The position numbers and the translations under genes are program-made. The notes below the pieces were generated by a model, which made no database searches, was not told the origin of the DNA, and saw only the letters and a program-made list of their open reading frames with translations. A stretch of 64,000 nt of DNA from Haloarcula marina (lineage in GTDB: Archaea; Halobacteriota; Halobacteria; Halobacteriales; Haloarculaceae). The stretch spans positions 930,001-994,000 of the forward strand of contig NZ_CP100404.1 in assembly GCF_024218775.1 (NCBI RefSeq). Direction: 5' to 3'. This document shows, one piece after another, positions 1 to 64,000 of the stretch (position 1 is its first letter; each line of letters begins with the position of its first letter).

Positions 1-223
1 CCTGATACCGCGCGACGGACTTCGTCTTCTTGCCATCCTCGTCCCGCGCGTGGAGGTGAACGATGGACGCGCCAGCCTCCTCACAGGCCGCGAGGTCCTG
101 TGCGACTTCGACCGGTTGCTCCGGCAGATTCGGGTTCGCGTCTTTCCCGTGGTGCCCGCCGGTCGTTGCTACACTGATTATCAACTTCTTCTCGAAGTAG
201 TCGGCGTACCCGCTGTATGGCAT
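1..223 (-). CDS. Beta-keto acid cleavage enzyme (BKACE/DUF849), partial
   Basis: The gene runs off the left edge, leaving the first 74 codons. The peptide begins MPYSGYADYFEKKLIIS and contains the family hallmarks TTGG (residues 20-23), NPNLP (near 30-34) and AGASIVHLHARD (near 50-61). The HLH pair is part of the zinc site in this family. BKACE enzymes condense a beta-keto acid with acetyl-CoA and release acetoacetate plus a new acyl-CoA. The known substrate range is broad (keto-aminohexanoate, dehydrocarnitine and others), so the substrate cannot be named from this fragment. It is divergent from the dehydrogenase gene at 464. The family is clear but completeness is unknown. Confidence 0.88.
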   Translation of the reverse strand, partial: MPYSGYADYFEKKLIISVATTGGHHGKDANPNLPEQPVEVAQDLAACEEAGASIVHLHARDEDGKKTKSVARYQ

Positions 224-243
224 CGTGCGAATGGTCGCGGAAC

Positions 244-252
244 GATTATTTA
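244..252 (-). promoter_or_regulatory. TATA box of the BKACE gene
   Basis: Read on the minus strand this is TAAATAATC, 21-29 nt before the ATG at 223. The spacing fits an archaeal TATA box and a leaderless transcript. Confidence 0.5.
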
Positions 253-433
253 GAGTTTGTGGTGGCACGCTCTCTCCGGGGTCCACACTGCAGTTTCGCG
301 CGCGGAAGCCCGGGAGCAGTCGCTGCCGAGTCCCCTCAATCAGCACAGCGGGGAGACAGGATGCCGGTGGGGGTTGGACGCTGTCGTCTCATCTGTCGAC
401 AGTTCTGCCTGTGCGGCCCCGATGTGGGGAAGA

Positions 434-441
434 TTTATATA
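434..441 (+). promoter_or_regulatory. TATA box of the first SDR gene
   Basis: TTTATATA sits 23-30 nt before the ATG at 464, so the message is probably leaderless. The octamer GTCTGAAT follows at 446-453 and recurs in the same place before the transporter operon (1371-1378). Confidence 0.6.
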
Positions 442-463
442 TCTCGTCTGAATCAAACCAGAT

Positions 464-1240
464 ATGCGTCCCGAGAGTACCGCTATCGTCACTGGTGGCG
501 CCCGCGGTATCGGACAGTCAATCTGTGTAGAACTCGCGCGAAGAGGGGCGGACGTCGTCGTCGCTGACCTCAATGGCGACGAGATGGCCGAAACCGAGAC
601 GCTGGTCGAGGAGACCGGTCAGCGCTGCGTCGGCGTCGAGACCGACGTGTCCTCGGCCGACAGCGTCGGCAGTACGGTCGACTGGGTACTCGACGAGTTC
701 GGGTCCATCGAGTGTCTGGTAAACAACGCGGGTATCGCCGGCCCGACGGCACCCTGCGAGGACGTTCAGCCGGAAGATTGGGAGCAGACGCTCGCCGTCA
801 ACCTCAAGGGGCCCTTCCAGATGTGTCGGGCCGTCATCCCGCAGATGAAGCAGGCGTCGTACGGTCGCATCGTCAACATCGCCTCGGTGACCGGGAAGCG
901 ACCGCTGCCGAACCGGACCCCCTACGCGACGAGCAAGATGGGTGTTATCGGACTGACGCGGACGCTGGCGGCCGAAGTAGGCGGCGAGAACATCAACGTC
1001 AACGCTGTCTGCCCGGGGTCCGTTGAGGGGCCTCGCATCCGGAAGGTCTTCGAGCGCCAGGCCTCCGAGACCGGCCGAACCTACGAGGAAATCAGAGGTG
1101 ACGTCGAACGGGAGACAGCACGCGGCGAACTCGTCGAACGGGAGGACGTCGCGGACCTGGTCGGCTACCTCTGTTCGGAACAGTCGAAACGAATCACCGG
1201 GCAGGACATCAACGTCTCGGCCGGGAAAATCATGTATTGA
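464..1240 (+). CDS. Short-chain dehydrogenase/reductase (classical SDR)
   Basis: A 258-residue classical SDR. It has the Rossmann glycine motif TGGARGIG (residues 10-17), NNAG (87-90) and the catalytic set Ser141, Tyr154 and Lys158. These enzymes oxidise a hydroxyl to a keto group, or the reverse, with NAD(P). Asp35 at the end of beta-2 (VVVADL) suggests NAD preference. The ATG is supported by the TATA box just upstream. It lies between the divergent keto-acid cleavage gene and the ABC transporter, so it may make a keto intermediate for the same pathway. The substrate is not determinable. Confidence 0.9.
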   Translation: MRPESTAIVTGGARGIGQSICVELARRGADVVVADLNGDEMAETETLVEETGQRCVGVETDVSSADSVGSTVDWVLDEFGSIECLVNNAGIAGPTAPCEDVQPEDWEQTLAVNLKGPFQMCRAVIPQMKQASYGRIVNIASVTGKRPLPNRTPYATSKMGVIGLTRTLAAEVGGENINVNAVCPGSVEGPRIRKVFERQASETGRTYEEIRGDVERETARGELVEREDVADLVGYLCSEQSKRITGQDINVSAGKIMY

Positions 1241-1354
1241 CCGACGCCAGTCCACCAGTGACACGCTGCATCTCCTGACGGGAAACCGCCGCTAGACCCC
1301 TCTTTGCGCACGATATCGCGGCATCGAACGCCGACCAAACGTCCATAAACAAAA

Positions 1355-1364
1355 CTTATATATA
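1355..1364 (+). promoter_or_regulatory. TATA box of the ABC transporter operon
   Basis: CTTATATATA lies 25-34 nt before the ATG at 1389. GTCTGAAT at 1371-1378 follows the TATA box, as it does at the 464 promoter, and is a possible shared operator. Confidence 0.6.
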
Positions 1365-1388
1365 GTGCCTGTCTGAATGTGAAAGTGG

Positions 1389-2756
1389 ATGTCAAACAAG
1401 CAGCCTTCAGGTTCGAGACGGACGTTTATGAATCGGCTCGCCGCCGCCGGTAGCGTGGGCCTCCTCGGCTCGCTCGCCGGTTGTGGTGGCAGTTCGGACG
1501 GCGGTTCCGATGGGTCCTCGGGTTCCGATGGGGGCACCAGCAGCGACGGTAGCAGTGACGGCAGCAGTGATGGTTCCAGTGACGGTGGGAGTGGCTCGCT
1601 GACTTCGATGGCCTCGATCGCCAACCGCCAGAACTCGTACTGGCTCAGCTGGGAGAAAGGCTACCTAGAGGCTGCAGAGGCCTTCGGATACGACACGAAC
1701 GTCCAGACGAACAACGGTGAGGTCCAGACACAGCAACAGCAGTTCGACACGGCGGTGTCGAACAACTCGGACTTCATCGTCGGCCAGACGTACACCAACG
1801 CCGCCGCAATCACGCTCGCGGAGACGCTGGCGAGCAGCGGCACGCCGGGTGTCCTCGCGGTCACCATCGCCGACTGGTTCGTCCCGCAGGACGCCGGTGA
1901 CGAGTACGTGACGTTCTTCACGCCGCACTTCGTCAACCACGCCTACAGCGCGGCGAAGATGCTGTTCGAGGCGATGGGCGGCAGCGGGACGTTCGTCCAC
2001 ATCGAGGGCAACCGCGGTACCGCACCCAACATCGGCCGGAACAAGGGCGTCGACCTCGCGATGGAGGAGTACCCGGACATCGAAATGGCTGGCAATCGAC
2101 AGCCCGGGAACTGGATTCGCTCGGACGCTCGGCAGGTCATGAACGACAAGGTGTCCCAGTTCGGCGACGATATCGACGGCTTCTTCGGCCAGAACGACGC
2201 CGTCGCACTCGGCGGCCTCACGATTCTGGAGGAGAACGACATCGACGTGCCCGTCGTCGGCATCGACGCCAGCGAACCCGGCCTCGCGGCCGTCGACGAC
2301 GGCCGCATGACCGGGACCGTCTCGGGCATGGGGCCGTGGCAGGCTGGCTGGTCCGTGGCGAAGTGCCACGACTACATCAACGGCCACACGCTCACCCCCG
2401 CCGAGAAGATGATGTCGTTCAACGCCCCGGTCTGTGTGAAAGACCCGAGCCAGTGGAGCGACGTCATCGACCGGCTTCCGGTCGTCGACGCGGCCGAGTA
2501 CAACACGGCAATCTTCGACGGCGAAACCCCGTACGACTGGAAGAAGATGTCCGTGGTCGAGGCTGGCGAGGACGCGTGGGACCCCCAAATCGACCTGTCC
2601 CCGATGAACCTCGACGACATGAAGACGGTCCTCGACTGGAAAGAGGGCGACAAACCGGACGGCTACAGCCTTCCGGACGCCTACACGGACGACGCGACGC
2701 AGGAAGAGATCACGACGCTCTACGAGGACCAATTTACTAGTAACCCGCTCAAATAA
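1389..2756 (+). CDS. ABC transporter substrate-binding lipoprotein, RbsB-like
   Basis: A 455-residue exported binding protein. The N-terminus has a Tat signal with SRRTF and a lipobox ending LAGC, so the mature protein should be a lipid-anchored, pre-folded lipoprotein outside the membrane. A Ser/Asp/Gly-rich linker (about residues 35-72) spaces it from the membrane. The rest (about 75-455) is a periplasmic-binding-protein type 1 fold of the sugar (CUT2) kind: GQTYTN, HIEGN, IDGFFGQND and VVGIDAS are recognisable. It is larger than typical RbsB proteins (about 300), with a C-terminal extension of about 110 residues. The ATPase gene starts 14 nt downstream. It is about 60% identical to the C-terminal domain of the chemotaxis protein at 5471. 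The ligand is unknown. Confidence 0.9.
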   Translation: MSNKQPSGSRRTFMNRLAAAGSVGLLGSLAGCGGSSDGGSDGSSGSDGGTSSDGSSDGSSDGSSDGGSGSLTSMASIANRQNSYWLSWEKGYLEAAEAFGYDTNVQTNNGEVQTQQQQFDTAVSNNSDFIVGQTYTNAAAITLAETLASSGTPGVLAVTIADWFVPQDAGDEYVTFFTPHFVNHAYSAAKMLFEAMGGSGTFVHIEGNRGTAPNIGRNKGVDLAMEEYPDIEMAGNRQPGNWIRSDARQVMNDKVSQFGDDIDGFFGQNDAVALGGLTILEENDIDVPVVGIDASEPGLAAVDDGRMTGTVSGMGPWQAGWSVAKCHDYINGHTLTPAEKMMSFNAPVCVKDPSQWSDVIDRLPVVDAAEYNTAIFDGETPYDWKKMSVVEAGEDAWDPQIDLSPMNLDDMKTVLDWKEGDKPDGYSLPDAYTDDATQEEITTLYEDQFTSNPLK

Positions 2757-2770
2757 TCACACCGAATCCA

Positions 2771-4345
2771 ATGGCCTCCGAGACACACACGAACGCGATG
2801 GAAACCGACCAGACCGACCCATCAGCCGACGGCGACTACAGCTTCCGAGTGGAGGGTATCTCGAAATCCTTCCGGCACGTCCAGGCACTCGCGGACGTCT
2901 CACTCGCCGTCGACCACGGTGAAGTCATCGGATTGGTCGGGGAGAACGGAGCCGGGAAGAGCACGCTACTGAACATCCTGACGGGCGTGCTGCAGGCCGA
3001 CGAGGGGCAACTCTTCGTCGACGGCGAACCGGTCTCCTTCACCAATCCGCGCGAAGCGGCGAACTACGGTGTCTCTCTCGTCCACCAGGAGCAAGACGTC
3101 ATCACGACCCTCCGTGGGTACGAGAACCTCTATCTCGGACGGGAGCAAGAGCGCCTCGGTGTCCTCGAGAAAAACCGAATGCGCGAGGAGGCCCAAGCGT
3201 TCGTCGACGAACTCGGCATCAACATCGATGTCGACGAGCGGGTCAGCAACTACACGTTCAACGAGCGCCAGATGCTCGAAATCGCGAAGGCGTTCCACGT
3301 CTCCCAGAAATCGGAGAATCCGGTCATCCTCTTAGACGAGCCGACGGCCGGACTCGAAGAGAGCGGCCGGGAGATACTGTTCGACCTCGTCAACGACCTC
3401 CGGGACCGTGCGACCTTCGTCTTCGTCTCGCACGAACTCGACGAAGTGCTCGAAATATCCGACCGCATCTACGTTCTCAAGGACGGCGAGCGGGTGGACG
3501 TCACCGACGTGGCCGATGCGACGACCGACTCCCTGCAACGGTCGATGGTCGGCCGGGAGACGGCGGACGAGTACTACCGCGTCCCCGACCAGCGCCGCGA
3601 GGCGAGCCTCGGCGAGACGGCGATGGACGTCGACGCAGTCGAACACGAGGAGACGGTCGGTCCGGTTTCCTTCTCTGTCCGCGAGGGAGAGATATTCGGT
3701 ATCGTCGGCGTCGAGGGGTCCGGGAAGCAGCGTCTCGGTCGCCTGCTCGCGGGCGATTTGGAACTGACCAGCGGTTCGATGGCCGTCCAGGGAACGACCC
3801 TCGAGAACCCGTCGGTCTCAGACATGGTCGACGCTGGCGTCGGGTACATCCCGAAAGACCGGAAATCCGAGGGACTGTTGCTGTATCAGTCGGTCCTGGT
3901 GAACACCTCCCTGGCGATGGTCAGGGACATGAACGGTCGGCTGCCGCTGCTCGACCTCGACGCCGAGCAGGAGGCGGCCATCGATGCCATCGAGGAACTC
4001 GCTATCAAGACTCCGGGACCGAACGCACTGGTCCACGGACTCAGTGGCGGGAACCAGCAGAAGGTCGTCATCGCGCGATGGTTGGCCCAGGAGACGCCGG
4101 TTCTGGTGATGGACAACGTCACCCGGGGAATCGACGTCGGGGCCAAAGAAGAGGTTTACCGCCTGTGCCGCGAACTGACCGACTCGGGCGTCTCGATCGT
4201 CTTCATCGGCGACGAACTCCCCGAAGTCATCGGTATGTCGAACCGTATCGCCGTGATGGCGAAAGGCGAATTCGTCGGCGAGCCGTTCGATGCGTCGCCC
4301 GGTAACAAACCAACCGAAGAAGACCTAATTCAGGAGATGATCTAA
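2771..4345 (+). CDS. Sugar-type ABC transporter ATPase with two nucleotide-binding domains, RbsA-like
   Basis: A 524-residue cytoplasmic ATPase with two fused ABC domains, the layout of CUT2 importers (RbsA/XylG/MglA). Domain 1 has a Walker A GENGAGKST, Walker B ILLDEPTAG and a degenerate signature (NERQMLEIAKA). Domain 2 has a degenerate Walker A (GVEGSGKQR) and a canonical signature LSGGNQQKV. This asymmetry is normal for the family, where one site carries most hydrolysis. An in-frame ATG at 2801 is an alternative start because the first ten residues are not part of the fold. The permease gene begins 2 nt after the stop, so the three genes form one operon. Confidence 0.93.
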   Translation: MASETHTNAMETDQTDPSADGDYSFRVEGISKSFRHVQALADVSLAVDHGEVIGLVGENGAGKSTLLNILTGVLQADEGQLFVDGEPVSFTNPREAANYGVSLVHQEQDVITTLRGYENLYLGREQERLGVLEKNRMREEAQAFVDELGINIDVDERVSNYTFNERQMLEIAKAFHVSQKSENPVILLDEPTAGLEESGREILFDLVNDLRDRATFVFVSHELDEVLEISDRIYVLKDGERVDVTDVADATTDSLQRSMVGRETADEYYRVPDQRREASLGETAMDVDAVEHEETVGPVSFSVREGEIFGIVGVEGSGKQRLGRLLAGDLELTSGSMAVQGTTLENPSVSDMVDAGVGYIPKDRKSEGLLLYQSVLVNTSLAMVRDMNGRLPLLDLDAEQEAAIDAIEELAIKTPGPNALVHGLSGGNQQKVVIARWLAQETPVLVMDNVTRGIDVGAKEEVYRLCRELTDSGVSIVFIGDELPEVIGMSNRIAVMAKGEFVGEPFDASPGNKPTEEDLIQEMI

Positions 4346-4347
4346 CA

Positions 4348-5340
4348 ATGAGTACGAGTACCGTCACAGAGTGGATTTCCGACCAACGAGAGCAGCGCAC
4401 CCTTCAGGACTGGATTCAAGACCTCGGGCCGTTCGTCATGCTCTTCGGGCTGATGGTTATCTTCACGTTCACCACGGAACGATTCTTCACCGAGGCGAAC
4501 CTCCTCGATAACGTGGCGAAAAACGCCGTCACGTTGCTACTGGTCGCGCTGGCCGGGACCTTCCCCATCCTCCAGCAGAGCATCGACCTCTCGGTCGAGT
4601 CGGTCGTTCTCCTGACCGGTGTCGTGACCGTCGTCCTAATCGCGGAGTTCGGCCTCGGCCTGCTGGCTATCCCGCTGGCGATCGGTGTGGGAATGCTGGC
4701 CGGACTGTTCAACGGGCTGGTCTTCACGAAACTGAAGGTCCCCTCGTTCCTGGTCACGCTCGGGACGCTCTCGGTGCTGGCCGGTGTCGGGAAGATAATC
4801 ACCGGCGGGTCCACCATCACCTTCCGGAACGACGCGATTCGCGCCATCTCGACCGGCGACGTACTGGGTATTCCCAACCTCGTGCTCTGGGGCCTGCTCA
4901 TCTACGGCGTCACTATCGTGCTGGCGTTCCGGACCAAGTTCGGCCGGTACTGTTTCGCGCTCGGCGAGAACGAGCGCGTCGTCGAACTCGCTGGCGCGAA
5001 GGTCGACCGATACAAGATATACCCGTTCGTGCTGTCTGGACTGCTCTGTGGAATCGCTGGCGTGCTACTGACGCTACGGATCTCTTCGGCATCGCCGAAC
5101 ATCGGGAGCGGCCTCTTGCTCCCCAGCATCGCCGCTATCGTCATGGGCGGGACAGCGCTGACCGGCGGCGTCGGCGGCCCACACCGGACGATACTGGGCG
5201 TCCTCGTCATCGCGGTTCTGAACAACGGCATGAACCTGCTCGGTATCGACTCGTTCGTCCAGGAGATAATCCTCGGCCTCGTCGTCGTGGCTGCCGTCGC
5301 ACTCTCCATCGACCGCGACAAGATAGACGTCGTGAAGTAA
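4348..5340 (+). CDS. Sugar-type ABC transporter permease, RbsC-like
   Basis: A 330-residue integral membrane protein of the BPD_transp_2 family with about 8-10 hydrophobic helices from residue 30 onward. It carries motifs seen in RbsC/XylH permeases: QQSIDLSVES near residue 75, GLVFTKLKVPSFLVTLGT near 130 and MGGTALTGGVGG near 265. One permease gene is present, so it probably forms a homodimer with the preceding ATPase. The operon appears to end here. No U-rich terminator is obvious before the chemotaxis gene at 5471, which has its own promoter. Confidence 0.92.
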   Translation: MSTSTVTEWISDQREQRTLQDWIQDLGPFVMLFGLMVIFTFTTERFFTEANLLDNVAKNAVTLLLVALAGTFPILQQSIDLSVESVVLLTGVVTVVLIAEFGLGLLAIPLAIGVGMLAGLFNGLVFTKLKVPSFLVTLGTLSVLAGVGKIITGGSTITFRNDAIRAISTGDVLGIPNLVLWGLLIYGVTIVLAFRTKFGRYCFALGENERVVELAGAKVDRYKIYPFVLSGLLCGIAGVLLTLRISSASPNIGSGLLLPSIAAIVMGGTALTGGVGGPHRTILGVLVIAVLNNGMNLLGIDSFVQEIILGLVVVAAVALSIDRDKIDVVK

Positions 5341-5441
5341 GCGGGATTCGCCCCACCTGTCGTCTCCGTTTTCGCCCCGACTGCCCTCTCGATAGGCTGT
5401 CGAAAAATTCACTTTTCATTCATAATTATCTATAGTAAATG

Positions 5442-5449
5442 TTTAAGTA
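5442..5449 (+). promoter_or_regulatory. TATA box of the chemotaxis fusion gene
   Basis: TTTAAGTA lies 22-29 nt before the ATG at 5471, inside a markedly AT-rich patch (5401-5450). The fusion gene is therefore probably transcribed separately from the transporter. Confidence 0.5.
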
Positions 5450-5470
5450 TGGCTACGAGTAGACAGTATC

Positions 5471-7867
5471 ATGGGTGGCGATAAGCAGATTTCCGGTTCA
5501 CAGAGTCCCGTCGGAACGGCCGGTTCGGACGATGCTGGCGGCGTCGCTGCGGAACTCGACGAACTTCGAGCGGTGATGGACGCCTGTGCGAACGGAGATT
5601 TCACGAGGCGATTCGAAACGGAGAGCGACGACGAGGATATCGCCGCACTCGCGGCGTCGTTCAACGACGTGATGGACGAGGTAGAGCAACAGGTCGGGCA
5701 GGTGAACGGGTTGGCGGCCGTCCTCACGGACGCCAGTGAGGAGGTCGCCACCGGTGCGAGGGCGGTCCGAGACGCCAGCGACACCGCGAGCAGGCGGACC
5801 GAAGACATCGCCGTAAACACCTCCGAACAGAAGCAGCGCCTCGATACAATCGCCGTCGAGATGGAGTCGCTGTCGGCCAGCATCGAAGAGGTCTCCGCCT
5901 CCTCGGCCACCGTGGCCGAAACGGCCGCGGAGACGCTTCGGCGTGGCGAGGAGGGACACAGTGCAGCGAAAGACGCGCTCGAAGAAGTCGACGAAATACT
6001 CGAAACCACCGACTCGACGGCCGAGAAGATGTCTGAACTCGAACGGAAGGTCCTCCAGATCGGTGAAATCGTCGACCTCATTTCGGAGATCGCAGACCAG
6101 ACCAACATGCTCGCGCTGAACGCCAAAATCGAGGCCGCACGGGCGGGCGAGGCCGGTGCGGGATTCGCCGTCGTCGCGAACAACGTCCAGGAACTCGCGA
6201 ACGAGACGATTTCGGCGGCCGACCAGATTGCCGCGGTGGTCGAGGAGGTACAGGCCCAGACCGACGAGGCGGTGGGTGATATGACGCAGATGCAAGCGAA
6301 CGTCGAGACCGGCGTCGAGACAATCGAGACGGCTCTCGAAGCCCTCACGGACATCACCGCCCACATCGAAGACACCAACCACGGTATCCAGGAGATAAAC
6401 GAGGCCGCAGAACAGCAAGCCGAGGCCGCTCAGCGTATCTTCGCGAGCGTCGACGACGTGGCAGCGTTGAGCAAAGCGGTCAACGACCAGGGCGAAGACG
6501 TGGCCGATTCGGTCAGGAATCAGGCGGACGCCGCCGCGGAGATTACCGACAGTTCGCTCCGCCTGACGCAGTACGTCGACATGCTCGACTCGGCGGTCGA
6601 CGGCTACGAAACGGACGAGGCTATCTCGGCCCGAGCGAAGGACAGCGCACTAGACGAAGCGAGGGTGCGACGGGCCAACTCGTCGAGTGGCGAGAGCGAC
6701 CACAGCGAGGCCACGTCGATGGGGACGGTCGCCGACCTCGACAACTCCTACTGGCTCTCGTGGGCGAAGGGCTACCGAAACGCGGCGGACGCGTTGGGGT
6801 ACAGGACCAACGTCGCGGCCAACGACGGGGACGTCGACACACAACGCCAGCAGTTCGAGGACGCAATCCAGAACGGTGTCGACGCCATCGTCGGCCAGAC
6901 CTACACGAACGAATCGTCAGTCGAGTTCACCGAACGGTGCGTCGAAGCGGGCGTCCCGACAGTGCTCGCCGTCACTATCGCTGACTGGTATACGCCCCAC
7001 GACGCCGGCGACGAGTACGTGCAGTATCTCGCTCCCCACTTCGTCAATCACGCGTACACCGCGGCGAAAGTCCTCTTCGAAGAGATGGGCGGCGAGGGGC
7101 GATTCGTCCACATCGAAGGGAATCCCGGGACGGCCGTCAACGCTGGCCGAAACAGCGGCGTCGAACGCGCGCTTCGCGAGTATCCCGGCATCGAACTGGT
7201 CGGCGAACGCCGGGCGGGGAACTTCGTCAAGCACGTGGCGACCGACGTGATGGGTGAACTGGTTCACAGACACGGAACCGAGATAGACGGCTTCTTCGCG
7301 CAGAACCTCTCAATCGCCGAGGGCGGCCTCTCGGTGCTCAAGGAAAACGGACTCGACGTGCCGATAGCCACTATCGACGCGAGCGAACAGGGGCTAGCCA
7401 GAGTCCTCAACGGCGAGATTACGGCCACCGTCTCCGGCATGGCCCCGTGGCAGGCGGCGTGGTCGCTCGCGAAAGTCCACGATTACCGCAACGGACACAC
7501 TCTCGAACCGGCCGAGCGGATGATGACGTTCAACGCGCCGCTGTGCGTCAAAGACCCGGATAGATGGCGCGGCATCGTCGACAGGATTCCGGTCGTCGAC
7601 GCGGAGACGTACAAGCGAGAGGTGTTCGATGCGGAGATGCCCTACGACTGGCGGAAGATGTCGGTCGTCGAGTCCGGTGAGGGGTGGGACCCGCAGATAG
7701 AGATGCAACCGATTCGCCAGTCCGACCTGACGGACCTTCTCGGGTGGGACCGCTCGGAGAAACCGGCGGAGTACGCAGTGCCGGACGCCCTGCGTGACGA
7801 CCGGGCGCTCGACGCCGTCGAACGGACGTACGCGACGCAGTTCCAACACGACCCGCTGAACCTCTAG
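5471..7867 (+). CDS. Soluble chemotaxis transducer fused to a C-terminal substrate-binding protein domain
   Basis: A 798-residue protein with no transmembrane segment or signal peptide, hence cytoplasmic. Residues about 30-75 resemble a HAMP unit (NGDFTRRFE and NDVMDEVEQ). Residues about 80-390 form the methyl-accepting coiled coil with the hairpin tip DQTNMLALNAKIEAARAGE (near 207-225), where CheW/CheA bind. After a Ser-rich linker (about 395-413), residues about 414-798 are a complete RbsB-type binding protein matching the one encoded at 1389. The first 64 aligned residues are about 60% identical by eye and the match runs to the C-terminus. A few positions differ: QND in the lipoprotein is QNL here, and VVGIDAS is IATIDAS. 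Most receptors carry the sensor N-terminally and outside the membrane. Here it is C-terminal and inside, suggesting it monitors imported solute. Confidence 0.92.
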   Translation: MGGDKQISGSQSPVGTAGSDDAGGVAAELDELRAVMDACANGDFTRRFETESDDEDIAALAASFNDVMDEVEQQVGQVNGLAAVLTDASEEVATGARAVRDASDTASRRTEDIAVNTSEQKQRLDTIAVEMESLSASIEEVSASSATVAETAAETLRRGEEGHSAAKDALEEVDEILETTDSTAEKMSELERKVLQIGEIVDLISEIADQTNMLALNAKIEAARAGEAGAGFAVVANNVQELANETISAADQIAAVVEEVQAQTDEAVGDMTQMQANVETGVETIETALEALTDITAHIEDTNHGIQEINEAAEQQAEAAQRIFASVDDVAALSKAVNDQGEDVADSVRNQADAAAEITDSSLRLTQYVDMLDSAVDGYETDEAISARAKDSALDEARVRRANSSSGESDHSEATSMGTVADLDNSYWLSWAKGYRNAADALGYRTNVAANDGDVDTQRQQFEDAIQNGVDAIVGQTYTNESSVEFTERCVEAGVPTVLAVTIADWYTPHDAGDEYVQYLAPHFVNHAYTAAKVLFEEMGGEGRFVHIEGNPGTAVNAGRNSGVERALREYPGIELVGERRAGNFVKHVATDVMGELVHRHGTEIDGFFAQNLSIAEGGLSVLKENGLDVPIATIDASEQGLARVLNGEITATVSGMAPWQAAWSLAKVHDYRNGHTLEPAERMMTFNAPLCVKDPDRWRGIVDRIPVVDAETYKREVFDAEMPYDWRKMSVVESGEGWDPQIEMQPIRQSDLTDLLGWDRSEKPAEYAVPDALRDDRALDAVERTYATQFQHDPLNL

Positions 7868-7913
7868 CCGACGAGTGGTGGTCCTGGAAAATCGGGTGTG
7901 ACGACGGCGCTAT

Positions 7914-8669
7914 TCAAACCGTGAAGCCACCGTCCATCACGAGGTTGTGACCCGTGATGAACGACGCGTCGTCGCTGGCGAGGAACAGGACGCCGTCGGC
8001 GACTTCCTCCGGTTGTCCGGCCCGACCGAGCGGCGTCTCTTCGAGCAGTCCATCGATTGTGTCGCCGTCTTCGAGCGTCATCGCCGTCTCGATGACGCCC
8101 GGATTGATGGCGTTGACACGGATGTTGTTCTCGCCGTGTTCCAGTGCGAGTTGTCTGGTGAGATTCGTGACGCCCCCTTTCGAGGTGCAGTAGAGCGAAG
8201 AGTTATCGACCGCACCGATGCCAGCGATAGACGACATGTTGACGATTGCACCGCCGTGTTCCTGTTCGACCATCGCGTCGATTGCCGCCTGACAGCCGAA
8301 GTAGACGCCGCGAAGGTTGATGTCCATGAGCAGCTCGTAGTCGTCGGGCCCGGCCTCCAGAATCGGCATCTGTCGGTCGATTCCGGCGTTGTTCACCATC
8401 ACGTCGAGTGCGCCGAACTCCGCGACGTGGGCATCGACGGCGGCGTGGAGGTCGTCTGGCTTGCTGACGTCGCACTTGACGAACTGGACGTCGCCACCCA
8501 TCTCCTCGATGACGACGTGCGTCGGGTCGCCGCCCATCCGCGGTTCCTCTCGAATGTCGCTGACCGTGACGGCGGCGCCTTCTTCGGCGAATTTCCGCGC
8601 GATTGCGCGCCCGTTCCCCGAGGCGGCACCCGTGACGAGGACTGACCGTCCTTCGAACCGATCTGACAT
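7914..8669 (-). CDS. Short-chain dehydrogenase/reductase, second copy in the island
   Basis: A 251-residue classical SDR with NAD(P)-binding motif TGAASGNG (residues 13-20), NNAG (93-96) and catalytic Ser147, Tyr160 and Lys164. The usual GxGxxG-like GIG is GNG here, an unusual Asn in the glycine-rich turn. It ends in DGGFTV, typical of SDRs that complete the fold with a C-terminal loop. It is convergent with the chemotaxis fusion gene and divergent from the aldehyde dehydrogenase gene. The pair could oxidise an alcohol or sugar hydroxyl and then an aldehyde. A TATA-like ATAAATACTTATC lies upstream on the minus strand (8697-8710). The substrate is unknown. Confidence 0.9.
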   Translation of the reverse strand: MSDRFEGRSVLVTGAASGNGRAIARKFAEEGAAVTVSDIREEPRMGGDPTHVVIEEMGGDVQFVKCDVSKPDDLHAAVDAHVAEFGALDVMVNNAGIDRQMPILEAGPDDYELLMDINLRGVYFGCQAAIDAMVEQEHGGAIVNMSSIAGIGAVDNSSLYCTSKGGVTNLTRQLALEHGENNIRVNAINPGVIETAMTLEDGDTIDGLLEETPLGRAGQPEEVADGVLFLASDDASFITGHNLVMDGGFTV

Positions 8670-8860
8670 AATCGTCTGCTGATTTCGGTTCGTTCACGAT
8701 AAGTATTTATGATTAATCCTGACATTTGCGCGCGCCGTCGCGGCGTCGGCTCTCAGCATCTGGTCGCCGACGGGGCGCCACTGGCAGATGTTTTCCTCTC
8801 GGTGGCACACCGAGCGACGAACGGACCGTCACCGTCGTGATGTCCGACGCCTGTCAAAAA

Positions 8861-8870
8861 CGCTTATCGG
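8861..8870 (+). promoter_or_regulatory. TATA box of the aldehyde dehydrogenase gene
   Basis: CGCTTATCGG lies 26-35 nt before the ATG at 8896. It supports that start over the longer in-frame ATG at 8788. Confidence 0.5.
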
Positions 8871-8895
8871 GATACGCAGTGATGGTCTACACAGG

Positions 8896-10353
8896 ATGTC
8901 GACAGACGACCAATCAGCGGTCGCCGACCAGTACGGCGTGTTAATCGACGGGACCGAACGGGACGCATCGTCGGGCGAAACCATCGCTGTCTACGACCCG
9001 GCGACGGGCGACCGACTCACCGACGTCGCGGCCGGGACGGCGGGCGACGTGGACGAGGCCGTCTCGGTGGCCCACGAGGGCTTCGAGACGTGGCGTGGCT
9101 ACACACCGGCCAAGCGATGTCGCATTCTCAACGACGTGGCACGGGCCATCCGCGAGGAGAAAGAGCGCTTCGCCCGCATCGAGACGCTGGAGAACGGGAA
9201 GCCCCTCTCGGAAGCTATCGGGCAGGTAGAGCGGTGCGCCCGGCACTTCGAGTACTACGGCGGCCTCGCGGACAAAGTCGAGGGCGAGAGCATCCCGCTG
9301 GACGACGGGCACGTGGACTACACGATTCGAGAGCCAGTCGGCGTCACCGGCCACATCGTCCCGTGGAACGTCCCCATCTACCTGTTCGCCCGGAGCGTCG
9401 CACCCGCGCTCGCGGCCGGGAACGCCGCCGTCGTGAAACCGGCCGAGGAGACGCCGATAGGCGCGCTCGAACTCACCCGACTCCTCCACGAGAACGGCGT
9501 GCCGACGGCCGCCGTCAACGTCGTCCCGGGCGAGGGCGTCGCCGCCGGGGCGGCGCTCTCGGGGCATCCCGACCTCGGGACGATTACGTTCACGGGGTCG
9601 AGCGCGACGGGTCGAGAGGTCGGGAAGGCCGCGATAGCGAACCTCACCGAACCCCACCTCGAACTCGGCGGCAAGAGTCCGTTGGTGGTCTACGACGACG
9701 CGGACCTCGACGTTGCGGTCGCAGAGACGGTCAAGGGTATCTTCGCCACGAACACCGGGCAGGTCTGTTCGGCCTCCTCACGGGTCATCGTCCACGAAGC
9801 GGTCAGCGAGGCCTACGTCGAGAAACTCGTCGCGGCCGTCGAGGACCTCTCCATCGGCCCGGGTATCGACGACCACGACGTGGGACCGCTGGCCTCGGCA
9901 GCCCACTTAGACCGGGTCGCGGAGTACTTCGACGTCGGCCGGTCGGAGGTCGGGGACCCGGTCGTCGGCGGAAACGTGCTGGACCGTGACGGGTACTACG
10001 TCGAACCGACGGTGTTCGCGGACGTTCCGCAGGACGCGCGCATCCTCCAAGAGGAGGTCTTCGGACCGGTGCTGACCGTGAGCACGTTCGCCGACGAGGC
10101 AGAGGCCATCCAGCGGTCGAACGACGTGGACTACGGCCTCGTCGCGGGCGTCGTCACCACCGACATGGGCAGGGCCCACCGGTTCGCCCGGGAGGTCGAC
10201 GCCGGACAGATATACGTCAACGAGTGGTTCGCTGGCGGCAACGAGACGCCCTTCGGCGGCTTCAAGGACAGCGGTATCGGTCGGGAGAACGGTACGCAGG
10301 CCATCCACAACTACACCCAGATAAAGAACGTCTGTCTCGACATCTCGGAGTGA
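8896..10353 (+). CDS. NAD(P)-dependent aldehyde dehydrogenase
   Basis: A 485-residue ALDH-superfamily enzyme that oxidises an aldehyde to a carboxylate. Visible catalytic residues are Asn158 (VPWNVP), Glu256 (LELGGKSP) and the nucleophile Cys291 (GQVCSASS), with normal spacing. The C-terminal PFGGFKDSGIGRE motif is also present. The open frame extends upstream to 8788, but the 36 extra residues are basic and un-haloarchaeal in character. The TATA box at 8861 points to 8896, which begins MSTDDQSAV and gives the usual family length. It probably acts with the divergent SDR in stepwise oxidation of the imported compound. Confidence 0.93.
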   Translation: MSTDDQSAVADQYGVLIDGTERDASSGETIAVYDPATGDRLTDVAAGTAGDVDEAVSVAHEGFETWRGYTPAKRCRILNDVARAIREEKERFARIETLENGKPLSEAIGQVERCARHFEYYGGLADKVEGESIPLDDGHVDYTIREPVGVTGHIVPWNVPIYLFARSVAPALAAGNAAVVKPAEETPIGALELTRLLHENGVPTAAVNVVPGEGVAAGAALSGHPDLGTITFTGSSATGREVGKAAIANLTEPHLELGGKSPLVVYDDADLDVAVAETVKGIFATNTGQVCSASSRVIVHEAVSEAYVEKLVAAVEDLSIGPGIDDHDVGPLASAAHLDRVAEYFDVGRSEVGDPVVGGNVLDRDGYYVEPTVFADVPQDARILQEEVFGPVLTVSTFADEAEAIQRSNDVDYGLVAGVVTTDMGRAHRFAREVDAGQIYVNEWFAGGNETPFGGFKDSGIGRENGTQAIHNYTQIKNVCLDISE

Positions 10354-10532
10354 GGCTGTCCGGCGCGGCGACGCTCGACTGGGGATGGCGTCTCGCCGCA
10401 GATACTGGGGACACTCGCGGTGTCGACGCGGCGGAGGTCTGTCCGCTCCGACTCACTCGCAGTTATCTTTCGGCGACATATCCCTGACGCATTCCGAACG
10501 TTTAATAGCAATAGATTTGAACAATTACGCGT
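10354..10532. other. Intergenic region with promoter of the amidohydrolase gene
   Basis: No ORF is supported here. A TATA box TTTAATAG (10501-10508) lies 25-32 nt before the ATG at 10533, indicating a separate leaderless transcript for the amidohydrolase and MIP18 genes. Confidence 0.5.
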
Positions 10533-11642
10533 ATGTTAGAGAATGGCGAACTGGTTGTAGATGCAGTGTCACACTGTTTCAACCACGCCGAAGACAACCA
10601 CCTGCACCCGCACTCACAGCGGTGGGACGACGAGACGTACGAACTCGGCGAACAACTCATGCCCGAGGAGTACGTGTTTCCGGAGGAGATATTCTATCGG
10701 AACCACCAACCCGAGGAACTCGAACGCCTGCTCTTCTTAGAGAGCCAAATCGACTACTCGGTGTACCACTCGCTCCCGCTGGACGACTACTTCAAAGACG
10801 GCTACGTCTCCCGCGAGAAGGGATTCGAACTGCGCGAGCGCAACCCCAACCGGGTCGGGATGATAGTCGACATCAACCCGCTCGAAGACGACGCCGTCGA
10901 ACAGGTCGAGTACTACGCGAAGAAGAAGGACGTCGACGGCATCAAGTTGTATCCGGCACGCTACCAGAACGGCCGGGACCTCTCGCTCCGATTGAACGAG
11001 GACACGGTCCGCCCGGTCTTAGAGAAGGCCGCCGACCTCGACGTCGGGACCGTCGGCATCCACAAGTTCATCCCGTTCGCGACGGCACCGGTGAAGTACT
11101 TCCGCATCGACGACGTCGAGGAGGCCGCACTGGCGTTCCCCGAACTCAACTTCGAGGTCATCCACGCCGGATTCTCGTTCCTGGAGGAGACGGTGTTCGC
11201 GATGGCGAGTCACGACAACGTCTACGCCAACATCGAGAACACGGCCCACATGGCCTGCAGTCGCCCCGAGAAGTTCGCCCGCAGCCTCGGCGAGATGCTG
11301 TACTGGGCCGGTCCCGACCGCATCGTCTTCTCCAGTGGCGCGACCGCGCTGCACCCACAGCCACCCATCGACGCCATCTGGGACTTCGAGATGCCCGAGG
11401 ACCTCCGGTCCGGCGAGGACTACCCCGAGGTCACCCAGGAAGACAAGGAGAAGATTCTCGGGAAGAACAAGCTCCGCCTGATGGGCAAAGACCCCGAACA
11501 GGTGAAGAAAGACATCGAGGGCGACAAGTGGGACCAGAAGATTCAGGAACTGAAAGAACGCGGCGAGTACCCGGCCCCGCCGTGGTCGACCTACGAGGAC
11601 CCGAGCGAAGAGCCCTCGAAGGAACGAGTGAGGTACGTATGA
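10533..11642 (+). CDS. Amidohydrolase-2 family metal-dependent hydrolase
   Basis: A 369-residue TIM-barrel hydrolase of the amidohydrolase_2 group, whose members hydrolyse lactones or amides or decarboxylate ring-cleavage acids. Likely features are an N-terminal DAVSHCFNH (His residues near the first strand), DGIKLYPAR (near 133-141), GIHKF (near 173) and EVIHAGFSF (near 208), which fit successive barrel strands with metal-liganding His. It is acidic throughout, with a charged C-terminal tail. The stop overlaps the next start by 4 nt (ATGA), so the MIP18-like protein is translationally coupled. The reaction in this pathway is not known. Confidence 0.8.
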   Translation: MLENGELVVDAVSHCFNHAEDNHLHPHSQRWDDETYELGEQLMPEEYVFPEEIFYRNHQPEELERLLFLESQIDYSVYHSLPLDDYFKDGYVSREKGFELRERNPNRVGMIVDINPLEDDAVEQVEYYAKKKDVDGIKLYPARYQNGRDLSLRLNEDTVRPVLEKAADLDVGTVGIHKFIPFATAPVKYFRIDDVEEAALAFPELNFEVIHAGFSFLEETVFAMASHDNVYANIENTAHMACSRPEKFARSLGEMLYWAGPDRIVFSSGATALHPQPPIDAIWDFEMPEDLRSGEDYPEVTQEDKEKILGKNKLRLMGKDPEQVKKDIEGDKWDQKIQELKERGEYPAPPWSTYEDPSEEPSKERVRYV

Positions 11643-12064
11643 GCGCCGAGACAGCCGACCACGTCCTCCCGACGACCGAGTTCCAGAGCGAGCTCAAAGC
11701 CGACGTGAAGGCCACGCTGGAGGAGGTGCTCGACCCGTGCAGTTGCATGAGCGACCACCCGGTCAGCATCGTCGACCTCGGTCTCGTCGACGAGATAGAG
11801 TGGGACGAGTCGACCGGGACGGTCACGGTCCACCTCCTGTTGACCTCGCAGCGGTGTACGTACTTCCTCGACATCGACGACGAAATCTGTGCGCGCGTCG
11901 GCGAGCTAGCCGACGTCTCCGAGGTCGAGGTCCACCAAGTGACCAGCGGGGAGATATGGACGGCCGACCGGATGGCCGAAGACGAGCGCCGCGCCCGGCG
12001 CGAGCGGTTCGAACGCCGCATCGAGGAAGCGGGTATCACACCGTACGCCGAACGCTCGGAGTAA
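11639..12064 (+). CDS. MIP18/DUF59 family protein (metal-sulfur cluster assembly type)
   Basis: A 141-residue protein with a DUF59 core at about residues 20-100. It contains DPCSCMSDHPVSIVDLGLV, the family pattern DPE-x-P-x-SIVDLGLV with an added CxC, and CTYFLDID. Relatives (SufT, PaaD, Cia2/MIP18) help insert or repair Fe-S clusters in particular enzymes. Coupling to the amidohydrolase by a 4-nt overlap suggests it matures a partner in this pathway. The C-terminal 30 residues are a charged Arg/Glu helix. The start was chosen at the overlapping ATG. Upstream in-frame codons lie antisense-like within the hydrolase gene and are not plausible. Confidence 0.8.
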   Translation: MSAETADHVLPTTEFQSELKADVKATLEEVLDPCSCMSDHPVSIVDLGLVDEIEWDESTGTVTVHLLLTSQRCTYFLDIDDEICARVGELADVSEVEVHQVTSGEIWTADRMAEDERRARRERFERRIEEAGITPYAERSE

Positions 12065-12070
12065 GCGACG

Positions 12071-12496
12071 ATGACACGACGGATACTGATACCGGTCGAC
12101 AGTTCGCCGCAGGCGATGGAGGCCGTCCGCCACGCGAGCGACGTTCACGCGGGCGACGACCTCGTCTTGCTGCACGTCATCGAGTACAGCGAGTCCATCA
12201 CCGACCCCGAGCGCGGCGGTCGGAAACAGGCCGAGGGCTGGTACGCGAAAGCCCGTGCGGAGGCCGAGGACCTCTTCGACAGGCTCACCGAAGCGATGGA
12301 CCACGACGGCGAGGTCACCACCGCAATCGCCGACGGCTCGCCGGAGGGCGAGATAATCGACTACCTCAGCGATCACGACGTCGACCAGGTCGTCATCGGA
12401 AGCCACGGGCGCACCGGGGCGACCCGCATCCTCATCGGGAGCGTCTCCGAGTCGGTCGCGCGCCGCTCGCGGGTCCCGGTCACTATCGTGCACTGA
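12071..12496 (+). CDS. Universal stress protein (UspA family)
   Basis: A 141-residue single-domain UspA protein. It begins RILIPVDSS and has the ATP-binding loop GSHGRTGATRILIGSVSE near the C-terminus (G-2x-G-9x-G-S/T). Such proteins are soluble dimers that bind nucleotides and are common beside transport and catabolic genes in haloarchaea. The gene starts 6 nt after the MIP18-like stop, so it is probably the last gene of that operon. Confidence 0.93.
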   Translation: MTRRILIPVDSSPQAMEAVRHASDVHAGDDLVLLHVIEYSESITDPERGGRKQAEGWYAKARAEAEDLFDRLTEAMDHDGEVTTAIADGSPEGEIIDYLSDHDVDQVVIGSHGRTGATRILIGSVSESVARRSRVPVTIVH

Positions 12497-12637
12497 GGGG
12501 CCCCCTTCACTCGACCCCAGCTCATACCCGCCCGGATATGCGTCGACTGCACGCATCTCGGGCGTCCGTTCTTTTGCAGACGATATCGAACTCGAACTGC
12601 CTCGGTCAGAAGCGACGCGAGCGGGTGGCCGGGGCGG

Positions 12638-14635
12638 TTATCGAGCGTCGTCGATTGCGTCCAACGCACCGGGGTTCTCGACGCTCGAGAGGTCGCCGAT
12701 GTCCTCGCCGGTGTGGCGCGCCTGGATAGCTCGGCGAACGATTTTCCCGGACTGCGTGACGGGGAACTCGTCGACGAAGCGCACCTCTCGGGGCCGGAAC
12801 GGTTTCCCCAGTTCCTCGCCCACCAGCGCCCGCACCTCGCTTCGGAGGTCGTCTGACTCCGCGACGCCGTCTTCGGCGACGAGGTACAGCGCGACTGCGG
12901 TTCCGGTGGTGTCGTCCGGGACGCCGACCGCGGCGGCCTGATTGACGCCGTCGTGGTCCATCGCCGCGCCCTCGACCTCGGCGGGACCGACCTTTCTCCC
13001 GGCGATGTTCAGCGCGTCGTCGGCGCGGCCGTGGAGGAACCAGAACCCGTCTTCGTCCTTCTGCGCCCAGTCGCCGTGGTCCCAGAGGTCGTCCCACGTC
13101 GACCAGTACTCCTCCAGATACCGCTCGTCGCCGCTCCAGAGCGACCGCGTCATCGAGGGACAGGAGTCGCGCGCGACGAGGTACCCTCGCTCGTGGGTGT
13201 CGGCGATGGACTCCCCGTCGCTGTCGACGATGTCGATGTCCATCCCGAGGCCCGGCCCGCCGAGCGAACACGGCTTGAGTGGCTGGGTCGGCATCGGCAT
13301 CAGGAAGCAGCCGCATATCTCCGTTCCGCCGGAGATGTTGACGATGGGTATCTCGCTCCGGCCGACGTTCTCGTAGAACCACTGCCAACTCTCGGGGTCC
13401 CACGGTTCGCCGGTCGACCCGAGGACGCGGAGCGAGGAGAGGTCGTGGCCCTCCACCCAGTCGTCGCCCTTCTTCCGCAACGCCCGAATCGCGGTCGGCG
13501 AGATGCCGAACTGCGTGAGCGAGTGGCGGTCGATCATCTCCCAGAAACGGTCCGGTTCGGGGTAGTCGGGCGCGCCCTCGTACATGAACACCGTTCCGCC
13601 GAAGGTGTGGTTCCCGATGAGCGTCCACGGCCCCATCATCCACCCGATGTCCGAGACCCAGAAGAACCGGTCGCTGGGTTTCACGTCGAAGCCGAAGTGG
13701 AGTTCCTTCGCACACTGCATCTGGACGCCAGCGTGGGTGTGGACGATTCCTTTCGGCTTTCCGGTCGTCCCCGAGGAGTACAGCAACATCGCCGGGTCGC
13801 TCGCGTCCAGTTTCGCGCTCTCGTAGCCGTCTGACTGCGTTTCGACGGCGTCGGCCCAGCGCTCGTCGCGGCCGTCCGTCCAGGGCGTCGTCGCCCCGGT
13901 CCGTTCGTAGACGACGACCGAACTGACCTCGGTGTCCGCCTGCGCTATCGCCTCGTCGAGCGTGCCCTTCAGCGCGATTTCGCTCCCGCGGCGGTAGAAC
14001 CCGTCGGCGCTGAAGACGACCGCGGTGTCTGAATCTTCGAGCCGTGTCGCCGTCGCGTCGACACCGAACCCGGAGAAAATCGGGACGGCGATTGCACCCA
14101 CTTTGAAACAGCCGTAGAGGATGGAGATGACCTCCGGGACCATCGGCATGTAGAGACCGACGGTATCGCCTCGACCGACGCCGCGAGCGTCGAGCGCGTT
14201 CGCCACCTGATTGGACTGTCGGTGGAGTTCGTGGAACGTGATGTCCCGCGTCTCTCCGTCCTCGCCCTCCCAGATGCACGCGACCTTGTTCCGGCGTTCG
14301 TTGTCTTCGGCCGCGTGCCGGTCGAGGACGTTGTGTGCGAGGTTGAGGCTCCCACCGGGGTACCAGTCGGTGAACTGCGGCCCGTCCGTATCGTCTCGAA
14401 CGGCGTCGTAGTCCTCGTAAAACTCGATGCCGAGGTAGTCGACCAGTTCGTCCCAGAACCACTCGATTCCGGACGCGTCGACGCCATCGACATCGGTCGT
14501 CGTTCGCTCGATAAGTTCGTCGTAGTCGTCGATGTCGTACGCCTGCATGAACTGCCAGACGTTCGTCGACTCGACGTACTCTCGGGACGGTTCGTGGACT
14601 ATCCGCTCTGTCTCCGCGAGTGACTCGTTACTCAT
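12638..14635 (-). CDS. Acyl-CoA synthetase (AMP-forming), acetyl/acetoacetyl-CoA synthetase-like
   Basis: A 665-residue ANL-superfamily ligase that activates a carboxylic acid via an acyl-adenylate to its CoA thioester. It shows the P-loop-like SSGTTGKPKG (287-296), the SGGTEI motif of the central core, the C-terminal-domain hinge YxxGDWAxKDEDG and the catalytic lysine in TQSGKIVRR (Lys631). The N-terminal region (WFWDELVDYLGI and SLNLAHNVLDRH) matches the acetyl-CoA and acetoacetyl-CoA synthetase branch rather than long-chain ligases. With a thiolase and a keto-acid cleavage enzyme nearby, an acetoacetate- or short-acid-activating role is plausible but inferred. It is convergent with the Usp gene. 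Confidence 0.9.
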   Translation of the reverse strand: MSNESLAETERIVHEPSREYVESTNVWQFMQAYDIDDYDELIERTTTDVDGVDASGIEWFWDELVDYLGIEFYEDYDAVRDDTDGPQFTDWYPGGSLNLAHNVLDRHAAEDNERRNKVACIWEGEDGETRDITFHELHRQSNQVANALDARGVGRGDTVGLYMPMVPEVISILYGCFKVGAIAVPIFSGFGVDATATRLEDSDTAVVFSADGFYRRGSEIALKGTLDEAIAQADTEVSSVVVYERTGATTPWTDGRDERWADAVETQSDGYESAKLDASDPAMLLYSSGTTGKPKGIVHTHAGVQMQCAKELHFGFDVKPSDRFFWVSDIGWMMGPWTLIGNHTFGGTVFMYEGAPDYPEPDRFWEMIDRHSLTQFGISPTAIRALRKKGDDWVEGHDLSSLRVLGSTGEPWDPESWQWFYENVGRSEIPIVNISGGTEICGCFLMPMPTQPLKPCSLGGPGLGMDIDIVDSDGESIADTHERGYLVARDSCPSMTRSLWSGDERYLEEYWSTWDDLWDHGDWAQKDEDGFWFLHGRADDALNIAGRKVGPAEVEGAAMDHDGVNQAAAVGVPDDTTGTAVALYLVAEDGVAESDDLRSEVRALVGEELGKPFRPREVRFVDEFPVTQSGKIVRRAIQARHTGEDIGDLSSVENPGALDAIDDAR

Positions 14636-14707
14636 GGGCGAGCACGTTCGTACACTCCACCGAGAGGAAGATAATTCTTCTCCCTCAGACGGGGTTCTGA
14701 CGGTCGG

Positions 14708-15205
14708 TCATTCGAGTCCGGCGTCTTTGTAGGTCGCCGCGTGGTCGACGTAGAGTTCGTGGACGCGGGCTATCTCCTCGCGTTTGTCGGCGTCGAGCGG
14801 TTGCGTCCTCGCCGGGACGCCGTAGGCGACGTGTCCTTCGGGGACGGTCTGGCCCTCGGTAACCACACAGCCCGGGGCGACGATGCTGTCAGAGCGCACC
14901 ACGGCGTCCTGCTGGACGGTACTCGACATCCCCACGAGCGCGGAATCCTCCACGGTGGCGTAGTCGATGACCACGTTGTGGCCCACCGTGACGCCGTCGC
15001 CGATGGTCGCACCATGGAGCATCGAGAACTCCTGGACGTTCGACTCGTCACCGACGGTGACGGGTTCTCGGTCGCCACGGAGACAGACGAACGGCCAGAG
15101 ACTCGCTCGCTCGCCCACTCGCACGTCACCGACGGCGTACGCCATCTCCGAGACGAAGGCGGTATCTGCAATCTCGGGACTCGCTCCCAGTACTGCGCGT
15201 TCCAT
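14708..15205 (-). CDS. Left-handed beta-helix (hexapeptide repeat) protein, gamma-carbonic-anhydrase-like
   Basis: A 165-residue trimer-type hexapeptide-repeat protein of the gamma-carbonic anhydrase/PaaY/CaiE group. RGDREPVTVGDESNVQEF matches the active-site strand and contains the conserved Arg, Asp and Gln. Two of the three zinc-binding His positions are present (His64 and His76). The third, normally His five residues later, is Asp81 (VVIDYA). Carbonic anhydrase activity is therefore doubtful. PaaY-type relatives act as thioesterases in acyl-CoA pathways, which would suit the neighbouring acyl-CoA ligase and thiolase. A C-terminal alpha-helix (about 138-165) is present as in the family. 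Confidence 0.85.
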   Translation of the reverse strand: MERAVLGASPEIADTAFVSEMAYAVGDVRVGERASLWPFVCLRGDREPVTVGDESNVQEFSMLHGATIGDGVTVGHNVVIDYATVEDSALVGMSSTVQQDAVVRSDSIVAPGCVVTEGQTVPEGHVAYGVPARTQPLDADKREEIARVHELYVDHAATYKDAGLE

Positions 15206-15284
15206 GTCCGAGAGAAACAGCGGCGCGGTACAAGAAGATGTTTGTGATTCTGTGGCCCGTCGTCACGGTAGCCGCGTCGTCGGT

Positions 15285-15680
15285 TTATCTCGGAACGAAC
15301 ACGAGCGCTGGCGTGTCACCCTCCGGCGTCTCGTCGGTATCGACGGCGACCGTCATCCCGTTCTCGACATCCTCGGCGCGCGAATCGACGACGAGACCGG
15401 TCAGCGTGACGGGACCGAAGTCCGCTATCGCGGTCACGTACGGCGCTCGCCCGGCGAACTCCTCTGTCGGCACGTGGACGACCGTGTGGGCCTGCACGCG
15501 TCCCGTCCCGGGCAAGGACCGCTCCGCGAGTTGCTGGTCACCGCAATGCGGACACGCACGACGCGGCGGAAGCGACCCGTGTCCGTTCGAGCACTCGACG
15601 TAGAACGCGTCGTCCGCGTCCACGGCATCGAGGAACGCGTCGTGCCCTCGTCGCTGGTCCTGGTCAGGACTCATGTGCAT
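15285..15680 (-). CDS. DUF35 OB-fold/zinc-ribbon protein partnering a thiolase
   Basis: A 131-residue protein with an N-terminal rubredoxin-like zinc ribbon and a C-terminal OB fold (about 55-131). The ribbon has Cys30, Cys43 and Cys46 with PPR between them. The usual fourth Cys appears replaced (CSNGH). In archaea DUF35 proteins form complexes with thiolases and HMG-CoA synthase and channel acyl-CoA intermediates. It overlaps the thiolase gene end by 10 nt on the same strand, strongly suggesting a complex. A start at the second Met (MSPDQ) is equally likely. Confidence 0.88.
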   Translation of the reverse strand: MHMSPDQDQRRGHDAFLDAVDADDAFYVECSNGHGSLPPRRACPHCGDQQLAERSLPGTGRVQAHTVVHVPTEEFAGRAPYVTAIADFGPVTLTGLVVDSRAEDVENGMTVAVDTDETPEGDTPALVFVPR

Positions 15681-16837
15681 TCCTCCAAGACGTGGACTGT
15701 CGTGCTGGCGACCGTGCCGCCAGCACTGTGCGTGATGCCGGTCGTCGCGTCGGCAACGTACTCGCTGTTCGGGTGGTCGCCGCGGAGGAGGCGCGTCATC
15801 TCCACGAGTTGACTCGCCCCGGTCGCGCCGACGGGGTGCCCCTTCGCTTTGAGGCCGCCGGAGAGATTGACGGGGAGGTCACCGTCCCGTCGCGTGGTTC
15901 CGTCGCGGGCGGCGGTTATCGCCTCGCCCGCTTCGAACAGGCCCAGTGCCTCCAGCGCGAACACTTCGGCGCTGGTGAAACAGTCGTGGACCTCGACCAC
16001 GTCGACATCGGCAGGCGTGATACCGGCCGCTTCGTACGCCTCGGTGGCCGCCGTCTCTGTCGCCGGGGTCCGGGAAAGCGATTCGCGGTCTTGCAGGGCT
16101 ATCTTGTCGGTCCCCTGCCCCGACCCCGTCACCTCGACCGGCGCGGTAACGTCCGCTTCGCGCGCGACCGTCTCGCTGACCAGGACGAGTGCACTGGCCC
16201 CGTCGGTGACGGGACACGCGTCTAACAGTCCGAGCGGCGACGCCACCGTCGGCGCGTCGAGCACGTCGTCGACGCTCACCGAGAACTGGAACTGCGCGTG
16301 TTCGTTCTCGAGGGCGTGTTCGTGATTCTTCACGGCGACGTGTGCGAGGTCCCGTCGAGACCCCCCGTACGCGTCGAAGTAGGCGTCCGTCATCAGCGCG
16401 TACGCGCCGGGGAACGTCATCCCGGCGCTGACTTCGTACAGCGCGTCGGCGGCCGTCGCCAGCATTCCCGTCGCCGCGTCGGTTCCGGCGTGGGTCATCC
16501 GCTCGGCACCGCCGACGACGACTACGTCGGCGTCGCCGCTCTCGATTGCGCGGACGGCGTGCCGGACCGCGACGCCGCTCGACGCACACGCGCTCTCGAA
16601 TCGGGTCGCGGGAGCGTCGACACCGAGACACTCGGCCGCTATCGGTCCCTGATGGCCCTGTGCGTCGGCCAGTTCGCCGACGAAATTGCCGAAGTAGACG
16701 GCGTCTATCACTTCAGCGTCGACTCCCGCATCTGCCATTGCTGCCACCCCCGCCTCGGCAAACAAGTCCCGTGTCGTTCGATTTGGATGTTCTCCAAACG
16801 GAGTCAGACCTACGCCAGCAACTCTTACACTCGACAT
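15671..16837 (-). CDS. Thiolase family protein (SCP2-type acetyl-CoA acetyltransferase)
   Basis: A 388-residue thiolase that would cleave a 3-ketoacyl-CoA or condense two acyl-CoAs. The nucleophilic Cys84 lies in ESACASSGVA. The C-terminal half has HDCFTSAE and KGHPVGATG, the His-containing loops typical of the archaeal/SCP2 branch that works with DUF35 partners. The start at 16837 (MSSVRVAG) is supported by a TATA box 25-32 nt upstream. The 52 residues that could extend it are low in acidic residues and unlike the family. It is the first gene of a thiolase-DUF35 pair. Confidence 0.92.
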   Translation of the reverse strand: MSSVRVAGVGLTPFGEHPNRTTRDLFAEAGVAAMADAGVDAEVIDAVYFGNFVGELADAQGHQGPIAAECLGVDAPATRFESACASSGVAVRHAVRAIESGDADVVVVGGAERMTHAGTDAATGMLATAADALYEVSAGMTFPGAYALMTDAYFDAYGGSRRDLAHVAVKNHEHALENEHAQFQFSVSVDDVLDAPTVASPLGLLDACPVTDGASALVLVSETVAREADVTAPVEVTGSGQGTDKIALQDRESLSRTPATETAATEAYEAAGITPADVDVVEVHDCFTSAEVFALEALGLFEAGEAITAARDGTTRRDGDLPVNLSGGLKAKGHPVGATGASQLVEMTRLLRGDHPNSEYVADATTGITHSAGGTVASTTVHVLEECT

Positions 16838-16861
16838 CTGGTAGAAATTTGACCAACCGGA

Positions 16862-16869
16862 CATATATA
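16862..16869 (-). promoter_or_regulatory. TATA box of the thiolase-DUF35 operon
   Basis: On the minus strand this is TATATATG, 25-32 nt before the ATG at 16837. It fixes the start and implies a leaderless message. Confidence 0.55.
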
Positions 16870-17671
16870 GCTTGCTACGGGAATCGCCGTTTTCCGTCGC
16901 CCTGCGCGTCGACGACGGTGGGTCCGCCAGAGTGGCGAGATACGGATGACCTGTTCGTCTTGCGTTTCGGCGCTCCGTCGCTGTGGGCCTCATCCCGCCA
17001 TTGTGAATTTTATATAGTACTTATACAGGTACTGCTCCCGTAGGCACGTCGTGGTCTCGTCGCTATCACCGTCGAATCACGCGTACCGAGATATCCTTCC
17101 GCATCGGGAACCCTCGGGTCGATTGGCTGGGGTCGATTAGGACGATAGCTTCCCGACCCTGATTTCGGCTAGCGGGACTATGCTCCTGATATAACAACAG
17201 TATATGTGTTATTGGGGTCCGGCGATACACATTCTTCAGAAGGGGATTTTATAAGTTCCTGCACTGAGATTTCCATTCTTCGCCAACAAAATCGAGAGTA
17301 TGGCCAAATAGGTGTGTATGGCTGTGTATGTGGAGATATATTTTTATCAAATCCAAACCGAGTACTATAAATCAATTTTAGAGGCATTATTAGCAAAACT
17401 TGAAATATAGCGGGGGATTTGGTGAGAGAGTAGATAATAATATGGTACCTAGTGTATTTTTGGCTACACTCTCGCAGATATAGGTCTATAATTGGCTCTG
17501 AATAGTTATTCCCATCTCGAAACCGACGTTGCTCCCCCGAATCGACGACGATGGTGGCATACCGTTGTCCGAGTAGTCGCGTCCCGCACCGACGGCTATA
17601 TCCCCAACGACTCGCCGTTGATATGGCCCCAGTGACAACGTATTTGGGACAGTAGCGTCATATCCCGAGTA
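16870..17671. other. Gene-poor intergenic region with an AT-rich island
   Basis: About 800 bp with no convincing gene. The segment from roughly 17160 to 17520 is strikingly AT-rich next to its GC-rich flanks, with runs such as GATATATTTTTATCAA and the imperfect tandem GTGTATGGCTGTGTATG (17311-17328). A 72-codon minus-strand frame (17178-17396) exists, but its composition (many Ser, Pro and Ile, few acidic residues) is not that of a haloarchaeal protein. It may be decayed foreign DNA or a regulatory/structural region. No transposase or terminal repeats were seen. Confidence 0.5.
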
Positions 17672-18001
17672 ATGACGGACGAAACCGATGCCGACGAAGA
17701 ACGAGTCGCCGTCTCGATGGAGATAACCGGTAGTTACGACGAAGTGATGTCGAAACTGGACACCACTGCGTCGGCGGGACCGTCGCTCGGGCCGCTAAAC
17801 GCCGACGTGGAGCGCCTGCTGGAGACCGTCGTGCGAATCAACGGCGGAACCCGCAGCGCCATCGCCGAGCAACTGCCCGCGGACATGTCCGTCGCCTTCG
17901 ACGCTGAAGCCGTCGTCGAGACGATGCAGGTCCTCGAGCGGTACGGCCTCGTTGTCCTCGAAGGCAACACGTGGAAGCCCGGTCCGGAACTCGAACGGTA
18001 G
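17672..18001 (+). CDS. Small haloarchaeal protein, possible winged-helix
   Basis: A 109-residue acidic protein of no family I recognise. The first 45 residues are polar. Residues about 48-108 (DVERLLETVVRINGG, then VVETMQVLERYGLVVLEGN) have the rhythm of a small winged-helix domain ending in a beta-wing. A DNA-binding or adaptor role is possible but not shown. No signal peptide or membrane segment is present. It is followed by the RNase H-like gene after 46 nt. Confidence 0.7.
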   Translation: MTDETDADEERVAVSMEITGSYDEVMSKLDTTASAGPSLGPLNADVERLLETVVRINGGTRSAIAEQLPADMSVAFDAEAVVETMQVLERYGLVVLEGNTWKPGPELER

Positions 18002-18047
18002 GGCCGTCATCGACGGGATTTTTCTTCGCCCTCGTCCACGGGTAGGT

Positions 18048-18500
18048 ATGCCGCCCTCGGACGAGCGCCCGACTCGCCCCTCGCTCCTGTTGTACTTCGA
18101 CGCGAGCGTCCGCTACGGGCCGGACAATGCGACGCCCACGTCGGCGGCCGTCGGGTTTCTCGTCGAGGACGGGTCCGAGACGGTCATCGAGGAATCGATT
18201 CGCGTCGACGCGTTCGTCTCCAGTTCGCAGTTGGAGTACCGCGCGCTCGTCGAAGCGGTGCGAGCAGTCGAGGCGTATCCGACCACGGTGGCGTCGTTGC
18301 ACGTCCACGGCGACGCCGACGCGGTCATCCGAGCGGTCGACCCACAGCATCCGACGACGCCGGACGACCGCCTCGCGCGGCATCGGGTCGCGGCCGTCCG
18401 CGAGTGCGTCGCGGACATCCCGTTGGTGACCTACCGCGCGGTCGGTCGCGACGAGAACGAACGCGCACACGACCTCGCGCGGGCGGGCCACAGTCGATAG
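18048..18500 (+). CDS. RNase H-like (RNase HI family) protein
   Basis: A 150-residue protein with the RNase HI carboxylate set: Asp18 (YFDAS), Glu63 (LEYRAL), Asp89 (HGDADAV) and a C-terminal Asp142 (NERAHDLA). These residues coordinate two metal ions and cut the RNA strand of RNA/DNA hybrids in the family. Haloarchaea often have several such paralogues, some of unknown substrate. The start at 18048 was chosen because the in-frame upstream stretch overlaps the preceding gene's end and is basic. Confidence 0.85.
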   Translation: MPPSDERPTRPSLLLYFDASVRYGPDNATPTSAAVGFLVEDGSETVIEESIRVDAFVSSSQLEYRALVEAVRAVEAYPTTVASLHVHGDADAVIRAVDPQHPTTPDDRLARHRVAAVRECVADIPLVTYRAVGRDENERAHDLARAGHSR

Positions 18501-18564
18501 CCGTCTCCGGGTTCCGACGCGAGACAACCGGACACCTAAGTGCCGGAGGCGTCTCCGTCCGGGT

Positions 18565-19467
18565 ATGCAGGTCGGGTCACGGCGGTGCATCGTCAACCCA
18601 GTGAGCGGCGAGGGCGACCACGCCGAGTACGTCGAGCGACTGATGCGGGCGCGCGGATTCGCGGTCGAACGGACCGAGGGGCCGGGCCACGGCGTCGAAC
18701 TCGGTCGGGCGGCGGGCGAGGACGGCGTCTCGGAGGTGGCCGTCTGCGGCGGCGACGGCACCATCAACGAGGTACTCCGCGGACTACACGACGCCGACCA
18801 CCTCGGCGAGGTAACGCTGAGCGTCGTCCCGAAGGGGACGGCGAACCTCCTCGCCGGAACTATCGGCATCGACGACTTCCAGCAGGGGGTCGAAGTGGCC
18901 GATACCGGTGAGACGCGGGCCGTCGACGTGGGACTCGCCGACGGCGAACCGTTCCTCGTCTCCTGTATCGCGGGTCTCCCGGCGGACGCGAGCGTCGCCA
19001 CGTCCGGCGACCTCAAGGCCCGGTTCGGGATGCTCGCCTTCCTCGTCACCGGGGTCCAGGAGGCCGTGGAGTTCGAGGGCCTCGACATCACCGTCGACGC
19101 CGTCGGCGAGGACGGCCCGGTGACGTGGTCCGGCGAGGCGACGTGTCTGCTGGTCGGGAACGCCCGGAAGTTCGTCGAGCGCGGCGGGCAAGCGAACATG
19201 GAGGACGGCCTGCTGGACGTGGCTATCGTCGAGCGCATGCCGACCGGAAATCTCGTCGCCGAGGCGGTGGCGCACCGATTGCTGGCGACGGACACCGATG
19301 GGGTGACGCACGTCCGCGCGCGCGACATTTCCGTCGACGGCCACGGCGAACCCGTGACGTTCAGCCGCGACGGCGAACTCGCCGAACACATGCGCCTCGA
19401 CTTCGACGTGGAACCGCGAACGCTCTCGCTGCGGGTCGGCCCGTCCTACGACCCGGACCCGGCGTAG
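18565..19467 (+). CDS. Diacylglycerol kinase-family lipid kinase (DagK/YegS type)
   Basis: A 300-residue soluble kinase with the nucleotide-binding GGDGTINEV motif (residues 62-70) and VPKGTANLLA (near 92-101), both diagnostic of the DAG/sphingosine kinase catalytic domain. The C-terminal beta-sandwich carries FVERGGQANMEDGLLDV, as in YegS-like proteins. It probably phosphorylates an isoprenoid or glycerolipid at the membrane surface, but the substrate cannot be stated. It is followed by an M48 protease gene on the same strand. Confidence 0.9.
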   Translation: MQVGSRRCIVNPVSGEGDHAEYVERLMRARGFAVERTEGPGHGVELGRAAGEDGVSEVAVCGGDGTINEVLRGLHDADHLGEVTLSVVPKGTANLLAGTIGIDDFQQGVEVADTGETRAVDVGLADGEPFLVSCIAGLPADASVATSGDLKARFGMLAFLVTGVQEAVEFEGLDITVDAVGEDGPVTWSGEATCLLVGNARKFVERGGQANMEDGLLDVAIVERMPTGNLVAEAVAHRLLATDTDGVTHVRARDISVDGHGEPVTFSRDGELAEHMRLDFDVEPRTLSLRVGPSYDPDPA

Positions 19468-19524
19468 CGCCGCGACGAGGATCGCTGGCCGACGTTTTAA
19501 CTGCCGCTCGGTCGACCGTCCGGT

Positions 19525-20514
19525 ATGGATTGGTCCCCTGACCGAGCGCTCCGAGTGCGGATGGCGCTCGCGCTCTGCCTCTTGTGTGTCACCGTCGTCG
19601 CGGCGATTGCGGCGACCGGCGCGATTCTCACGCTCCTCCTCGGGATGGCTATCGCCGTCGCCGCGCCCGACCCGGAGTTGCTCACCGTCGAGGCGGTGGT
19701 CGCCCTCGGCGGGGTCGCGACGGTCGCGGTCCTCGCCGCTGTCGTCTGGGGCGAGCGCACTGCCCCAGAACACGCCGTCGCGGTGACGGGTGCGACGCGG
19801 GTCGACGAGGAAAGCCACCCCGAACTGCTGTCGCTCGTGCGGGCCGTCGCGCAGCAGGCCGACGTGCCGGTTCCGACGGTGGCCCTCGCCCCCACCGACA
19901 CGCCGCTGTCGCTGACGACCGGATTCCGGCCGCGAAACGCCACGCTCGTCGTCAGCGACGGACTCTTCGAGACCCTCTCGACAGACGAACTGGAGGCCGT
20001 CGTCGCCCACGAAATCGCGCACGTCGCCAACCGGGACGCCGCGGTGCTGACGGCGGTGGCGCTCCCAGTCGGCGCGGCCGAACGCGTCCGCGAACTCCTC
20101 GCCGGACCCACGGCGGGCGTCGAACACGGCCACCCGAGTCGCGCTGGCTACGCCGACGCGCTTCTCACTGCGGGGCTGCTGTTCGTCCTGCCGGTCTGGG
20201 TGGGCGCGCAGTTGCTCGTCGCCTCGCTCGCCCGCGCGAGAGAGTTCACGGCCGACGCCGGTGCGGTGGCTATCACCGGCAATCCGGCCGCGCTGGCGAG
20301 CGCGCTCGAACGCATCGACAGCGCCGTCGCGAACCGACCGGGTCGGGACTTTCGGACGACGGCCGTCTCTGCGTTCGCAATCGTCGAACCGTCGGCCGAC
20401 CACGGTGACGGAATTTTGGCCCCGATTCGGCGCGTGATCGGCCGACTGTTCGCCACGCATCCGCCGACCGAAGCGCGTCTCGCGCGACTGAAAGAACGGG
20501 CCGACGAGCGCTAG
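19525..20514 (+). CDS. M48 family membrane metalloprotease (HtpX-like)
   Basis: A 329-residue zinc protease. Two N-terminal hydrophobic helices (about 11-47 and 53-75) are followed by the zinc site HEIAH (His162 and His166) and a third ligand in REFTADAGAV. A further hydrophobic stretch (about 212-235) lies between them. The layout is that of HtpX, which degrades misfolded membrane proteins with its active site facing the cytoplasm. Its stop overlaps the convergent lipoprotein gene by 3 nt. Confidence 0.92.
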   Translation: MDWSPDRALRVRMALALCLLCVTVVAAIAATGAILTLLLGMAIAVAAPDPELLTVEAVVALGGVATVAVLAAVVWGERTAPEHAVAVTGATRVDEESHPELLSLVRAVAQQADVPVPTVALAPTDTPLSLTTGFRPRNATLVVSDGLFETLSTDELEAVVAHEIAHVANRDAAVLTAVALPVGAAERVRELLAGPTAGVEHGHPSRAGYADALLTAGLLFVLPVWVGAQLLVASLARAREFTADAGAVAITGNPAALASALERIDSAVANRPGRDFRTTAVSAFAIVEPSADHGDGILAPIRRVIGRLFATHPPTEARLARLKERADER

Positions 20515-21488
20515 TCCTCGACCCTGACGTAGACGGCGGCGTCGTAGTAGCTGCCGTCGAAGGCGAGATACTCAGTTTCGGCCATCTTCGACTCGCATTT
20601 CTCGACCGAACAGCCGAGCGCGTCGTGGAGTCCGAGGGTTCGGAGTAGGTCCTCGAATCCCGTCGCGAGCGGCATGGTGTCCACGTATCCCCCGTCGAAT
20701 TGCGCCCGTTCGAATAGGTCCGCGGCCTCGGCGTCGAAGTCGGCGGGTTCGAGGCGCACCTCGACACCGGCGGCGTCGGCGACTCGTTCGAAGGCGGCGT
20801 CGCCGGTCGCGACCTGCGTCGCGACGGCGGTGTGTTCGGGTTCGACGAGCGTCTCTCGGGAGACTTCGACGCGGAGGACCGCGCCGTGGACGCTGACGTA
20901 CTCGTGTTCGGGGTCGGGAATCAGTTCGCTCTCGGCGGGGTCGGCGTTCCGGTAGACGTAGCCGCCCTGTTCGATGTACTTCCACGGCGCGCCGCCGCCG
21001 TACCGCTCGGCCCGGGCGGCGAAGTAGGCGGGCATGACCGCGCCTTGGTCGAGTTCGGGCAACGCTTCCCGGGGTGTCGCCTCGGACGTCTCCTCGTCGT
21101 CGGCGCGGCCGACCCACGACAGTCTGAGGACCCAGCGGTCGATTCGCTCGCTCCCGCTGACAACGTCGTGGAGTTGGTAGTAGGTCCCCTCGCGTTCGGT
21201 GTATTCGCCGTCGGGGACCGCGGGATAGCCGTACGTTCGGTACGCTTCGCCCGTGGTGGCGGCTTCCCACGCCTCTCGGCGTCCGGTTTGGCCGGGTCGG
21301 TCGTCGTCGGGTTCGGGCGGTTTCCACAGCAACTCGTCGGCCAGCGAATCGCCGTGCTCCTCGACGTAGAGGGTGTACTCGACGCGGCGGTCGGAATCGG
21401 GTCGTAACGACTCACACCCCGCGAGCGCGGCGAAACCGGTCGCCGTCGCGCCGAGGAACGCCCGGCGGCTAGTGGAGGGGGAGGGCAT
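20511..21488 (-). CDS. Haloarchaeal Tat lipoprotein of unknown function
   Basis: A 325-residue exported protein. STSRRAFLGATATGFAALAGC is a clear Tat signal (twin Arg at residues 8-9) with a lipobox cysteine at 25. The mature part is acidic, without repeats or a recognisable enzyme motif. Two cysteines near the C-terminus (LGCSVEKCESK) might form a disulphide outside the cell. The start at 21488 is chosen because it places the twin-arginine motif at the N-terminus. Function unknown. Confidence 0.85.
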   Translation of the reverse strand: MPSPSTSRRAFLGATATGFAALAGCESLRPDSDRRVEYTLYVEEHGDSLADELLWKPPEPDDDRPGQTGRREAWEAATTGEAYRTYGYPAVPDGEYTEREGTYYQLHDVVSGSERIDRWVLRLSWVGRADDEETSEATPREALPELDQGAVMPAYFAARAERYGGGAPWKYIEQGGYVYRNADPAESELIPDPEHEYVSVHGAVLRVEVSRETLVEPEHTAVATQVATGDAAFERVADAAGVEVRLEPADFDAEAADLFERAQFDGGYVDTMPLATGFEDLLRTLGLHDALGCSVEKCESKMAETEYLAFDGSYYDAAVYVRVED

Positions 21489-21597
21489 CGCCTGTCGATT
21501 CGGTCGTCGCGCGGTAAATACCTCTGCTCTGTCGTAGCTACAACTCGGATTTAACCGAGCCACGGGAATTAGGTAGCTACCCCGGATACACCCGACA

Positions 21598-22365
21598 ATG
21601 TCGTGGCGGTTGGTCCTCGTCGCCGTAGTGGTCCTCGCGTCAGGGTGTGTTGGGTTGATCGGGGAATCGCCCGACGGTACGTCGGTCCGGGACGACACGT
21701 CGTCACCGCCCGGTATCGACGGCGGTATCGCGAACGCGACGACGCTGGTGCGCGCCCACCAGCGTTCGTTCGCCGGTACCGGAGTCGTCGTCGAGACGAG
21801 TCGTGCGCGCCGGAGTACCGTCTCCGGCGTCGGCAACCAGAGTACGCGGACGCGAACCCGCGCGAGTGCCAACGGGACGCTCTGGCAACGCCGGACGGTC
21901 GAAACCATCGACGGCGAGCAGCAGGCCGTGTTGTGGCACGACGGCGAGCGCGGCGTCCGGCGATTCGACGACACCGGCCGGACCGATACCGTCAACGGCC
22001 CCGTCGGTCCCACGCGCCGGTATCAGACGGCGGACCTCAGACGATGGCTGGCGACGGGCGAGTACGGTGTGGTCGCCGTCGAGGCGGGAGAGCCGACGCG
22101 ATACGTCCTCTCGGCGACGACGTACACGCCGCCCGACGGCGACCCGCTGGAGGCCGATACCGTCCGATACGACGCGCGGGCCGTCGTCACCGAGTCGGGA
22201 CGGGTGACCGGATTCACGGCGACGCTTTCCACCGTCGAGCGAAACAAGTGGGGGCGACAGGCCTGGACGGCGTCGTACACCTACCGAGTGGTTCGGACTG
22301 GGTCGGTTGCCGTCCCGCGACCCGAGTGGACCGGCGACGTGCCACCGGAGGTGCGAGATGGCTGA
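21598..22365 (+). CDS. Haloarchaeal lipoprotein (DUF7537-like)
   Basis: A 255-residue lipoprotein. A short hydrophobic signal ends LASGC (Cys17), a Sec-type lipobox rather than a Tat one. The mature domain (about 40-250) has the pattern of haloarchaeal DUF7537-like proteins, which resemble LolA/LppX-type outer-surface folds: GNQSTRTRTRAS, LWQRRTVE and a run of beta strands. The last 8 nt overlap the start of the subtilase gene, so the two are probably co-translated. The role is unknown. Confidence 0.8.
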   Translation: MSWRLVLVAVVVLASGCVGLIGESPDGTSVRDDTSSPPGIDGGIANATTLVRAHQRSFAGTGVVVETSRARRSTVSGVGNQSTRTRTRASANGTLWQRRTVETIDGEQQAVLWHDGERGVRRFDDTGRTDTVNGPVGPTRRYQTADLRRWLATGEYGVVAVEAGEPTRYVLSATTYTPPDGDPLEADTVRYDARAVVTESGRVTGFTATLSTVERNKWGRQAWTASYTYRVVRTGSVAVPRPEWTGDVPPEVRDG

Positions 22366-23665
22366 GACGCCACGGCGGACCTTCCTGGCGGCGGCGCTGG
22401 CGATTCTGGCGCTGACGACGGCGGTAGGCGCGCTGGCAACGACGAGCGCGCCGCTTCCGACCGACGACGCGGATGCTGCGACGGCCGCACGGTCGGCGGG
22501 CGTCGGAGACGAACCGCTCGCGGTGCTTCACGACCGGGGAGTGACCGGCGAGAACGTCTCCGTCGGCGTCGTCGACGTGACCGGCTTCGATACGGACGCG
22601 CCAGCGCTGGCCGACCGCGTCCGAGCGGCGCGGGCGTTCGGGTCGCGTTCGGTCGGCGCGGAACCGAACGACCACGGGACGGCGGCGGCCACGGTGGTCG
22701 CGCGGATGGCGCCCGAGAGTTCGCTGTACCTCGCGCACGTCGACGACGTGGACAGCTATCGTCGCGCGGTCGCGTGGCTCCGGGCGTCGGGCGTCGACGT
22801 CGTCGTCGCGCCCGTCTCCTTCTACGGGCAACCCGGGGATGGGAGCGGACCAGTGGGCGATGTCGCCCGCCGGACGGTCGAATCCGGGACCGTCTTCGTC
22901 GCACCGGCGGGGAATCTCGCGGCGTCCCACTGGCACGGGACCTACGACGCCGCGGGAACGGACGACGGCACCGTGTTGTTCGCCGAGGGATACAGACGGA
23001 CTGCCATCCGGGGGCCGACGGACGTGACGCTGTGGCTCTCGTGGGACCGCGCGCACGCCGACGAGGACTACACCGCCGAACTGTACTGGACGAACGGGAC
23101 GGCAAGCCGACTCGTCGCCCGCTCACAGCCGTATCCCGGCGACGACGTGCCCAACGAGCGCATCGTCGCGGACGTGTCGCCGGGCCGGTACTTCGTCGTT
23201 ATCCGCGGCCCCGCCGACCCCACCGGCGCGCATCTCCGGTTGGTGTCACCGACCCACGAGTTCCAGCGAGCGCGTCCGCGCGGGAGCGTCGTCGCGCCGG
23301 GCACGGCCCGCCGGGCGCTCACCATCGGCGCGTACGACGAGCGGACCGACCGCGTCGAACCGTTCAGTTCCCGCGGGCCGACGGCAGACGGGCGGACGGG
23401 CGTCGACGTGGTCGCGCCCGACAGTCAGTTCGCGGGGCTGACCGAGTCGGGGTTCGTCGGGTCTTCGGCGGCCGCCCCGTACGTCGGCGCGGTGGCGGCG
23501 CTCGTGCTCGACGCCGACCCGTCGCTGTCGCCCGCCCACGTCGAACTCCTACTCGAACTGTCCGCGCGGGACGTGGGGCCGGTCGGCGTCGACACCGCGT
23601 CGGGGCACGGCGTCGTCGACCCAGCGAGCGCCGTCGCCGCGGCCAACGACTCGGCGACCGGTTAA
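22358..23665 (+). CDS. Tat-exported subtilisin-like serine protease (S8) with an inserted beta domain
   Basis: A 435-residue protease. MAETPRRTFLAAAL is a Tat signal. The catalytic residues are Asp73 (GVVDVTGF), His106 (NDHGTA) and Ser380 (GSSAAAP), with oxyanion Asn186 (APAGN). Between Asn186 and Ser380 lies a stretch of about 100 residues (about 195-295: TLWLSWDRAHADEDYTAELY, then YFVVIRG) that resembles a secreted pre-peptidase C-terminal-type beta domain. It is nested inside the catalytic domain rather than appended. Nothing after the catalytic domain anchors it, so it is probably released or held at the surface by other means. It is coupled to the preceding lipoprotein by overlap. Confidence 0.88.
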   Translation: MAETPRRTFLAAALAILALTTAVGALATTSAPLPTDDADAATAARSAGVGDEPLAVLHDRGVTGENVSVGVVDVTGFDTDAPALADRVRAARAFGSRSVGAEPNDHGTAAATVVARMAPESSLYLAHVDDVDSYRRAVAWLRASGVDVVVAPVSFYGQPGDGSGPVGDVARRTVESGTVFVAPAGNLAASHWHGTYDAAGTDDGTVLFAEGYRRTAIRGPTDVTLWLSWDRAHADEDYTAELYWTNGTASRLVARSQPYPGDDVPNERIVADVSPGRYFVVIRGPADPTGAHLRLVSPTHEFQRARPRGSVVAPGTARRALTIGAYDERTDRVEPFSSRGPTADGRTGVDVVAPDSQFAGLTESGFVGSSAAAPYVGAVAALVLDADPSLSPAHVELLLELSARDVGPVGVDTASGHGVVDPASAVAAANDSATG

Positions 23666-23725
23666 ATCGGATTTTAACCCAGCCGAATCGATTTAACGAT
23701 AGCGACAGCAGTGTGTGGTAGCGAG

Positions 23726-24349
23726 ATGGCTGGACTTATCGACCGCCTGCAACAGCGGACTGGCACGCCCGAGGAACGACCGCGCGTCCTCGATGTCGAC
23801 GACGCCGACACCGATGCCGTTCTAGACGCGCTCGCTTCGGACACCGCCCGAGCGCTGTTCCGGACGCTGTTCGAGGAACCCGGGACGCCATCCGAAATCG
23901 CGGCCCGGTGCGATACCTCCGTCCAGAACGTCCACTACCACGTCTCGAACCTCGAAGCGGCGGGCTTGGTCGAGCCTATCGACACCGTCTACTCCGAGAA
24001 GGGCAACGAGATGACCGTCTACGGCCCGGCGAGCGACCCAATCGTCCTCGTCGGCAACCGGGAGCTACGGCCGCGGATTCAGCGCTCGATAAGCGACGTG
24101 GTCGCCGGATTGGGCCTGCTTGGCCTCGCCAGCCTGTTCGTCCAGTGGGGGGCCGAACGCCTCGCCGCCACCGGAGACGGCGTCCTCGGCCCGGCGAGTC
24201 CGACGGCCCCGCAGACGGACCCGACGGGGTCGCTCGCGTGGGTCGTCTTCGACGTGGTCGAACCCGGTGTCCTCTTTCTGTGCGGCTCCCTCGTTGTCCT
24301 CGGCCTCCTCGCCGTTGTCGAGCGACGGCGGGAATCGGCGGCTTACTGA
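23726..24349 (+). CDS. HTH (ArsR-like) transcriptional regulator with two C-terminal membrane helices
   Basis: About 207 residues from the ATG at 23726 (23711 is an alternative start). The N-terminal winged helix (about 30-105) reads DALASDTARALFRTLFEE and CDTSVQNVHYHVSNLEAAGL, a classical ArsR/HTH_20 recognition helix. Two hydrophobic segments (about 122-142 and 170-195) anchor it in the membrane. Membrane-bound regulators of this form are frequent in haloarchaea. The target is unknown, but the subtilase and lipoprotein just upstream are candidates. A TATA-like CGATTTAACG lies at 23690-23699. Confidence 0.85.
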   Translation: MAGLIDRLQQRTGTPEERPRVLDVDDADTDAVLDALASDTARALFRTLFEEPGTPSEIAARCDTSVQNVHYHVSNLEAAGLVEPIDTVYSEKGNEMTVYGPASDPIVLVGNRELRPRIQRSISDVVAGLGLLGLASLFVQWGAERLAATGDGVLGPASPTAPQTDPTGSLAWVVFDVVEPGVLFLCGSLVVLGLLAVVERRRESAAY

Positions 24350-24410
24350 CCCACAGCGCCGGTAACCCGGTGTTTACTATCTGTCGAAAATTCTAAGTTT
24401 ATGTCGAGAT

Positions 24411-25451
24411 ATGGACGCTATCGACATCTCGACGCTGTTGTTACAGGCATCGATTCAGGACACCATCACCAGCACCATCGGCGACGTCATCGCCTATCTG
24501 CCGACCCTGTTGGCGGCGTTGCTCGTCCTCGTGGTCGGGTACGTCGTCGGCCGCGTCCTCGGTGGACTCGTCACCCGCGTCGTCGAGCGAATCGGCGTCG
24601 CGAAGTACACGCGCGGGACGGCGCTCGACTCGGGCGACGGCGACAACCTCGCCCGCATCCTGGGCAAACTCGTCGCCTACTACGTCTACTTCGTCGCCAT
24701 CCTCGCGGCCGCGAACATCCTCGACATCCCGGCGCTGTCGACGTTGCTCGGCGACATCGGCGCGTACCTGCCGGTCATCCTCGCGGCCGTCGTCGTCCTC
24801 GTCCTCGGATTCGTCGTCGGCCGCATCGTCGGGGACTTGGTCGCCGATTTCGTCGGCGGGTTCGGCATCGGCCCGTACCTGCGTGACACCCCCTTAGAAC
24901 GGTTCGGTGACACCGAAGGCGAGTTCGGCCGTCTCGTCGGAACGCTGGTCACCTACTACATCTATCTGCTGACGCTGCTGACCGTCGCCGACATCGTCGA
25001 GATTCCGGCGCTGTCGGAACTGCTCGCGACGTTCGTTACCTATCTCCCGGCGCTGGCTGGCGGCCTCGTCGTGTTGCTCGTCGGTATCTGGCTGGCCGAA
25101 CGACTCGGCGCGCTGGTCGCCGGAACCGACGAGAGTCGGGTCGCCGGACTCGCGGGCATCGCGGTGAAGGTGCTCGTCTACTACATCACGGTCACCATCG
25201 CGCTGAGCGCCATCGGCTTCGACACGACGGCGCTGACGAACCTCTTTACGGCGTTCGTCGCCGCCTTCTTCGGGGCGTTGGCTATCGCACTCGCGATCGG
25301 TATCGGCGTCGCCGTCGGCTTGGGCGGCCAGGAGTACGTGGGCGAGAACATCGACGACTGGATGCGCTCGCTCCGGGGCACGGCGGCGGAGATGGAAGAC
25401 GAGGCGGACACGGACGACGAGGGCGGAACGGGAAGGGAAGAAGAACCGTAA
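24411..25451 (+). CDS. Membrane protein with triplicated conserved TM helix (mechanosensitive-channel-related)
   Basis: A 346-residue protein built from three related units, each with a hydrophobic helix and a following short amphipathic stretch: IAYLPTLLAALLVLVVGYVV near 27, IGAYLPVILAAVVVLVLGFV near 117 and VTYLPALAGGLVVLLVGIWL near 207. The paired motif YYxYxxxxLTVADIxxIPALSxLL also repeats. A glycine-rich helix (GALAIALAIGIGVAVGLGGQ) precedes the acidic tail and resembles the MscS pore region. It is probably a small-conductance channel or an osmotic sensor in the cytoplasmic membrane. It lacks an obvious MscS beta domain. Confidence 0.8.
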   Translation: MDAIDISTLLLQASIQDTITSTIGDVIAYLPTLLAALLVLVVGYVVGRVLGGLVTRVVERIGVAKYTRGTALDSGDGDNLARILGKLVAYYVYFVAILAAANILDIPALSTLLGDIGAYLPVILAAVVVLVLGFVVGRIVGDLVADFVGGFGIGPYLRDTPLERFGDTEGEFGRLVGTLVTYYIYLLTLLTVADIVEIPALSELLATFVTYLPALAGGLVVLLVGIWLAERLGALVAGTDESRVAGLAGIAVKVLVYYITVTIALSAIGFDTTALTNLFTAFVAAFFGALAIALAIGIGVAVGLGGQEYVGENIDDWMRSLRGTAAEMEDEADTDDEGGTGREEEP

Positions 25452-25472
25452 CACGGCGGAACGAGAGTCGCT

Positions 25473-26831
25473 TCAGCCCATCGGGCGGAGGATGACGCCG
25501 ATGCCCGCGAGGGCGAGCAGACCGCCCGCGCCGAGCGCGAGGACGCCGGCGTTACTGCCGGGGAGCCATCCCGACTCCGGGTCGGAGTGGGCGTCTTCGG
25601 GGCCGGTCGAAACCGTCGCGGTCGGCCGGCCGGTCGTCGCCTCGCCGTTCGCTTGCAGACTGAGCGTCCCGATGTCGACCGGGTCCTCGGTCGCGGTTCC
25701 CCGATACAGCGTGAGGTCGTACTCCGTGGCGTCGAGTCGCGTGTCGCGGGCGACTTCCGATCCGGGTTCGACGACGAGCGAGTCGGCCGTCGAGACAGTC
25801 GAGAGCGTCTGTCCGCGTCGCCCGGCCGCGGCGGTGTCGAACAGGACCGTCACGGTGCCGTCGCCGTCACCGTCGCGCACCGTCGCGTTGATTTCGTAGC
25901 CGCTCTCGGGGTTCCCGATAGAGACGGTCGCCGTTTCGGCGTCCCCGAGCGTGACGGGCATCCGGACTGTCTCGCCCTGTCGGGCGGTGTAGACGCTCCG
26001 CTCGAACCCGAGGGTCGGGTCGTCGTCCACGTCGAAGTCCGATTCGGTGCTGTCGTTGGCTTCGACGCGGACCGTCCCGCCCGTGTCCGGCCCGCCGTCC
26101 GTGTCGTCGCCGTAGAACACGCGGTACTCGTAGGCGTACGGGTCGAGCGTCGACGGCAGTTCGGTCTCCTCGCGGGTGACCGTCAGCGAGTCGTCGGCGT
26201 CGGCGACCGACAGCGTCTCGCCGTCGGTCCCCGCGTTCGCGGTGTCGAACAGCACGGTCACGCCGTCGCCGTCGCTGTCCGTGACGGACGCGTTGACGAG
26301 GTAGTTGACCGACTCGCTCCCGAAGGAGAACACCGCGGTACCCGTCTCGCCGGTCGCAACCGGAATCGCCGCGACCTCGCCCTGTTCGACGCTGACGATG
26401 CCGTCGCCGGGGATCGGCGTGGCGGTTGGCGTCTCGGGGACGCTGTCGGTGCAATTCCCGTCGCAGGCGACCACGGTGCCGCTTCGCTCGGCGAGCGTCG
26501 CCCCGTCGTACAGGACGGTCAATTCGTAGGCGGTGTCGGCCGGGACGTTGCTCATGTCGAAGACGGCCGCGAACTCGCCGCCGTCGTCGACTCGCGCGGT
26601 GGACTGCCGGAGGAAGGGGTTCGACGAGTCCGTCGACCGGAGGCGGACGGTCAGTTCCGTCCCGGCGTCGAGCGAGGTGTGGCCGGCGAGAACCTGCTGT
26701 GGGGCCGACACGAGCGGCAGACTCGACCCGTCGACGCTCGCGGTGTCTGCGGCCAGCGCCGGACCGACGCCGACCACCGCGGCGGCGACGAGAACGGCGA
26801 GCGCGAGCGGTACGCGGCGGGTCCGAGTCAT
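25473..26831 (-). CDS. BGTF-type surface glycoprotein-like protein with C-terminal membrane anchor
   Basis: A 452-residue exported protein. The start at 26831 gives a signal sequence (RRVPLALAVLVAAAVVGVGPALA). Residues about 40-125 carry the haloarchaeal BGTF surface domain (GTELTVRLRSTDSSNPFLRQ, then FAAVFDMSNVP). Two further repeats each contain EINATVRDGDGDG- or VNASVTDSDGDG-like strands followed by VTVLFDTA. A threonine-rich linker leads to a terminal hydrophobic helix (AGVLALGAGGLLALAGIGVI). It is most likely anchored at the S-layer side. It is related to the two-repeat protein at 58475. Confidence 0.85.
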   Translation of the reverse strand: MTRTRRVPLALAVLVAAAVVGVGPALAADTASVDGSSLPLVSAPQQVLAGHTSLDAGTELTVRLRSTDSSNPFLRQSTARVDDGGEFAAVFDMSNVPADTAYELTVLYDGATLAERSGTVVACDGNCTDSVPETPTATPIPGDGIVSVEQGEVAAIPVATGETGTAVFSFGSESVNYLVNASVTDSDGDGVTVLFDTANAGTDGETLSVADADDSLTVTREETELPSTLDPYAYEYRVFYGDDTDGGPDTGGTVRVEANDSTESDFDVDDDPTLGFERSVYTARQGETVRMPVTLGDAETATVSIGNPESGYEINATVRDGDGDGTVTVLFDTAAAGRRGQTLSTVSTADSLVVEPGSEVARDTRLDATEYDLTLYRGTATEDPVDIGTLSLQANGEATTGRPTATVSTGPEDAHSDPESGWLPGSNAGVLALGAGGLLALAGIGVILRPMG

Positions 26832-27174
26832 CCCGGACCTCCGGTGTGCTGGGTCGACGACCGAACGACGCGGTCCCTCGCCGGGAGCGCGTCTGGAGGG
26901 CAGTTCGATAGCATACACGCACCAGTTCGACGGATATTGATAAAGGGCCGGTGGAAGCGTAAACGTCGTTTGAAGTGGTCGCCGACAGGTCGGTGTCTGC
27001 CGAACTGAGGTGCGTTGGCGCTCGTCGCGGTCGTTCCACGCAACCAGAACCTTGAGTACGGCGTACGGTGTTATAGTACGTATGTACGATTCGGGGCGAC
27101 ATCGTGGTGTACGCGGTGGGGAACGCGGCACACCCGTCGACGCGCGACTGCGACCGACCGTCGGGGAGACGTAG
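26832..27174. other. Divergent intergenic region
   Basis: About 340 bp between the surface-protein gene and the sulfatase gene, with no ORF I can support. A TATA-like CTTTATCAAT lies on the minus strand (26936-26945), about 105 nt before the surface-protein start. On the plus strand GTTATAGTACGTATGTACG (27070-27088) holds a TATA-like core and a small palindrome GTACGTATGTAC. Both genes would then have 5' leaders, unlike most genes here. Confidence 0.35.
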
Positions 27175-28599
27175 ATGCCGCGAGACGTTTCGAACGTCGT
27201 CCTCGTCACCGTCGATTCACTGCGGGCAGACGCCCTCGGCGGCACGGACAGCGCTTCGCCGGTCTTAGACGGCCTCGCCGAGACGGGCGTCACCTTCGAG
27301 AACGCCTTCGCCCACGGCAACTGGACGCCCTTCTCCTTCCCGAGCGTCCACGGGTCGCGGCCGGTGTTCGACGAGGGGGGAGACATCGGGGTGGCGTCCT
27401 CGCCGACGCTGGCCGAACAACTGTCGGATGCGGGACTCGCAACTGGCGGGTTCAACGCCGCGAACGGTTTCCTCACCGACCACTGGGGGTACGACCGGGG
27501 GTTCGACGAGTTCGAACCGTTCGTCGACAGCAAGGGGTACAGCAAGTACCTCGCCGCGCACCCCACGGTGCAGGCGTGGGTCCAACTCGCCACCTCACCG
27601 TTCCGCCGGGCCGCGACGGCGCTCCGCGGCGGGTCCGATGCCCGCCCGTTCGCCGACGTGTCCCGCATGGGCGACTTGGAGCGACACGCGACGCAGTTCC
27701 TCGAACGGCAGGAAGACGGCTTCTTCCTGTGGGTCCACTACATGGACACCCACACCCCGTACGTCCCCGCGCCGCGACACCTGCGCGAAGTCTCCGAGAC
27801 GCACTTCGGCGTCGCTCGGATGCTCGGTGCGCACGTCCGGACCGGCCTCGGGTGGGACGTGGACGACCGGACGCTCGCGACGCTCCGCACGCTGTACGAC
27901 GGAACGGTCCGGCAGGTCGACGCGAGCGTCGGGCGACTGCTCGACACGCTCGAAGCCGAAGGCGTCGCCGACGAGACGGCCGTCGTCGTCGCGGGCGACC
28001 ACGGCGAGGAGTTTCTGGAACACGGCCATCTCGCGCACTACCCGAAACTGTATCAGGAACTCATCGAGGTCCCGTTCTTCGTCCACCACCCGGACAGCGA
28101 CGGCCGGAAGGTCCACGACCCGGTGGGTCTCGACGTACTCGCCCCGACCGTCTGTGACCTCCTCGGCGTCGACCCGGCCGAGGCGTGGGAGGGAGTCTCC
28201 GTCGCCCCGACGCTGGACGGCGAGGACGCGCCGGACCGCGAACCCATCGTCTCCGTGGCGGTCCGCGGCGAGAGCGTCACCAGCCAACCGATTCCGCGCC
28301 GCCTCGACGACGGCGAGTTGCTCGTCAGCGCCCGCGACGCCCGCTGGACGTACATCGAACACACCGACTCGGACCACCGCGAACTGTACGACCGCCGCGA
28401 GGACCCCGAGGAGCGGCGGGACTACTGTGCGGAGTCCACCGACGAGACCGCGCCGCCGCCGGTGCTGGACCGCCTCTCTGCGGCCGTCGCCGACCACGTG
28501 GACCGCCTCGAAACCGCGGCGGCGGCCGATACGGGGGGCGACGGTCCCACAGAGTCGGACGAGATAACAGCACGGTTAAAGGCGCTCGGATACAAATAG
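27175..28599 (+). CDS. Sulfatase/alkaline-phosphatase superfamily protein, probable Thr nucleophile
   Basis: A 474-residue cytosolic-looking member of the sulfatase superfamily. Metal ligands are visible in VTVDSLRADAL (Asp14) and AGDHGEEFLEHG. At the nucleophile position, true sulfatases have CxPSR with formylglycine-modifiable Cys. This protein has NWTPFSFPS, so Thr51 probably serves, as in phosphoglycerol or phosphoethanolamine transferases. No signal peptide is seen. Haloarchaeal proteins of this class commonly sit in polysaccharide or glycosylation clusters. The GtrA-like gene starts 6 nt downstream, suggesting a joint role in surface glycan or lipid-linked sugar metabolism. Confidence 0.87.
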   Translation: MPRDVSNVVLVTVDSLRADALGGTDSASPVLDGLAETGVTFENAFAHGNWTPFSFPSVHGSRPVFDEGGDIGVASSPTLAEQLSDAGLATGGFNAANGFLTDHWGYDRGFDEFEPFVDSKGYSKYLAAHPTVQAWVQLATSPFRRAATALRGGSDARPFADVSRMGDLERHATQFLERQEDGFFLWVHYMDTHTPYVPAPRHLREVSETHFGVARMLGAHVRTGLGWDVDDRTLATLRTLYDGTVRQVDASVGRLLDTLEAEGVADETAVVVAGDHGEEFLEHGHLAHYPKLYQELIEVPFFVHHPDSDGRKVHDPVGLDVLAPTVCDLLGVDPAEAWEGVSVAPTLDGEDAPDREPIVSVAVRGESVTSQPIPRRLDDGELLVSARDARWTYIEHTDSDHRELYDRREDPEERRDYCAESTDETAPPPVLDRLSAAVADHVDRLETAAAADTGGDGPTESDEITARLKALGYK

Positions 28600-28605
28600 C
28601 GCGAC

Positions 28606-29016
28606 ATGTCGTTCGCCGTCGCAACTTCGCCGCGACGCCAGCGGCTAGTTCGGTTCTTCCTCGTCGGCCTGACAGCGGCGGCCGTCCAGACGGTACTGCT
28701 GTGGCTGTTCGTCAGCCTCGGCGGCATCAACTACCTGGTCGGCGCGTTCGTCGCTATCGAGACGACCATCCTGTTCCAGTACGTGCTGAACAACGCGTGG
28801 ACGTTCCACCGCTCGCGTCACACGTCGCTCCGCGAGTACGTGGTCGGGATGGTCAAGACGAACCTCGTCCGCGGGACGGCGATTCCCCTGCAGTTGGGGA
28901 TTCTCTACGCCCTCGTCTCGTTCGGGTCGGTGGAGTACCTGCTCGCCAACGGGTTTGCCATCGGCGCGACGGGGCTGTATCGGTACGCCCTCGACTCGCA
29001 GTGGACGTGGAACTGA
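28606..29016 (+). CDS. GtrA-like membrane protein
   Basis: A 136-residue protein with four hydrophobic helices (about 16-38, 41-62, 82-103 and 108-126) and the GtrA-family motifs FLVGLTAAAVQ near the start and FxYVLNNAWTF in the middle. GtrA proteins help translocate or position undecaprenyl- or dolichyl-linked sugars. It forms a two-gene unit with the sulfatase-like gene. It ends in SQWTWN, as many family members do. Confidence 0.9.
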   Translation: MSFAVATSPRRQRLVRFFLVGLTAAAVQTVLLWLFVSLGGINYLVGAFVAIETTILFQYVLNNAWTFHRSRHTSLREYVVGMVKTNLVRGTAIPLQLGILYALVSFGSVEYLLANGFAIGATGLYRYALDSQWTWN

Positions 29017-29079
29017 GGGAGTAGTCGAGGGCGGTACGACGGAACAACCGTTTTTGTCATCGGCGCTCGGAGACCTGGC

Positions 29080-31074
29080 ATGGACGATTCGGTTCGCGTG
29101 GGCGTCGACGTCGGCGGAACCTTCACCGACGTGGTCCTCGTCGACGAGACGGGGCTGACGACGGCGAAAGTCCCGACGACGACGCCCCAACACGAGGGGG
29201 TCTTGGCGGGCATCGAACGTGCCTGCGACCGGGCGGGCGTCGACCCCGATTCTGTCGGCCAGTTCCGCCACGCGATGACCATCGCGACGAACGCCCTCCT
29301 CGAAGCCGACGGGGCCGAGACGGCGCTGGTGACGACGGCGGGATTCGGCGACGTGTTGGCTATCGGACGACAGAACCGGCCGGAACTGTACGACCAGTCG
29401 GTCGCCCGTCCCGACCCGTTGGTCCCGGCGAAGCGACGGTACGAACTCGACGAGCGCGCGACCACCGAGGGCATCGAGACGCCGGTGGACCCCGAGGCGG
29501 TTCGCGCCCTCGCCGCGGAACTCGACGACGAGGCCGAGGCCGTCGCCGTCTCCTCCCTCCACGCCTACGCCCACCCGGAGAACGAGCGCCGAACCGCCGA
29601 GATACTCCGTGCGGAACTCGACATCCCCGTCTCGGCCAGCCACGAGGTGCTGGGGGCGTTCCGCGAGTACGAGCGCACCGCGACGACGGTAGCCGACGCC
29701 TTCGTCACGCCGCGCATCGACGCCTATCTCGGTCGTCTCGCCGACGGCGCGACCGGGCGCGGCCTGCCCGAACCCAGCGTCATGCAGTCCAACGGCGGCA
29801 TCGCCGACCCGGACACCGTTTCACAGAACGCGGTGACGACGGCGCTGTCCGGACCGGCGGCGGGCGTCGTCGGCGCGAGTCTGTTCGAACCCGACGGTGT
29901 CGAGGGGCTGGTCACGTTCGACATGGGCGGGACCTCGACGGACGTGTCGCTCGTGCGCGAGGGAACGGTCGCTCGGACCACCGACGCCGACGTGGGCGGG
30001 CGTCCGGTCCGGATTCCGATGGTGGACGTGGCGACGGTCGGGTCCGGCGGCGGGTCGATTGGATGGGTCGACGCGGGCGGCGCGCTCAGGGTCGGGCCGC
30101 AGTCGGCCGGGGCGGACCCCGGTCCGGCTTGTTACGGCCGCGGCGGGAGCGACCCGACGGTGACCGACGCGGCGCTCCTGTTGGGGTATCTCGGCCCCGA
30201 CACGACGCTCGGGGGCGACCTCGAACTCGACGTGGAGGCGGCCCGAGACGCCCTCTCGGCGCTCGCCGCGGCGGCGGAACTGTCGGGACCGGTCGCCGCC
30301 GCTCGCGGCGTCTTCCGGGTCGCCAACGCCACGATGACCCGGACGATTCGGAGCGTGACGGCCGAACGCGGCCACGACCCCCGCGAGTTCGCCATCGCGG
30401 CGTTCGGCGGGGCCGGGCCGATGCACGCGGCGGCGCTCGCCGACGGACTCGACGTGTCGACGGTGGTCGTCCCGCGGGCGAGCGGCGTCCTCTCGGCGCT
30501 GGGACTCCTGGCCGCCGACGAGCGACACGACGCGGTGCGGACGTATCGCGCTCGCCTCGACGAGGTCGACATCGACGCCGTCGCGTCGGTGTTGGGCGAC
30601 CTCGAAGCCACTGTTCTCGCCGACGCGAGCGACCCCGAGGCGGCGACGGTTACCGTCGAGGCGGACTGTCGCTACGTCGGGCAGAGCCACGAACTCGGCG
30701 TCGAAATCGAGGACTTCGACCGCGCGACGGTCGGCGCGCGCTTCCACGCGGCCCACGAGCGAGCGTACGGGTATCGCCTGCCCGAGACGCCGGTCGAACT
30801 CGTGACGTTCCGGGCGACGGCGACGCTCGGCGGGGAGACGCCGCCGCTCGCGGCCCACGGGGGAGACGAACCAGCACGGCGGGGGACCCGAGAGGTGACC
30901 TTCGAGTCGGCGGTCCACGAGACGCCGGTGCTGTCGTGGGACGGCCTCGCGCCCGGTGACCGCGCCGACGGCCCGGCAATCGTCGAGGGCGGCGAGAGTA
31001 CCGTCGTGGTCCCGCCCGCGTGGTCGCTGACTGTCGACGACCGGGGGACGCTTCGACTGGAGGCCGAGCGATGA
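29080..31074 (+). CDS. hyuA: Hydantoinase/5-oxoprolinase A subunit (HyuA type)
   Basis: A 664-residue ATP-dependent ring-opening amidohydrolase subunit. The ASKHA-type phosphate loop VGVDVGGTFTDVVLVD (residues 7-22), AMTIATNALLE and the second loop VTFDMGGTSTDVSL are all visible, as is EFAIAAFGGAGPMHA in the C-terminal half. With HyuB it hydrolyses hydantoins, 5-oxoproline or similar cyclic amides using ATP. The stop overlaps the B-subunit start (ATGA), so the two are translationally coupled. The substrate is not predictable from sequence. Confidence 0.93.
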   Translation: MDDSVRVGVDVGGTFTDVVLVDETGLTTAKVPTTTPQHEGVLAGIERACDRAGVDPDSVGQFRHAMTIATNALLEADGAETALVTTAGFGDVLAIGRQNRPELYDQSVARPDPLVPAKRRYELDERATTEGIETPVDPEAVRALAAELDDEAEAVAVSSLHAYAHPENERRTAEILRAELDIPVSASHEVLGAFREYERTATTVADAFVTPRIDAYLGRLADGATGRGLPEPSVMQSNGGIADPDTVSQNAVTTALSGPAAGVVGASLFEPDGVEGLVTFDMGGTSTDVSLVREGTVARTTDADVGGRPVRIPMVDVATVGSGGGSIGWVDAGGALRVGPQSAGADPGPACYGRGGSDPTVTDAALLLGYLGPDTTLGGDLELDVEAARDALSALAAAAELSGPVAAARGVFRVANATMTRTIRSVTAERGHDPREFAIAAFGGAGPMHAAALADGLDVSTVVVPRASGVLSALGLLAADERHDAVRTYRARLDEVDIDAVASVLGDLEATVLADASDPEAATVTVEADCRYVGQSHELGVEIEDFDRATVGARFHAAHERAYGYRLPETPVELVTFRATATLGGETPPLAAHGGDEPARRGTREVTFESAVHETPVLSWDGLAPGDRADGPAIVEGGESTVVVPPAWSLTVDDRGTLRLEAER

Positions 31075-32666
31075 GCGACGAACTCGACGCGGTGTCGCTC
31101 GAAATCCTGCGCAACCAGTTGGAGAGCGTCGCCGAGGAGATGGGCGAAGTCCTCGTTCGGGGTGCGTTCTCGCCCAACATCACCGAGCGGCGGGACTGCT
31201 CGACGGCGTTGTTCGACGCCGCGGGTCACCTCGTCGCGCAGGCCGAACACATCCCGGTCCACCTCGGCGCGATGCCCGAAGCGGTCGCCGCCGTCCGCGA
31301 CCGGACTCCCGAACCGGGCGACGTGTTCGTCCTGAACGACCCGTTCGCGGGCGGGACGCACCTGCCGGACGTGACGCTCGTCTCGCCAATCGCGCCGGAC
31401 GGCGACGAGATACTGGGCTACGCCGTCTCGCGTGCCCACCACGCCGACGTGGGCGGGATGGCTCCCGGAAGCATGCCCGCGGGCGCGAGGGACGTCTATC
31501 AGGAGGGCCTGCGCATCCCGCCGACGCGCCTCGTCGCCGACGGCGAGCGCCGGGCGGGCGTCTGGGAACTGCTCGCCGCGAACGTCCGTAACCCCGCCGA
31601 GCGCCGGGCGGACCTGCGGGCGCAACTCGCCGCGAACGAACGGGGCGCGGAACGGGTCACGGCGTTGCTGACCGACCACGGCGAGCGACTGCTGACCGCG
31701 TTCGACGCGGTGCGCGACTACTCCCGGGCGCGCGTCGAGGCCGAGATTCGGGAGATTCCGGACGGCACCTACAGCGCGAGCGACGTGTTGGAGGGCGACG
31801 GCGTCACCGATACCGACATCCCCATCGAGGTGACGGTCACCGTCGACGGAGCGACGCTGGACGTGGACTTCGCCGGGACCGCGCCGCAGGTCGACGGCAA
31901 CGTCAACGCGCCGCTATCGGTCGCCAAGAGCGCCGTCTACTTCGTCGTCCGGTCGGTCACGGACCCCGACGTACCGCCGAACGGCGGATGTTACGACCCC
32001 GTGCGCGTCCACGCGCCGCCGGGGTCGCTGTTGAATCCCACACCACCGGCGGCCGTCGTCGGCGGCAACGTCGAGACCAGCCAGCGTGTCGCGGACGTGG
32101 TGTTCCGGGCGCTCGCGGCGGCGGCCCCCGACCGCGTCCCGGCGGCCGGACAGGGGACGATGAACAACGTCGTCGTCGGCGGGCCGGGGTTCAGTTACTA
32201 CGAGACGGTCGGCGGCGGCATGGGCGCGAGCACCGACGCGGACGGACCGTCGGGCGTGCAGGTCGGCATGACCAACACGCTGAACACGCCGGTCGAGGCG
32301 CTGGAAGCGGCCTATCCGCTCCGCGTCGAGGAGTACGCGCTCCGACGCGGGAGCGGCGGGGCGGGCCGACACCGGGGGGGCGACGGCCTCGTGCGCGAAC
32401 TCCGCCTCGAAGCGGCGGCGACGGTGTCGCTGTTGACGGAGCGCCGCCGTCACGCGCCGTGGGGACTGTCCGGCGGTGAGGACGGACAACCGGGCCGGAA
32501 CTACCTCGACGGCGAGGCAGTTCCCGCGAAGGTGACGCGGGACGTGCCCGCCGGGACGACGGTGCGCGTCGAGACGCCGGGCGGCGGCGGGCACGGGTCA
32601 GCGGCCGAGAACGCGGTCGAGGAGTCGGACGACGACCCGAGCGCGGGCGGCGACGACGCCGCGTAA
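31071..32666 (+). CDS. hyuB: Hydantoinase/5-oxoprolinase B subunit (HyuB type)
   Basis: A 531-residue partner of HyuA. It has the family opening LEILRNQLESVAEEMG, RRDCSTALFD, NDPFAGGTHLPD (residues near 91-102), NPTPPAAVVGGNVETSQRV and the C-terminal GGAGRHRGGDGLVREL. The start was placed at the ATG overlapping the HyuA stop rather than the earlier in-frame codon at 31020. The acidic tail after residue 510 is variable in the family. It acts in the cytoplasm as a heteromer with the A subunit. Confidence 0.93.
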   Translation: MSDELDAVSLEILRNQLESVAEEMGEVLVRGAFSPNITERRDCSTALFDAAGHLVAQAEHIPVHLGAMPEAVAAVRDRTPEPGDVFVLNDPFAGGTHLPDVTLVSPIAPDGDEILGYAVSRAHHADVGGMAPGSMPAGARDVYQEGLRIPPTRLVADGERRAGVWELLAANVRNPAERRADLRAQLAANERGAERVTALLTDHGERLLTAFDAVRDYSRARVEAEIREIPDGTYSASDVLEGDGVTDTDIPIEVTVTVDGATLDVDFAGTAPQVDGNVNAPLSVAKSAVYFVVRSVTDPDVPPNGGCYDPVRVHAPPGSLLNPTPPAAVVGGNVETSQRVADVVFRALAAAAPDRVPAAGQGTMNNVVVGGPGFSYYETVGGGMGASTDADGPSGVQVGMTNTLNTPVEALEAAYPLRVEEYALRRGSGGAGRHRGGDGLVRELRLEAAATVSLLTERRRHAPWGLSGGEDGQPGRNYLDGEAVPAKVTRDVPAGTTVRVETPGGGGHGSAAENAVEESDDDPSAGGDDAA

Positions 32667-32697
32667 CCTTTTCAGGTGACCGGTCGAACGCTCGGCC

Positions 32698-33552
32698 ATG
32701 TCCGGCCGTCTCGCGGTTGCGGTGGCGACGGCGTTGGTGCTCGCGGCGCTGGTGGTCGGCGCGCCGACGGTCGACGAACGGACCACGCCGAGCGACGCGG
32801 CCGGTGGAGCGGTCAGCGCGGGCCAACAGGGGCCGAGTAGCACCGTCACGATACAGGAACCGCCGACTGCGGGGCCGTTCGTCCTCGTCGTCTTGCTCGT
32901 CCTGATGGGTGTCGCGCTCGCCTACGGCCTGAAACAGTACGGCCGCGACGACCTGGTCCTCGCGGTGGTGACCACCGTCGTCCTGACCGTCGCGGCAGTC
33001 ATCGTCGGGTCGAATCCGACCGTCGCCGGGGCGTTCCAGAATCCCGTCACGAACACGTCCGGAGGCGGTGGCCCCGCCTCGACCGGGACCGGCCCGGGGT
33101 CCCTGTGGCTCGTCGGCGTGGTCGGGTCACTCGCCGCCGTCGCCCTCGCTGGTATCGTCCTCCGCCGGGCCGTCGGGAGCGAGACGTGGACGGCGGGCGG
33201 CGACGACGGACACGCGGAGCGAACCGAATCCGCGAGCGACGACGTGCCCGACGGCGTCGCCGATGCGGCAGACCGGGCGGCCGACACGCTGGCCGACGGC
33301 GAGACGAGTGACAACGCCGTCTACCGGGCGTGGACGGAGATGACGGCGGCGCTGGACGTGCCAGACGCGGAGAGCGCGACGCCCGGCGAGTTCGCCGCGG
33401 CGGCGCGTGAGGCGGGGATGGACCCGGAACACGTCGCGACGCTGACCGACCTCTTCGAGGCGGTGCGGTACGGCGACCGGTCGGTGACCGAGGACCGAGC
33501 GCGACGGGCGGAGCGGGCGCTCCGAAACGTCGAGGGACGTGGTCAGCAGTGA
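32698..33552 (+). CDS. DUF4129 domain membrane protein
   Basis: A 284-residue protein. It has an N-terminal signal-like helix, three further membrane helices (about 60-80, 84-103 and 137-157) and a cytoplasmic C-terminal DUF4129 domain. That domain includes NAVYRAWTEMTAALDVP, ATPGEFAAAA and LFEAVRYG. The protein overlaps the next gene by 4 nt (GTGA). DUF4129, DUF58 and MoxR proteins usually occur together in a surface- or stress-related assembly whose exact role is unknown. Confidence 0.88.
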   Translation: MSGRLAVAVATALVLAALVVGAPTVDERTTPSDAAGGAVSAGQQGPSSTVTIQEPPTAGPFVLVVLLVLMGVALAYGLKQYGRDDLVLAVVTTVVLTVAAVIVGSNPTVAGAFQNPVTNTSGGGGPASTGTGPGSLWLVGVVGSLAAVALAGIVLRRAVGSETWTAGGDDGHAERTESASDDVPDGVADAADRAADTLADGETSDNAVYRAWTEMTAALDVPDAESATPGEFAAAAREAGMDPEHVATLTDLFEAVRYGDRSVTEDRARRAERALRNVEGRGQQ

Positions 33553-35399
33553 GTTATCGACGCCGCGCGGCGCTCGTCGCGGGGTCGCTCGCCGTCGTCG
33601 CCGGTATCGGCCGCGTCGCGGCGGGCGGTCCGACGGGGTCGCTCAGGCCCGGGTTCGTCATCTTCGTCGGCGTGTTCGGCGTCACTCTCTCGGTGTTCGG
33701 CCTCGCGCGCGGCGTTCGAGCGGACACGCACGTCGCGGTCCTCCCGAATCCAGCGGGTCGCGACGTCTCGCCGCCCGAGAACGACGGATTCGGCGGGGGG
33801 TCGTCACGATTGGTCAAGGACTACCGCGTCGCCGAGCGACTGCGGGACCTGCTTCGGCGGGCCCTCGCCCGAGAGCGCGGCGGCGACACGGACGCCGCCG
33901 AGGACGCCATCGACGCCGGGACGTGGACGGATGACCCGGCCGCGGCGGCGGCGTTCACCGGCGATTCGGGCCGGGGCAGACGACTCCGAGACGGCGTCGC
34001 GGCCCGCCGCGCCGGAACCTCCCGACTCGGCTATCGACTCGACCGGGCGGCGGCGCGACTCCGCTCGCTGATGGGGCTGTCGGCCGACGACGCCGACCCC
34101 GAAGCGACGGCGACACCCACGTCACTCGGGACGCACGCGACGGGCCGCTGGACCGGATTTCGCGCACTGGCGCTCGCTTTCGTCGGCGTGGGTATCCTCG
34201 CTCGCCGACCCGGACTCGTCGTGGCGGGCGGCGTCGCCGTCGTCGCACTCGCGGTGCGCGCCGCCGCGCGCGTCCCCGACCCGGACCTGACGGTCAATCG
34301 GGTCATCGACGCCGACGCCCCGTCCCACGGTGACGAGGTGACGGTGCGAGTGCGGGTGCGAAACGACACTGACCGGACGCTGTTCGACTGCCGACTCGCC
34401 GACGGGGTGCCCGAGACACTTGCGGTCACCGAGGGGGCAGCGCAGGTGGCGACGGCGCTGCGGCCGGGCGCGTCGGCGACCGTCGAGTACGCCGTTCGCG
34501 CGACACGTGGGGACCACGCCTTCGACGCGCCACGGGTGGTCCTCGGCGACGCCGCGGGGACGGCCGAGCGGGTGTTCGAACCCGAGGCTACCGGCGACGC
34601 GGCGCTGTCCGTCTCGCTCCCGACGACGGACCTCTCGATGCCGGTCCGGTCCTCGACGACCCGCCACCGGGGCCGCATCGAGGCCGACAGCGGCGGCGAC
34701 GGTATCGCGTTCTACGCCACTCGGGAGTACCGGCGGGGCGACCCCCTCTCGCGTATCGACTGGAACCGCTACGCCGGGACGCGCGAACTCTCGACGCTGG
34801 AGTTTCAGGAGGAACAGGCCGCGACGGTGGTCGTCGTCGTCGACGCGCGTCCGGCGGCATACCACGCGCCCGCCGACGGGTCGCTCGATACCACTGTCGA
34901 CCGGGCGGTTCTCGCGGCCCGGGCCGTCGCGGACGCTCGCCTCGACGCCGAGGACACGGTCGGGGTAGCGGCGCTGTCCCCGGAACGACTGTTCGTCCCG
35001 CCGAGTGGGGGACAGGCCCATCGGAGCAGGCTGAAGACGGTCCTCGAAACCTCGTCGGCCGTCGCACCGACGCCCGCCGACGGCGAGTTCTACGTCGGCC
35101 CGACGTTCCGATGGCTCCAGCGGGAACTGCCCAACGACGCACAAGTCGTCTGCTGTTCGCCGCTGACCGACGACGCCGTCGTTCGGGTCCTCCGCTATCT
35201 CGCGGCGTACGGCCACCCCGTGACCGTCGTCAGTCCGGACCCCGGAACGCAACCCACCGCGTCGGGGACGGTTGTGGCCACGGAGCGCGTGTTCCGCCTC
35301 GCGGCGCTCCGCCGGGCGGGCATCAGAGTGGCCGAGTGGCGACACGGCGAGTCGCTCCCGGCGGCTATCGAGCGACAGCGACTGGGGTGGTCCGCGTGA
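33549..35399 (+). CDS. DUF58 domain protein
   Basis: A 616-residue protein with a GTG start overlapping the DUF4129 stop. N-terminal membrane helices lie at about 6-25 and 35-55, with another pair near 208-235. The DUF58 signature YRRGDPLSRIDWNRYAGTRE lies near residues 396-415, followed by a von Willebrand A-like region (VVVVVDARPAAY). Such proteins work with MoxR AAA ATPases in chaperone-like metal-dependent complexes. It is translationally coupled on both sides. Confidence 0.9.
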   Translation: MSYRRRAALVAGSLAVVAGIGRVAAGGPTGSLRPGFVIFVGVFGVTLSVFGLARGVRADTHVAVLPNPAGRDVSPPENDGFGGGSSRLVKDYRVAERLRDLLRRALARERGGDTDAAEDAIDAGTWTDDPAAAAAFTGDSGRGRRLRDGVAARRAGTSRLGYRLDRAAARLRSLMGLSADDADPEATATPTSLGTHATGRWTGFRALALAFVGVGILARRPGLVVAGGVAVVALAVRAAARVPDPDLTVNRVIDADAPSHGDEVTVRVRVRNDTDRTLFDCRLADGVPETLAVTEGAAQVATALRPGASATVEYAVRATRGDHAFDAPRVVLGDAAGTAERVFEPEATGDAALSVSLPTTDLSMPVRSSTTRHRGRIEADSGGDGIAFYATREYRRGDPLSRIDWNRYAGTRELSTLEFQEEQAATVVVVVDARPAAYHAPADGSLDTTVDRAVLAARAVADARLDAEDTVGVAALSPERLFVPPSGGQAHRSRLKTVLETSSAVAPTPADGEFYVGPTFRWLQRELPNDAQVVCCSPLTDDAVVRVLRYLAAYGHPVTVVSPDPGTQPTASGTVVATERVFRLAALRRAGIRVAEWRHGESLPAAIERQRLGWSA

Positions 35400-35872
35400 G
35401 TCTGACCCGGCCGGTCGGGACCGCCGCGGTGGTCGCCGCCGCCGTCGGCGTCCTCTCGGTGGCGACGACGCTCGGCGGGCCGCTGGCAGTCCTCGGGGGC
35501 GTCGTCATCACGGTCGGCGTCGCCCGCGACGACCGGCGATTCGTGACTGCGGGCGGGGCACTCCTCGCATTCGGTGTTCTCGTGGCTGGCGTCCTCGGGA
35601 CCGCGACGGTCGCCCTCGTGGTCGGTCTCGCCGCCGCGATTCTCGCGTGGGACTTCGGCCAGTACGCCTGTGCGCTCGCCGTCGGCACCGCTCCGGACGC
35701 GGTGACGCAGAACGCGGAACTCGTCAGGGTCGCGGGCGGGACGCTCGTGGCCGCCTGCGTCGTCGGCCTCCTCTCGCTCTCGGTGGCCGTCGTCGCCGTT
35801 CCCGCGGTGGATACGGTCACGGCGACGCTCCTGTTTGCCGGTATCGTGCTGACCGTCTACGGCGTCCGTTAG
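35396..35872 (+). CDS. Small polytopic membrane protein (DUF7519-like) of the DUF58 operon
   Basis: A 158-residue protein beginning at GTG 35396, overlapping the DUF58 stop by 4 nt (GTGA). It has about five hydrophobic segments and little soluble sequence, apart from WDFGQYACALAVGTAPDAVT near the middle. It is the third member of the DUF4129-DUF58 operon and is likely a structural membrane partner. Its 3' end overlaps the convergent MoxR gene by 4 nt. Confidence 0.75.
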   Translation: MSLTRPVGTAAVVAAAVGVLSVATTLGGPLAVLGGVVITVGVARDDRRFVTAGGALLAFGVLVAGVLGTATVALVVGLAAAILAWDFGQYACALAVGTAPDAVTQNAELVRVAGGTLVAACVVGLLSLSVAVVAVPAVDTVTATLLFAGIVLTVYGVR

Positions 35873-36816
35873 ACGGTCGGAACCGGGACCTCGCCGAGTA
35901 CGTCGGCCAGTACGTCGCGTTTCTCGACCTGTTCGACCCGGGCGTCTGGCGTCAGCACGAGGCGGTGGGCGAGCACCGGCGGGGCGACCCGCTTGATGTC
36001 GTCCGGCGCGACGAACTCACGCCCCTCGATGGTCGCCATCGCTCTCGCCGCCTCGAACAGCCGTTGGGTCCCGCGCGGCGAGACGCCGACTTCGACGCGG
36101 TAGTCCTCCCGCGTCGCGCGGGCGATAGCGGCCATGTACCTCAGCAGGTCCTCGTCGACGGTGACCGTCTCGGGAACCGACCGGAGCGCCTGCACGCTGT
36201 CGGCGTCGAGGACCGCCTCCACGCTCGGACTCTGTTCGGTTCGGCCCGCGCGCCGTCGGAGGAGTTCGACCTCGCCCTCGTCGTCCGGGTAGCCGATGGA
36301 ACTCTTCGCGAGGAAGCGGTCGACCTGCGCCTCGGGGAGTTCGAAGGTCCCCTCCATGTCGACCGGATTCTGCGTCGCGAGGACGAAAAACGGCTCCGGC
36401 AGGTCGTAGGTGTCGCCGTCGACGGTGACCTGTCCCTCCTCCATCGCCTCCAGCAGGGCCGACTGGGTCTTCGGCGGCGCGCGGTTTATCTCGTCGGCCA
36501 GCACGACGTTGGCGAAGATGGGGCCGCGGGTGAACTCGAACTCCCGGGTCTGCTCGTTGAAGATGTGCGTCCCCGTGATGTCCGCTGGCAGGAGGTCCGG
36601 CGTGAACTGCACGCGCGAGAAGGAGAGGCCGAGCGCCGTCGCGACGCTCCGCGCGGTCAGGGTCTTCCCGGTACCGGGCACGTCTTCCAGCAGGACGTGC
36701 CCCTTCCCGACGACGCCCAACAGCACCGTCTCGAAGAACTCGCGGTCGGCGACGACCGCTCGCCCCACCTCCTCAAGCACCCGATTCGACATCTCGCTGG
36801 CCGAAGCAACGTCCAT
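35869..36816 (-). CDS. MoxR-family AAA+ ATPase
   Basis: A 315-residue ATPase. Walker A is VPGTGKT (residues 46-52), Walker B is VVLADEINRAPP, and sensor regions ATQNPVDMEGT and SPRGTQRLFEAARA follow. MoxR proteins act as chaperones for the assembly of metal-containing or von Willebrand A-domain complexes. The convergent DUF58 operon is its expected partner. The start at 36816 (MDVASASEMSN) is preferred because the 60 codons upstream are Arg/Pro rich and lie opposite the tRNA-Ser promoter region. Confidence 0.92.
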   Translation of the reverse strand: MDVASASEMSNRVLEEVGRAVVADREFFETVLLGVVGKGHVLLEDVPGTGKTLTARSVATALGLSFSRVQFTPDLLPADITGTHIFNEQTREFEFTRGPIFANVVLADEINRAPPKTQSALLEAMEEGQVTVDGDTYDLPEPFFVLATQNPVDMEGTFELPEAQVDRFLAKSSIGYPDDEGEVELLRRRAGRTEQSPSVEAVLDADSVQALRSVPETVTVDEDLLRYMAAIARATREDYRVEVGVSPRGTQRLFEAARAMATIEGREFVAPDDIKRVAPPVLAHRLVLTPDARVEQVEKRDVLADVLGEVPVPTV

Positions 36817-36942
36817 ACACGCCCGTGTCACGCATCCGCCATATGTGTGTCTCTCCCGGTGACCCGGCGGGGGACGTGACGGCGTGGCGCACCCCTCCAG
36901 AATCGAAACGACTAAAGAGCAAACGGCGGTACGTAACGGTGA

Positions 36943-37027
36943 GCCGAGGTAGCCTAGCCTGGCCAAGGCGGTTGCTTCGAGAGCAACTGTCCTCACGGAC
37001 TCAGGAGTTCAAATCTCCTCCTCGGCG
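36943..37027 (+). tRNA. tRNA-Ser(CGA)
   Basis: An 85-nt class II tRNA. The acceptor stem pairs GCCGAGG (36943-36949) with CCTCGGC (37020-37026), with discriminator G37027. The anticodon arm is GTTGC-TTCGAGA-GCAAC, so the anticodon is CGA, reading UCG. A long variable arm (TGTCCTCACGGACTC) confirms serine type. The T arm AGGAG-TTCAAAT-CTCCT is intact. No CCA is encoded and no intron is seen. The 3' end is repeated 97 bp downstream. Confidence 0.95.
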
Positions 37028-37103
37028 TTTTCCACGAATCACTTCGGTGAGTGACGAGGGAACGAGAAGCAGTGCGAACGAAGTGAATGACCGTCGCCGC
37101 GTG

Positions 37104-37124
37104 GTTCCACTCTCCTCCTCGGCG
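37104..37124 (+). repeat. Copy of the tRNA-Ser 3' end, att-like
   Basis: This 21-mer matches 37007-37027 of the tRNA at 19 of 21 positions. The last 14 nt (TCTCCTCCTCGGCG) are identical. An integrase that targets a tRNA 3' end would leave such a pair of direct repeats. The 76 bp between contain an inverted repeat TCACTTCG (37039-37046) / CGAAGTGA (37079-37086). Confidence 0.6.
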
Positions 37125-37165
37125 CTTCTGCCGACGCGAACTGACGAGCGACGCCACTCGTCACC

Positions 37166-38056
37166 TCACGCAGACAGTTCTCTCGCCTCGCGGAGCGACT
37201 GTCGGAGGTCGAGTATCTCCATGGCCGTCTCGGCGAACTGCTGGAGCCGTCTTCGCTCGTCGGCCGAGTAGGTCCGTGGTTCGTGGTCGAGGACGCACAA
37301 CTGGCCGATGACGTGGCCCTCGGGCGCGGTCATGTTCGCACCGGCGTAGGAGCGAACGCCGAGGTTCTGGATACCCTCGTTCCCCGCGAATCGCTCGTCG
37401 GCTTGCAGGTCCTCGACGACCAGTACGTCCTCCTGCAACATGCTGTGGGTGCAGACCGTCTCCTCGCGAGTCAGTCGCCCCCACTCGGCCCCGTGGCAGG
37501 AGAGGATGTTTTCGGCGTCCTCCTCGATGAGGCCGACGAAGGCGATGGGCGTCTCGAAATGGTCGGCGACGAGGTCGGTCAAGCGGTCGAAACTCGCTTC
37601 CACGGGCAGTTCGGCGAGGTCGTACCGGGCGAGCGATTCGAGGCGGTCGCCTTCGCCCTCGGGAAGGGGAAAGCCCACCTGCGCGCTGTGGCTGATAACG
37701 TCCGCGACGACCCCGCCGAGCCGCTCGGTGGCGTTCGGGAGGTCCTTGCTGAGGTACTCGGTGACGAGGTTTCCGACCGACGCGGTGTCTATCTCGCGGG
37801 GGCGCACGTCGGTGAACAGGACGCAGGGGGTCTGTGGCTGTTCGGTCCTGAGCGTCCTGAGAACGTCGAGGCCGGTCCCGTCGGCGAGGCCGTACTCCGT
37901 CACGACGCAGTCGAGTGCTGTCGTCTCGATGACGGTCGCGGCGTCGGCGGCCGACGTTCGCGTCACCGCCGTCACCGATTCGACCTCTCCGACCGCCGTC
38001 GCCACGTCGTCGACCTCGCTCTCCCCATCGACGCAGAGAACGGTTCGCTCGGTCAT
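37166..38056 (-). CDS. Receiver-like/GAF domain signalling protein
   Basis: A 296-residue soluble protein. Residues about 5-120 resemble a response-regulator receiver, but the phosphoacceptor position is Glu54 (DCVVTEYGL) and the lysine-containing region is LSKDL. Residues about 140-285 are a GAF domain with ENILSCHGAEW, VCTHSMLQED and GQLCVLDH, a variant seen in haloarchaeal sensors. It has no output domain beyond GAF. It may act as a ligand-gated scaffold that cannot be phosphorylated in the normal way. Confidence 0.82.
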   Translation of the reverse strand: MTERTVLCVDGESEVDDVATAVGEVESVTAVTRTSAADAATVIETTALDCVVTEYGLADGTGLDVLRTLRTEQPQTPCVLFTDVRPREIDTASVGNLVTEYLSKDLPNATERLGGVVADVISHSAQVGFPLPEGEGDRLESLARYDLAELPVEASFDRLTDLVADHFETPIAFVGLIEEDAENILSCHGAEWGRLTREETVCTHSMLQEDVLVVEDLQADERFAGNEGIQNLGVRSYAGANMTAPEGHVIGQLCVLDHEPRTYSADERRRLQQFAETAMEILDLRQSLREARELSA

Positions 38057-38133
38057 CTACGGATACAATCCGTGCAGGGGGAATTAAACGGACTGGTTAT
38101 AGTGCCGAGGTTGACACTTGCGCCGCTCGCGGC

Positions 38134-39996
38134 TCACACGCCAGCGACGAGGAAGATGAGGATGCTGACGGCCATCACGGCGAGGATGAACGCGGCGGCG
38201 AGTGCGCCGCCGAGCGACACCATCGCGTTGGCGGTCGACGCCAGCGTCTCGGTGCGGTCGTTGCCGAACACGGTGACTTCGGCGGTGTCGCTCGCCATCC
38301 CGGCCTCGACGGGTTCGAGGTCGGCGACCGCGCGGTCGACGAGATCGGCGACGAGAGCGACAACGTCGGCCTCGGGAATGGCCTGTCCGACCTGATTTTC
38401 GGCCTCGACGGTGTTGACGATGTGGGTGTCGCTGGTCATCACTTCGACCGTGTCGACGCTGTCGACGGCGTCCAAGATGCGGCCGCGGAGGCCGGGTTCC
38501 ATGTTGTTCCCGTCGACGAGGACGTAGGCGGTCCGGTGGTCGCCGACCTCGAAGACGCAGGTGCGGATGCCCAGCGGGCCGATTCCCTCTTTGGGAGTCC
38601 ACGGCGTCTCGTCCCACGCGACGCCACAGCGGAGCGGTCCTCGCTCGGCGTCGGTCAACACCTCGCCGAGTCGACCGGTGCCGTAAATCATATCGAACGA
38701 GCGCTGACTCCCCGGGACGACGTGCCCGAGGTCGTCGCCTTCGAGTCCGTCGTTGGAGTTGTGGGCGTCGACGAGGAGGACGTTCTCGATAGCCGCCGAG
38801 CGGGCCTCGGACATCGCCGAGAGGCCGACCGAGTAGTCCACGTCGTCGGCGCATCCCGGCGCGTAGGTGGTGACGACGAAGGCGCTGTCACCGAACGCCT
38901 GTCCCGTCAGCGTCGCCTCGCCTTCGGTAAGGCGGTGGCCCGCCGTCGCCTCGTCGGTGTACTCGATGTCTTCGAAGGCCTGCTCTGCGGTGTCGAGAAT
39001 CGTGTCCACTTCCTTCTCGGTGACGAGGTTGAAGTCGTGTCCGGCGGTGGCGTGGGGCGGGAACGCCAGTCCGTCGGCCGCGGCGGCCACCCGCTTGGGG
39101 AGGTTGCCGCCGCCGATTTCGCCCATCGGGCCGGGGTGAATCATCGGCAGGACGAAGCGGGCCTTCTCGGTCCCGTCGGGGCGGCGGACCGCGAGGACGG
39201 TCACCGGGACGATGGCCTCCTCGCCGATGTCCTCGAAGAACGCCTCCAGTTCGTCCGACCCCTCGGCGATGTGGCCGATGAACCCGCGCAGGAAGTCCAG
39301 CGCGGAGACGCCGAGCGAAGAGCGCCACGGTTGGTCGATGACCACCAGAAACAGCCACACGGCCAGCGCGTAGATGGCGCAGATGACCGCCAGGAGGACG
39401 AAGTCCGCGGGGATGAACCCCTGAATCTCCGGTGGGGCCTGTTCGGCGCGGGCCAGCATCTCCCGGAGCACGGGATTGTCGAGGATGAACGCCGTCGCGC
39501 CGCTGTAGACGGCGAGCAGACCCGCGGCGGCGACGGTCTGGACGCTCGCCGGGACGGCCGCCACAAGCAGTGAGTGCCGGGAGACGGCCATCAGGATGAG
39601 CAGGCGGAACGCGAAGATGGAGGCCAGCGCCACCAGCAACACGTCGAAGACGAAGTTCTGGCCGAGTCGGGGGCTCACCAGTGCGACGACGCCCGCAACC
39701 GTGAGGAACGCGATGGTGACGAGTTCGCAGATGAGCGCCAGCAGCGACGCCCGGTTCGGCGTCAACTGCCCGCCGAAGCGCCGGTCGACCCACGGAGTCA
39801 CGGCGCCCGCGATGGCCGTCGGAAAGCCGATGAAGAAGACGCCCTGCCACGCGTCGTCGAGGACGAACCGCGAGTCGAACGCGGCCACGCCGGTGAGAGC
39901 GGCGATGAACAGGGCGAACGTGAGACTCGCGTACCAGTTCGGGGCCTTGAAGATGAACCGGGAGAGGCTGGCGAGGTTCCCCTGTGTGGTAGTCAT
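38134..39996 (-). CDS. DUF2070 family archaeal membrane protein
   Basis: A 620-residue protein of the archaeal DUF2070 family. The N-terminal ~230 residues contain six or seven hydrophobic helices. The large soluble domain (about 245-590) holds MIHPGPMGEIGGGN, FPPHATAGHDFNLVT and DAHNSNDG, conserved His/Asp-rich motifs suggestive of metal binding. A final helix (about 595-618) ends the protein. The function is unknown, though the motif set hints at a hydrolase. It lies 50 nt downstream of guaA on the same strand. Confidence 0.9.
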   Translation of the reverse strand: MTTTQGNLASLSRFIFKAPNWYASLTFALFIAALTGVAAFDSRFVLDDAWQGVFFIGFPTAIAGAVTPWVDRRFGGQLTPNRASLLALICELVTIAFLTVAGVVALVSPRLGQNFVFDVLLVALASIFAFRLLILMAVSRHSLLVAAVPASVQTVAAAGLLAVYSGATAFILDNPVLREMLARAEQAPPEIQGFIPADFVLLAVICAIYALAVWLFLVVIDQPWRSSLGVSALDFLRGFIGHIAEGSDELEAFFEDIGEEAIVPVTVLAVRRPDGTEKARFVLPMIHPGPMGEIGGGNLPKRVAAAADGLAFPPHATAGHDFNLVTEKEVDTILDTAEQAFEDIEYTDEATAGHRLTEGEATLTGQAFGDSAFVVTTYAPGCADDVDYSVGLSAMSEARSAAIENVLLVDAHNSNDGLEGDDLGHVVPGSQRSFDMIYGTGRLGEVLTDAERGPLRCGVAWDETPWTPKEGIGPLGIRTCVFEVGDHRTAYVLVDGNNMEPGLRGRILDAVDSVDTVEVMTSDTHIVNTVEAENQVGQAIPEADVVALVADLVDRAVADLEPVEAGMASDTAEVTVFGNDRTETLASTANAMVSLGGALAAAFILAVMAVSILIFLVAGV

Positions 39997-40046
39997 TTTT
40001 TACTCACTTCGAGGCTCGATACATAAAACCAGTCGCTTGCTGCGGA

Positions 40047-40616
40047 TTATTGTGTCGGTGCGGACTGGCGGTCACAGACGGCGAGGAAGTTCTCGAAGAC
40101 GGCTTCGCCCTCTTCGGTGTGGGCGACTTCGGGGTGCCACTGGACGCCGTAGAGGTTTCGGTCGGTGTCGCTCATCGCCTCGACGCCGCAGATGTCGGAC
40201 GTGGCGGTCCGCTCGAATCCGTCGGGGACTTCCTTCACCTCGTCGGCGTGGCTCGCCCAGACGCGGGTTTCGGGGGCCAGCGACCCGACCAACGGGTCCT
40301 CGTCGTCCAGAATCTCGACGGTCACGTCGGCGTAGCCGCCGTACTCCCCGCTGTCGACGCGGCCGCCGAGTTCCGCGGCGATGAGTTGCATCCCGAGACA
40401 GATGCCCAGAACCGGCACGTCGAGGTCCAGATACTCGGGGCAGTTGCCGATGTCGTCCATGTCGGGACCGCCCGAGAGGACGATGCCGTCGGCGTCGATG
40501 TCCGCGGGCGGCGTGTCGTTGTCGAGCAGTTCCACGTCCACGCCCATGTCCCGGAGCGCCCGTTGCTCCAGATGGGTGAACTGGCCGTGGTTGTCGATGA
40601 CGGCGATGTGAGTCAT
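40047..40616 (-). CDS. guaAA: GMP synthase glutaminase subunit (GuaA subunit A)
   Basis: A 189-residue class I glutamine amidotransferase. The triad is Cys73 (GICLGMQ), His161 and Glu163 (WHPEVAH). Archaea split GMP synthase into this glutaminase and a separate ATP-pyrophosphatase, which aminates XMP to GMP. The size, SGGPDMDDIGNCPEYL and VWASHADEVKEVP match the archaeal subunit rather than CarA or TrpG. It begins 66 nt downstream of the histidine kinase stop on the same strand. Confidence 0.93.
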   Translation of the reverse strand: MTHIAVIDNHGQFTHLEQRALRDMGVDVELLDNDTPPADIDADGIVLSGGPDMDDIGNCPEYLDLDVPVLGICLGMQLIAAELGGRVDSGEYGGYADVTVEILDDEDPLVGSLAPETRVWASHADEVKEVPDGFERTATSDICGVEAMSDTDRNLYGVQWHPEVAHTEEGEAVFENFLAVCDRQSAPTQ

Positions 40617-40682
40617 TGGATAGTGTCACGCCACCGCGGCGTATATATCTCCTGATGCCGCGCGCGGACTCCTACAGCGACT

Positions 40683-41762
40683 TCACCGGCGCTCGATATA
40701 CCGGAGACCGTCGAGTCGTCCGGCCGCCGGGAGGGTCACCGTCACCGTGTTCCCGTCGTCGTCAGCGTCGAACGTCACCGACCCGCCGTAGCCCTCGACT
40801 ATCCACGTAATCACCCAGAGACCGACCCCCTTCGAGTGACGGAGGGGCGTCTCCTCGCGGTTGTCGAGGACGTCGAGTTCCGCCGGGGGAATGCCCTCGC
40901 AGTTATCGACGAATTGCAGTTCCACCGCCGTCGCGTGACAGGCGACGGTGACGTGAAGCCGTAGGTCGCCCTCGCAGTGTTCGACGGCGTTCTCGACGAT
41001 GTTCTCGACGACGGTGGCGACCATCCAGTCGGCGTACACGACGGCCTCCTCGGGGAGGTCCACGTCGACCCGTGCGTCGGGGTCGGCCTGCCGGGCGGTC
41101 CGGGCCGCCTCGCGGACGTAGGGGACCACGTCGACGGGCCGTTGCGTGCGCTGGTCGGCCGAGCGCGCGAGGTCGATTTTGGCCGCCTTATCGGTGGTCG
41201 CGATGAGTCGGTCGATGCTCTCTCTGAGTCGCTCGGCGTGGCGTTCTGAGTCGCCGTCGACGGTGCGTTCGAGTTCGCCGAGGTGGCCGAGCGCCACGGT
41301 GAGTTCGTTGCGCAGGTCGTGACGAAGCACGCGAACGAGCACGTCGCTGCTCTCGTCGAGTCGCCGGTGAGACCGCCGGAGTTCCAGCAGCGCGCCGACG
41401 AGGATACCGCCGAATCCGCCCATCGCGACGCTGCTCGCGAGCAGGGTCGGCGTCGTGGGCGGCCCCGAGACGCCGGGGAGATAGCTGGCGATAGTGACCA
41501 GCGTCAGCACCGCCACGCCCAGACCACACCACTCGGCGACGGTCCATATCTGCTCGCCGTCTAGCCCGCTCTTGGGTAACCAGACGTGCGCACCCGCGAG
41601 CGACAGCGCCGGGAGCAATCCCGCGCCGAGAACCAACACGTTCACCGGCGTCAGGCCGAGCGTCGTCGCCGCGTGAGCGAGTAACGCGAGCGAGAGCGTC
41701 ACCCCCGTGGCGACGACGTACCCGGTCCCCAGCGACTGCTTCGAAATCGCGGGGGACTTCAT
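40683..41762 (-). CDS. Membrane-bound sensor histidine kinase
   Basis: A 359-residue kinase with four N-terminal helices (about 12-35, 40-60, 76-95 and 106-128) and no obvious extracellular sensor domain. The phosphoaccepting His148 lies in RVLRHDLRNELT. The ATP-binding domain has the N box (VENIVENAVEH), a G1-like DNCEGIPP and a G2 GVGLWVITWIVEGYGGSV. Many haloarchaeal kinases share this 4TM-HisKA-HATPase form. The cognate regulator is not adjacent, and the GAF/receiver protein at 37166 lacks the phosphoacceptor Asp. Confidence 0.92.
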   Translation of the reverse strand: MKSPAISKQSLGTGYVVATGVTLSLALLAHAATTLGLTPVNVLVLGAGLLPALSLAGAHVWLPKSGLDGEQIWTVAEWCGLGVAVLTLVTIASYLPGVSGPPTTPTLLASSVAMGGFGGILVGALLELRRSHRRLDESSDVLVRVLRHDLRNELTVALGHLGELERTVDGDSERHAERLRESIDRLIATTDKAAKIDLARSADQRTQRPVDVVPYVREAARTARQADPDARVDVDLPEEAVVYADWMVATVVENIVENAVEHCEGDLRLHVTVACHATAVELQFVDNCEGIPPAELDVLDNREETPLRHSKGVGLWVITWIVEGYGGSVTFDADDDGNTVTVTLPAAGRLDGLRYIERR

Positions 41763-41811
41763 ACGACTCCCTCTCTCGCCGGTGACGACTTAGCTATCGG
41801 GGTGGCGGCTA

Positions 41812-42447
41812 TCACTGCTGATAATTGGACTCGTCGTCGAACCGCTCTGCGGCCGACTGAAAGCCCATCTCGGACTGTTCGCGGCTCCGTCGCCCCTCCC
41901 GTTCTGCGATGGCCTCGGGGTCAGGGCTGGCGTCGTCGTCGATGCGCGCCCACGACCCGTGGACTTTCGCGTGACACCACCGGCAGAGATACACCGTGAT
42001 TTCGTGGCTGAGTGCCGCCTCGTCCGACTCTCCGTCTGGCGATTCCCCTTGCTCACCGTCCGGCCTTCCCGAGGGCCGCTCGTCAGTTCCCGCCTCGCGC
42101 GCTTCGCTGTACGAGAGGTGGTGTTCCTCCAGGAGGGGTCGCTCCTCGGAGTGGGCCATCCGCCGCTCCGCTAAGCCACAGCGGATGCACTCGCGGTCGC
42201 GGTTCCGACAGCGGAAGTGCGAACAGTCGGCCCAGTCCCACTCGGCGTCGTCGGGGTCGCCGTCAGGCCCCACTGCCGCGGGACAGCGAAAGTCCTCGGC
42301 GCTCCGGGCGTTCGCGAACGCGGGGTCGTGGTGACCGTGTTCGCGCGCCCAGCGGCACTTCCCCTCGTCGGTGACGAAGTCACAGCGGTCGACGTGGTCG
42401 TAGGGGTCGTCGACGCCGACGCTCGTCCCGCCCGGTGCCTTCTCCAT
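41812..42447 (-). CDS. HNH-like zinc protein (DUF7097-like)
   Basis: A 211-residue protein with many paired Cys/His residues: DRCDFVTDEGKCRWAREHGHH, CSHFRCRNRDRECIRCGLAE and the HNH-like core LEEHHLSYSE followed by CRWCHAKVHGSW. A low-complexity acidic linker separates the two parts of the core. It could be a zinc-dependent nuclease or a structural zinc protein. No restriction or CRISPR genes adjoin it. The start at 42447 puts the Cys cluster after a short acidic N-terminus. Confidence 0.78.
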   Translation of the reverse strand: MEKAPGGTSVGVDDPYDHVDRCDFVTDEGKCRWAREHGHHDPAFANARSAEDFRCPAAVGPDGDPDDAEWDWADCSHFRCRNRDRECIRCGLAERRMAHSEERPLLEEHHLSYSEAREAGTDERPSGRPDGEQGESPDGESDEAALSHEITVYLCRWCHAKVHGSWARIDDDASPDPEAIAEREGRRSREQSEMGFQSAAERFDDESNYQQ

Positions 42448-42534
42448 GGGCGCATCTGGGACGGGAGCCACCTGAATCTGTCTGCCGCATCGCCTGACAG
42501 AATCCTTTTGTTCGCCCCGGGCATCCGGCGGCGT

Positions 42535-42882
42535 ATGCGTATCGTCCACGAACAGGGGGGGACCCGCCGACCGCTCGCGACGACCGTCGACCGGGCCGAG
42601 TCGATGCTCGAACAGTCGCGCGGCCTCATGTTCCGCGGGTCGATTCCCGACGACTACGGCCTCGTCTTTCCGTTCGACGACGCGGGGCGGCGGTTCATCC
42701 ACATGCTGTTCGTCCGGTTTCCGATAGACGTGGTGTGGGTGGCCGACGACGTGGTACAGGATGTGGCGACCATGCACCCGTGGCGGTCGTTCGGATGGGC
42801 GACGGCCGACACCGTCCTCGAACTGCCCGCGGGTGCGGCCGACGGCGTCGACGAAGGCGATAGGGTCCTCGTCGAGGCCTGA
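42535..42882 (+). CDS. DUF192 family protein
   Basis: A 115-residue protein of the DUF192 beta-barrel family. It has SRGLMFRGSIPDDYGLVF, then MLFVRFPIDVVWV and VLELPAG, in the usual order and at the usual length. No signal peptide is present, so it is cytoplasmic here, while many bacterial homologues are exported. It is divergent from the HNH-like gene. The function is unknown. Confidence 0.9.
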   Translation: MRIVHEQGGTRRPLATTVDRAESMLEQSRGLMFRGSIPDDYGLVFPFDDAGRRFIHMLFVRFPIDVVWVADDVVQDVATMHPWRSFGWATADTVLELPAGAADGVDEGDRVLVEA

Positions 42883-42918
42883 GCGGGGCCGCCGCGGTGT
42901 CCATCACACTTCCGGCAG

Positions 42919-42926
42919 ATTTTAAA
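42919..42926 (+). promoter_or_regulatory. TATA box upstream of the citramalate/isopropylmalate synthase gene
   Basis: ATTTTAAA precedes the GTG start at 43044 by about 120 nt. The transcript would begin near 42947-42953, leaving about 90 nt of leader with short open frames. Confidence 0.5.
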
Positions 42927-42952
42927 GGGTGACCGTCTGAGTATGTGGTACT

Positions 42953-43027
42953 ATGTCGGAACACCCGACGGAGGATAGAGGAAGTCGCCGCGAGGCGGCT
43001 GGGCGTGAAATTCGTCCCACAGCGTGA
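42953..43027 (+). CDS. Possible 24-residue leader ORF
   Basis: ATG 42953 opens a 24-codon frame, MSEHPTEDRGSRREAAG and so on, ending TGA at 43027, 16 nt before the synthase start. The TATA box at 42919 places transcription at or just before this ATG. The peptide is charged and has no run of branched-chain residues, so attenuation by Leu/Ile/Val codons is not suggested. It may be noise. Confidence 0.3.
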   Translation: MSEHPTEDRGSRREAAGREIRPTA

Positions 43028-43043
43028 CGGAAGTGAACTTTCT

Positions 43044-44588
<1,545 letters not shown>

Positions 44589-44628
44589 GAGCGAAGTGGT
44601 GAACGGTCCGTAAGCGACGGAGAAGTCG

Positions 44629-44919
44629 CTACGCGGTCGCCTCTGCGACCTTCGAGTCGGTGATTATCGGCGTCACGATGATGGCCCCGCTGCTGTCGAC
44701 CTCGACGCGACAGTCGGACATGGTGAACGTCAGCGTCGCCAGAGAGTCGCCGTCGGGGTCGGTGAACAGCCGGTCCAGAGCGTCGGGGTCGATACAGTCG
44801 TAGAGACAGTCGTCTAACTCCATTGGGTCGACGCCGTTCGCCTCCGCGACAGCGTAGATAACTACCTGGCTTGGCGGTGTCGACTTCGATAGTGTGTGAA
44901 CGTGTTTCGAGTCCGTCAT
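44629..44919 (-). CDS. HalOD1 output domain protein
   Basis: A 96-residue stand-alone HalOD1 protein. The family form is an N-terminal beta hairpin (PPSQVVIYAVAEANGVDP), an LYDCIDPDALDRLF helix and a C-terminal strand pair (LTFTMSDCRVEVDSSG). HalOD1 domains act in haloarchaeal signalling, often as output modules. The Bat-like regulator gene upstream on the same strand is a likely functional neighbour. The start at 44919 removes a 31-residue extension with no similarity to the family. Confidence 0.88.
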   Translation of the reverse strand: MTDSKHVHTLSKSTPPSQVVIYAVAEANGVDPMELDDCLYDCIDPDALDRLFTDPDGDSLATLTFTMSDCRVEVDSSGAIIVTPIITDSKVAEATA

Positions 44920-45024
44920 TAGTTCTGCTCCGTCAGTCGTCCAATATCCGTGATCGAAAAAACCCGTTCTGGCTACGTCTATTGAAGTGTTCGACACGCC
45001 GCTACGATGCATATTGTCACTATA

Positions 45025-47433
45025 TCAGTCCTCATCTAAGACGAGTTCTAGCAGTTTGCGCTCGCCGACGCGTAAGTGTCTGTTTACTGTCGGTTGCGTG
45101 ATACCAAGGAGCGAGGCGACTTCCTCGCCGGTCGTCTCCCGAGGCCAGTCGAAGAAGCCGCTGAAGTACGCCGTCTGCAACACTTCCAGTTGTCGCTCGG
45201 TGAGTCGCTCTTCGAGGACCGCGCGCAGGTTGTTCTCGGTCAGGTGTTGCGTCGAGCGCTCCCGGCGCGCGTGCATCTGGACGCTCGGATAGGCCCGCTC
45301 TAACTGCTCGACGAACGCCCGCACGTCGGTATCGGCCGCGAGGTGGACGACAGCGTCGACGTGGTTCGCCTCGGCTTCCACTTCGAGGAGTTGCGCGCCG
45401 TAGTCGAGCAGGGTCGCTGGCACCGTCGACCCGTTGACGGTGACCTCGTAGCGCCCGTCGTCGGACACTTGCGTTATCGTCTCGATGCGGCCGATTTCCC
45501 CGCCGAGCGATTCCAGGGCGAGGCCGTCGTCCGCGATGCGCAGGAACAACCGCGTGGTGTCTGCCCCACTCGGCACGACGCCCTCGCACTCGACGGGGCC
45601 GTCGAGCGATTCCGCGAGTCGCGAGAGCGTGCTCTCGGGCGTTGACAGCGACAGTTCGAGTTCGACGACGCTGTCCGTGGGATGGCGCTGGCGAGAGGCT
45701 ATCTCTTGCATCGCGTTGCCGATGCTCTCGCCGAGTTCGAGGAACACCGATTCGAGGGTATCGCCGAAGGCGTCGGTCTGGTCGGCGTACACCGTCAACA
45801 CGCCGTAGAGGTAGTCGTCGTACGAGAGCGGAACGCTGATTGCCGACTGGAAGTTCCGAGAGATAGCTTCCGTCCGCCAGTGTTCCTGCCGGAGGTCGTC
45901 GGTAATCGAGCGGACCACGGTCGGCTCACCGGACTGGGCCGTCTGGATCGCTGGCGGCCCCCCGTCCCCGACGGCGGACATGGAAATCGCGTCGAGGTAC
46001 CCGCTCGACCGCCCGGCCCACTGCTGTGGGTGGACGGTGTCGCCGTCGCACGTCCCGACCCACGCGAAGGAGAACCAACCCGATTCGGCCAGTTCGGAGC
46101 AGACCGCCTGCTCTATCTCCTCGCAGGTCCCGGCTTCGACGAGGGCGCGGTCGACCCGTCGGAGAATCTCGTTGACCTGCTCTAGCTGTCTGAGTTCCTC
46201 GTTTCGTCGTCGCCGCTCGGCCTCCCGTTCCCGCAGGACCGTCTCGCGGTCGACCCGTGCGAGGGCCGCCTCGGCGCTACTCGTGAGGATGTCGAGCAGT
46301 TCCCGCGTTCGGGCATCGTCGTCGATGGAGGTCTGCGCGTAGAACACGCCGAACTCGTCGAGCGGGCGATAGCTGTCGCCCGTCTCCAGCGTGACTTCAG
46401 TGTCGTCGACGAACACGTCCCAGATGAGGCCGTCACCCGGGCCGACGACGGTGGGTGGCTCGTGGCCCGATGCCGTGACTCCGGACGTGTCGGTCCCAGC
46501 CGTCGCGGTCCGCCGGAGTTGGTTCTCGTGCCGGTCGAACAGGTAGATAGTCGATGCGGGAACGCCGAGTACGTCGCTAGCCGTCTCGGCGATTATCTCC
46601 GTCACCGCTTCTTTCGTCTCCGCGTGGAGGAGCTGTCGCGTCGTGTCGTGTAGCTCGCCGAGCATCTCCGCGAAGTTCAGTCGCTCGCTCACGTCCCTGA
46701 CGACGCCAACCTGCCGGTGACTCCCGTCCGCGTCGCGATAGGTCGAAAACCGCGTCTCGACGGGGTGTCGCTCCCCGTCAGCCCGCTGGAGTTCGGTCAG
46801 CAACGTCCCGACGTCGCGCTCGCCGCGCCGTATCTCTGACACTATTTGGGCGGCCTCGTCGAGCGCATCCTCGTCCGCCAGCAGGGAGGCGTCCGCACCC
46901 ACCAACTCCTCCTCGGCGTAGCCGGACATCGAGGCGAGGGCGCTGTTGACTGTCTCGATGGTGAACGACTCGTCGAGCGTAAACACGCCGTCGTCGATGG
47001 TTTCGATTATCCGCTCGTACTGTTCGAGTCGCTGCTCGTGACGGTATCGCGTCGTCACGTCGTGACCGACGCCGAGATACACCGTCTCGCCGTCGGAGCG
47101 GTTGCGTTCGAATGTGAAGTCCACCCAGCGGTCGTCGTCGGTGGTCGCCGACGGCGCGGTGAGCGAGGCGTCCTCGCGGTCGCAGTTCGCGTCGATGCGC
47201 TCGCGGGAGACCCCATCGAACAGCGTGTGCAGTCCCGTCCCGATAACCTGCGCCCGTGGCTGGTCGACGAGTCCCGCGAACTCCTCGTTCGCGGCGAGGA
47301 CCGATAGTTCCGAACCGACGACGAGCGCCGGTGCGGGGAGCCGTGCGACGAGCGCGTCCAGTAACGCCCTCGGCGACTCGCGCGCGCTTCCTGTAGCTCC
47401 CTGCCCCGCTGAATCACTCACCGGCTTCTCCAT
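45025..47433 (-). CDS. Bat-like PAS/GAF sensor regulator with C-terminal HTH_10
   Basis: An 802-residue soluble regulator. Two PAS modules (about 25-140 and 142-260), two GAF-like modules (about 270-430 and 440-600) and a bacterioopsin-activator-type beta domain (about 610-735) precede the HTH_10 helix-turn-helix. That motif reads LTERQLEVLQTAYFSGFFDW, then EVASLLGITQPTVNRHLR. Bat in Halobacterium activates bop in response to light and oxygen, and relatives serve other targets. No transmembrane segment is present, so it senses intracellular signals. The target genes are not evident here. Confidence 0.92.
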   Translation of the reverse strand: MEKPVSDSAGQGATGSARESPRALLDALVARLPAPALVVGSELSVLAANEEFAGLVDQPRAQVIGTGLHTLFDGVSRERIDANCDREDASLTAPSATTDDDRWVDFTFERNRSDGETVYLGVGHDVTTRYRHEQRLEQYERIIETIDDGVFTLDESFTIETVNSALASMSGYAEEELVGADASLLADEDALDEAAQIVSEIRRGERDVGTLLTELQRADGERHPVETRFSTYRDADGSHRQVGVVRDVSERLNFAEMLGELHDTTRQLLHAETKEAVTEIIAETASDVLGVPASTIYLFDRHENQLRRTATAGTDTSGVTASGHEPPTVVGPGDGLIWDVFVDDTEVTLETGDSYRPLDEFGVFYAQTSIDDDARTRELLDILTSSAEAALARVDRETVLREREAERRRRNEELRQLEQVNEILRRVDRALVEAGTCEEIEQAVCSELAESGWFSFAWVGTCDGDTVHPQQWAGRSSGYLDAISMSAVGDGGPPAIQTAQSGEPTVVRSITDDLRQEHWRTEAISRNFQSAISVPLSYDDYLYGVLTVYADQTDAFGDTLESVFLELGESIGNAMQEIASRQRHPTDSVVELELSLSTPESTLSRLAESLDGPVECEGVVPSGADTTRLFLRIADDGLALESLGGEIGRIETITQVSDDGRYEVTVNGSTVPATLLDYGAQLLEVEAEANHVDAVVHLAADTDVRAFVEQLERAYPSVQMHARRERSTQHLTENNLRAVLEERLTERQLEVLQTAYFSGFFDWPRETTGEEVASLLGITQPTVNRHLRVGERKLLELVLDED

Positions 47434-47545
47434 AGCAAGGCCTCTGTGCTTGTCGGTGGAAAGCGTGATTTCAGGCTCGCTCTCACCTGTGTACCGATGA
47501 GCTACAGTTACGTACCAGCCCGCCGATACCCGTGACAGGTCCGTC

Positions 47546-48202
47546 TCAGTCGGCGATAGTTCGCACGTCGTCCAGCGTCCACACCTCGTAGTCGGGGGTC
47601 ACGCCGAGGTCGGCGTCGACGCGGTGCGGGCGACGGATGAACGCGCTGTCGATGCCCGCGTTGTGGGCCGCCCGCACGTCCGACTCGTTGTCGCCGACGA
47701 ACAGGGCGTCCGAGACGCCCAACTCCTCGACGGCGCGTTCGACGTAGTACGGTCGTGGTTTCTTGCGTTCGAGGCTCTCGATGGTCGGTTCGCGCGCGTG
47801 GACTGTCTCGAAGTGATGCGAGAGGCCGAAGTGGTCGAACGCGAAGTCGACGGTGGCCTGCTGGTTCGAGGAGACGACGCCCAGCGGCGAGTCGAAGTCG
47901 GCGAGCGTGTCGATGTCGTCGTAGGGCCGTTTCTCGCCCGCGGTCATCTCGTCGCACTGGGCCTCCGAGATGGCGGCGTCACGGGCCGACCAGAACGTCT
48001 CCGGTGCCACGTCGTAGGCCGAACACACCGCTTCCAACCGGTCGACGGACACGCCGATGCTCATCTCGTCGACGTGGTCGGGGTGGGGGTCGGCGACGCC
48101 GACGCGGTCGAACGCCTCGCGGGCGCCCTCCCGATGGGCGGTCATGCTCGTCAGCGTCAGTAAGACCCCGTCGTTGTCGAAGATGACTGCTTCGTAGCCC
48201 AT
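47546..48202 (-). CDS. HAD-superfamily hydrolase
   Basis: A 218-residue phosphatase-like protein with motif I FDNDGVLL (Asp9 and Asp11), motif II VVSSN, the lysine-containing KKPRPYY and motif IV FVGDNESDVRAA. It has a helical cap between motifs I and II, as in phosphoglycolate-phosphatase-like HAD proteins. The start at 48202 (MGYEAVIFDN) puts the nucleophile at the usual distance. The substrate is unknown. Confidence 0.9.
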   Translation of the reverse strand: MGYEAVIFDNDGVLLTLTSMTAHREGAREAFDRVGVADPHPDHVDEMSIGVSVDRLEAVCSAYDVAPETFWSARDAAISEAQCDEMTAGEKRPYDDIDTLADFDSPLGVVSSNQQATVDFAFDHFGLSHHFETVHAREPTIESLERKKPRPYYVERAVEELGVSDALFVGDNESDVRAAHNAGIDSAFIRRPHRVDADLGVTPDYEVWTLDDVRTIAD

Positions 48203-48241
48203 ACTCGTCTCAAGCGGGTGCGCCACCGAGTGTCTTTCCAC

Positions 48242-48691
48242 TCAGAACTCGCGTTCCTCGCCCGTGTCGAACTCCTCGGGGGAGCGTCCGGCCGCGTCGA
48301 CCACCTCGTCGGAGACGACCAACGGGCAGTCGACCCGAAGCGAGATGGCGATACCGTCGGAGGGGCGCGCGTCGAACACCATCTCCTTACGGCGGTCGTC
48401 GAGGTACTGTTCGGTGTCTATCTTCGCGTAGAAGGTCCCGTCGGCCAGGTCGTCGATGCGGACGCGGTCGATGGCGCTCCCGAACTCGGCGACCATCTCG
48501 ACCAACAGGTCGTGTGTCAGCGGTCGCTCGAAGGGTTCGCCGTCGATAGCCAACTGCATCGACTGGGCCTGGTCGGTGCTGACGAAAATCGGGATTATCT
48601 CCCCACGCGCGCGGAGGAGCACCACCGGCGTCCCCGACCCCTCTTCGCTGACGCCGACGCCCACACCTTCGACCGTGGCCTCGTGTTCCAT
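48242..48691 (-). CDS. Bifunctional nuclease domain (DUF151/BFN) protein
   Basis: A 149-residue protein of the bifunctional nuclease family. The conserved pattern includes VVLLRARGEIIPIFVSTDQA and the acidic MVFDARPSDGIAISLRVDCPL, which is characteristic. Family members have DNase and RNase activity in plants, and archaeal ones are uncharacterised. The reading frame is open 2 codons further upstream (48697), and either start is plausible. It is followed by the HAD gene 39 nt downstream. Confidence 0.88.
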   Translation of the reverse strand: MEHEATVEGVGVGVSEEGSGTPVVLLRARGEIIPIFVSTDQAQSMQLAIDGEPFERPLTHDLLVEMVAEFGSAIDRVRIDDLADGTFYAKIDTEQYLDDRRKEMVFDARPSDGIAISLRVDCPLVVSDEVVDAAGRSPEEFDTGEEREF

Positions 48692-48764
48692 GCCCAACGA
48701 TTCGGTGGGTGGGTATGAAAAGCTAGCCCGCAGTCGTTTTTGCGCCCGCGCCCGACGGGTCTGT

Positions 48765-49052
48765 GTGGCCGACGACTGCTACCGCCTCCACATCAAACCG
48801 TCCGCGCGCCGAGTGAGCGCCCGGGTCGGCCGGTGGGTCAACCGCTCGGGACCGACCCGCGAGTTCGACTCGAAGGCCCTCGCTCGCGAGTGGGCGCGCG
48901 CCTGCCGCGGGCACGGTGCGACGGTGTGGGTACAGGACGCCCCGCGGTGGGCCGACGACGACGCGGACGGTTACCTCGTCGCGCGCACTCGCCGGGTCGC
49001 GCACGAGGACGCGCCGGGCCGCCAACGAACGCTCGGCGGCGACGAGGACTGA
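48765..49052 (+). CDS. Small haloarchaeal protein (DUF2188-like)
   Basis: A 95-residue basic-to-mixed protein from a GTG start (MADDCYRLHIKPSARR). Residues about 35-60 (REFDSKALAREWARACRGHG) resemble the DUF2188 helix, with a conserved strand TVWVQDAPRW after it. The acidic tail is typical of haloarchaea. No signal or membrane segment is present. It is divergent from the bifunctional nuclease gene. Confidence 0.6.
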   Translation: MADDCYRLHIKPSARRVSARVGRWVNRSGPTREFDSKALAREWARACRGHGATVWVQDAPRWADDDADGYLVARTRRVAHEDAPGRQRTLGGDED

Positions 49053-49192
49053 CCCGACCGGTCAATCCCGTTTAATCCGAATTAAAACGGCGTTTAGAGG
49101 CGCTAAATTGGCCAAATCGTCGCAAATCCGGCTTTTCCGCGTCCCCCCTTGAAGTGCAACTGGCCGACAGGGTCGAGTGGAGTCAACGCACG

Positions 49193-49723
49193 ATGAAGCT
49201 CACCAAGTTCACCGGCGCGCTACTGGCCGTCCTCGTCATCACGGGGTCGGCGGCGGCGCTGCCCGCGGCGGCAGGCGCACAGGCACCCGACAACGCAGGC
49301 AACGCACAGGCAGGCGAGCACGCGAACGACAACGCCGCTGACGCGGCCAACGCGACCGACGCCGACGACAGCGACGAGAACGCCACCGACGCGGCGAACG
49401 CCTCGAACGATTCGAACGCGTCGGCCGCTGCCGACCGACAGGGACCGCCCGCCGATGTCGGACCTGACGGCGAACGCGGCCCGCCCGCCGACCTCCCCGA
49501 GCAAGTCCCCGACTTCGTCAGCGAGATTCACTCGCTGATTCAGCAGCACATGGCTGGCGACCTCGCTGGCGACCTCGGCATGCAGGTCAGCGACGTGACG
49601 CCGGACGACGGTGACGACAGCGAGAACGTCGACGCGTCCGACGCCGATTCGGACGCGAACGACAGCGACGCCGACGATAGCGACGACAGCGACAGTGACG
49701 ACGGCGACGACAGCGAGCAGTAA
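49193..49723 (+). CDS. Secreted acidic low-complexity protein
   Basis: A 176-residue exported protein with a clear Sec-type signal (KLTKFTGALLAVLVITGSAAALPAAAGA). The mature part is an Asn/Asp/Ala- and Asp/Ser-rich low-complexity chain with several N-x-S/T sequons. A short folded-looking central stretch is near residues 103-135 (VPDFVSEIHSLIQQHMAGDLAG). No anchor helix follows. It is probably a surface or secreted intrinsically disordered protein. The function is unknown. Confidence 0.75.
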   Translation: MKLTKFTGALLAVLVITGSAAALPAAAGAQAPDNAGNAQAGEHANDNAADAANATDADDSDENATDAANASNDSNASAAADRQGPPADVGPDGERGPPADLPEQVPDFVSEIHSLIQQHMAGDLAGDLGMQVSDVTPDDGDDSENVDASDADSDANDSDADDSDDSDSDDGDDSEQ

Positions 49724-49805
49724 CCCCTGAATCCACGCCACACCGGTCTCCCCTGACGCGACCGATAAACGCGGTACTTTTCCTCGTTGCGGCCCCAGTA
49801 GCGGT

Positions 49806-50084
49806 ATGGACGACTCCGTTCACGCCGACCCGGTCGAACGGACCACCGAGGACCTCCTCGAAGACGACGCCGACGAGGCGGCGGACTCGGAGGGCGTCTC
49901 CCGGTGGCAGGCGACGAAGTACATCGCGCCGTTCGTCGCTATCGGCCTGTTCGACCTCGTCTTACTGCTGGGCTGGGGACTCGACCCGCTGTGGGGATTC
50001 ATGATTCTCCCGCCGATTCTGTTCGTCAGCGTCCTCGGCTGGATAGCGTTCCGGACGGGATTCGCGAGCGACCGAACGGGCTGA
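49806..50084 (+). CDS. Small two-helix membrane protein
   Basis: A 92-residue protein with an acidic N-terminus (about 1-32) and two membrane helices (about 38-58 and 62-83: GFMILPPILFVSVLGWIAF). The topology suggests both ends on the same side, probably the cytoplasm. The family is unknown and it is common in haloarchaeal genomes in this form. It is convergent with the DUF3194 gene. Confidence 0.7.
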   Translation: MDDSVHADPVERTTEDLLEDDADEAADSEGVSRWQATKYIAPFVAIGLFDLVLLLGWGLDPLWGFMILPPILFVSVLGWIAFRTGFASDRTG

Positions 50085-50108
50085 AAAACGGGCGTCCGGT
50101 GCGCTGCG

Positions 50109-50354
50109 TTACTCTTCGGCCGCGGCGAACAGGTCGTCGACGGCGCCCCGCGCCGCGAGTGCGGCGTCGTCGGCGACTCGCTCTTCGTCGAGTCGGCTGT
50201 CCGGTGCGTTGACGTAGACGTCGACCTCCAAGATGCCGTCCTCGAAGGTGACGGTCACGTCGACGTCTTCGACGTCGCTCACGTCGTACCGCGATAAGAC
50301 GACGTCTCGGGCCGCGTTCGCGGCTGTCTCGACGACTTCGTCGTCGGTCGGCAT
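50109..50354 (-). CDS. DUF3194 family protein
   Basis: An 81-residue protein of the archaeal DUF3194 family, whose genes usually follow prefoldin beta. Visible family parts are VETAANAARDVVLSRYDV and VDVTVTFEDGILEVDVYVNAPD. It starts 4 nt after the prefoldin stop, so the two are one operon. The start at 50354 avoids a 14-residue Ala-rich extension overlapping prefoldin. The function is unknown. Confidence 0.85.
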   Translation of the reverse strand: MPTDDEVVETAANAARDVVLSRYDVSDVEDVDVTVTFEDGILEVDVYVNAPDSRLDEERVADDAALAARGAVDDLFAAAEE

Positions 50355-50358
50355 CGCC

Positions 50359-50733
50359 TTACGCGCCAGCGCCGGGGCCGCCAGCGGGGCCGCCACCGAG
50401 CATCTGCTGGAGTTCGCCCTGCAGGTCCTCGAACTGCTCTTGGACGCGCTCTTCCTGCTTTTCGAGGGTCTCGACGCGGACTTCGAGGCTGGAGACCTTC
50501 TCTTCGAGGTCGTCTTTGGCCTCGTCGAAGTCGGTCTTCACGAGGAGTTCGCCGACTTCGCGGTACATCGTGGTGTCCTCGTCGACGTCGTCGAGTTCGT
50601 CGAGGGCCGTGCGGGACTCCTGAAGGCTCGTCTCGGCCTGCTGCTTCTGGGCAGCGACCTGCTGTGCGGTCTCCTGAAGGTCCTGCAGTTCTTCGAGTTT
50701 CTCCTGTGCTTCCGGCGGAAGGTTACCCTGCAT
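50359..50733 (-). CDS. pfdB: Prefoldin beta subunit
   Basis: A 124-residue coiled-coil chaperone subunit. Two long helices (about 8-45 and 75-112) flank the beta hairpin with [20 protein letters not shown]. Prefoldin is a hexamer of alpha and beta subunits that delivers unfolded proteins to the thermosome. [11 protein letters not shown] tail is typical of haloarchaeal forms. A TATA-like GTTTAAC lies 24-30 nt upstream on the minus strand (50757-50763). Confidence 0.93.
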
Positions 50734-50794
50734 ACTCCGAGAGTTGAGGTCCGGACTGTTAAACCCACTCTTTCAGTGCTATCGTTTCTCGCTC

Positions 50795-50857
50795 ACTCCC
50801 CGACTTCGCCGACCGCTCGCTCGCGCAGTTCGCCGGTCAAATGCATCCCGTGTCGGT
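50795..50857 (-). repeat. Duplicate of the PIN toxin 3' end
   Basis: These 63 bp match 50950-51012, the 3' end of the PIN toxin gene, at 61 positions and lie 155 bp downstream of it. On the minus strand they still encode HGMHLTGELRERAVGEVGE and a stop, but no upstream gene reads into them. The material between includes GCGGCCGC-rich inverted sequence. Confidence 0.8.
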
Positions 50858-50947
50858 GTACCTTTTTACTCCTCGGGTGTCCTCGCTGGCGCTGCGGGCA
50901 CCGCTCGTCGAAAAACCTACGCTAAAAAGCGGCCGCAAGCGGCCGTG

Positions 50948-51463
50948 CTACTCCCCGACTTCGCCGACCGCTCGCTCACGCAGTTCGCCGGTCAAATGCA
51001 TCCCGTGTTGGTCGATACGCCGGACGATGCGCTTGGCCTGTGCCGGACTCAGGTACTTGTCCTCGATGGTCGCCCGGACGACGACGCCGAAACTGCTGGT
51101 CACCTCGGCGCCGAGTCCGCGCGCGGTCCGGCGGACAGTTCGGTCCTCGGAGACGACGGCGACGGCCGAGCGGTCGGACTGGTCGCGGTGGGCTAACACT
51201 CCGGCGAGGACGGTCACGGCTGGCCCGATGTCTTTCTCGCCGAGGAGCGAGCGCGCGCGGTCGAGGTGGGCCTCGTCGACGACTGTCTCCGCGTCGCCGC
51301 CGTCGAGGTACTCCGCGAGGTTCGTCGCCGCGGGTTCGACGGTGGTCGCCTCCACGACGGGGTCCGGGACGACGATGTCGCCGTCGAACGAGTCCAGCAG
51401 GCCCAGTTCGCCCACCTGTCCGAGGCTGTACAGCGAGGTGGGGCCGACGTAGATGCGCGTCAT
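50948..51463 (-). CDS. PIN-domain toxin (DUF3368 type) of a toxin-antitoxin pair
   Basis: A 171-residue PIN-like protein. LYSLGQVGELGLLDSFDGDIVVPDPVVEA matches the LIxLxKIGxLxLL and VPxxVxxE regions of DUF3368 toxins, and VVSEDRTVRRTARGLG corresponds to the DDxxxR strand. The first catalytic aspartate, normally in the opening VVDxSPL strand, is missing (IYVGPTSL), so ribonuclease activity may be weakened or lost. Its ATG overlaps the antitoxin stop by 4 nt. Its last 63 bp are duplicated downstream. Confidence 0.78.
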   Translation of the reverse strand: MTRIYVGPTSLYSLGQVGELGLLDSFDGDIVVPDPVVEATTVEPAATNLAEYLDGGDAETVVDEAHLDRARSLLGEKDIGPAVTVLAGVLAHRDQSDRSAVAVVSEDRTVRRTARGLGAEVTSSFGVVVRATIEDKYLSPAQAKRIVRRIDQHGMHLTGELRERAVGEVGE

Positions 51464-51762
51464 AGCTCCGCGGCGGTGTCGGCGTCGAGTTCGAGGTCCG
51501 ACAGTTCGAGTTGGGTGGTCAGGTTCCGCTCGCGGGCCACGTCCAACCACTCGGCGATGGAGAGGTCGGCGAGCTGGGCGGCCTCGGCCGCGGAGGCGTC
51601 GCCGGACTGGTACCGCTCGACGGCGACGCGGATGCGCAGCGTCTCCAAGCCTTCCCGAAGGGCTTTCCGTATCGTCGTCGAGCGGTCTTCCGAGAGCAGT
51701 TCAGCAACGTCGTCGAGTTCCGCCTTCTCCTCGTCCGGCAGGCGCGCGCTAATCGTTGGCAT
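51460..51762 (-). CDS. UPF0175-type antitoxin
   Basis: A 100-residue protein with an N-terminal ribbon-helix-helix-like segment (ISARLPDEEKAELDDVAELL, then RSTTIRKALREGLETLR) and a UPF0175 C-terminal part (SIAEWLDVARERNLTTQLELS). UPF0175 genes often precede DUF3368 PIN toxins and serve as antitoxins that repress the operon and neutralise the toxin. The frame is open to 51789. The start at 51762 (MPTISARLP) fits the family. Confidence 0.8.
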   Translation of the reverse strand: MPTISARLPDEEKAELDDVAELLSEDRSTTIRKALREGLETLRIRVAVERYQSGDASAAEAAQLADLSIAEWLDVARERNLTTQLELSDLELDADTAAEL

Positions 51763-51895
51763 GTTTGCGCAGTGGTCTACCGTAAACACACATCAAAGTA
51801 GGGGTCGGCGAAGTCCGTGTCAGTCGTCGTAGGGGTCGGTTCGGTCGGGCCAGCGAATCGCCAACCGTTAACCGCAAGCGGCCGAGACGGGGCGT

Positions 51896-52726
51896 ATGAG
51901 CGACGACGCACGGGCGTTCGTCCCGGGACACGTGACCGGATTTTTCACGGTCGACCGGGCGGACGACCCGACGAAAACCGGGTCCCGCGGCGGGGGCCTC
52001 GCGCTCTCGGACGGCGTCTCCGTCGCCGTCGAACGAGCGGCAGAGACGACGGTCGAACTGAACGGCGAGGCGGTCGAGATGGGGGCCGTCGAGCGAGTGC
52101 TGGACGCGCTACGGGTATCGGCCCGCGTGAGTGCTGAGACGCCGCTCCCCCTCGGTGCGGGGTTCGGCGTCTCCGGCGCGATGGCGCTGGGGGCGGCGCT
52201 GGCCGCGAACGCCGCGTTCGACCGCGCGCTCTCGTACAACGAACTGGTGACTATCGCTCACGGTGCCGAAGTGCAGGCCGGAACCGGCCTCGGCGACGTT
52301 ATCGGGCAGGCCCGCGGCGGGGTCCCGCTTCGACTCGAACCGGGCGGGCCGCAGTACAACTACGTCGACGCGATTCCCGCGCGCTCGCGCGTCGAGTACT
52401 ACACGATGGGTGAGTTGTCGACGGCCGACGTGGTCGGCGGTGACACCGAGACCCTCACCGCGGCGGGCGAACGCGCGCTCTCGATGGTGGTCGAACAGCC
52501 CACGCTCGGGACGTTCGTGCGGGCCTCGCGCCAGTTCTCTCGCGAGGCCGACCTGCTGAGCGAGGACGTGCGGCGGGTCGTCGGCGACGTGAACGAGGCG
52601 GGCGGCGAGGCCGCGATGGCGATGCTCGGCCAGACGGTGTTCGCGTTCGGGACGGGCCTGAGCGACGCCGGGTACGACGCCGAAGTGTGCGCCGTCTACC
52701 CCCCCGGCGCGACCGTCGAGGAGTGA
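51896..52726 (+). CDS. Pantoate kinase (GHMP family)
   Basis: A 276-residue archaeal GHMP kinase. It phosphorylates pantoate to 4-phosphopantoate, the archaeal route to coenzyme A. The opening VPGHVTGFF and the nucleotide loop PLPLGAGFGVSGAMALG (residues near 82-98) are typical. GAEVQAGTGLGDVIGQARGG is the family-specific loop. The next enzyme of the pathway is encoded 43 nt downstream on the same strand. Confidence 0.92.
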   Translation: MSDDARAFVPGHVTGFFTVDRADDPTKTGSRGGGLALSDGVSVAVERAAETTVELNGEAVEMGAVERVLDALRVSARVSAETPLPLGAGFGVSGAMALGAALAANAAFDRALSYNELVTIAHGAEVQAGTGLGDVIGQARGGVPLRLEPGGPQYNYVDAIPARSRVEYYTMGELSTADVVGGDTETLTAAGERALSMVVEQPTLGTFVRASRQFSREADLLSEDVRRVVGDVNEAGGEAAMAMLGQTVFAFGTGLSDAGYDAEVCAVYPPGATVEE

Positions 52727-52769
52727 GGAGACCGACGACTTTTCGATGCTCGGCGACCGAACGGCGGGT

Positions 52770-53513
52770 ATGAGCGACGAGGTCGACGTCCCCGAGAGCC
52801 ACCCGCGTTACGAGTCGTTGCTGACCCGCCACCGAATCGAGGCGGGGGTCGACCGCGGCATCACGTCCAGACAGGGACTCATCGCGCAGGGCCGCGGCGA
52901 GGCCTACGACTACCTCTTGGGCGAGCGAACCATCGAGAGCGCCGACCGCGCGGAGCGAGCGGCGGCCGCCTATCTCTTACGGGCCGACCACGCGGTCGTC
53001 TCGGTCAACGGCAACGCCGCGGCGCTCGTTCCCGGCGAACTCGTCGAACTGGCCGAGGCGACCGGCGCAGACCTCGAAGTGAACCTGTTCAACCGCACCG
53101 AGGAGCGCATCGAGGCCATCGCGGAGTACCTCCGCGAGCACGGGGCCGAGGAGGTGAAGGGACTGACCGCCGACGGCCGCATCCCCGGACTCGACCACGA
53201 ACGCGCGAAAGTCGACGCCGACGGCATCGGCGCGGCGGACGTAGTCTTGGTCCCCTTGGAGGACGGCGACCGCGCCGAGGCGCTGGGCGAGATGGGGAAG
53301 ACCGAACTCGTCGTCGACCTCAACCCCCTCAGCCGGTCGGCGCAGGTGGCGACGGTCCCCATCATCGACAACATCGTCCGCGCGATACCGGGAATCACCG
53401 CCCACGCCCGGGCCCTCGCGGACGACCCCGACGCACAGCGGGCGGCTATCGAGGACTTCGACGCCGAGGAAGCGCTCGACGACGCCGAGCGGGCGATTCG
53501 GAGCGACGAGTAG
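52770..53513 (+). CDS. 4-Phosphopantoate--beta-alanine ligase (archaeal phosphopantothenate synthetase)
   Basis: A 247-residue enzyme that joins 4-phosphopantoate and beta-alanine with ATP to give 4-phosphopantothenate. Recognisable regions are SHPRYESLLTRHRIEAGVDRG at the N-terminus, VSVNGNAAALVPGELVELA in the middle and KTELVVDLNPLSRSAQVA near the end, all specific for the archaeal synthetase. The start at 52770 (MSDEVDVPESHP) is chosen over an earlier frame with no family match. It pairs with the pantoate kinase just upstream. Confidence 0.93.
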   Translation: MSDEVDVPESHPRYESLLTRHRIEAGVDRGITSRQGLIAQGRGEAYDYLLGERTIESADRAERAAAAYLLRADHAVVSVNGNAAALVPGELVELAEATGADLEVNLFNRTEERIEAIAEYLREHGAEEVKGLTADGRIPGLDHERAKVDADGIGAADVVLVPLEDGDRAEALGEMGKTELVVDLNPLSRSAQVATVPIIDNIVRAIPGITAHARALADDPDAQRAAIEDFDAEEALDDAERAIRSDE

Positions 53514-53573
53514 CCCGCCGCGTGCGGTCACTGGGCCGAGCGTTCTTATCGGTCCGGCCCCTCCGTCTGCGCG

Positions 53574-54362
53574 ATGCCTGTGTATCCGTCGGTCCGCGAC
53601 CACGGCGTCTCGCTGTGCGAACGGGCCGGATACGACGTGACGGTGCCCGAGGACCGGCGCAGACCACCGGCGCTGGCCGAACCGACCGACTCGGCGGTCG
53701 GCCTCGTCGACGCCGCGGACCCCCGTCCGGTCGCCATCGAACCGCTCACCGAGGCCGACGTGGGTCCGTCGGGAGTCGTTCCGCGATTCGCCGACGCGAT
53801 TCGAGCGGGTCGTGACTGCCTGTTCGTCGTTCCCTCGACGGAAGCGACCGGGACGACGCTCACGCAGGTCGTGGCGACGGTGTTGGGCGACCCCGCCTGC
53901 GTCGCCGTCGACGAACCCGAGGGGAGACACTTCTACAAGGGACCGGACCGCGTACCGCTGTCGGACGGGAGTTACGCCTGTGCCCGCGCGCCCGCCTCGG
54001 ACCTCCAGTGGCGCGAGGTACGTGTCGACGAGGGTCGGCCAAGACTGGAACTGAGCGTCGGGACCGAAGTCGTGGCCGTCTTCGAACACGTCGACGCCCT
54101 CGGCGACGCGGGTCGACACGCCTTCCAACACGCCTATCGGCGCGCCGACGACGGCCGGTTCGAGGTGACCGCGGGCGGCGACGTCGTCGAGCGCTTCCCC
54201 GGACCGACCGCGATGCGCCGCGGCGGCTACGCGCCCGTGCCGATGCCTATCGTCCCCGAACACCTGTGTTCCGCCGACGCCGACTGGTCGCGCTGGGCCG
54301 TCTGCCAACCCGACGGCGGCGCGGACGTTCTCACGGCCGCTGGCCTACAGGCGTGGGCCTGA
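53574..54362 (+). CDS. Haloarchaeal protein of unknown function
   Basis: A 262-residue soluble protein with no family I recognise. The middle (about 75-105) reads IRAGRDCLFVVPSTEATGTT, and FYKGPDRVPLSDGSYACAR occupies about 122-140. The chain is mixed alpha/beta with no membrane segment or signal. It follows the phosphopantothenate synthetase gene by 60 nt and might share that transcript. The function cannot be inferred. Confidence 0.75.
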   Translation: MPVYPSVRDHGVSLCERAGYDVTVPEDRRRPPALAEPTDSAVGLVDAADPRPVAIEPLTEADVGPSGVVPRFADAIRAGRDCLFVVPSTEATGTTLTQVVATVLGDPACVAVDEPEGRHFYKGPDRVPLSDGSYACARAPASDLQWREVRVDEGRPRLELSVGTEVVAVFEHVDALGDAGRHAFQHAYRRADDGRFEVTAGGDVVERFPGPTAMRRGGYAPVPMPIVPEHLCSADADWSRWAVCQPDGGADVLTAAGLQAWA

Positions 54363-54440
54363 CCGGTCAGAACGCCGCGCACTCTCCCCGTTTTCGTTCG
54401 TCTCGGCTCCCCGAGCGATGGCCTCGCTCACACCACAAGC

Positions 54441-54448
54441 CATATTTA
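54441..54448 (+). promoter_or_regulatory. TATA box and possible operator of thi4
   Basis: CATATTTA lies 26-33 nt before the ATG at 54474. An inverted repeat TACCAC (54447-54452) / GTGGTA (54469-54474) with 16 nt between overlaps the promoter and the start codon, where a repressor could act. Confidence 0.45.
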
Positions 54449-54473
54449 CCACTCGAAAATATCACTAGGTGGT

Positions 54474-55397
54474 ATGCAAGACTTCGACCAGTTTAGCGAC
54501 GTGGGCGAGGCGGAAGTGACACGGGCTATCGGGCAGGAGTGGTCCGACGAGTTCCTCGAATTCTCCGATACCGAGGTCATCATCGTCGGTGGCGGCCCCT
54601 CCGGCCTGATGGCCGCGAAGGAACTGTCAGAACGCGGCGTCGAGACGATGGTCGTCGAGAAGAACAACTACCTGGGTGGCGGGTTCTGGCTCGGCGGGTT
54701 CCTGATGAACAAGGTCACCGTCCGCGACCCCGCACAGGAGATTCTCGCGGACCTCGACGTAGACCACAAGCCCGCGGCGGACACCGAGGGCCTGTACCTC
54801 GCTAACGGCCCCGAGGCTTGTTCGGGCCTCATCAAGGCTGCCTGCGACGCGGGCGCGAAGATGCAGAACATGACGGAGTTCACCGACATCGTCATCCGCG
54901 AGAACCATCGCGTCGGCGGTATCGTGATGAACTGGACGCCGGTCCACGCCCTCCCGCGCGAGATTACGTGCGTCGACCCCATCGCCGTCGAGTCGGACCT
55001 CGTCATCGACGCGACGGGCCACGACGCGATGGCCGTGAAGAAACTCGACGAACGCGGCGTCTTGGACGGCCCCGGTATCGAGGAGGGGAACGAGGGCATG
55101 GACCAGACGGACGGCGACACCTACGGCGCACCCGGCCACGACTCGCCCGGCCACGACTCGATGTGGGTCGGCGAGAGCGAGGACGCCGTCGTCTCCGAGA
55201 CAGGTCTCGTCCACGACGGCCTCGTCGCCACCGGGATGGCGACGGCGACGACGCACGGCCTCCCGCGCATGGGACCGACGTTCGGCGCGATGCTCGTCTC
55301 CGGGAAGAAGGCCGCGCAGGTCGCACTGGACGAACTGGGCGTCGACGCGCCGAGCGTCGAACTGAGCAGTCGCGACCCCGCCCCCGCCGACGACTAA
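54474..55397 (+). CDS. thi4: Thiazole biosynthesis enzyme Thi4
   Basis: A 307-residue flavoenzyme-like protein that makes the ADP-thiazole moiety of thiamine from NAD and glycine. The FAD/NAD-binding loop is [10 protein letters not shown] (36-45), then [17 protein letters not shown] follows. Cys166 in EITCVDPI is the position of the sulphur-donating cysteine in yeast and Haloferax Thi4. It is therefore the cysteine type rather than the sulphide-using type, in which this residue is His. A His-rich insertion [13 protein letters not shown] precedes the C-terminal [13 protein letters not shown]. The ThiR-like regulator lies about 1.3 kb further on, on the opposite strand. Confidence 0.93.
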
Positions 55398-55483
55398 CGA
55401 GGCCCGCGGGTCGCTCCGACCCCGGCCGACAGTGATTATATTGATTATTCATGTTTATCCACTACTACGCCGCTAGTACCAAC

Positions 55484-55492
55484 GAATATATA
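55484..55492 (+). promoter_or_regulatory. TATA-like element before the 55527 gene
   Basis: An AT-rich GAATATATA element lies about 35-43 nt before the ATG at 55527, which would give a short leader. Confidence 0.35.
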
Positions 55493-55526
55493 TCTTCAGC
55501 TGTTATTTGATAGTGATTGTCACACA

Positions 55527-56033
55527 ATGTCGAACGAAATGAAACGAACGGCCGACTCTATGTCTGAGACGTCGACTCTCACCATCGACCTCTGGACTCG
55601 ACGGCCGGTGTGCGGCCCGCGAACGACTGTCATCAATCGCTTGAGCAGTCTCCGGAGCGCGGCGGCCCTCGACGATTTCACGGTGACGACGTGGCCCGAC
55701 GAAATCGTCGTCTCCGAGCGCAACCAGCACAGCGAACTGCTGGCGACCATCGAACGCTTCGAGGCGTGGGCGGCCGACAACGGCGTGAGTCTCCGCCCGC
55801 CGTTCGAGACGCGGACGGCCGCCTCGCTGGTCGGTGCGAGCAAGGAAGTCCTGCGGACGCCGATGTTGCTCGCGAGCGTCCACGACGGCGACGACATCGT
55901 CGGCGTCTACCCGTGTACCGACGGCGAGCGAACGTGGACCATCAGCGAGTTCCTCGATACCCTCGAAGGCGACGAACCGGAACTGACGGCGGCGGACGAA
56001 CCGCCGTCGATGCTCGGACAGACGACTTCGTGA
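55527..56033 (+). CDS. Haloarchaeal protein of unknown function, possible regulator
   Basis: A 168-residue soluble protein; Met5 or Met12 are alternative starts. The segment about 18-60 (LTIDLWTRRPVCGPRTTVINRL) and the later RFEAWAADNGVSLRPPFETR recall a haloarchaeal family of small HTH-neighbour proteins. I cannot assign it. There is a Trp-containing strand DGERTWTISEFLDTL near 135-150. No membrane segment is present. It lies between thi4 and the ThiR operon but is not obviously linked to thiamine. Confidence 0.65.
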   Translation: MSNEMKRTADSMSETSTLTIDLWTRRPVCGPRTTVINRLSSLRSAAALDDFTVTTWPDEIVVSERNQHSELLATIERFEAWAADNGVSLRPPFETRTAASLVGASKEVLRTPMLLASVHDGDDIVGVYPCTDGERTWTISEFLDTLEGDEPELTAADEPPSMLGQTTS

Positions 56034-56073
56034 GCAGTCGGGGTCACCGTTCTCCCGCTTTCTCCCTCACTAC

Positions 56074-56724
56074 TCACGCCACTCGCCCAGCGACGAGGCC
56101 GAGGTAGCCGCCCGCGAACGTCTCGTAGCGCCTGTCCACCGTCCGCTCCGTAAGCCGTTCCCGTGCCGCCGCGACGCGTTGCTCGAACGCGCTGGCGTGT
56201 GACTGTCGAGACAGTCGTGCCCCCGGCGTCGACAGTCGAACGAAGCCCTCGAACGCGACGTTCAGCGGCGTCGCTAGCGCGTTGGGACTCCGCTGGAAGT
56301 TCAGCAGGGCGACCCGCCCGCCCGGACGCACGCAGTCACACCACGCGTCGACGGCCGCCGCCGGGTCGGGGAAGATGCCGGCGACGAACGTCGCGAGGAC
56401 GCCGTCGACGCCGTCGACGGGCGGTCGGGTCGCGTCGCCGAGCAGATAGTGAACCTCGTCGCCGGTCCGGTCGGGGTGTGTCTGTGCCAGCGCGACCATC
56501 TCGCGGGTCAGGTCGAGGCCGACGACCCGACCGCCGGAACCGACACGCTCGCGGAGGGCCGGGACGTTCGCGCCGGTCCCACACCCCATCTCGACCACCG
56601 TCTGGCCCGCCGAGAGATTGAGGGCATCGGCGGCCCTGTCGCGCCACGACTCGACGAACGGCACGCTCGCCAACTGGTCGTACAGGGCCGCCCACCGACC
56701 GTAGAAGTCGCGGGTCCCGGTCAC
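56074..56724 (-). CDS. SAM-dependent class I methyltransferase
   Basis: A 216-residue methyltransferase. Motif I VVEMGCGTGANVPALRER (residues 43-60) and the acidic VVGLDLTREMVALA are clear. The domain ends with VALLNFQRSP and a family-variable C-terminal cap. The start codon (GTG 56724) overlaps the upstream regulator stop by 4 nt, so it is the last gene of the dcd-ThiR-methyltransferase unit. The substrate is unknown. It is UbiE/Cyclopropane-synthase-like in size. Confidence 0.87.
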   Translation of the reverse strand: MTGTRDFYGRWAALYDQLASVPFVESWRDRAADALNLSAGQTVVEMGCGTGANVPALRERVGSGGRVVGLDLTREMVALAQTHPDRTGDEVHYLLGDATRPPVDGVDGVLATFVAGIFPDPAAAVDAWCDCVRPGGRVALLNFQRSPNALATPLNVAFEGFVRLSTPGARLSRQSHASAFEQRVAAARERLTERTVDRRYETFAGGYLGLVAGRVA

Positions 56725-57617
56725 AGCAACTCGCGGGTTCGCTCGGCGACGGCGACGGCGTCCGGGCCGAGCAGATAGACGACCGGTTCGACGCCCATCG
56801 CGCCGGTCTGATACAGTACGTCGGCGTCGGGAACCTCGGCGAGAGCGTCCGCGACGGCCGTCTCGATACCGGCCTCGGGGTCGAACTCGACGGTTGTGTG
56901 ACCCGCCGATTCGAGGGCCGAGACCACGTCCTCGTCGTACCGGACGTTCAGCGCCGCGAGGTGGTCGCTCCCCGCCGTTCGCGCGGCCAGTAACACCGTG
57001 GCGACGTGTTCGCTCACGCCGTACTCCGGGTCGCCCGGGATTGTCGCCCGTCCTTTCACGTCCAGAATCCGGCCGGGAACGGCCGCCACGTCTTCGACGC
57101 TGTCGCCGCTGGGGAGCACCTGCGCGAGGTTCGACCCGACGGCGGGGATGAGCGTCGCGAACCCGCTGGTGTTTTCGAGCACTTGCAGGCCGCGCCGGAC
57201 CGAGGACAGCGTCCGCTCGGCGGTCCGGAGCTTCGAGTCCGGGTCGTGGACGGCGAACTCCGAGCCGTGTTCGGCGAGTTCCGGGACGGCCTCCTCGTGG
57301 AGCGTCGCCAGCAGGCCGCCCTGTTCGAGTTCGCGGATGAGAATCTCCGTCTCGACGAGCGCTTGCACCGGGCTCATGTCGCCGTCGGCGAGGCCCTCGG
57401 CCAGTCGCTCGACGAGTTCGTTCAGTCCCCGATGGTCCAGTAGGACCGCGTTACGTTCCACGTCACCGTGGACGTACTTCGAGACGGCGCTCTGACTGAT
57501 GCCCAGTAGGTCCGCGACTTCCGACTGGGTGAGGCCGCGTTCGCGCAGGGCTTCGGCCAGCATCGAGCGGAACGTCGGGAGAAAGTCGTCGACGACGATT
57601 TCCTCGACGAAGCGCAT
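56721..57617 (-). CDS. ThiR-like regulator: HTH plus ThiN domain
   Basis: A 298-residue regulator. The N-terminal Xre-type HTH (about 12-60) reads LTQSEVADLLGISQSAVSKYVHG. After a helical linker, the C-terminal ~165 residues are a ThiN-like domain: GFATLIPAVGSNLAQVLP, VPGRILDVKG and VLYQTGAMGVEPVVYLLGPD. In archaea, HTH-ThiN fusions (ThiR) use the former thiamine-phosphate synthase domain to sense thiamine phosphates and repress thiamine genes. The nearby thi4 is an obvious candidate target. A start 8 codons upstream (57641) is also possible. Confidence 0.88.
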   Translation of the reverse strand: MRFVEEIVVDDFLPTFRSMLAEALRERGLTQSEVADLLGISQSAVSKYVHGDVERNAVLLDHRGLNELVERLAEGLADGDMSPVQALVETEILIRELEQGGLLATLHEEAVPELAEHGSEFAVHDPDSKLRTAERTLSSVRRGLQVLENTSGFATLIPAVGSNLAQVLPSGDSVEDVAAVPGRILDVKGRATIPGDPEYGVSEHVATVLLAARTAGSDHLAALNVRYDEDVVSALESAGHTTVEFDPEAGIETAVADALAEVPDADVLYQTGAMGVEPVVYLLGPDAVAVAERTRELL

Positions 57618-57620
57618 CCT

Positions 57621-57639
57621 ACTGGTCGCCTCCGAACTC
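57621..57639 (-). repeat. Copy of the dcd 3' end
   Basis: This 19-mer matches 57689-57707, the 3' end of dcd, at 18 positions (17 in a row). On the minus strand the original gives EFGGDQ and TGA, and the copy gives EFGGDQ and TAG, 68 bp further on. It overlaps the first codons of the ThiR-like gene in another frame. Confidence 0.6.
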
Positions 57640-57686
57640 ACTCGCTCGAACCCGAGACTCGGACACGCCGCCGCCGGCGTCGGTTC

Positions 57687-58274
57687 TCATTGGTCGCCTC
57701 CGAACTCCCTATCTCCCTGTATCTTGCTCGCTTGCGGCCCCGTCTGGCCTTGATACTTCGAGCCGCGGTCGGCCCCGTACGGCCGTTCGGCGGGCGTCTT
57801 CAGTTCGGTGAATGTGAGCTGTGAGATTCGCATCCCCGGTGTCAGGGCGACCGGAGCGGTCCCGAGATTGGAGAGTTCGAGCGTGATTTGCCCCTCGTAG
57901 CCGGGGTCACAGAGGCCCGCCGTCGCGTGGACGACGATGGCGAGGCGGCCCAGCGAGGACCGCCCCTCGACGTGGGCGATGAGGTCGTCGGGAATCTCGA
58001 CGCGTTCGTGGGTCGTCCCCAAGACGAAGTCGCCGGGGTGGAGGATGTACTCCCCGCCCTCGTCGACGGTCGTCTCCTCGACGTAGTCGGCCACTTCGTC
58101 CTCGCTGTTGGGATGGATACAGGGGATGTTGGCGTGCTGGAACTCCAGAAACTCCCGCCCGAGTCGGAGGTCGATGCTCGCTGGCTGAATCTGGATGTCC
58201 GGGTCGTCGAGGGGGTCGACGACGAGGTCGCCCTCGCGGAGGCGACGCTCGATGTCCGCATCGGAGAGTATCAT
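57687..58274 (-). CDS. dcd: dCTP deaminase
   Basis: A 195-residue trimeric enzyme that deaminates dCTP to dUTP for thymidylate synthesis. The conserved core is [19 protein letters not shown] (near 106-124) and [12 protein letters not shown], with PASIDLRLG at the N-terminus. The length and the C-terminal [13 protein letters not shown] are normal. The regulator gene starts 46-70 nt downstream on the same strand. Its last 19 bp are repeated just downstream. Confidence 0.95.
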
Positions 58275-58367
58275 TACCCGACGTACCGGGGCGGGATACC
58301 TAAAGCGTCCCGCCTCGTCGCTCGGTCCGTCTCGCGGTTCAATCCCGCTTTAACCATCCGCCGGGGC

Positions 58368-58376
58368 CTTTTGATA
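58368..58376 (+). promoter_or_regulatory. TATA box upstream of the second BGTF protein
   Basis: CTTTTGATA lies 22-30 nt before an ATG at 58398 and about 100 nt before the annotated gene start at 58475. A short frame therefore occupies the leaderless position. Confidence 0.4.
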
Positions 58377-58397
58377 CCTGCGTGAAACGACACGTGC

Positions 58398-58478
58398 ATG
58401 GTTCGTAGCCGCCCACCCCTCCACCACGTATCGCAACGTCCGACTGGCAGACTGCCCGTTCGGGAGGTGCGTCGATGA
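58398..58478 (+). CDS. Possible 26-residue uORF coupled to the surface protein gene
   Basis: ATG 58398 opens a 26-codon frame (MVRSRPPLHHVSQRPTGR and so on). Its TGA overlaps the ATG at 58475 by 4 nt (ATGA), the coupling seen between true genes in this window. The TATA box at 58368 is spaced for this ATG. The peptide is basic and without known homology, so it may serve only as a translational leader. Confidence 0.3.
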   Translation: MVRSRPPLHHVSQRPTGRLPVREVRR

Positions 58479-59233
58479 ACGTCAGCAGAACCGCGGCCGT
58501 CGGGGCCTCCATCGCCGTGGCGCTGGTCGCCGTCGGTGCGGCGTTTGCCCTCCCGGCGCTGTCCGGACAACCCAGCGGGCCCGCCGACGCGACGACGGCG
58601 GACCGCCCGGACGAGGTGAACGAAACGGTCCTCCATCCCGTGAACGACTCGCTCCGCCTCGAAACGCGGGCGAACGCGACAGTCGAAGGGACGACGAACC
58701 TCTCGGCCGGGAGTACGGTGACCGTTCGAATCGCGTCCGAGAACACGTCGACTGCCTTCCTCGTCCAGCGGCAGACCACGGTCGGCGAAGACGGGACGTT
58801 CGCCGCGACGGCGGACCTCTCGCACGTCACGGCGAACGGGACTGCGACCGTCAGCGTCCGCCACGACGGCGCGGAACTGACCAACCGGACGGCGCGTGTC
58901 GTCGCGGTGCCGGGCGCTTCGGACTCGGCGTCGACGCCGACGGCCGGGTCGCACCTCGCGTACGACGGTCAGCGCCTCACCGTCGCACAGGCGACCGGAC
59001 AGGAGATTCGCGGGACGACCGACCGCGACCCGGGAACGACCCTCACCGTCCGCGCACGGAGCACCGGGTCGTCGACGCCGTTCCTCCGACAGCGGCAGGC
59101 GACGGTCGGGGAAGACGGAACGTTCGTCGTGACGATGGACTTCGAGTCGGTTCCGTCGGGCACGCGGTTCACCGTCAGCGTCCACCACGACGGCGAGACG
59201 CTGACCGAGGCCGACGGGGTGGTCGCTAACTGA
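58475..59233 (+). CDS. BGTF-type surface domain protein with two tandem repeats
   Basis: A 252-residue exported protein. A signal-like helix (about 7-29) is followed by two BGTF repeats (about 45-145 and 155-250), each with STxxVxIRxxSxxxxxFLxQRQxTVGEDGTF-like cores. The pairs STAFLVQRQTTVGEDGTF and STPFLRQRQATVGEDGTF show the duplication. Unlike the relative at 25473, no C-terminal anchor follows, so it may be retained by its N-terminal helix or secreted. It is convergent with the Yip1-like gene, overlapping it by 8 nt. Confidence 0.82.
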   Translation: MNVSRTAAVGASIAVALVAVGAAFALPALSGQPSGPADATTADRPDEVNETVLHPVNDSLRLETRANATVEGTTNLSAGSTVTVRIASENTSTAFLVQRQTTVGEDGTFAATADLSHVTANGTATVSVRHDGAELTNRTARVVAVPGASDSASTPTAGSHLAYDGQRLTVAQATGQEIRGTTDRDPGTTLTVRARSTGSSTPFLRQRQATVGEDGTFVVTMDFESVPSGTRFTVSVHHDGETLTEADGVVAN

Positions 59234-59858
59234 GAAGCACCAGCGCCGTCGCCACGAGGACGCCGACGACGACGGCCGCCCGCCGACTGATACCGTGGGC
59301 GACCCGGAGTCCGGCGGCCCAGACGACGGCCTGCCACACTGCGCCGCCGATTTGGAGCAGGAGAAACGTCAGGCCGGTTAGCCCGCGCTGTAACGACCGC
59401 GCGTCGGCCAGCGGCGTCCCCGAAGACGCCGGGAACTCTGTGGCGTTGGTGAACGCGACGAGGGCGAGGCCGGCCAGCGCCGCGACGGCGACCAGCGGCA
59501 CCATCCCCCACGCGGTCACTTCAAGCGTCGCGCCGAACCGCCCGTCTCCTCGGCCAAGCCACGCGCCGACGTGGAGCACGACGGCGAGGGCCACCCAGAG
59601 CGTGAGGAAGGCGAGGACGAGCAAGGGGAGCGCTCCGACGACGCCGCCCCAGACGGCCGTGCCGACTTCGGCGTCGAACAGCGTGCTGAACGCCCATAGC
59701 GAGAGCGCTATCACCGCCGTCGTGACGAGCGCGAGGACCAGAGCAAGTGCGCCCCCGCGGACGCCGCTGAGTCGGTCCGCCCGCCCTTCGAAGAACTCCC
59801 GTGGGTGGAACAGAAACGTCCGGACTGTGGCGCGCATCTCCCGGGAGTCCACACCCAT
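59226..59858 (-). CDS. Yip1-family membrane protein
   Basis: A 210-residue protein with five hydrophobic helices (about 29-52, 63-90, 106-133, 150-177 and 184-205) and an N-terminal [15 protein letters not shown], which is the usual opening of archaeal Yip1 proteins. Its role in the archaeal membrane is unknown. The start at 59858 ([15 protein letters not shown]) removes a nine-residue extension. The 3' end overlaps the convergent BGTF gene by 8 nt. Confidence 0.85.
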
Positions 59859-59936
59859 CGCGTAAGTGCCCTGTGGTACGTGCAACCGTGCGGGTGCTCC
59901 GACGGGGGTTTATGTACGGGTCGCCATGTCGGGTGT

Positions 59937-60275
59937 ATGAAGCAGGCCATCGTCGCGCGGGCCGACATCGGGATGGGCGAGGGCAAACTCGCCGCGCAGG
60001 TCGCCCACGCCTCCCTGTCGGCCTACGAGGACACCGGTCGGAAGGCCCGCAAAGCCTGGAAAGGCGAGGGGCAGAAGAAGGTGGTCCTCAAGGCGACGGG
60101 CGAGTCCGAACTGTTCGAACTCGCCGACGTCGCCGAGCGCGAAGGCCTGCCGCATGCTATCGTCAGGGACGCCGGACACACTCAGTTAGACCCCGGCACG
60201 GTCACCGCACTCGCGGTCGGCCCGGCCGAGGACGAACTGGTGGACCGCGTCACGGGCGACCTCTCGCTGTACTGA
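59937..60275 (+). CDS. pth2: Peptidyl-tRNA hydrolase (Pth2)
   Basis: A 112-residue archaeal/eukaryotic-type Pth2 that releases peptides from peptidyl-tRNA. It shows the diagnostic [15 protein letters not shown] (residues 13-27), [11 protein letters not shown] and [17 protein letters not shown]. The length is standard. The start at 59937 ([12 protein letters not shown]) is chosen over an upstream frame that overlaps the Yip1 gene. TruD, often near pth2, follows 3.3 kb downstream. Confidence 0.95.
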
Positions 60276-60300
60276 GGGCAGCGGACGACATCGCCGATGT

Positions 60301-60310
60301 CGTTATATAA
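60301..60310 (+). promoter_or_regulatory. TATA box of psmA-psmB
   Basis: CGTTATATAA lies 43-52 nt before the ATG at 60353, so a leader of about 20 nt is expected. Confidence 0.5.
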
Positions 60311-60352
60311 TAGTGGCCCTAACCTCAGGTGAACAAACACAGAGTACACACA

Positions 60353-61087
60353 ATGCAAGGAAACGAACAGCAGGCGTACGACCGCGGGATCACTATCTTC
60401 TCCCCGGACGGCCGCCTCTATCAGGTCGAGTACGCTCGTGAGGCAGTCAAGCGCGGAACGCCGAGCGTCGGCGTCCGAACCGCGGACGGCGTCGTACTGG
60501 CGGCCGACCGCCACGCTCGCTCGCCGCTCATCGAGCGCGACAGCATCGAGAAGATTCACGAAATCGACGACCACGTCGGCGTCGCCAGCGCCGGGCACGT
60601 CGCCGACGCTCGGCAACTCATCGACGTGGCGCGCCGACAGGCGCAGGTCAACCGCCTCCGCTACGACGAACCGGCCGCCGTCGAGGCGCTGACCAAGGAA
60701 GTCACCGACTACATCCAGCAGTACACCCAGACCGGCGGCGCGCGTCCGTTCGGCGTGGCCCTGCTGGTCGGCGGTATCGAGGACGGCGAACCGCGCCTGT
60801 TCGAGACGGACCCCTCGGGGACGCCCTACGAGTGGCAGGCCGTCGCCATCGGTGGCTCCCGGGACGACATCCAGTCGTTCCTCGAAGACGAGTACTCACA
60901 GGAGATGGACTTGGAGGGCGGCGTCGAACTCGCGCTTCGCGCCCTCGCCGACGTGGCCGACGACGGCCTCGACGCGACGGGTGTCGACATCGCCACCGTC
61001 GACGTGGAAACCGAGCAGTTCCACTCCCTCACGGAGAGCGAAATCGAAGACCGCCTCGCCGAGTTCGAACTCGGAGGTGACGAATAA
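60353..61087 (+). CDS. psmA: Proteasome alpha subunit
   Basis: A 244-residue 20S proteasome alpha subunit that forms the outer gate rings. Diagnostic regions are YDRGITIFSPDGRLYQVEYA (residues 8-27, the gate and alpha signature), GVVLAADRH and an alpha-type lack of a nucleophile. The start at 60353 (MQGNEQQAYD) is preferred to a GTG or longer form because it matches family length. The psmB gene begins with a 1-nt overlap (TAATG), so the two subunits are co-transcribed. Confidence 0.95.
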   Translation: MQGNEQQAYDRGITIFSPDGRLYQVEYAREAVKRGTPSVGVRTADGVVLAADRHARSPLIERDSIEKIHEIDDHVGVASAGHVADARQLIDVARRQAQVNRLRYDEPAAVEALTKEVTDYIQQYTQTGGARPFGVALLVGGIEDGEPRLFETDPSGTPYEWQAVAIGGSRDDIQSFLEDEYSQEMDLEGGVELALRALADVADDGLDATGVDIATVDVETEQFHSLTESEIEDRLAEFELGGDE

Positions 61088-61779
61088 TGTACGACCCAGA
61101 TAACCGACTGACCGACGCCTACGAACCCGAAGTGGGAACGCTCCCGAACGACGACGGCGGCCGCGACGAGGAGACGGTCACCAAGACGGGAACCACGACG
61201 GTCGGCCTCTCGACGGACGACGGCGTCATCATCGCGACGGACCGCCGCGCCTCCCTCGGCGGTCGCTTCGTCTCGAACAAGAACGTCCAGAAGGTCGAGC
61301 AGATTCACCCGACGGCGGCCATGACGCTGGTCGGTAGCGTCGGCGGCGCGCAGTCGTTCATCCGCTCGCTGCGCTCCGAGGCGAACCTCTACGAGGTCCG
61401 CCGCTCGGAACCGCTGTCGATTCACGCGCTGTCGACGCTCGCGGGCAACTTCGCTCGCGGCGGCCCCTTCTTCGCCATCAACCCCATCATCGGCGGGGTC
61501 GACGAGGAAGGCAGCCACGTCTACAGCGTCGACCCGGCGGGCGGCGTCCTGCAGGACGACTACACCGTCACCGGGTCCGGCACGATGGTCGCGACGGGGA
61601 CCATCGAGGGCGAGTACGACCCCGAGATGAGCCTCGAAGAGGCCCGCGCGCTCTCCATCCGCGCCGTGCAGGCCGCGGCCGAGCGCGACACTGGCTCCGG
61701 CAACGGCATCGTCATCGCGGAAATCACGAGCGACGGCGTCGAGATAGACCGCTTCGACGACTACGAGTCGGCGGCCTAA
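61087..61779 (+). CDS. psmB: Proteasome beta subunit
   Basis: A 230-residue catalytic subunit. A 35-residue propeptide ends VTKTG, and Thr36 (TTTVGLST) becomes the N-terminal nucleophile after self-cleavage. Lys (near residue 69, NVQKVEQI) and Asp (DRRAS) of the active site are present. RGGPFFAINPIIGGVDEEG and GSGTMVATGTIE are typical. It immediately follows psmA, so alpha and beta are made from one message. Confidence 0.95.
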   Translation: MYDPDNRLTDAYEPEVGTLPNDDGGRDEETVTKTGTTTVGLSTDDGVIIATDRRASLGGRFVSNKNVQKVEQIHPTAAMTLVGSVGGAQSFIRSLRSEANLYEVRRSEPLSIHALSTLAGNFARGGPFFAINPIIGGVDEEGSHVYSVDPAGGVLQDDYTVTGSGTMVATGTIEGEYDPEMSLEEARALSIRAVQAAAERDTGSGNGIVIAEITSDGVEIDRFDDYESAA

Positions 61780-61802
61780 CTGACGCGACAGGCCGAATCT
61801 CG

Positions 61803-61818
61803 ATTTTCGTTTTCTTTC
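61803..61818 (+). terminator. U-rich terminator after psmB
   Basis: ATTTTCGTTTTCTTTC, about 25 nt beyond the psmB stop, gives a U-rich RNA tail of the kind at which archaeal RNA polymerase terminates. Confidence 0.4.
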
Positions 61819-61847
61819 GAACCAGCGAGCGACGGCGACGGCGCGAC

Positions 61848-62012
61848 TCAGCGAGGGACCTCGACCCACCCGCTAATCCACGCCTCGTCGGCGTCGGGGC
61901 GGTAGGCGACGAGTTGCCCGCTGAACTCCGTAATCTCGACGTCGCTCTCTCGCCAGCGCGCGACGCAGTCGCCCATATCGTCCCGTCTGGACTCGATTTC
62001 GTGGTCGGTCAC
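61848..62012 (-). CDS. DUF7331-like microprotein
   Basis: A 54-residue protein from a GTG start at 62012 (MTDHEIESRRDDMGDC) to TGA at 61848. The pattern SDVEITEFSGQLVAYRPDAD is that of the small haloarchaeal DUF7331 family. Acidic composition and haloarchaeal codon usage support it as real although it is short. It lies convergent with psmB, between it and the MFS gene. The function is unknown. Confidence 0.6.
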   Translation of the reverse strand: MTDHEIESRRDDMGDCVARWRESDVEITEFSGQLVAYRPDADEAWISGWVEVPR

Positions 62013-62178
62013 GGTAGTTCCTCACCGGAACTCTCCGGCGGACCGTCCTCGTTATGCCGCTCCTACCCCTCGGCGGCGCGCGCCTCTGTTTCTCTCTTTT
62101 CGACGCAATAGCTCTCCGTAGGACCCTCATCTCGACGAAATCGGGGGATTAAGTGCGGCCCGCGTCTGGGTTCGACCG

Positions 62179-63525
62179 ATGGGCACAGACCGCGCCAGCG
62201 ACGGGGTGGACCTCCTCGACGCGTTCCGGCAGTTCTTCGCGCTCGAACGGGACGTGCTGGTGCTCTCGCTGTCGATGCTGGCGTTCTCGCTGGCCTTCCA
62301 GATGACGAGTCGCTACATCCCCGAGTACATGCGCATCCTCGGGGCCAGTGCGGGCGTCATCGGCCTGTACGGGAGCGTCGGCAACCTCATCAGCGCCGTC
62401 TACCCGTATCCCGGCGGGGCCGTCTCGGACCGCCTCGGTTCCCGATTCGCGCTGACGGCCTTCGCCGTGTTGGCGACGCTCGGGTTCGGTGTCTGGTACC
62501 TCGCCGCCGTCGTCGGGTCCGTCGCCGTCGGCGGCCTGACCGTCCCGGCGTGGGCGTTCGTCTTCGTCGGTCTCTTCCTCGCGCAGGCGTGGAAATCGTT
62601 CGGCCTCGGCGCGACGTTCGCCATCGTCAAACAGAGCGTGCCACCGGACCGACTGGCGATGGGGTTCGCGAGTACCGAGGTGTTCCGCCGACTGGGGTTC
62701 CTCGTCGGACCGCTCGTCGCCGCCGGACTGCTCGCCGTCGCCCCCGCGTTCGTCGACGGGTTCCAACTCGTCTTGCTCGTGGCGGTGGCCTGCGGGGTGG
62801 CCGCGACGGTGGCCCAGCACGTCCTCTACGACGCCAGCGAGGACTCGTTAGGGAAGTCCTTCGAGGGCGTCGGGCAGGTTATCGACGACCTGCGGGCGAT
62901 GCCCGAGACGCTTCGGCCCTTGCTCGTCGCCGATACGCTGGTCCGGTTCGCCAACGGCATGGTGTACGTCTTCTTCGTCATCGTCGTCACGGACTTCCTC
63001 GCCGTCGGGTTCACGGGGTTCGGGTTCGACCTGCGACCCGACGCCTTCTTCGGAGTCTTGCTGGGCGTGGAGATGGTCGTCGCCATCATCTCGATGGTCC
63101 CCGTCTCGAAACTCGCGGAGAACGCCGGGCTGAAACCCGCTGTCGCGCTCGGGTTCTCGGTGTACGCGTTGTTCCCTCTCGTCCTCATCTACGCGCCCGC
63201 CGACCAGTGGATGCTGGTCGCCCTCTTCGCGTACTCCGGCCTCCGATTCGCGGGCCTGCCCGCGCACAAGGCGCTCATCGTCGGCCCGGCCGAACGCGAC
63301 GCGGGCGGCCGCGTCACCGGGAGTTACTACCTCGTCCGGAACACGCTCGTCATCCCGAGCGCCGCGCTCGGCGGGTGGCTCTACGGGAGTTCGTGGGCCG
63401 TCGACGTGGCCGGACGGACCCTCCGTGCCGGACCGGAACTGGCCTTCGGCGTCGCGTCTGTCGTCGGCGTCGTCGGCGTCGCGTACTTCCTCCTGTTCGG
63501 CGAGGAGTTCGAGGCCTACGAGTGA
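62179..63525 (+). CDS. MFS transporter
   Basis: A 448-residue polytopic protein with about 12 hydrophobic segments. The loop-2 motif GGAVSDRLGSRFAL (near 77-90) is the MFS signature. Other typical parts are GATFAIVKQSVPPDRLAMGF and a second half with LVGPLVAAGLL-like helices. It probably exports or imports a small solute in symport or antiport with ions. No neighbour indicates the substrate. Confidence 0.88.
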   Translation: MGTDRASDGVDLLDAFRQFFALERDVLVLSLSMLAFSLAFQMTSRYIPEYMRILGASAGVIGLYGSVGNLISAVYPYPGGAVSDRLGSRFALTAFAVLATLGFGVWYLAAVVGSVAVGGLTVPAWAFVFVGLFLAQAWKSFGLGATFAIVKQSVPPDRLAMGFASTEVFRRLGFLVGPLVAAGLLAVAPAFVDGFQLVLLVAVACGVAATVAQHVLYDASEDSLGKSFEGVGQVIDDLRAMPETLRPLLVADTLVRFANGMVYVFFVIVVTDFLAVGFTGFGFDLRPDAFFGVLLGVEMVVAIISMVPVSKLAENAGLKPAVALGFSVYALFPLVLIYAPADQWMLVALFAYSGLRFAGLPAHKALIVGPAERDAGGRVTGSYYLVRNTLVIPSAALGGWLYGSSWAVDVAGRTLRAGPELAFGVASVVGVVGVAYFLLFGEEFEAYE

Positions 63526-63567
63526 GCGAACGCCAACGCTAAACCCGGCCCGCCGAACAGACCACCA

Positions 63568-64000
63568 ATGCGCGAAGCCCACCCGATAGAGCGAACGGTC
63601 GGCATGGAGTACTACGTCAGCGACGCCGACGGCGTGGGCGGCCGTCTCCGCGCATCGCCCGCGGATTTCCGGGTGACCGAACTGGAGGCGTTCGACACCG
63701 CGCCCGTCGACGCCGACACCGGCGGCTACCCCCATCTCGTCCTCCGGGTCGAACTGTCGAACTGGGACACGAACGACTTCGCCAGCGCGCTCTCCGATAG
63801 ACTCGGTATCTCGCGGGAGCGCGTCTCGTGGGCCGGAACGAAGGACAAGCGCGCCGTCACCCGACAACTGTTCTCGGTGAAGGGCGTCGGCCCCGCCGAC
63901 GTGCCCGAACTCGACGGCGCGGACATCGAGGTGGTGGGACGCGCGGGCCGCCCCGTCCTGTTCGGTGACCTCGCGGGAAACGCCTTCGACATCGTCGTTC
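63568..64000 (+). CDS. truD: tRNA pseudouridine(13) synthase TruD, partial
   Basis: The first 144 codons of a TruD protein, cut by the right edge. TruD modifies U13 of t[17 protein letters not shown] (residues 87-100) carries the catalytic Asp93. The upstream [10 protein letters not shown] is the usual opening region. The start at 63568 ([13 protein letters not shown]) fits the family. It lies 42 nt after the MFS stop on the same strand. Confidence 0.93.

Follow-up and report, generated by a model that had tools for sequence, protein, structure and literature searches.

The window analysed here, a 64,000-nucleotide stretch of the Haloarcula marina genome, encodes a soluble chemotaxis transducer (MCP) that ends in a complete type-I binding protein (SBP) domain. 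The same architecture, a soluble MCP hairpin followed in one frame by a complete SBP with no membrane pass between them, was found with three SBP types: Peripla_BP_4, as in the window, UgpB-like and OpuAC. For the window protein we hypothesize, with moderate confidence, that it is a cytosolic transducer and steers the cell by the intracellular amount of a solute that the adjacent ABC system brings in, a ligand and a signalling role that we infer.

Domain architecture and cellular location of the fusion protein

The fusion gene, its domains and the surrounding locus are listed in Table 1. A first-pass annotation of this DNA had described a complete MCP hairpin with a CheA/CheW tip followed by a full RbsB-type domain, and this description is borne out by the Pfam matches, the tip sequence and AF2 modeling. 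Peripla_BP_4 was assigned to residues 421-674 (E 4e-36, well over the cut-off), and any HAMP domain lies below threshold. Glu/Gln pairs, which are candidate methylation sites by sequence inspection, occur in both arms of the hairpin. The genome contains 11 MCP genes and encodes CheA, with H-kinase_dim above cut-off at G000:C1:426484. The TATA-like element upstream of the ATG suggests that the fusion gene possibly has its own promoter, with a short leader or none.

The fused domain belongs to the same family as the binding protein of the neighbouring transporter, the lipoprotein encoded at 1389. The earlier estimate of about 60% identity (39 of 64 residues at the start of the domain) agrees with BLASTP (219/383, 57%), and the alignment, 383 aa long with an E-value of 2e-170, reaches the last residues as had been noted.

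The annotation had also placed the protein in the cytosol, having seen in it neither export signals (signal peptide, lipobox) nor a membrane helix, and both the sequence and a hydropathy scan agree. The maximum hydropathy (19-residue mean) is 1.06, too low for a membrane helix, and no signal peptide, Tat motif or lipobox was found in the fusion sequence; the cytosolic location is thus backed by a soluble sequence free of export signals. Because the Tat motif and lipobox characteristic of exported RbsB-type ABC binding proteins are absent, the fusion is not classed as a transporter subunit. By simple pattern matching, all stand-alone relatives tested but one (down to 54% identity) carry Tat RRxF, and most carry a lipobox. 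Tat substrates fold prior to export, so these relatives would fold in the cytosol, and a cytosolic version of the SBP can plausibly fold as well.

The sensor position had been called the reverse of ordinary receptors, which overstates the geometry. An antiparallel hairpin brings its N- and C-terminal ends together, opposite the CheA/CheW tip, and a C-terminal sensor would therefore be placed where an N-terminal one would be; the order of domains appears unusual, the geometry does not.

Table 1. Features of the fusion gene and of the surrounding locus, in window coordinates
Feature	Coordinates	Strand	Evidence or remark
SDR oxidoreductase, first gene of the locus	464..1240	+	adh_short E 4e-60; syntenic in nearly all related loci
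Stand-alone RbsB-type binding lipoprotein, Tat RRxF and lipobox	1389..2756	+	Peripla_BP_4 E 1e-32; 57% to fusion
CUT2-type sugar ABC ATPase, two ABC domains	2771..4345	+	ABC_tran, 2 stretches; AraG/RbsA-like
ABC permease, AraH/RbsC-like	4348..5340	+	BPD_transp_2 E 2e-39
TTTAAG, TATA-like element	5442..5447	+	~26 nt upstream of fusion ATG
MCP-SBP fusion gene	5471..7867	+	798 aa, one uninterrupted ORF
HAMP-like segment, residues 29-72	5555..5686	+	20.9 bits, Pfam cut-off 25
MCP signalling domain, residues 166-333	5966..6469	+	MCPsignal PF00015, E 3e-41, 141.5 bits (cut-off 34.6)
Hairpin tip DQTNMLALNAKIEAARAGE, residues 209-227	6095..6151	+	canonical CheA/CheW tip
C-terminal type-I SBP domain, residues 414-798	6710..7864	+	AF2 fold, structure matches
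Codon 613, D to L (QND to QNL), beside pocket Asn612	7307..7309	+	family alignment
Second SDR oxidoreductase of the locus	7914..8669	-	Pfam; synteny
Aldehyde dehydrogenase	8788..10353	+	Aldedh E 5e-166
Amidohydrolase, Amidohydro_2	10533..11642	+	followed by Fe-S assembly protein in syntenic Natronorubrum locus
Acyl-CoA synthetase, AMP-binding and ACAS_N	12638..14635	-	domain search

Fold and ligand pocket of the fused domain

AF2 modeling of residues 414-798 with 28 relatives, a check proposed in the first-pass annotation, yielded a complete type-I SBP fold (pLDDT 93.6, pTM 0.91). The closest solved structure is 2rjo (Z 40.5 over 314 residues); the ribose-binding proteins 2ioy and 2dri match with Z 32.0 and 31.2, and the sensor BT1754 (2x7x) with Z 29.6. 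The model of the full-length fusion is less confident (pLDDT 75.1, pTM 0.53). In it, helices 55-158 and 163-228 lead to a turn at 229-231 and return as helices 232-337 and 343-377; an additional helix spans 23-40, a short helix spans 386-403, and the SBP starts from residue 414.

Thirteen pocket positions were mapped through alignment with 2ioy from the known ribose contacts of E. coli RBP, with the equivalents of D89 and Q235 placed to within one residue and that of F164 checked one residue off. The fusion and the lipoprotein at 1389 are identical in the alignment at 13/13 of these positions, including N425, Y427, W428, Q476, R560, N612 and D636. Such agreement is weakly informative (chance ~0.055 without special selection), because the fused domain keeps 80% of near-invariant family sites regardless (156/195, with 39/195 changed); the conserved pocket is consistent with a shared ligand rather than proof of one. 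The reported QND to QNL change (D613L) is real and occurs only in the fusion among 24 family members. The NDxxA motif is lost, the loop changes R552P/P556V are present, and clustering of the changed invariant sites is marginal (p 0.046).

Genomic context and origin of the fused domain

The fusion gene sits within the conserved transport and catabolic locus of its own SBP family. Across 22 related neighbourhoods the gene order is largely conserved as SDR–SBP–ABC–permease–(aldehyde ferredoxin oxidoreductase, in many)–SDR–ALDH (in some)–amidohydrolase–Fe-S assembly protein–Usp–acyl-CoA synthetase. The enzymes of the locus (SDRs, ALDH, AFOR, Amidohydro_2 and acyl-CoA synthetase) suggest a small molecule yielding an alcohol or aldehyde and name no particular one. 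Bacterial synteny was tried as a guide to the substrate and gave no clear answer, the Bradyrhizobium relative (32%) lying in a different gene set. The conserved cluster of CUT2 transporter, two SDRs, ALDH, AFOR (in many loci), Amidohydro_2, Fe-S assembly protein and acyl-CoA synthetase apparently represents an undescribed haloarchaeal degradation pathway.

The Peripla_BP_4 fusion itself is rare. The search proposed earlier, for such fusions beside RbsBAC genes, returned it from the source genome only: no other genome among 60 relatives, 391 sampled Halobacteria and 146 family genomes gave it, and no transducer is present in the syntenic loci (0/22 neighbourhoods). No plasmid-borne fusion occurs among the best matches listed, and a contig scan with the whole fusion protein returned only other MCPs. 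Some 22 stand-alone relatives of at least ~54% identity were found in the class sample (391 Halobacteria). In two genomes of the same genus only 135 and 83 bp separate the permease from the SDR, at the point that the fusion gene occupies in the window; with the locus and without the transducer, these two genomes offer a natural comparison.

The fused domain had been taken for a copy of the neighbouring binding protein, a view that the tree does not support as worded. The lipoprotein at 1389 is one of 14 members of a tight clade (86-88% identity, support 100/100), and the fused domain lies near the base of the family on a separate terminal branch, whose length of 0.77 changes per site compares with a median of 0.063; its exact place is unsure because of the long branch. 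It is 53-61% identical to all family members and appears to be evolving about ten times faster than its relatives. The tree and the identities rule out a recent tandem duplication of the lipoprotein gene. The sequences would be better explained if the domain had been duplicated long ago, had come from a lineage that is not sampled or had accelerated strongly than if the present neighbour had been copied.

SBP copies are found side by side elsewhere in this family. At L147:8912-10201 and 10669-11433 (-) a full SBP adjoins a shortened SBP frame of 255 aa (72% to the window lipoprotein), and the L149 genome holds two full copies, which indicates that duplication is recurrent in this SBP family.

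Fusions to other binding-protein families

A second soluble MCP-SBP fusion is encoded in the same genome at G000:C1:2008612-2011185 (L178:7613-10189), between glpABC and glpK, with a C-terminal SBP_bac_8/SBP_bac_1 domain. This SBP is UgpB-like (NCBIfam 218 bits, under the equivalog cut-off), and its best PDB match is E. coli UgpB (E 5e-57). Full-length relatives were found in ~35 of 194 Halobacteria, along with two partial frames, and glpK lies within ~10 kb of the fusion gene in 8 of the 20 neighbourhoods examined and is absent from the rest. With the glycerol-phosphate pocket residues of UgpB taken from PMC12718374, and Ser266 left out of the count, Tyr64 and Glu88 are kept in 32/32 proteins, Ser143, Trp191 and Tyr342 in 35/35 and Gly303 in 34/35; Arg393 is kept in 21/35 and changed in 14/35, and Trp188 is kept in none.

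Three glp-type orthologues (L193, L196 and L203) have a hydrophobic stretch within their first 60-80 residues, and the remaining orthologues are soluble; this stretch is perhaps a membrane anchor that keeps the SBP cytosolic, or an over-long frame. Directly after glpK, and conserved in the glp locus, lies a membrane-like protein (L178:11854-12930) that matches nothing in Pfam or NCBIfam and is a candidate for a glycerol permease.

The third type joins a soluble MCP to a C-terminal OpuAC domain (glycine-betaine-type, E 3e-45). It occurs in two genomes, both of one other genus (L238:2558-4603 (-) and L253), and adjoins CheW-like and ArlJ-like genes, named by eye. Phylogenetically, the MCP half of the window protein groups with ordinary membrane transducers (98 SH-aLRT set), but tree tests neither establish nor reject a single clade of all fusions (p-AU 0.50). 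Some haloarchaeal transducers (L042:9551-13150; L235, L236, L242) end in a very long C-terminal tail, acidic and of low complexity, of ~330-730 aa.

Relation to known receptors

Several known proteins share part of this design. LacI/GalR-family repressors place a type-I binding fold in the cytosol, C-terminal to the output module; the layout is that of the fusion, with a DNA-binding domain as output there and an MCP coiled coil here. HemAT is a cytosolic MCP with a protoglobin sensor outside the coiled coil. TlpD-type receptors, likewise cytosolic MCPs, resemble the fusion in having a C-terminal sensing end outside the coiled coil (PMC6715182). The sensor domains of TlpD-type receptors and HemAT are CZB or globin, whereas that of the fusion is an SBP. 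BT1754, a hybrid two-component fructose sensor (2x7x), has a built-in type-I SBP like the fusion, but there it is the periplasmic sensor of a membrane histidine kinase.

Among haloarchaeal systems, BasB/BasT and CosB/CosT (PMC3579733) also use a transport-type binding protein as chemotaxis sensor, but they combine a separate outside binding protein with a membrane transducer, whereas the fusion is one soluble cytosolic chain. Car (Htr11), the arginine transducer of Halobacterium salinarum, is like the fusion a soluble haloarchaeal transducer that reads an internal nutrient; compared by its description only, it differs in that the paper mentions no type-I SBP domain at its C-terminus (PMC3579733).

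The first-pass annotation knew of no described receptor of this design. This does not hold as worded: the second MCP-SBP fusion is widespread in haloarchaea, a third SBP family exists, and the text of a 2022 archaeal chemoreceptor census lists SBP_bac among the domain types (PMC9680633). According to that text, 44% of archaeal MCPs are cytoplasmic and in some the ligand-binding domain is C-terminal; the class V cytoplasmic chemoreceptors, built in this way, share the general layout of the fusion, which was therefore already known at census level. The text mentions neither a Peripla_BP_4 case nor a connection with a transport or glp locus, and it offers no mechanism. In the open-access literature we found no description of an SBP-tailed soluble MCP class, of its link to glp or ABC loci, of its mechanism, or of a haloarchaeal glycerol transducer.

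Proposed mechanism and alternatives

We propose that the lipoprotein and the ABC importer (1389-5340), to judge from their families and synteny, would bring a small solute into the cell. The fused SBP, folded in the cytosol as its Tat-dependent relatives are before export, may bind this solute or a very close derivative, as the conserved pocket suggests. Venus-flytrap closure would then be passed on by the 386-403 helix and a ~10-residue linker and alter coiled-coil packing, and the hairpin tip seen in the sequence would in turn change CheA activity. CheA and CheY would bias the archaellum, so that the cell would follow the internal substrate level (uptake minus use) instead of the outside concentration. 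The cytosolic transducers Car, Htr13 and Htr15 of H. salinarum associate with CheW proteins, with which they co-purified (PMC3579733), which indicates that soluble transducers can join the pathway. The UgpB-type fusion beside glpK and glpABC may have the same role for glycerol phosphate.

The fused domain could instead sense a metabolite in the cytosol, its ligand having drifted to a pathway intermediate or another internal compound, a possibility we take seriously while considering it doubtful. Drift would suit the long branch, the 39 changed near-invariant sites, and the D613L and loop changes; the glp type, too, has an altered pocket, with Trp188 changed throughout and Arg393 in part, and its predicted ligand is the uptake product, glycerol phosphate, rather than glycerol. 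However, every mapped ligand-contact position is the same in fusion and lipoprotein, and the fusion gene stands within the transporter's own locus. It is unlikely that the domain binds nothing, either serving as a structural cap or dimeriser or belonging to a decaying gene. Fast evolution, occurrence in a single genome and loss of NDxxA would accord with this, but 798 codons are open with normal GC3, the predicted fold is confident, four-fifths of the near-invariant sites are kept, and related designs on two other SBP families are conserved across several genomes.

That the sensor is extracytoplasmic, through a missed export signal or membrane anchor, is very improbable: although the stand-alone relatives are exported and a hydrophobic stretch begins three of the glp-type orthologues, the window fusion has no hydrophobic segment, Tat motif or lipobox, its MCP hairpin has to work with CheA in the cytosol, and no membrane pass separates the hairpin from the SBP. 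That misassembly or a frameshift has artificially linked an MCP gene with the gene of a second lipoprotein, which the annotation had named as grounds for rejecting the fusion, is scarcely credible. This particular fusion is confined to one genome, but no frameshift was found: the reading frame runs on across the junction with even GC3, and stops close the alternative frames there. The linker, moreover, shows neither the signal peptide nor the Ser/Gly/Asp lipoprotein linker expected from a joined gene, the gene is internal in a three-contig genome, and the same architecture is found elsewhere.

The preferred reading, a transducer for the internal level of the imported solute, may extend to all three types. 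Whether these form a modular haloarchaeal class we regard as evenly balanced: it would consist of soluble transducers that carry transport-type binding proteins from three or more unrelated families, beside catabolic, uptake or che genes, and would serve navigation by the internal nutrient pool, glycerol phosphate in the common type, with the window protein as a rare member that evolves fast and reads a CUT2 substrate. Binding proteins are commonly regarded as scouts outside the cell; one placed inside and hard-wired to a transducer would mean steering by the lead of uptake over use. Of the finds, the glp-linked fusion type probably has the greater consequences. Glycerol is considered a main carbon source in brines, and since the glp-linked type is widespread and often adjoins glycerol kinase, its possible role in how haloarchaea find glycerol is directly testable.
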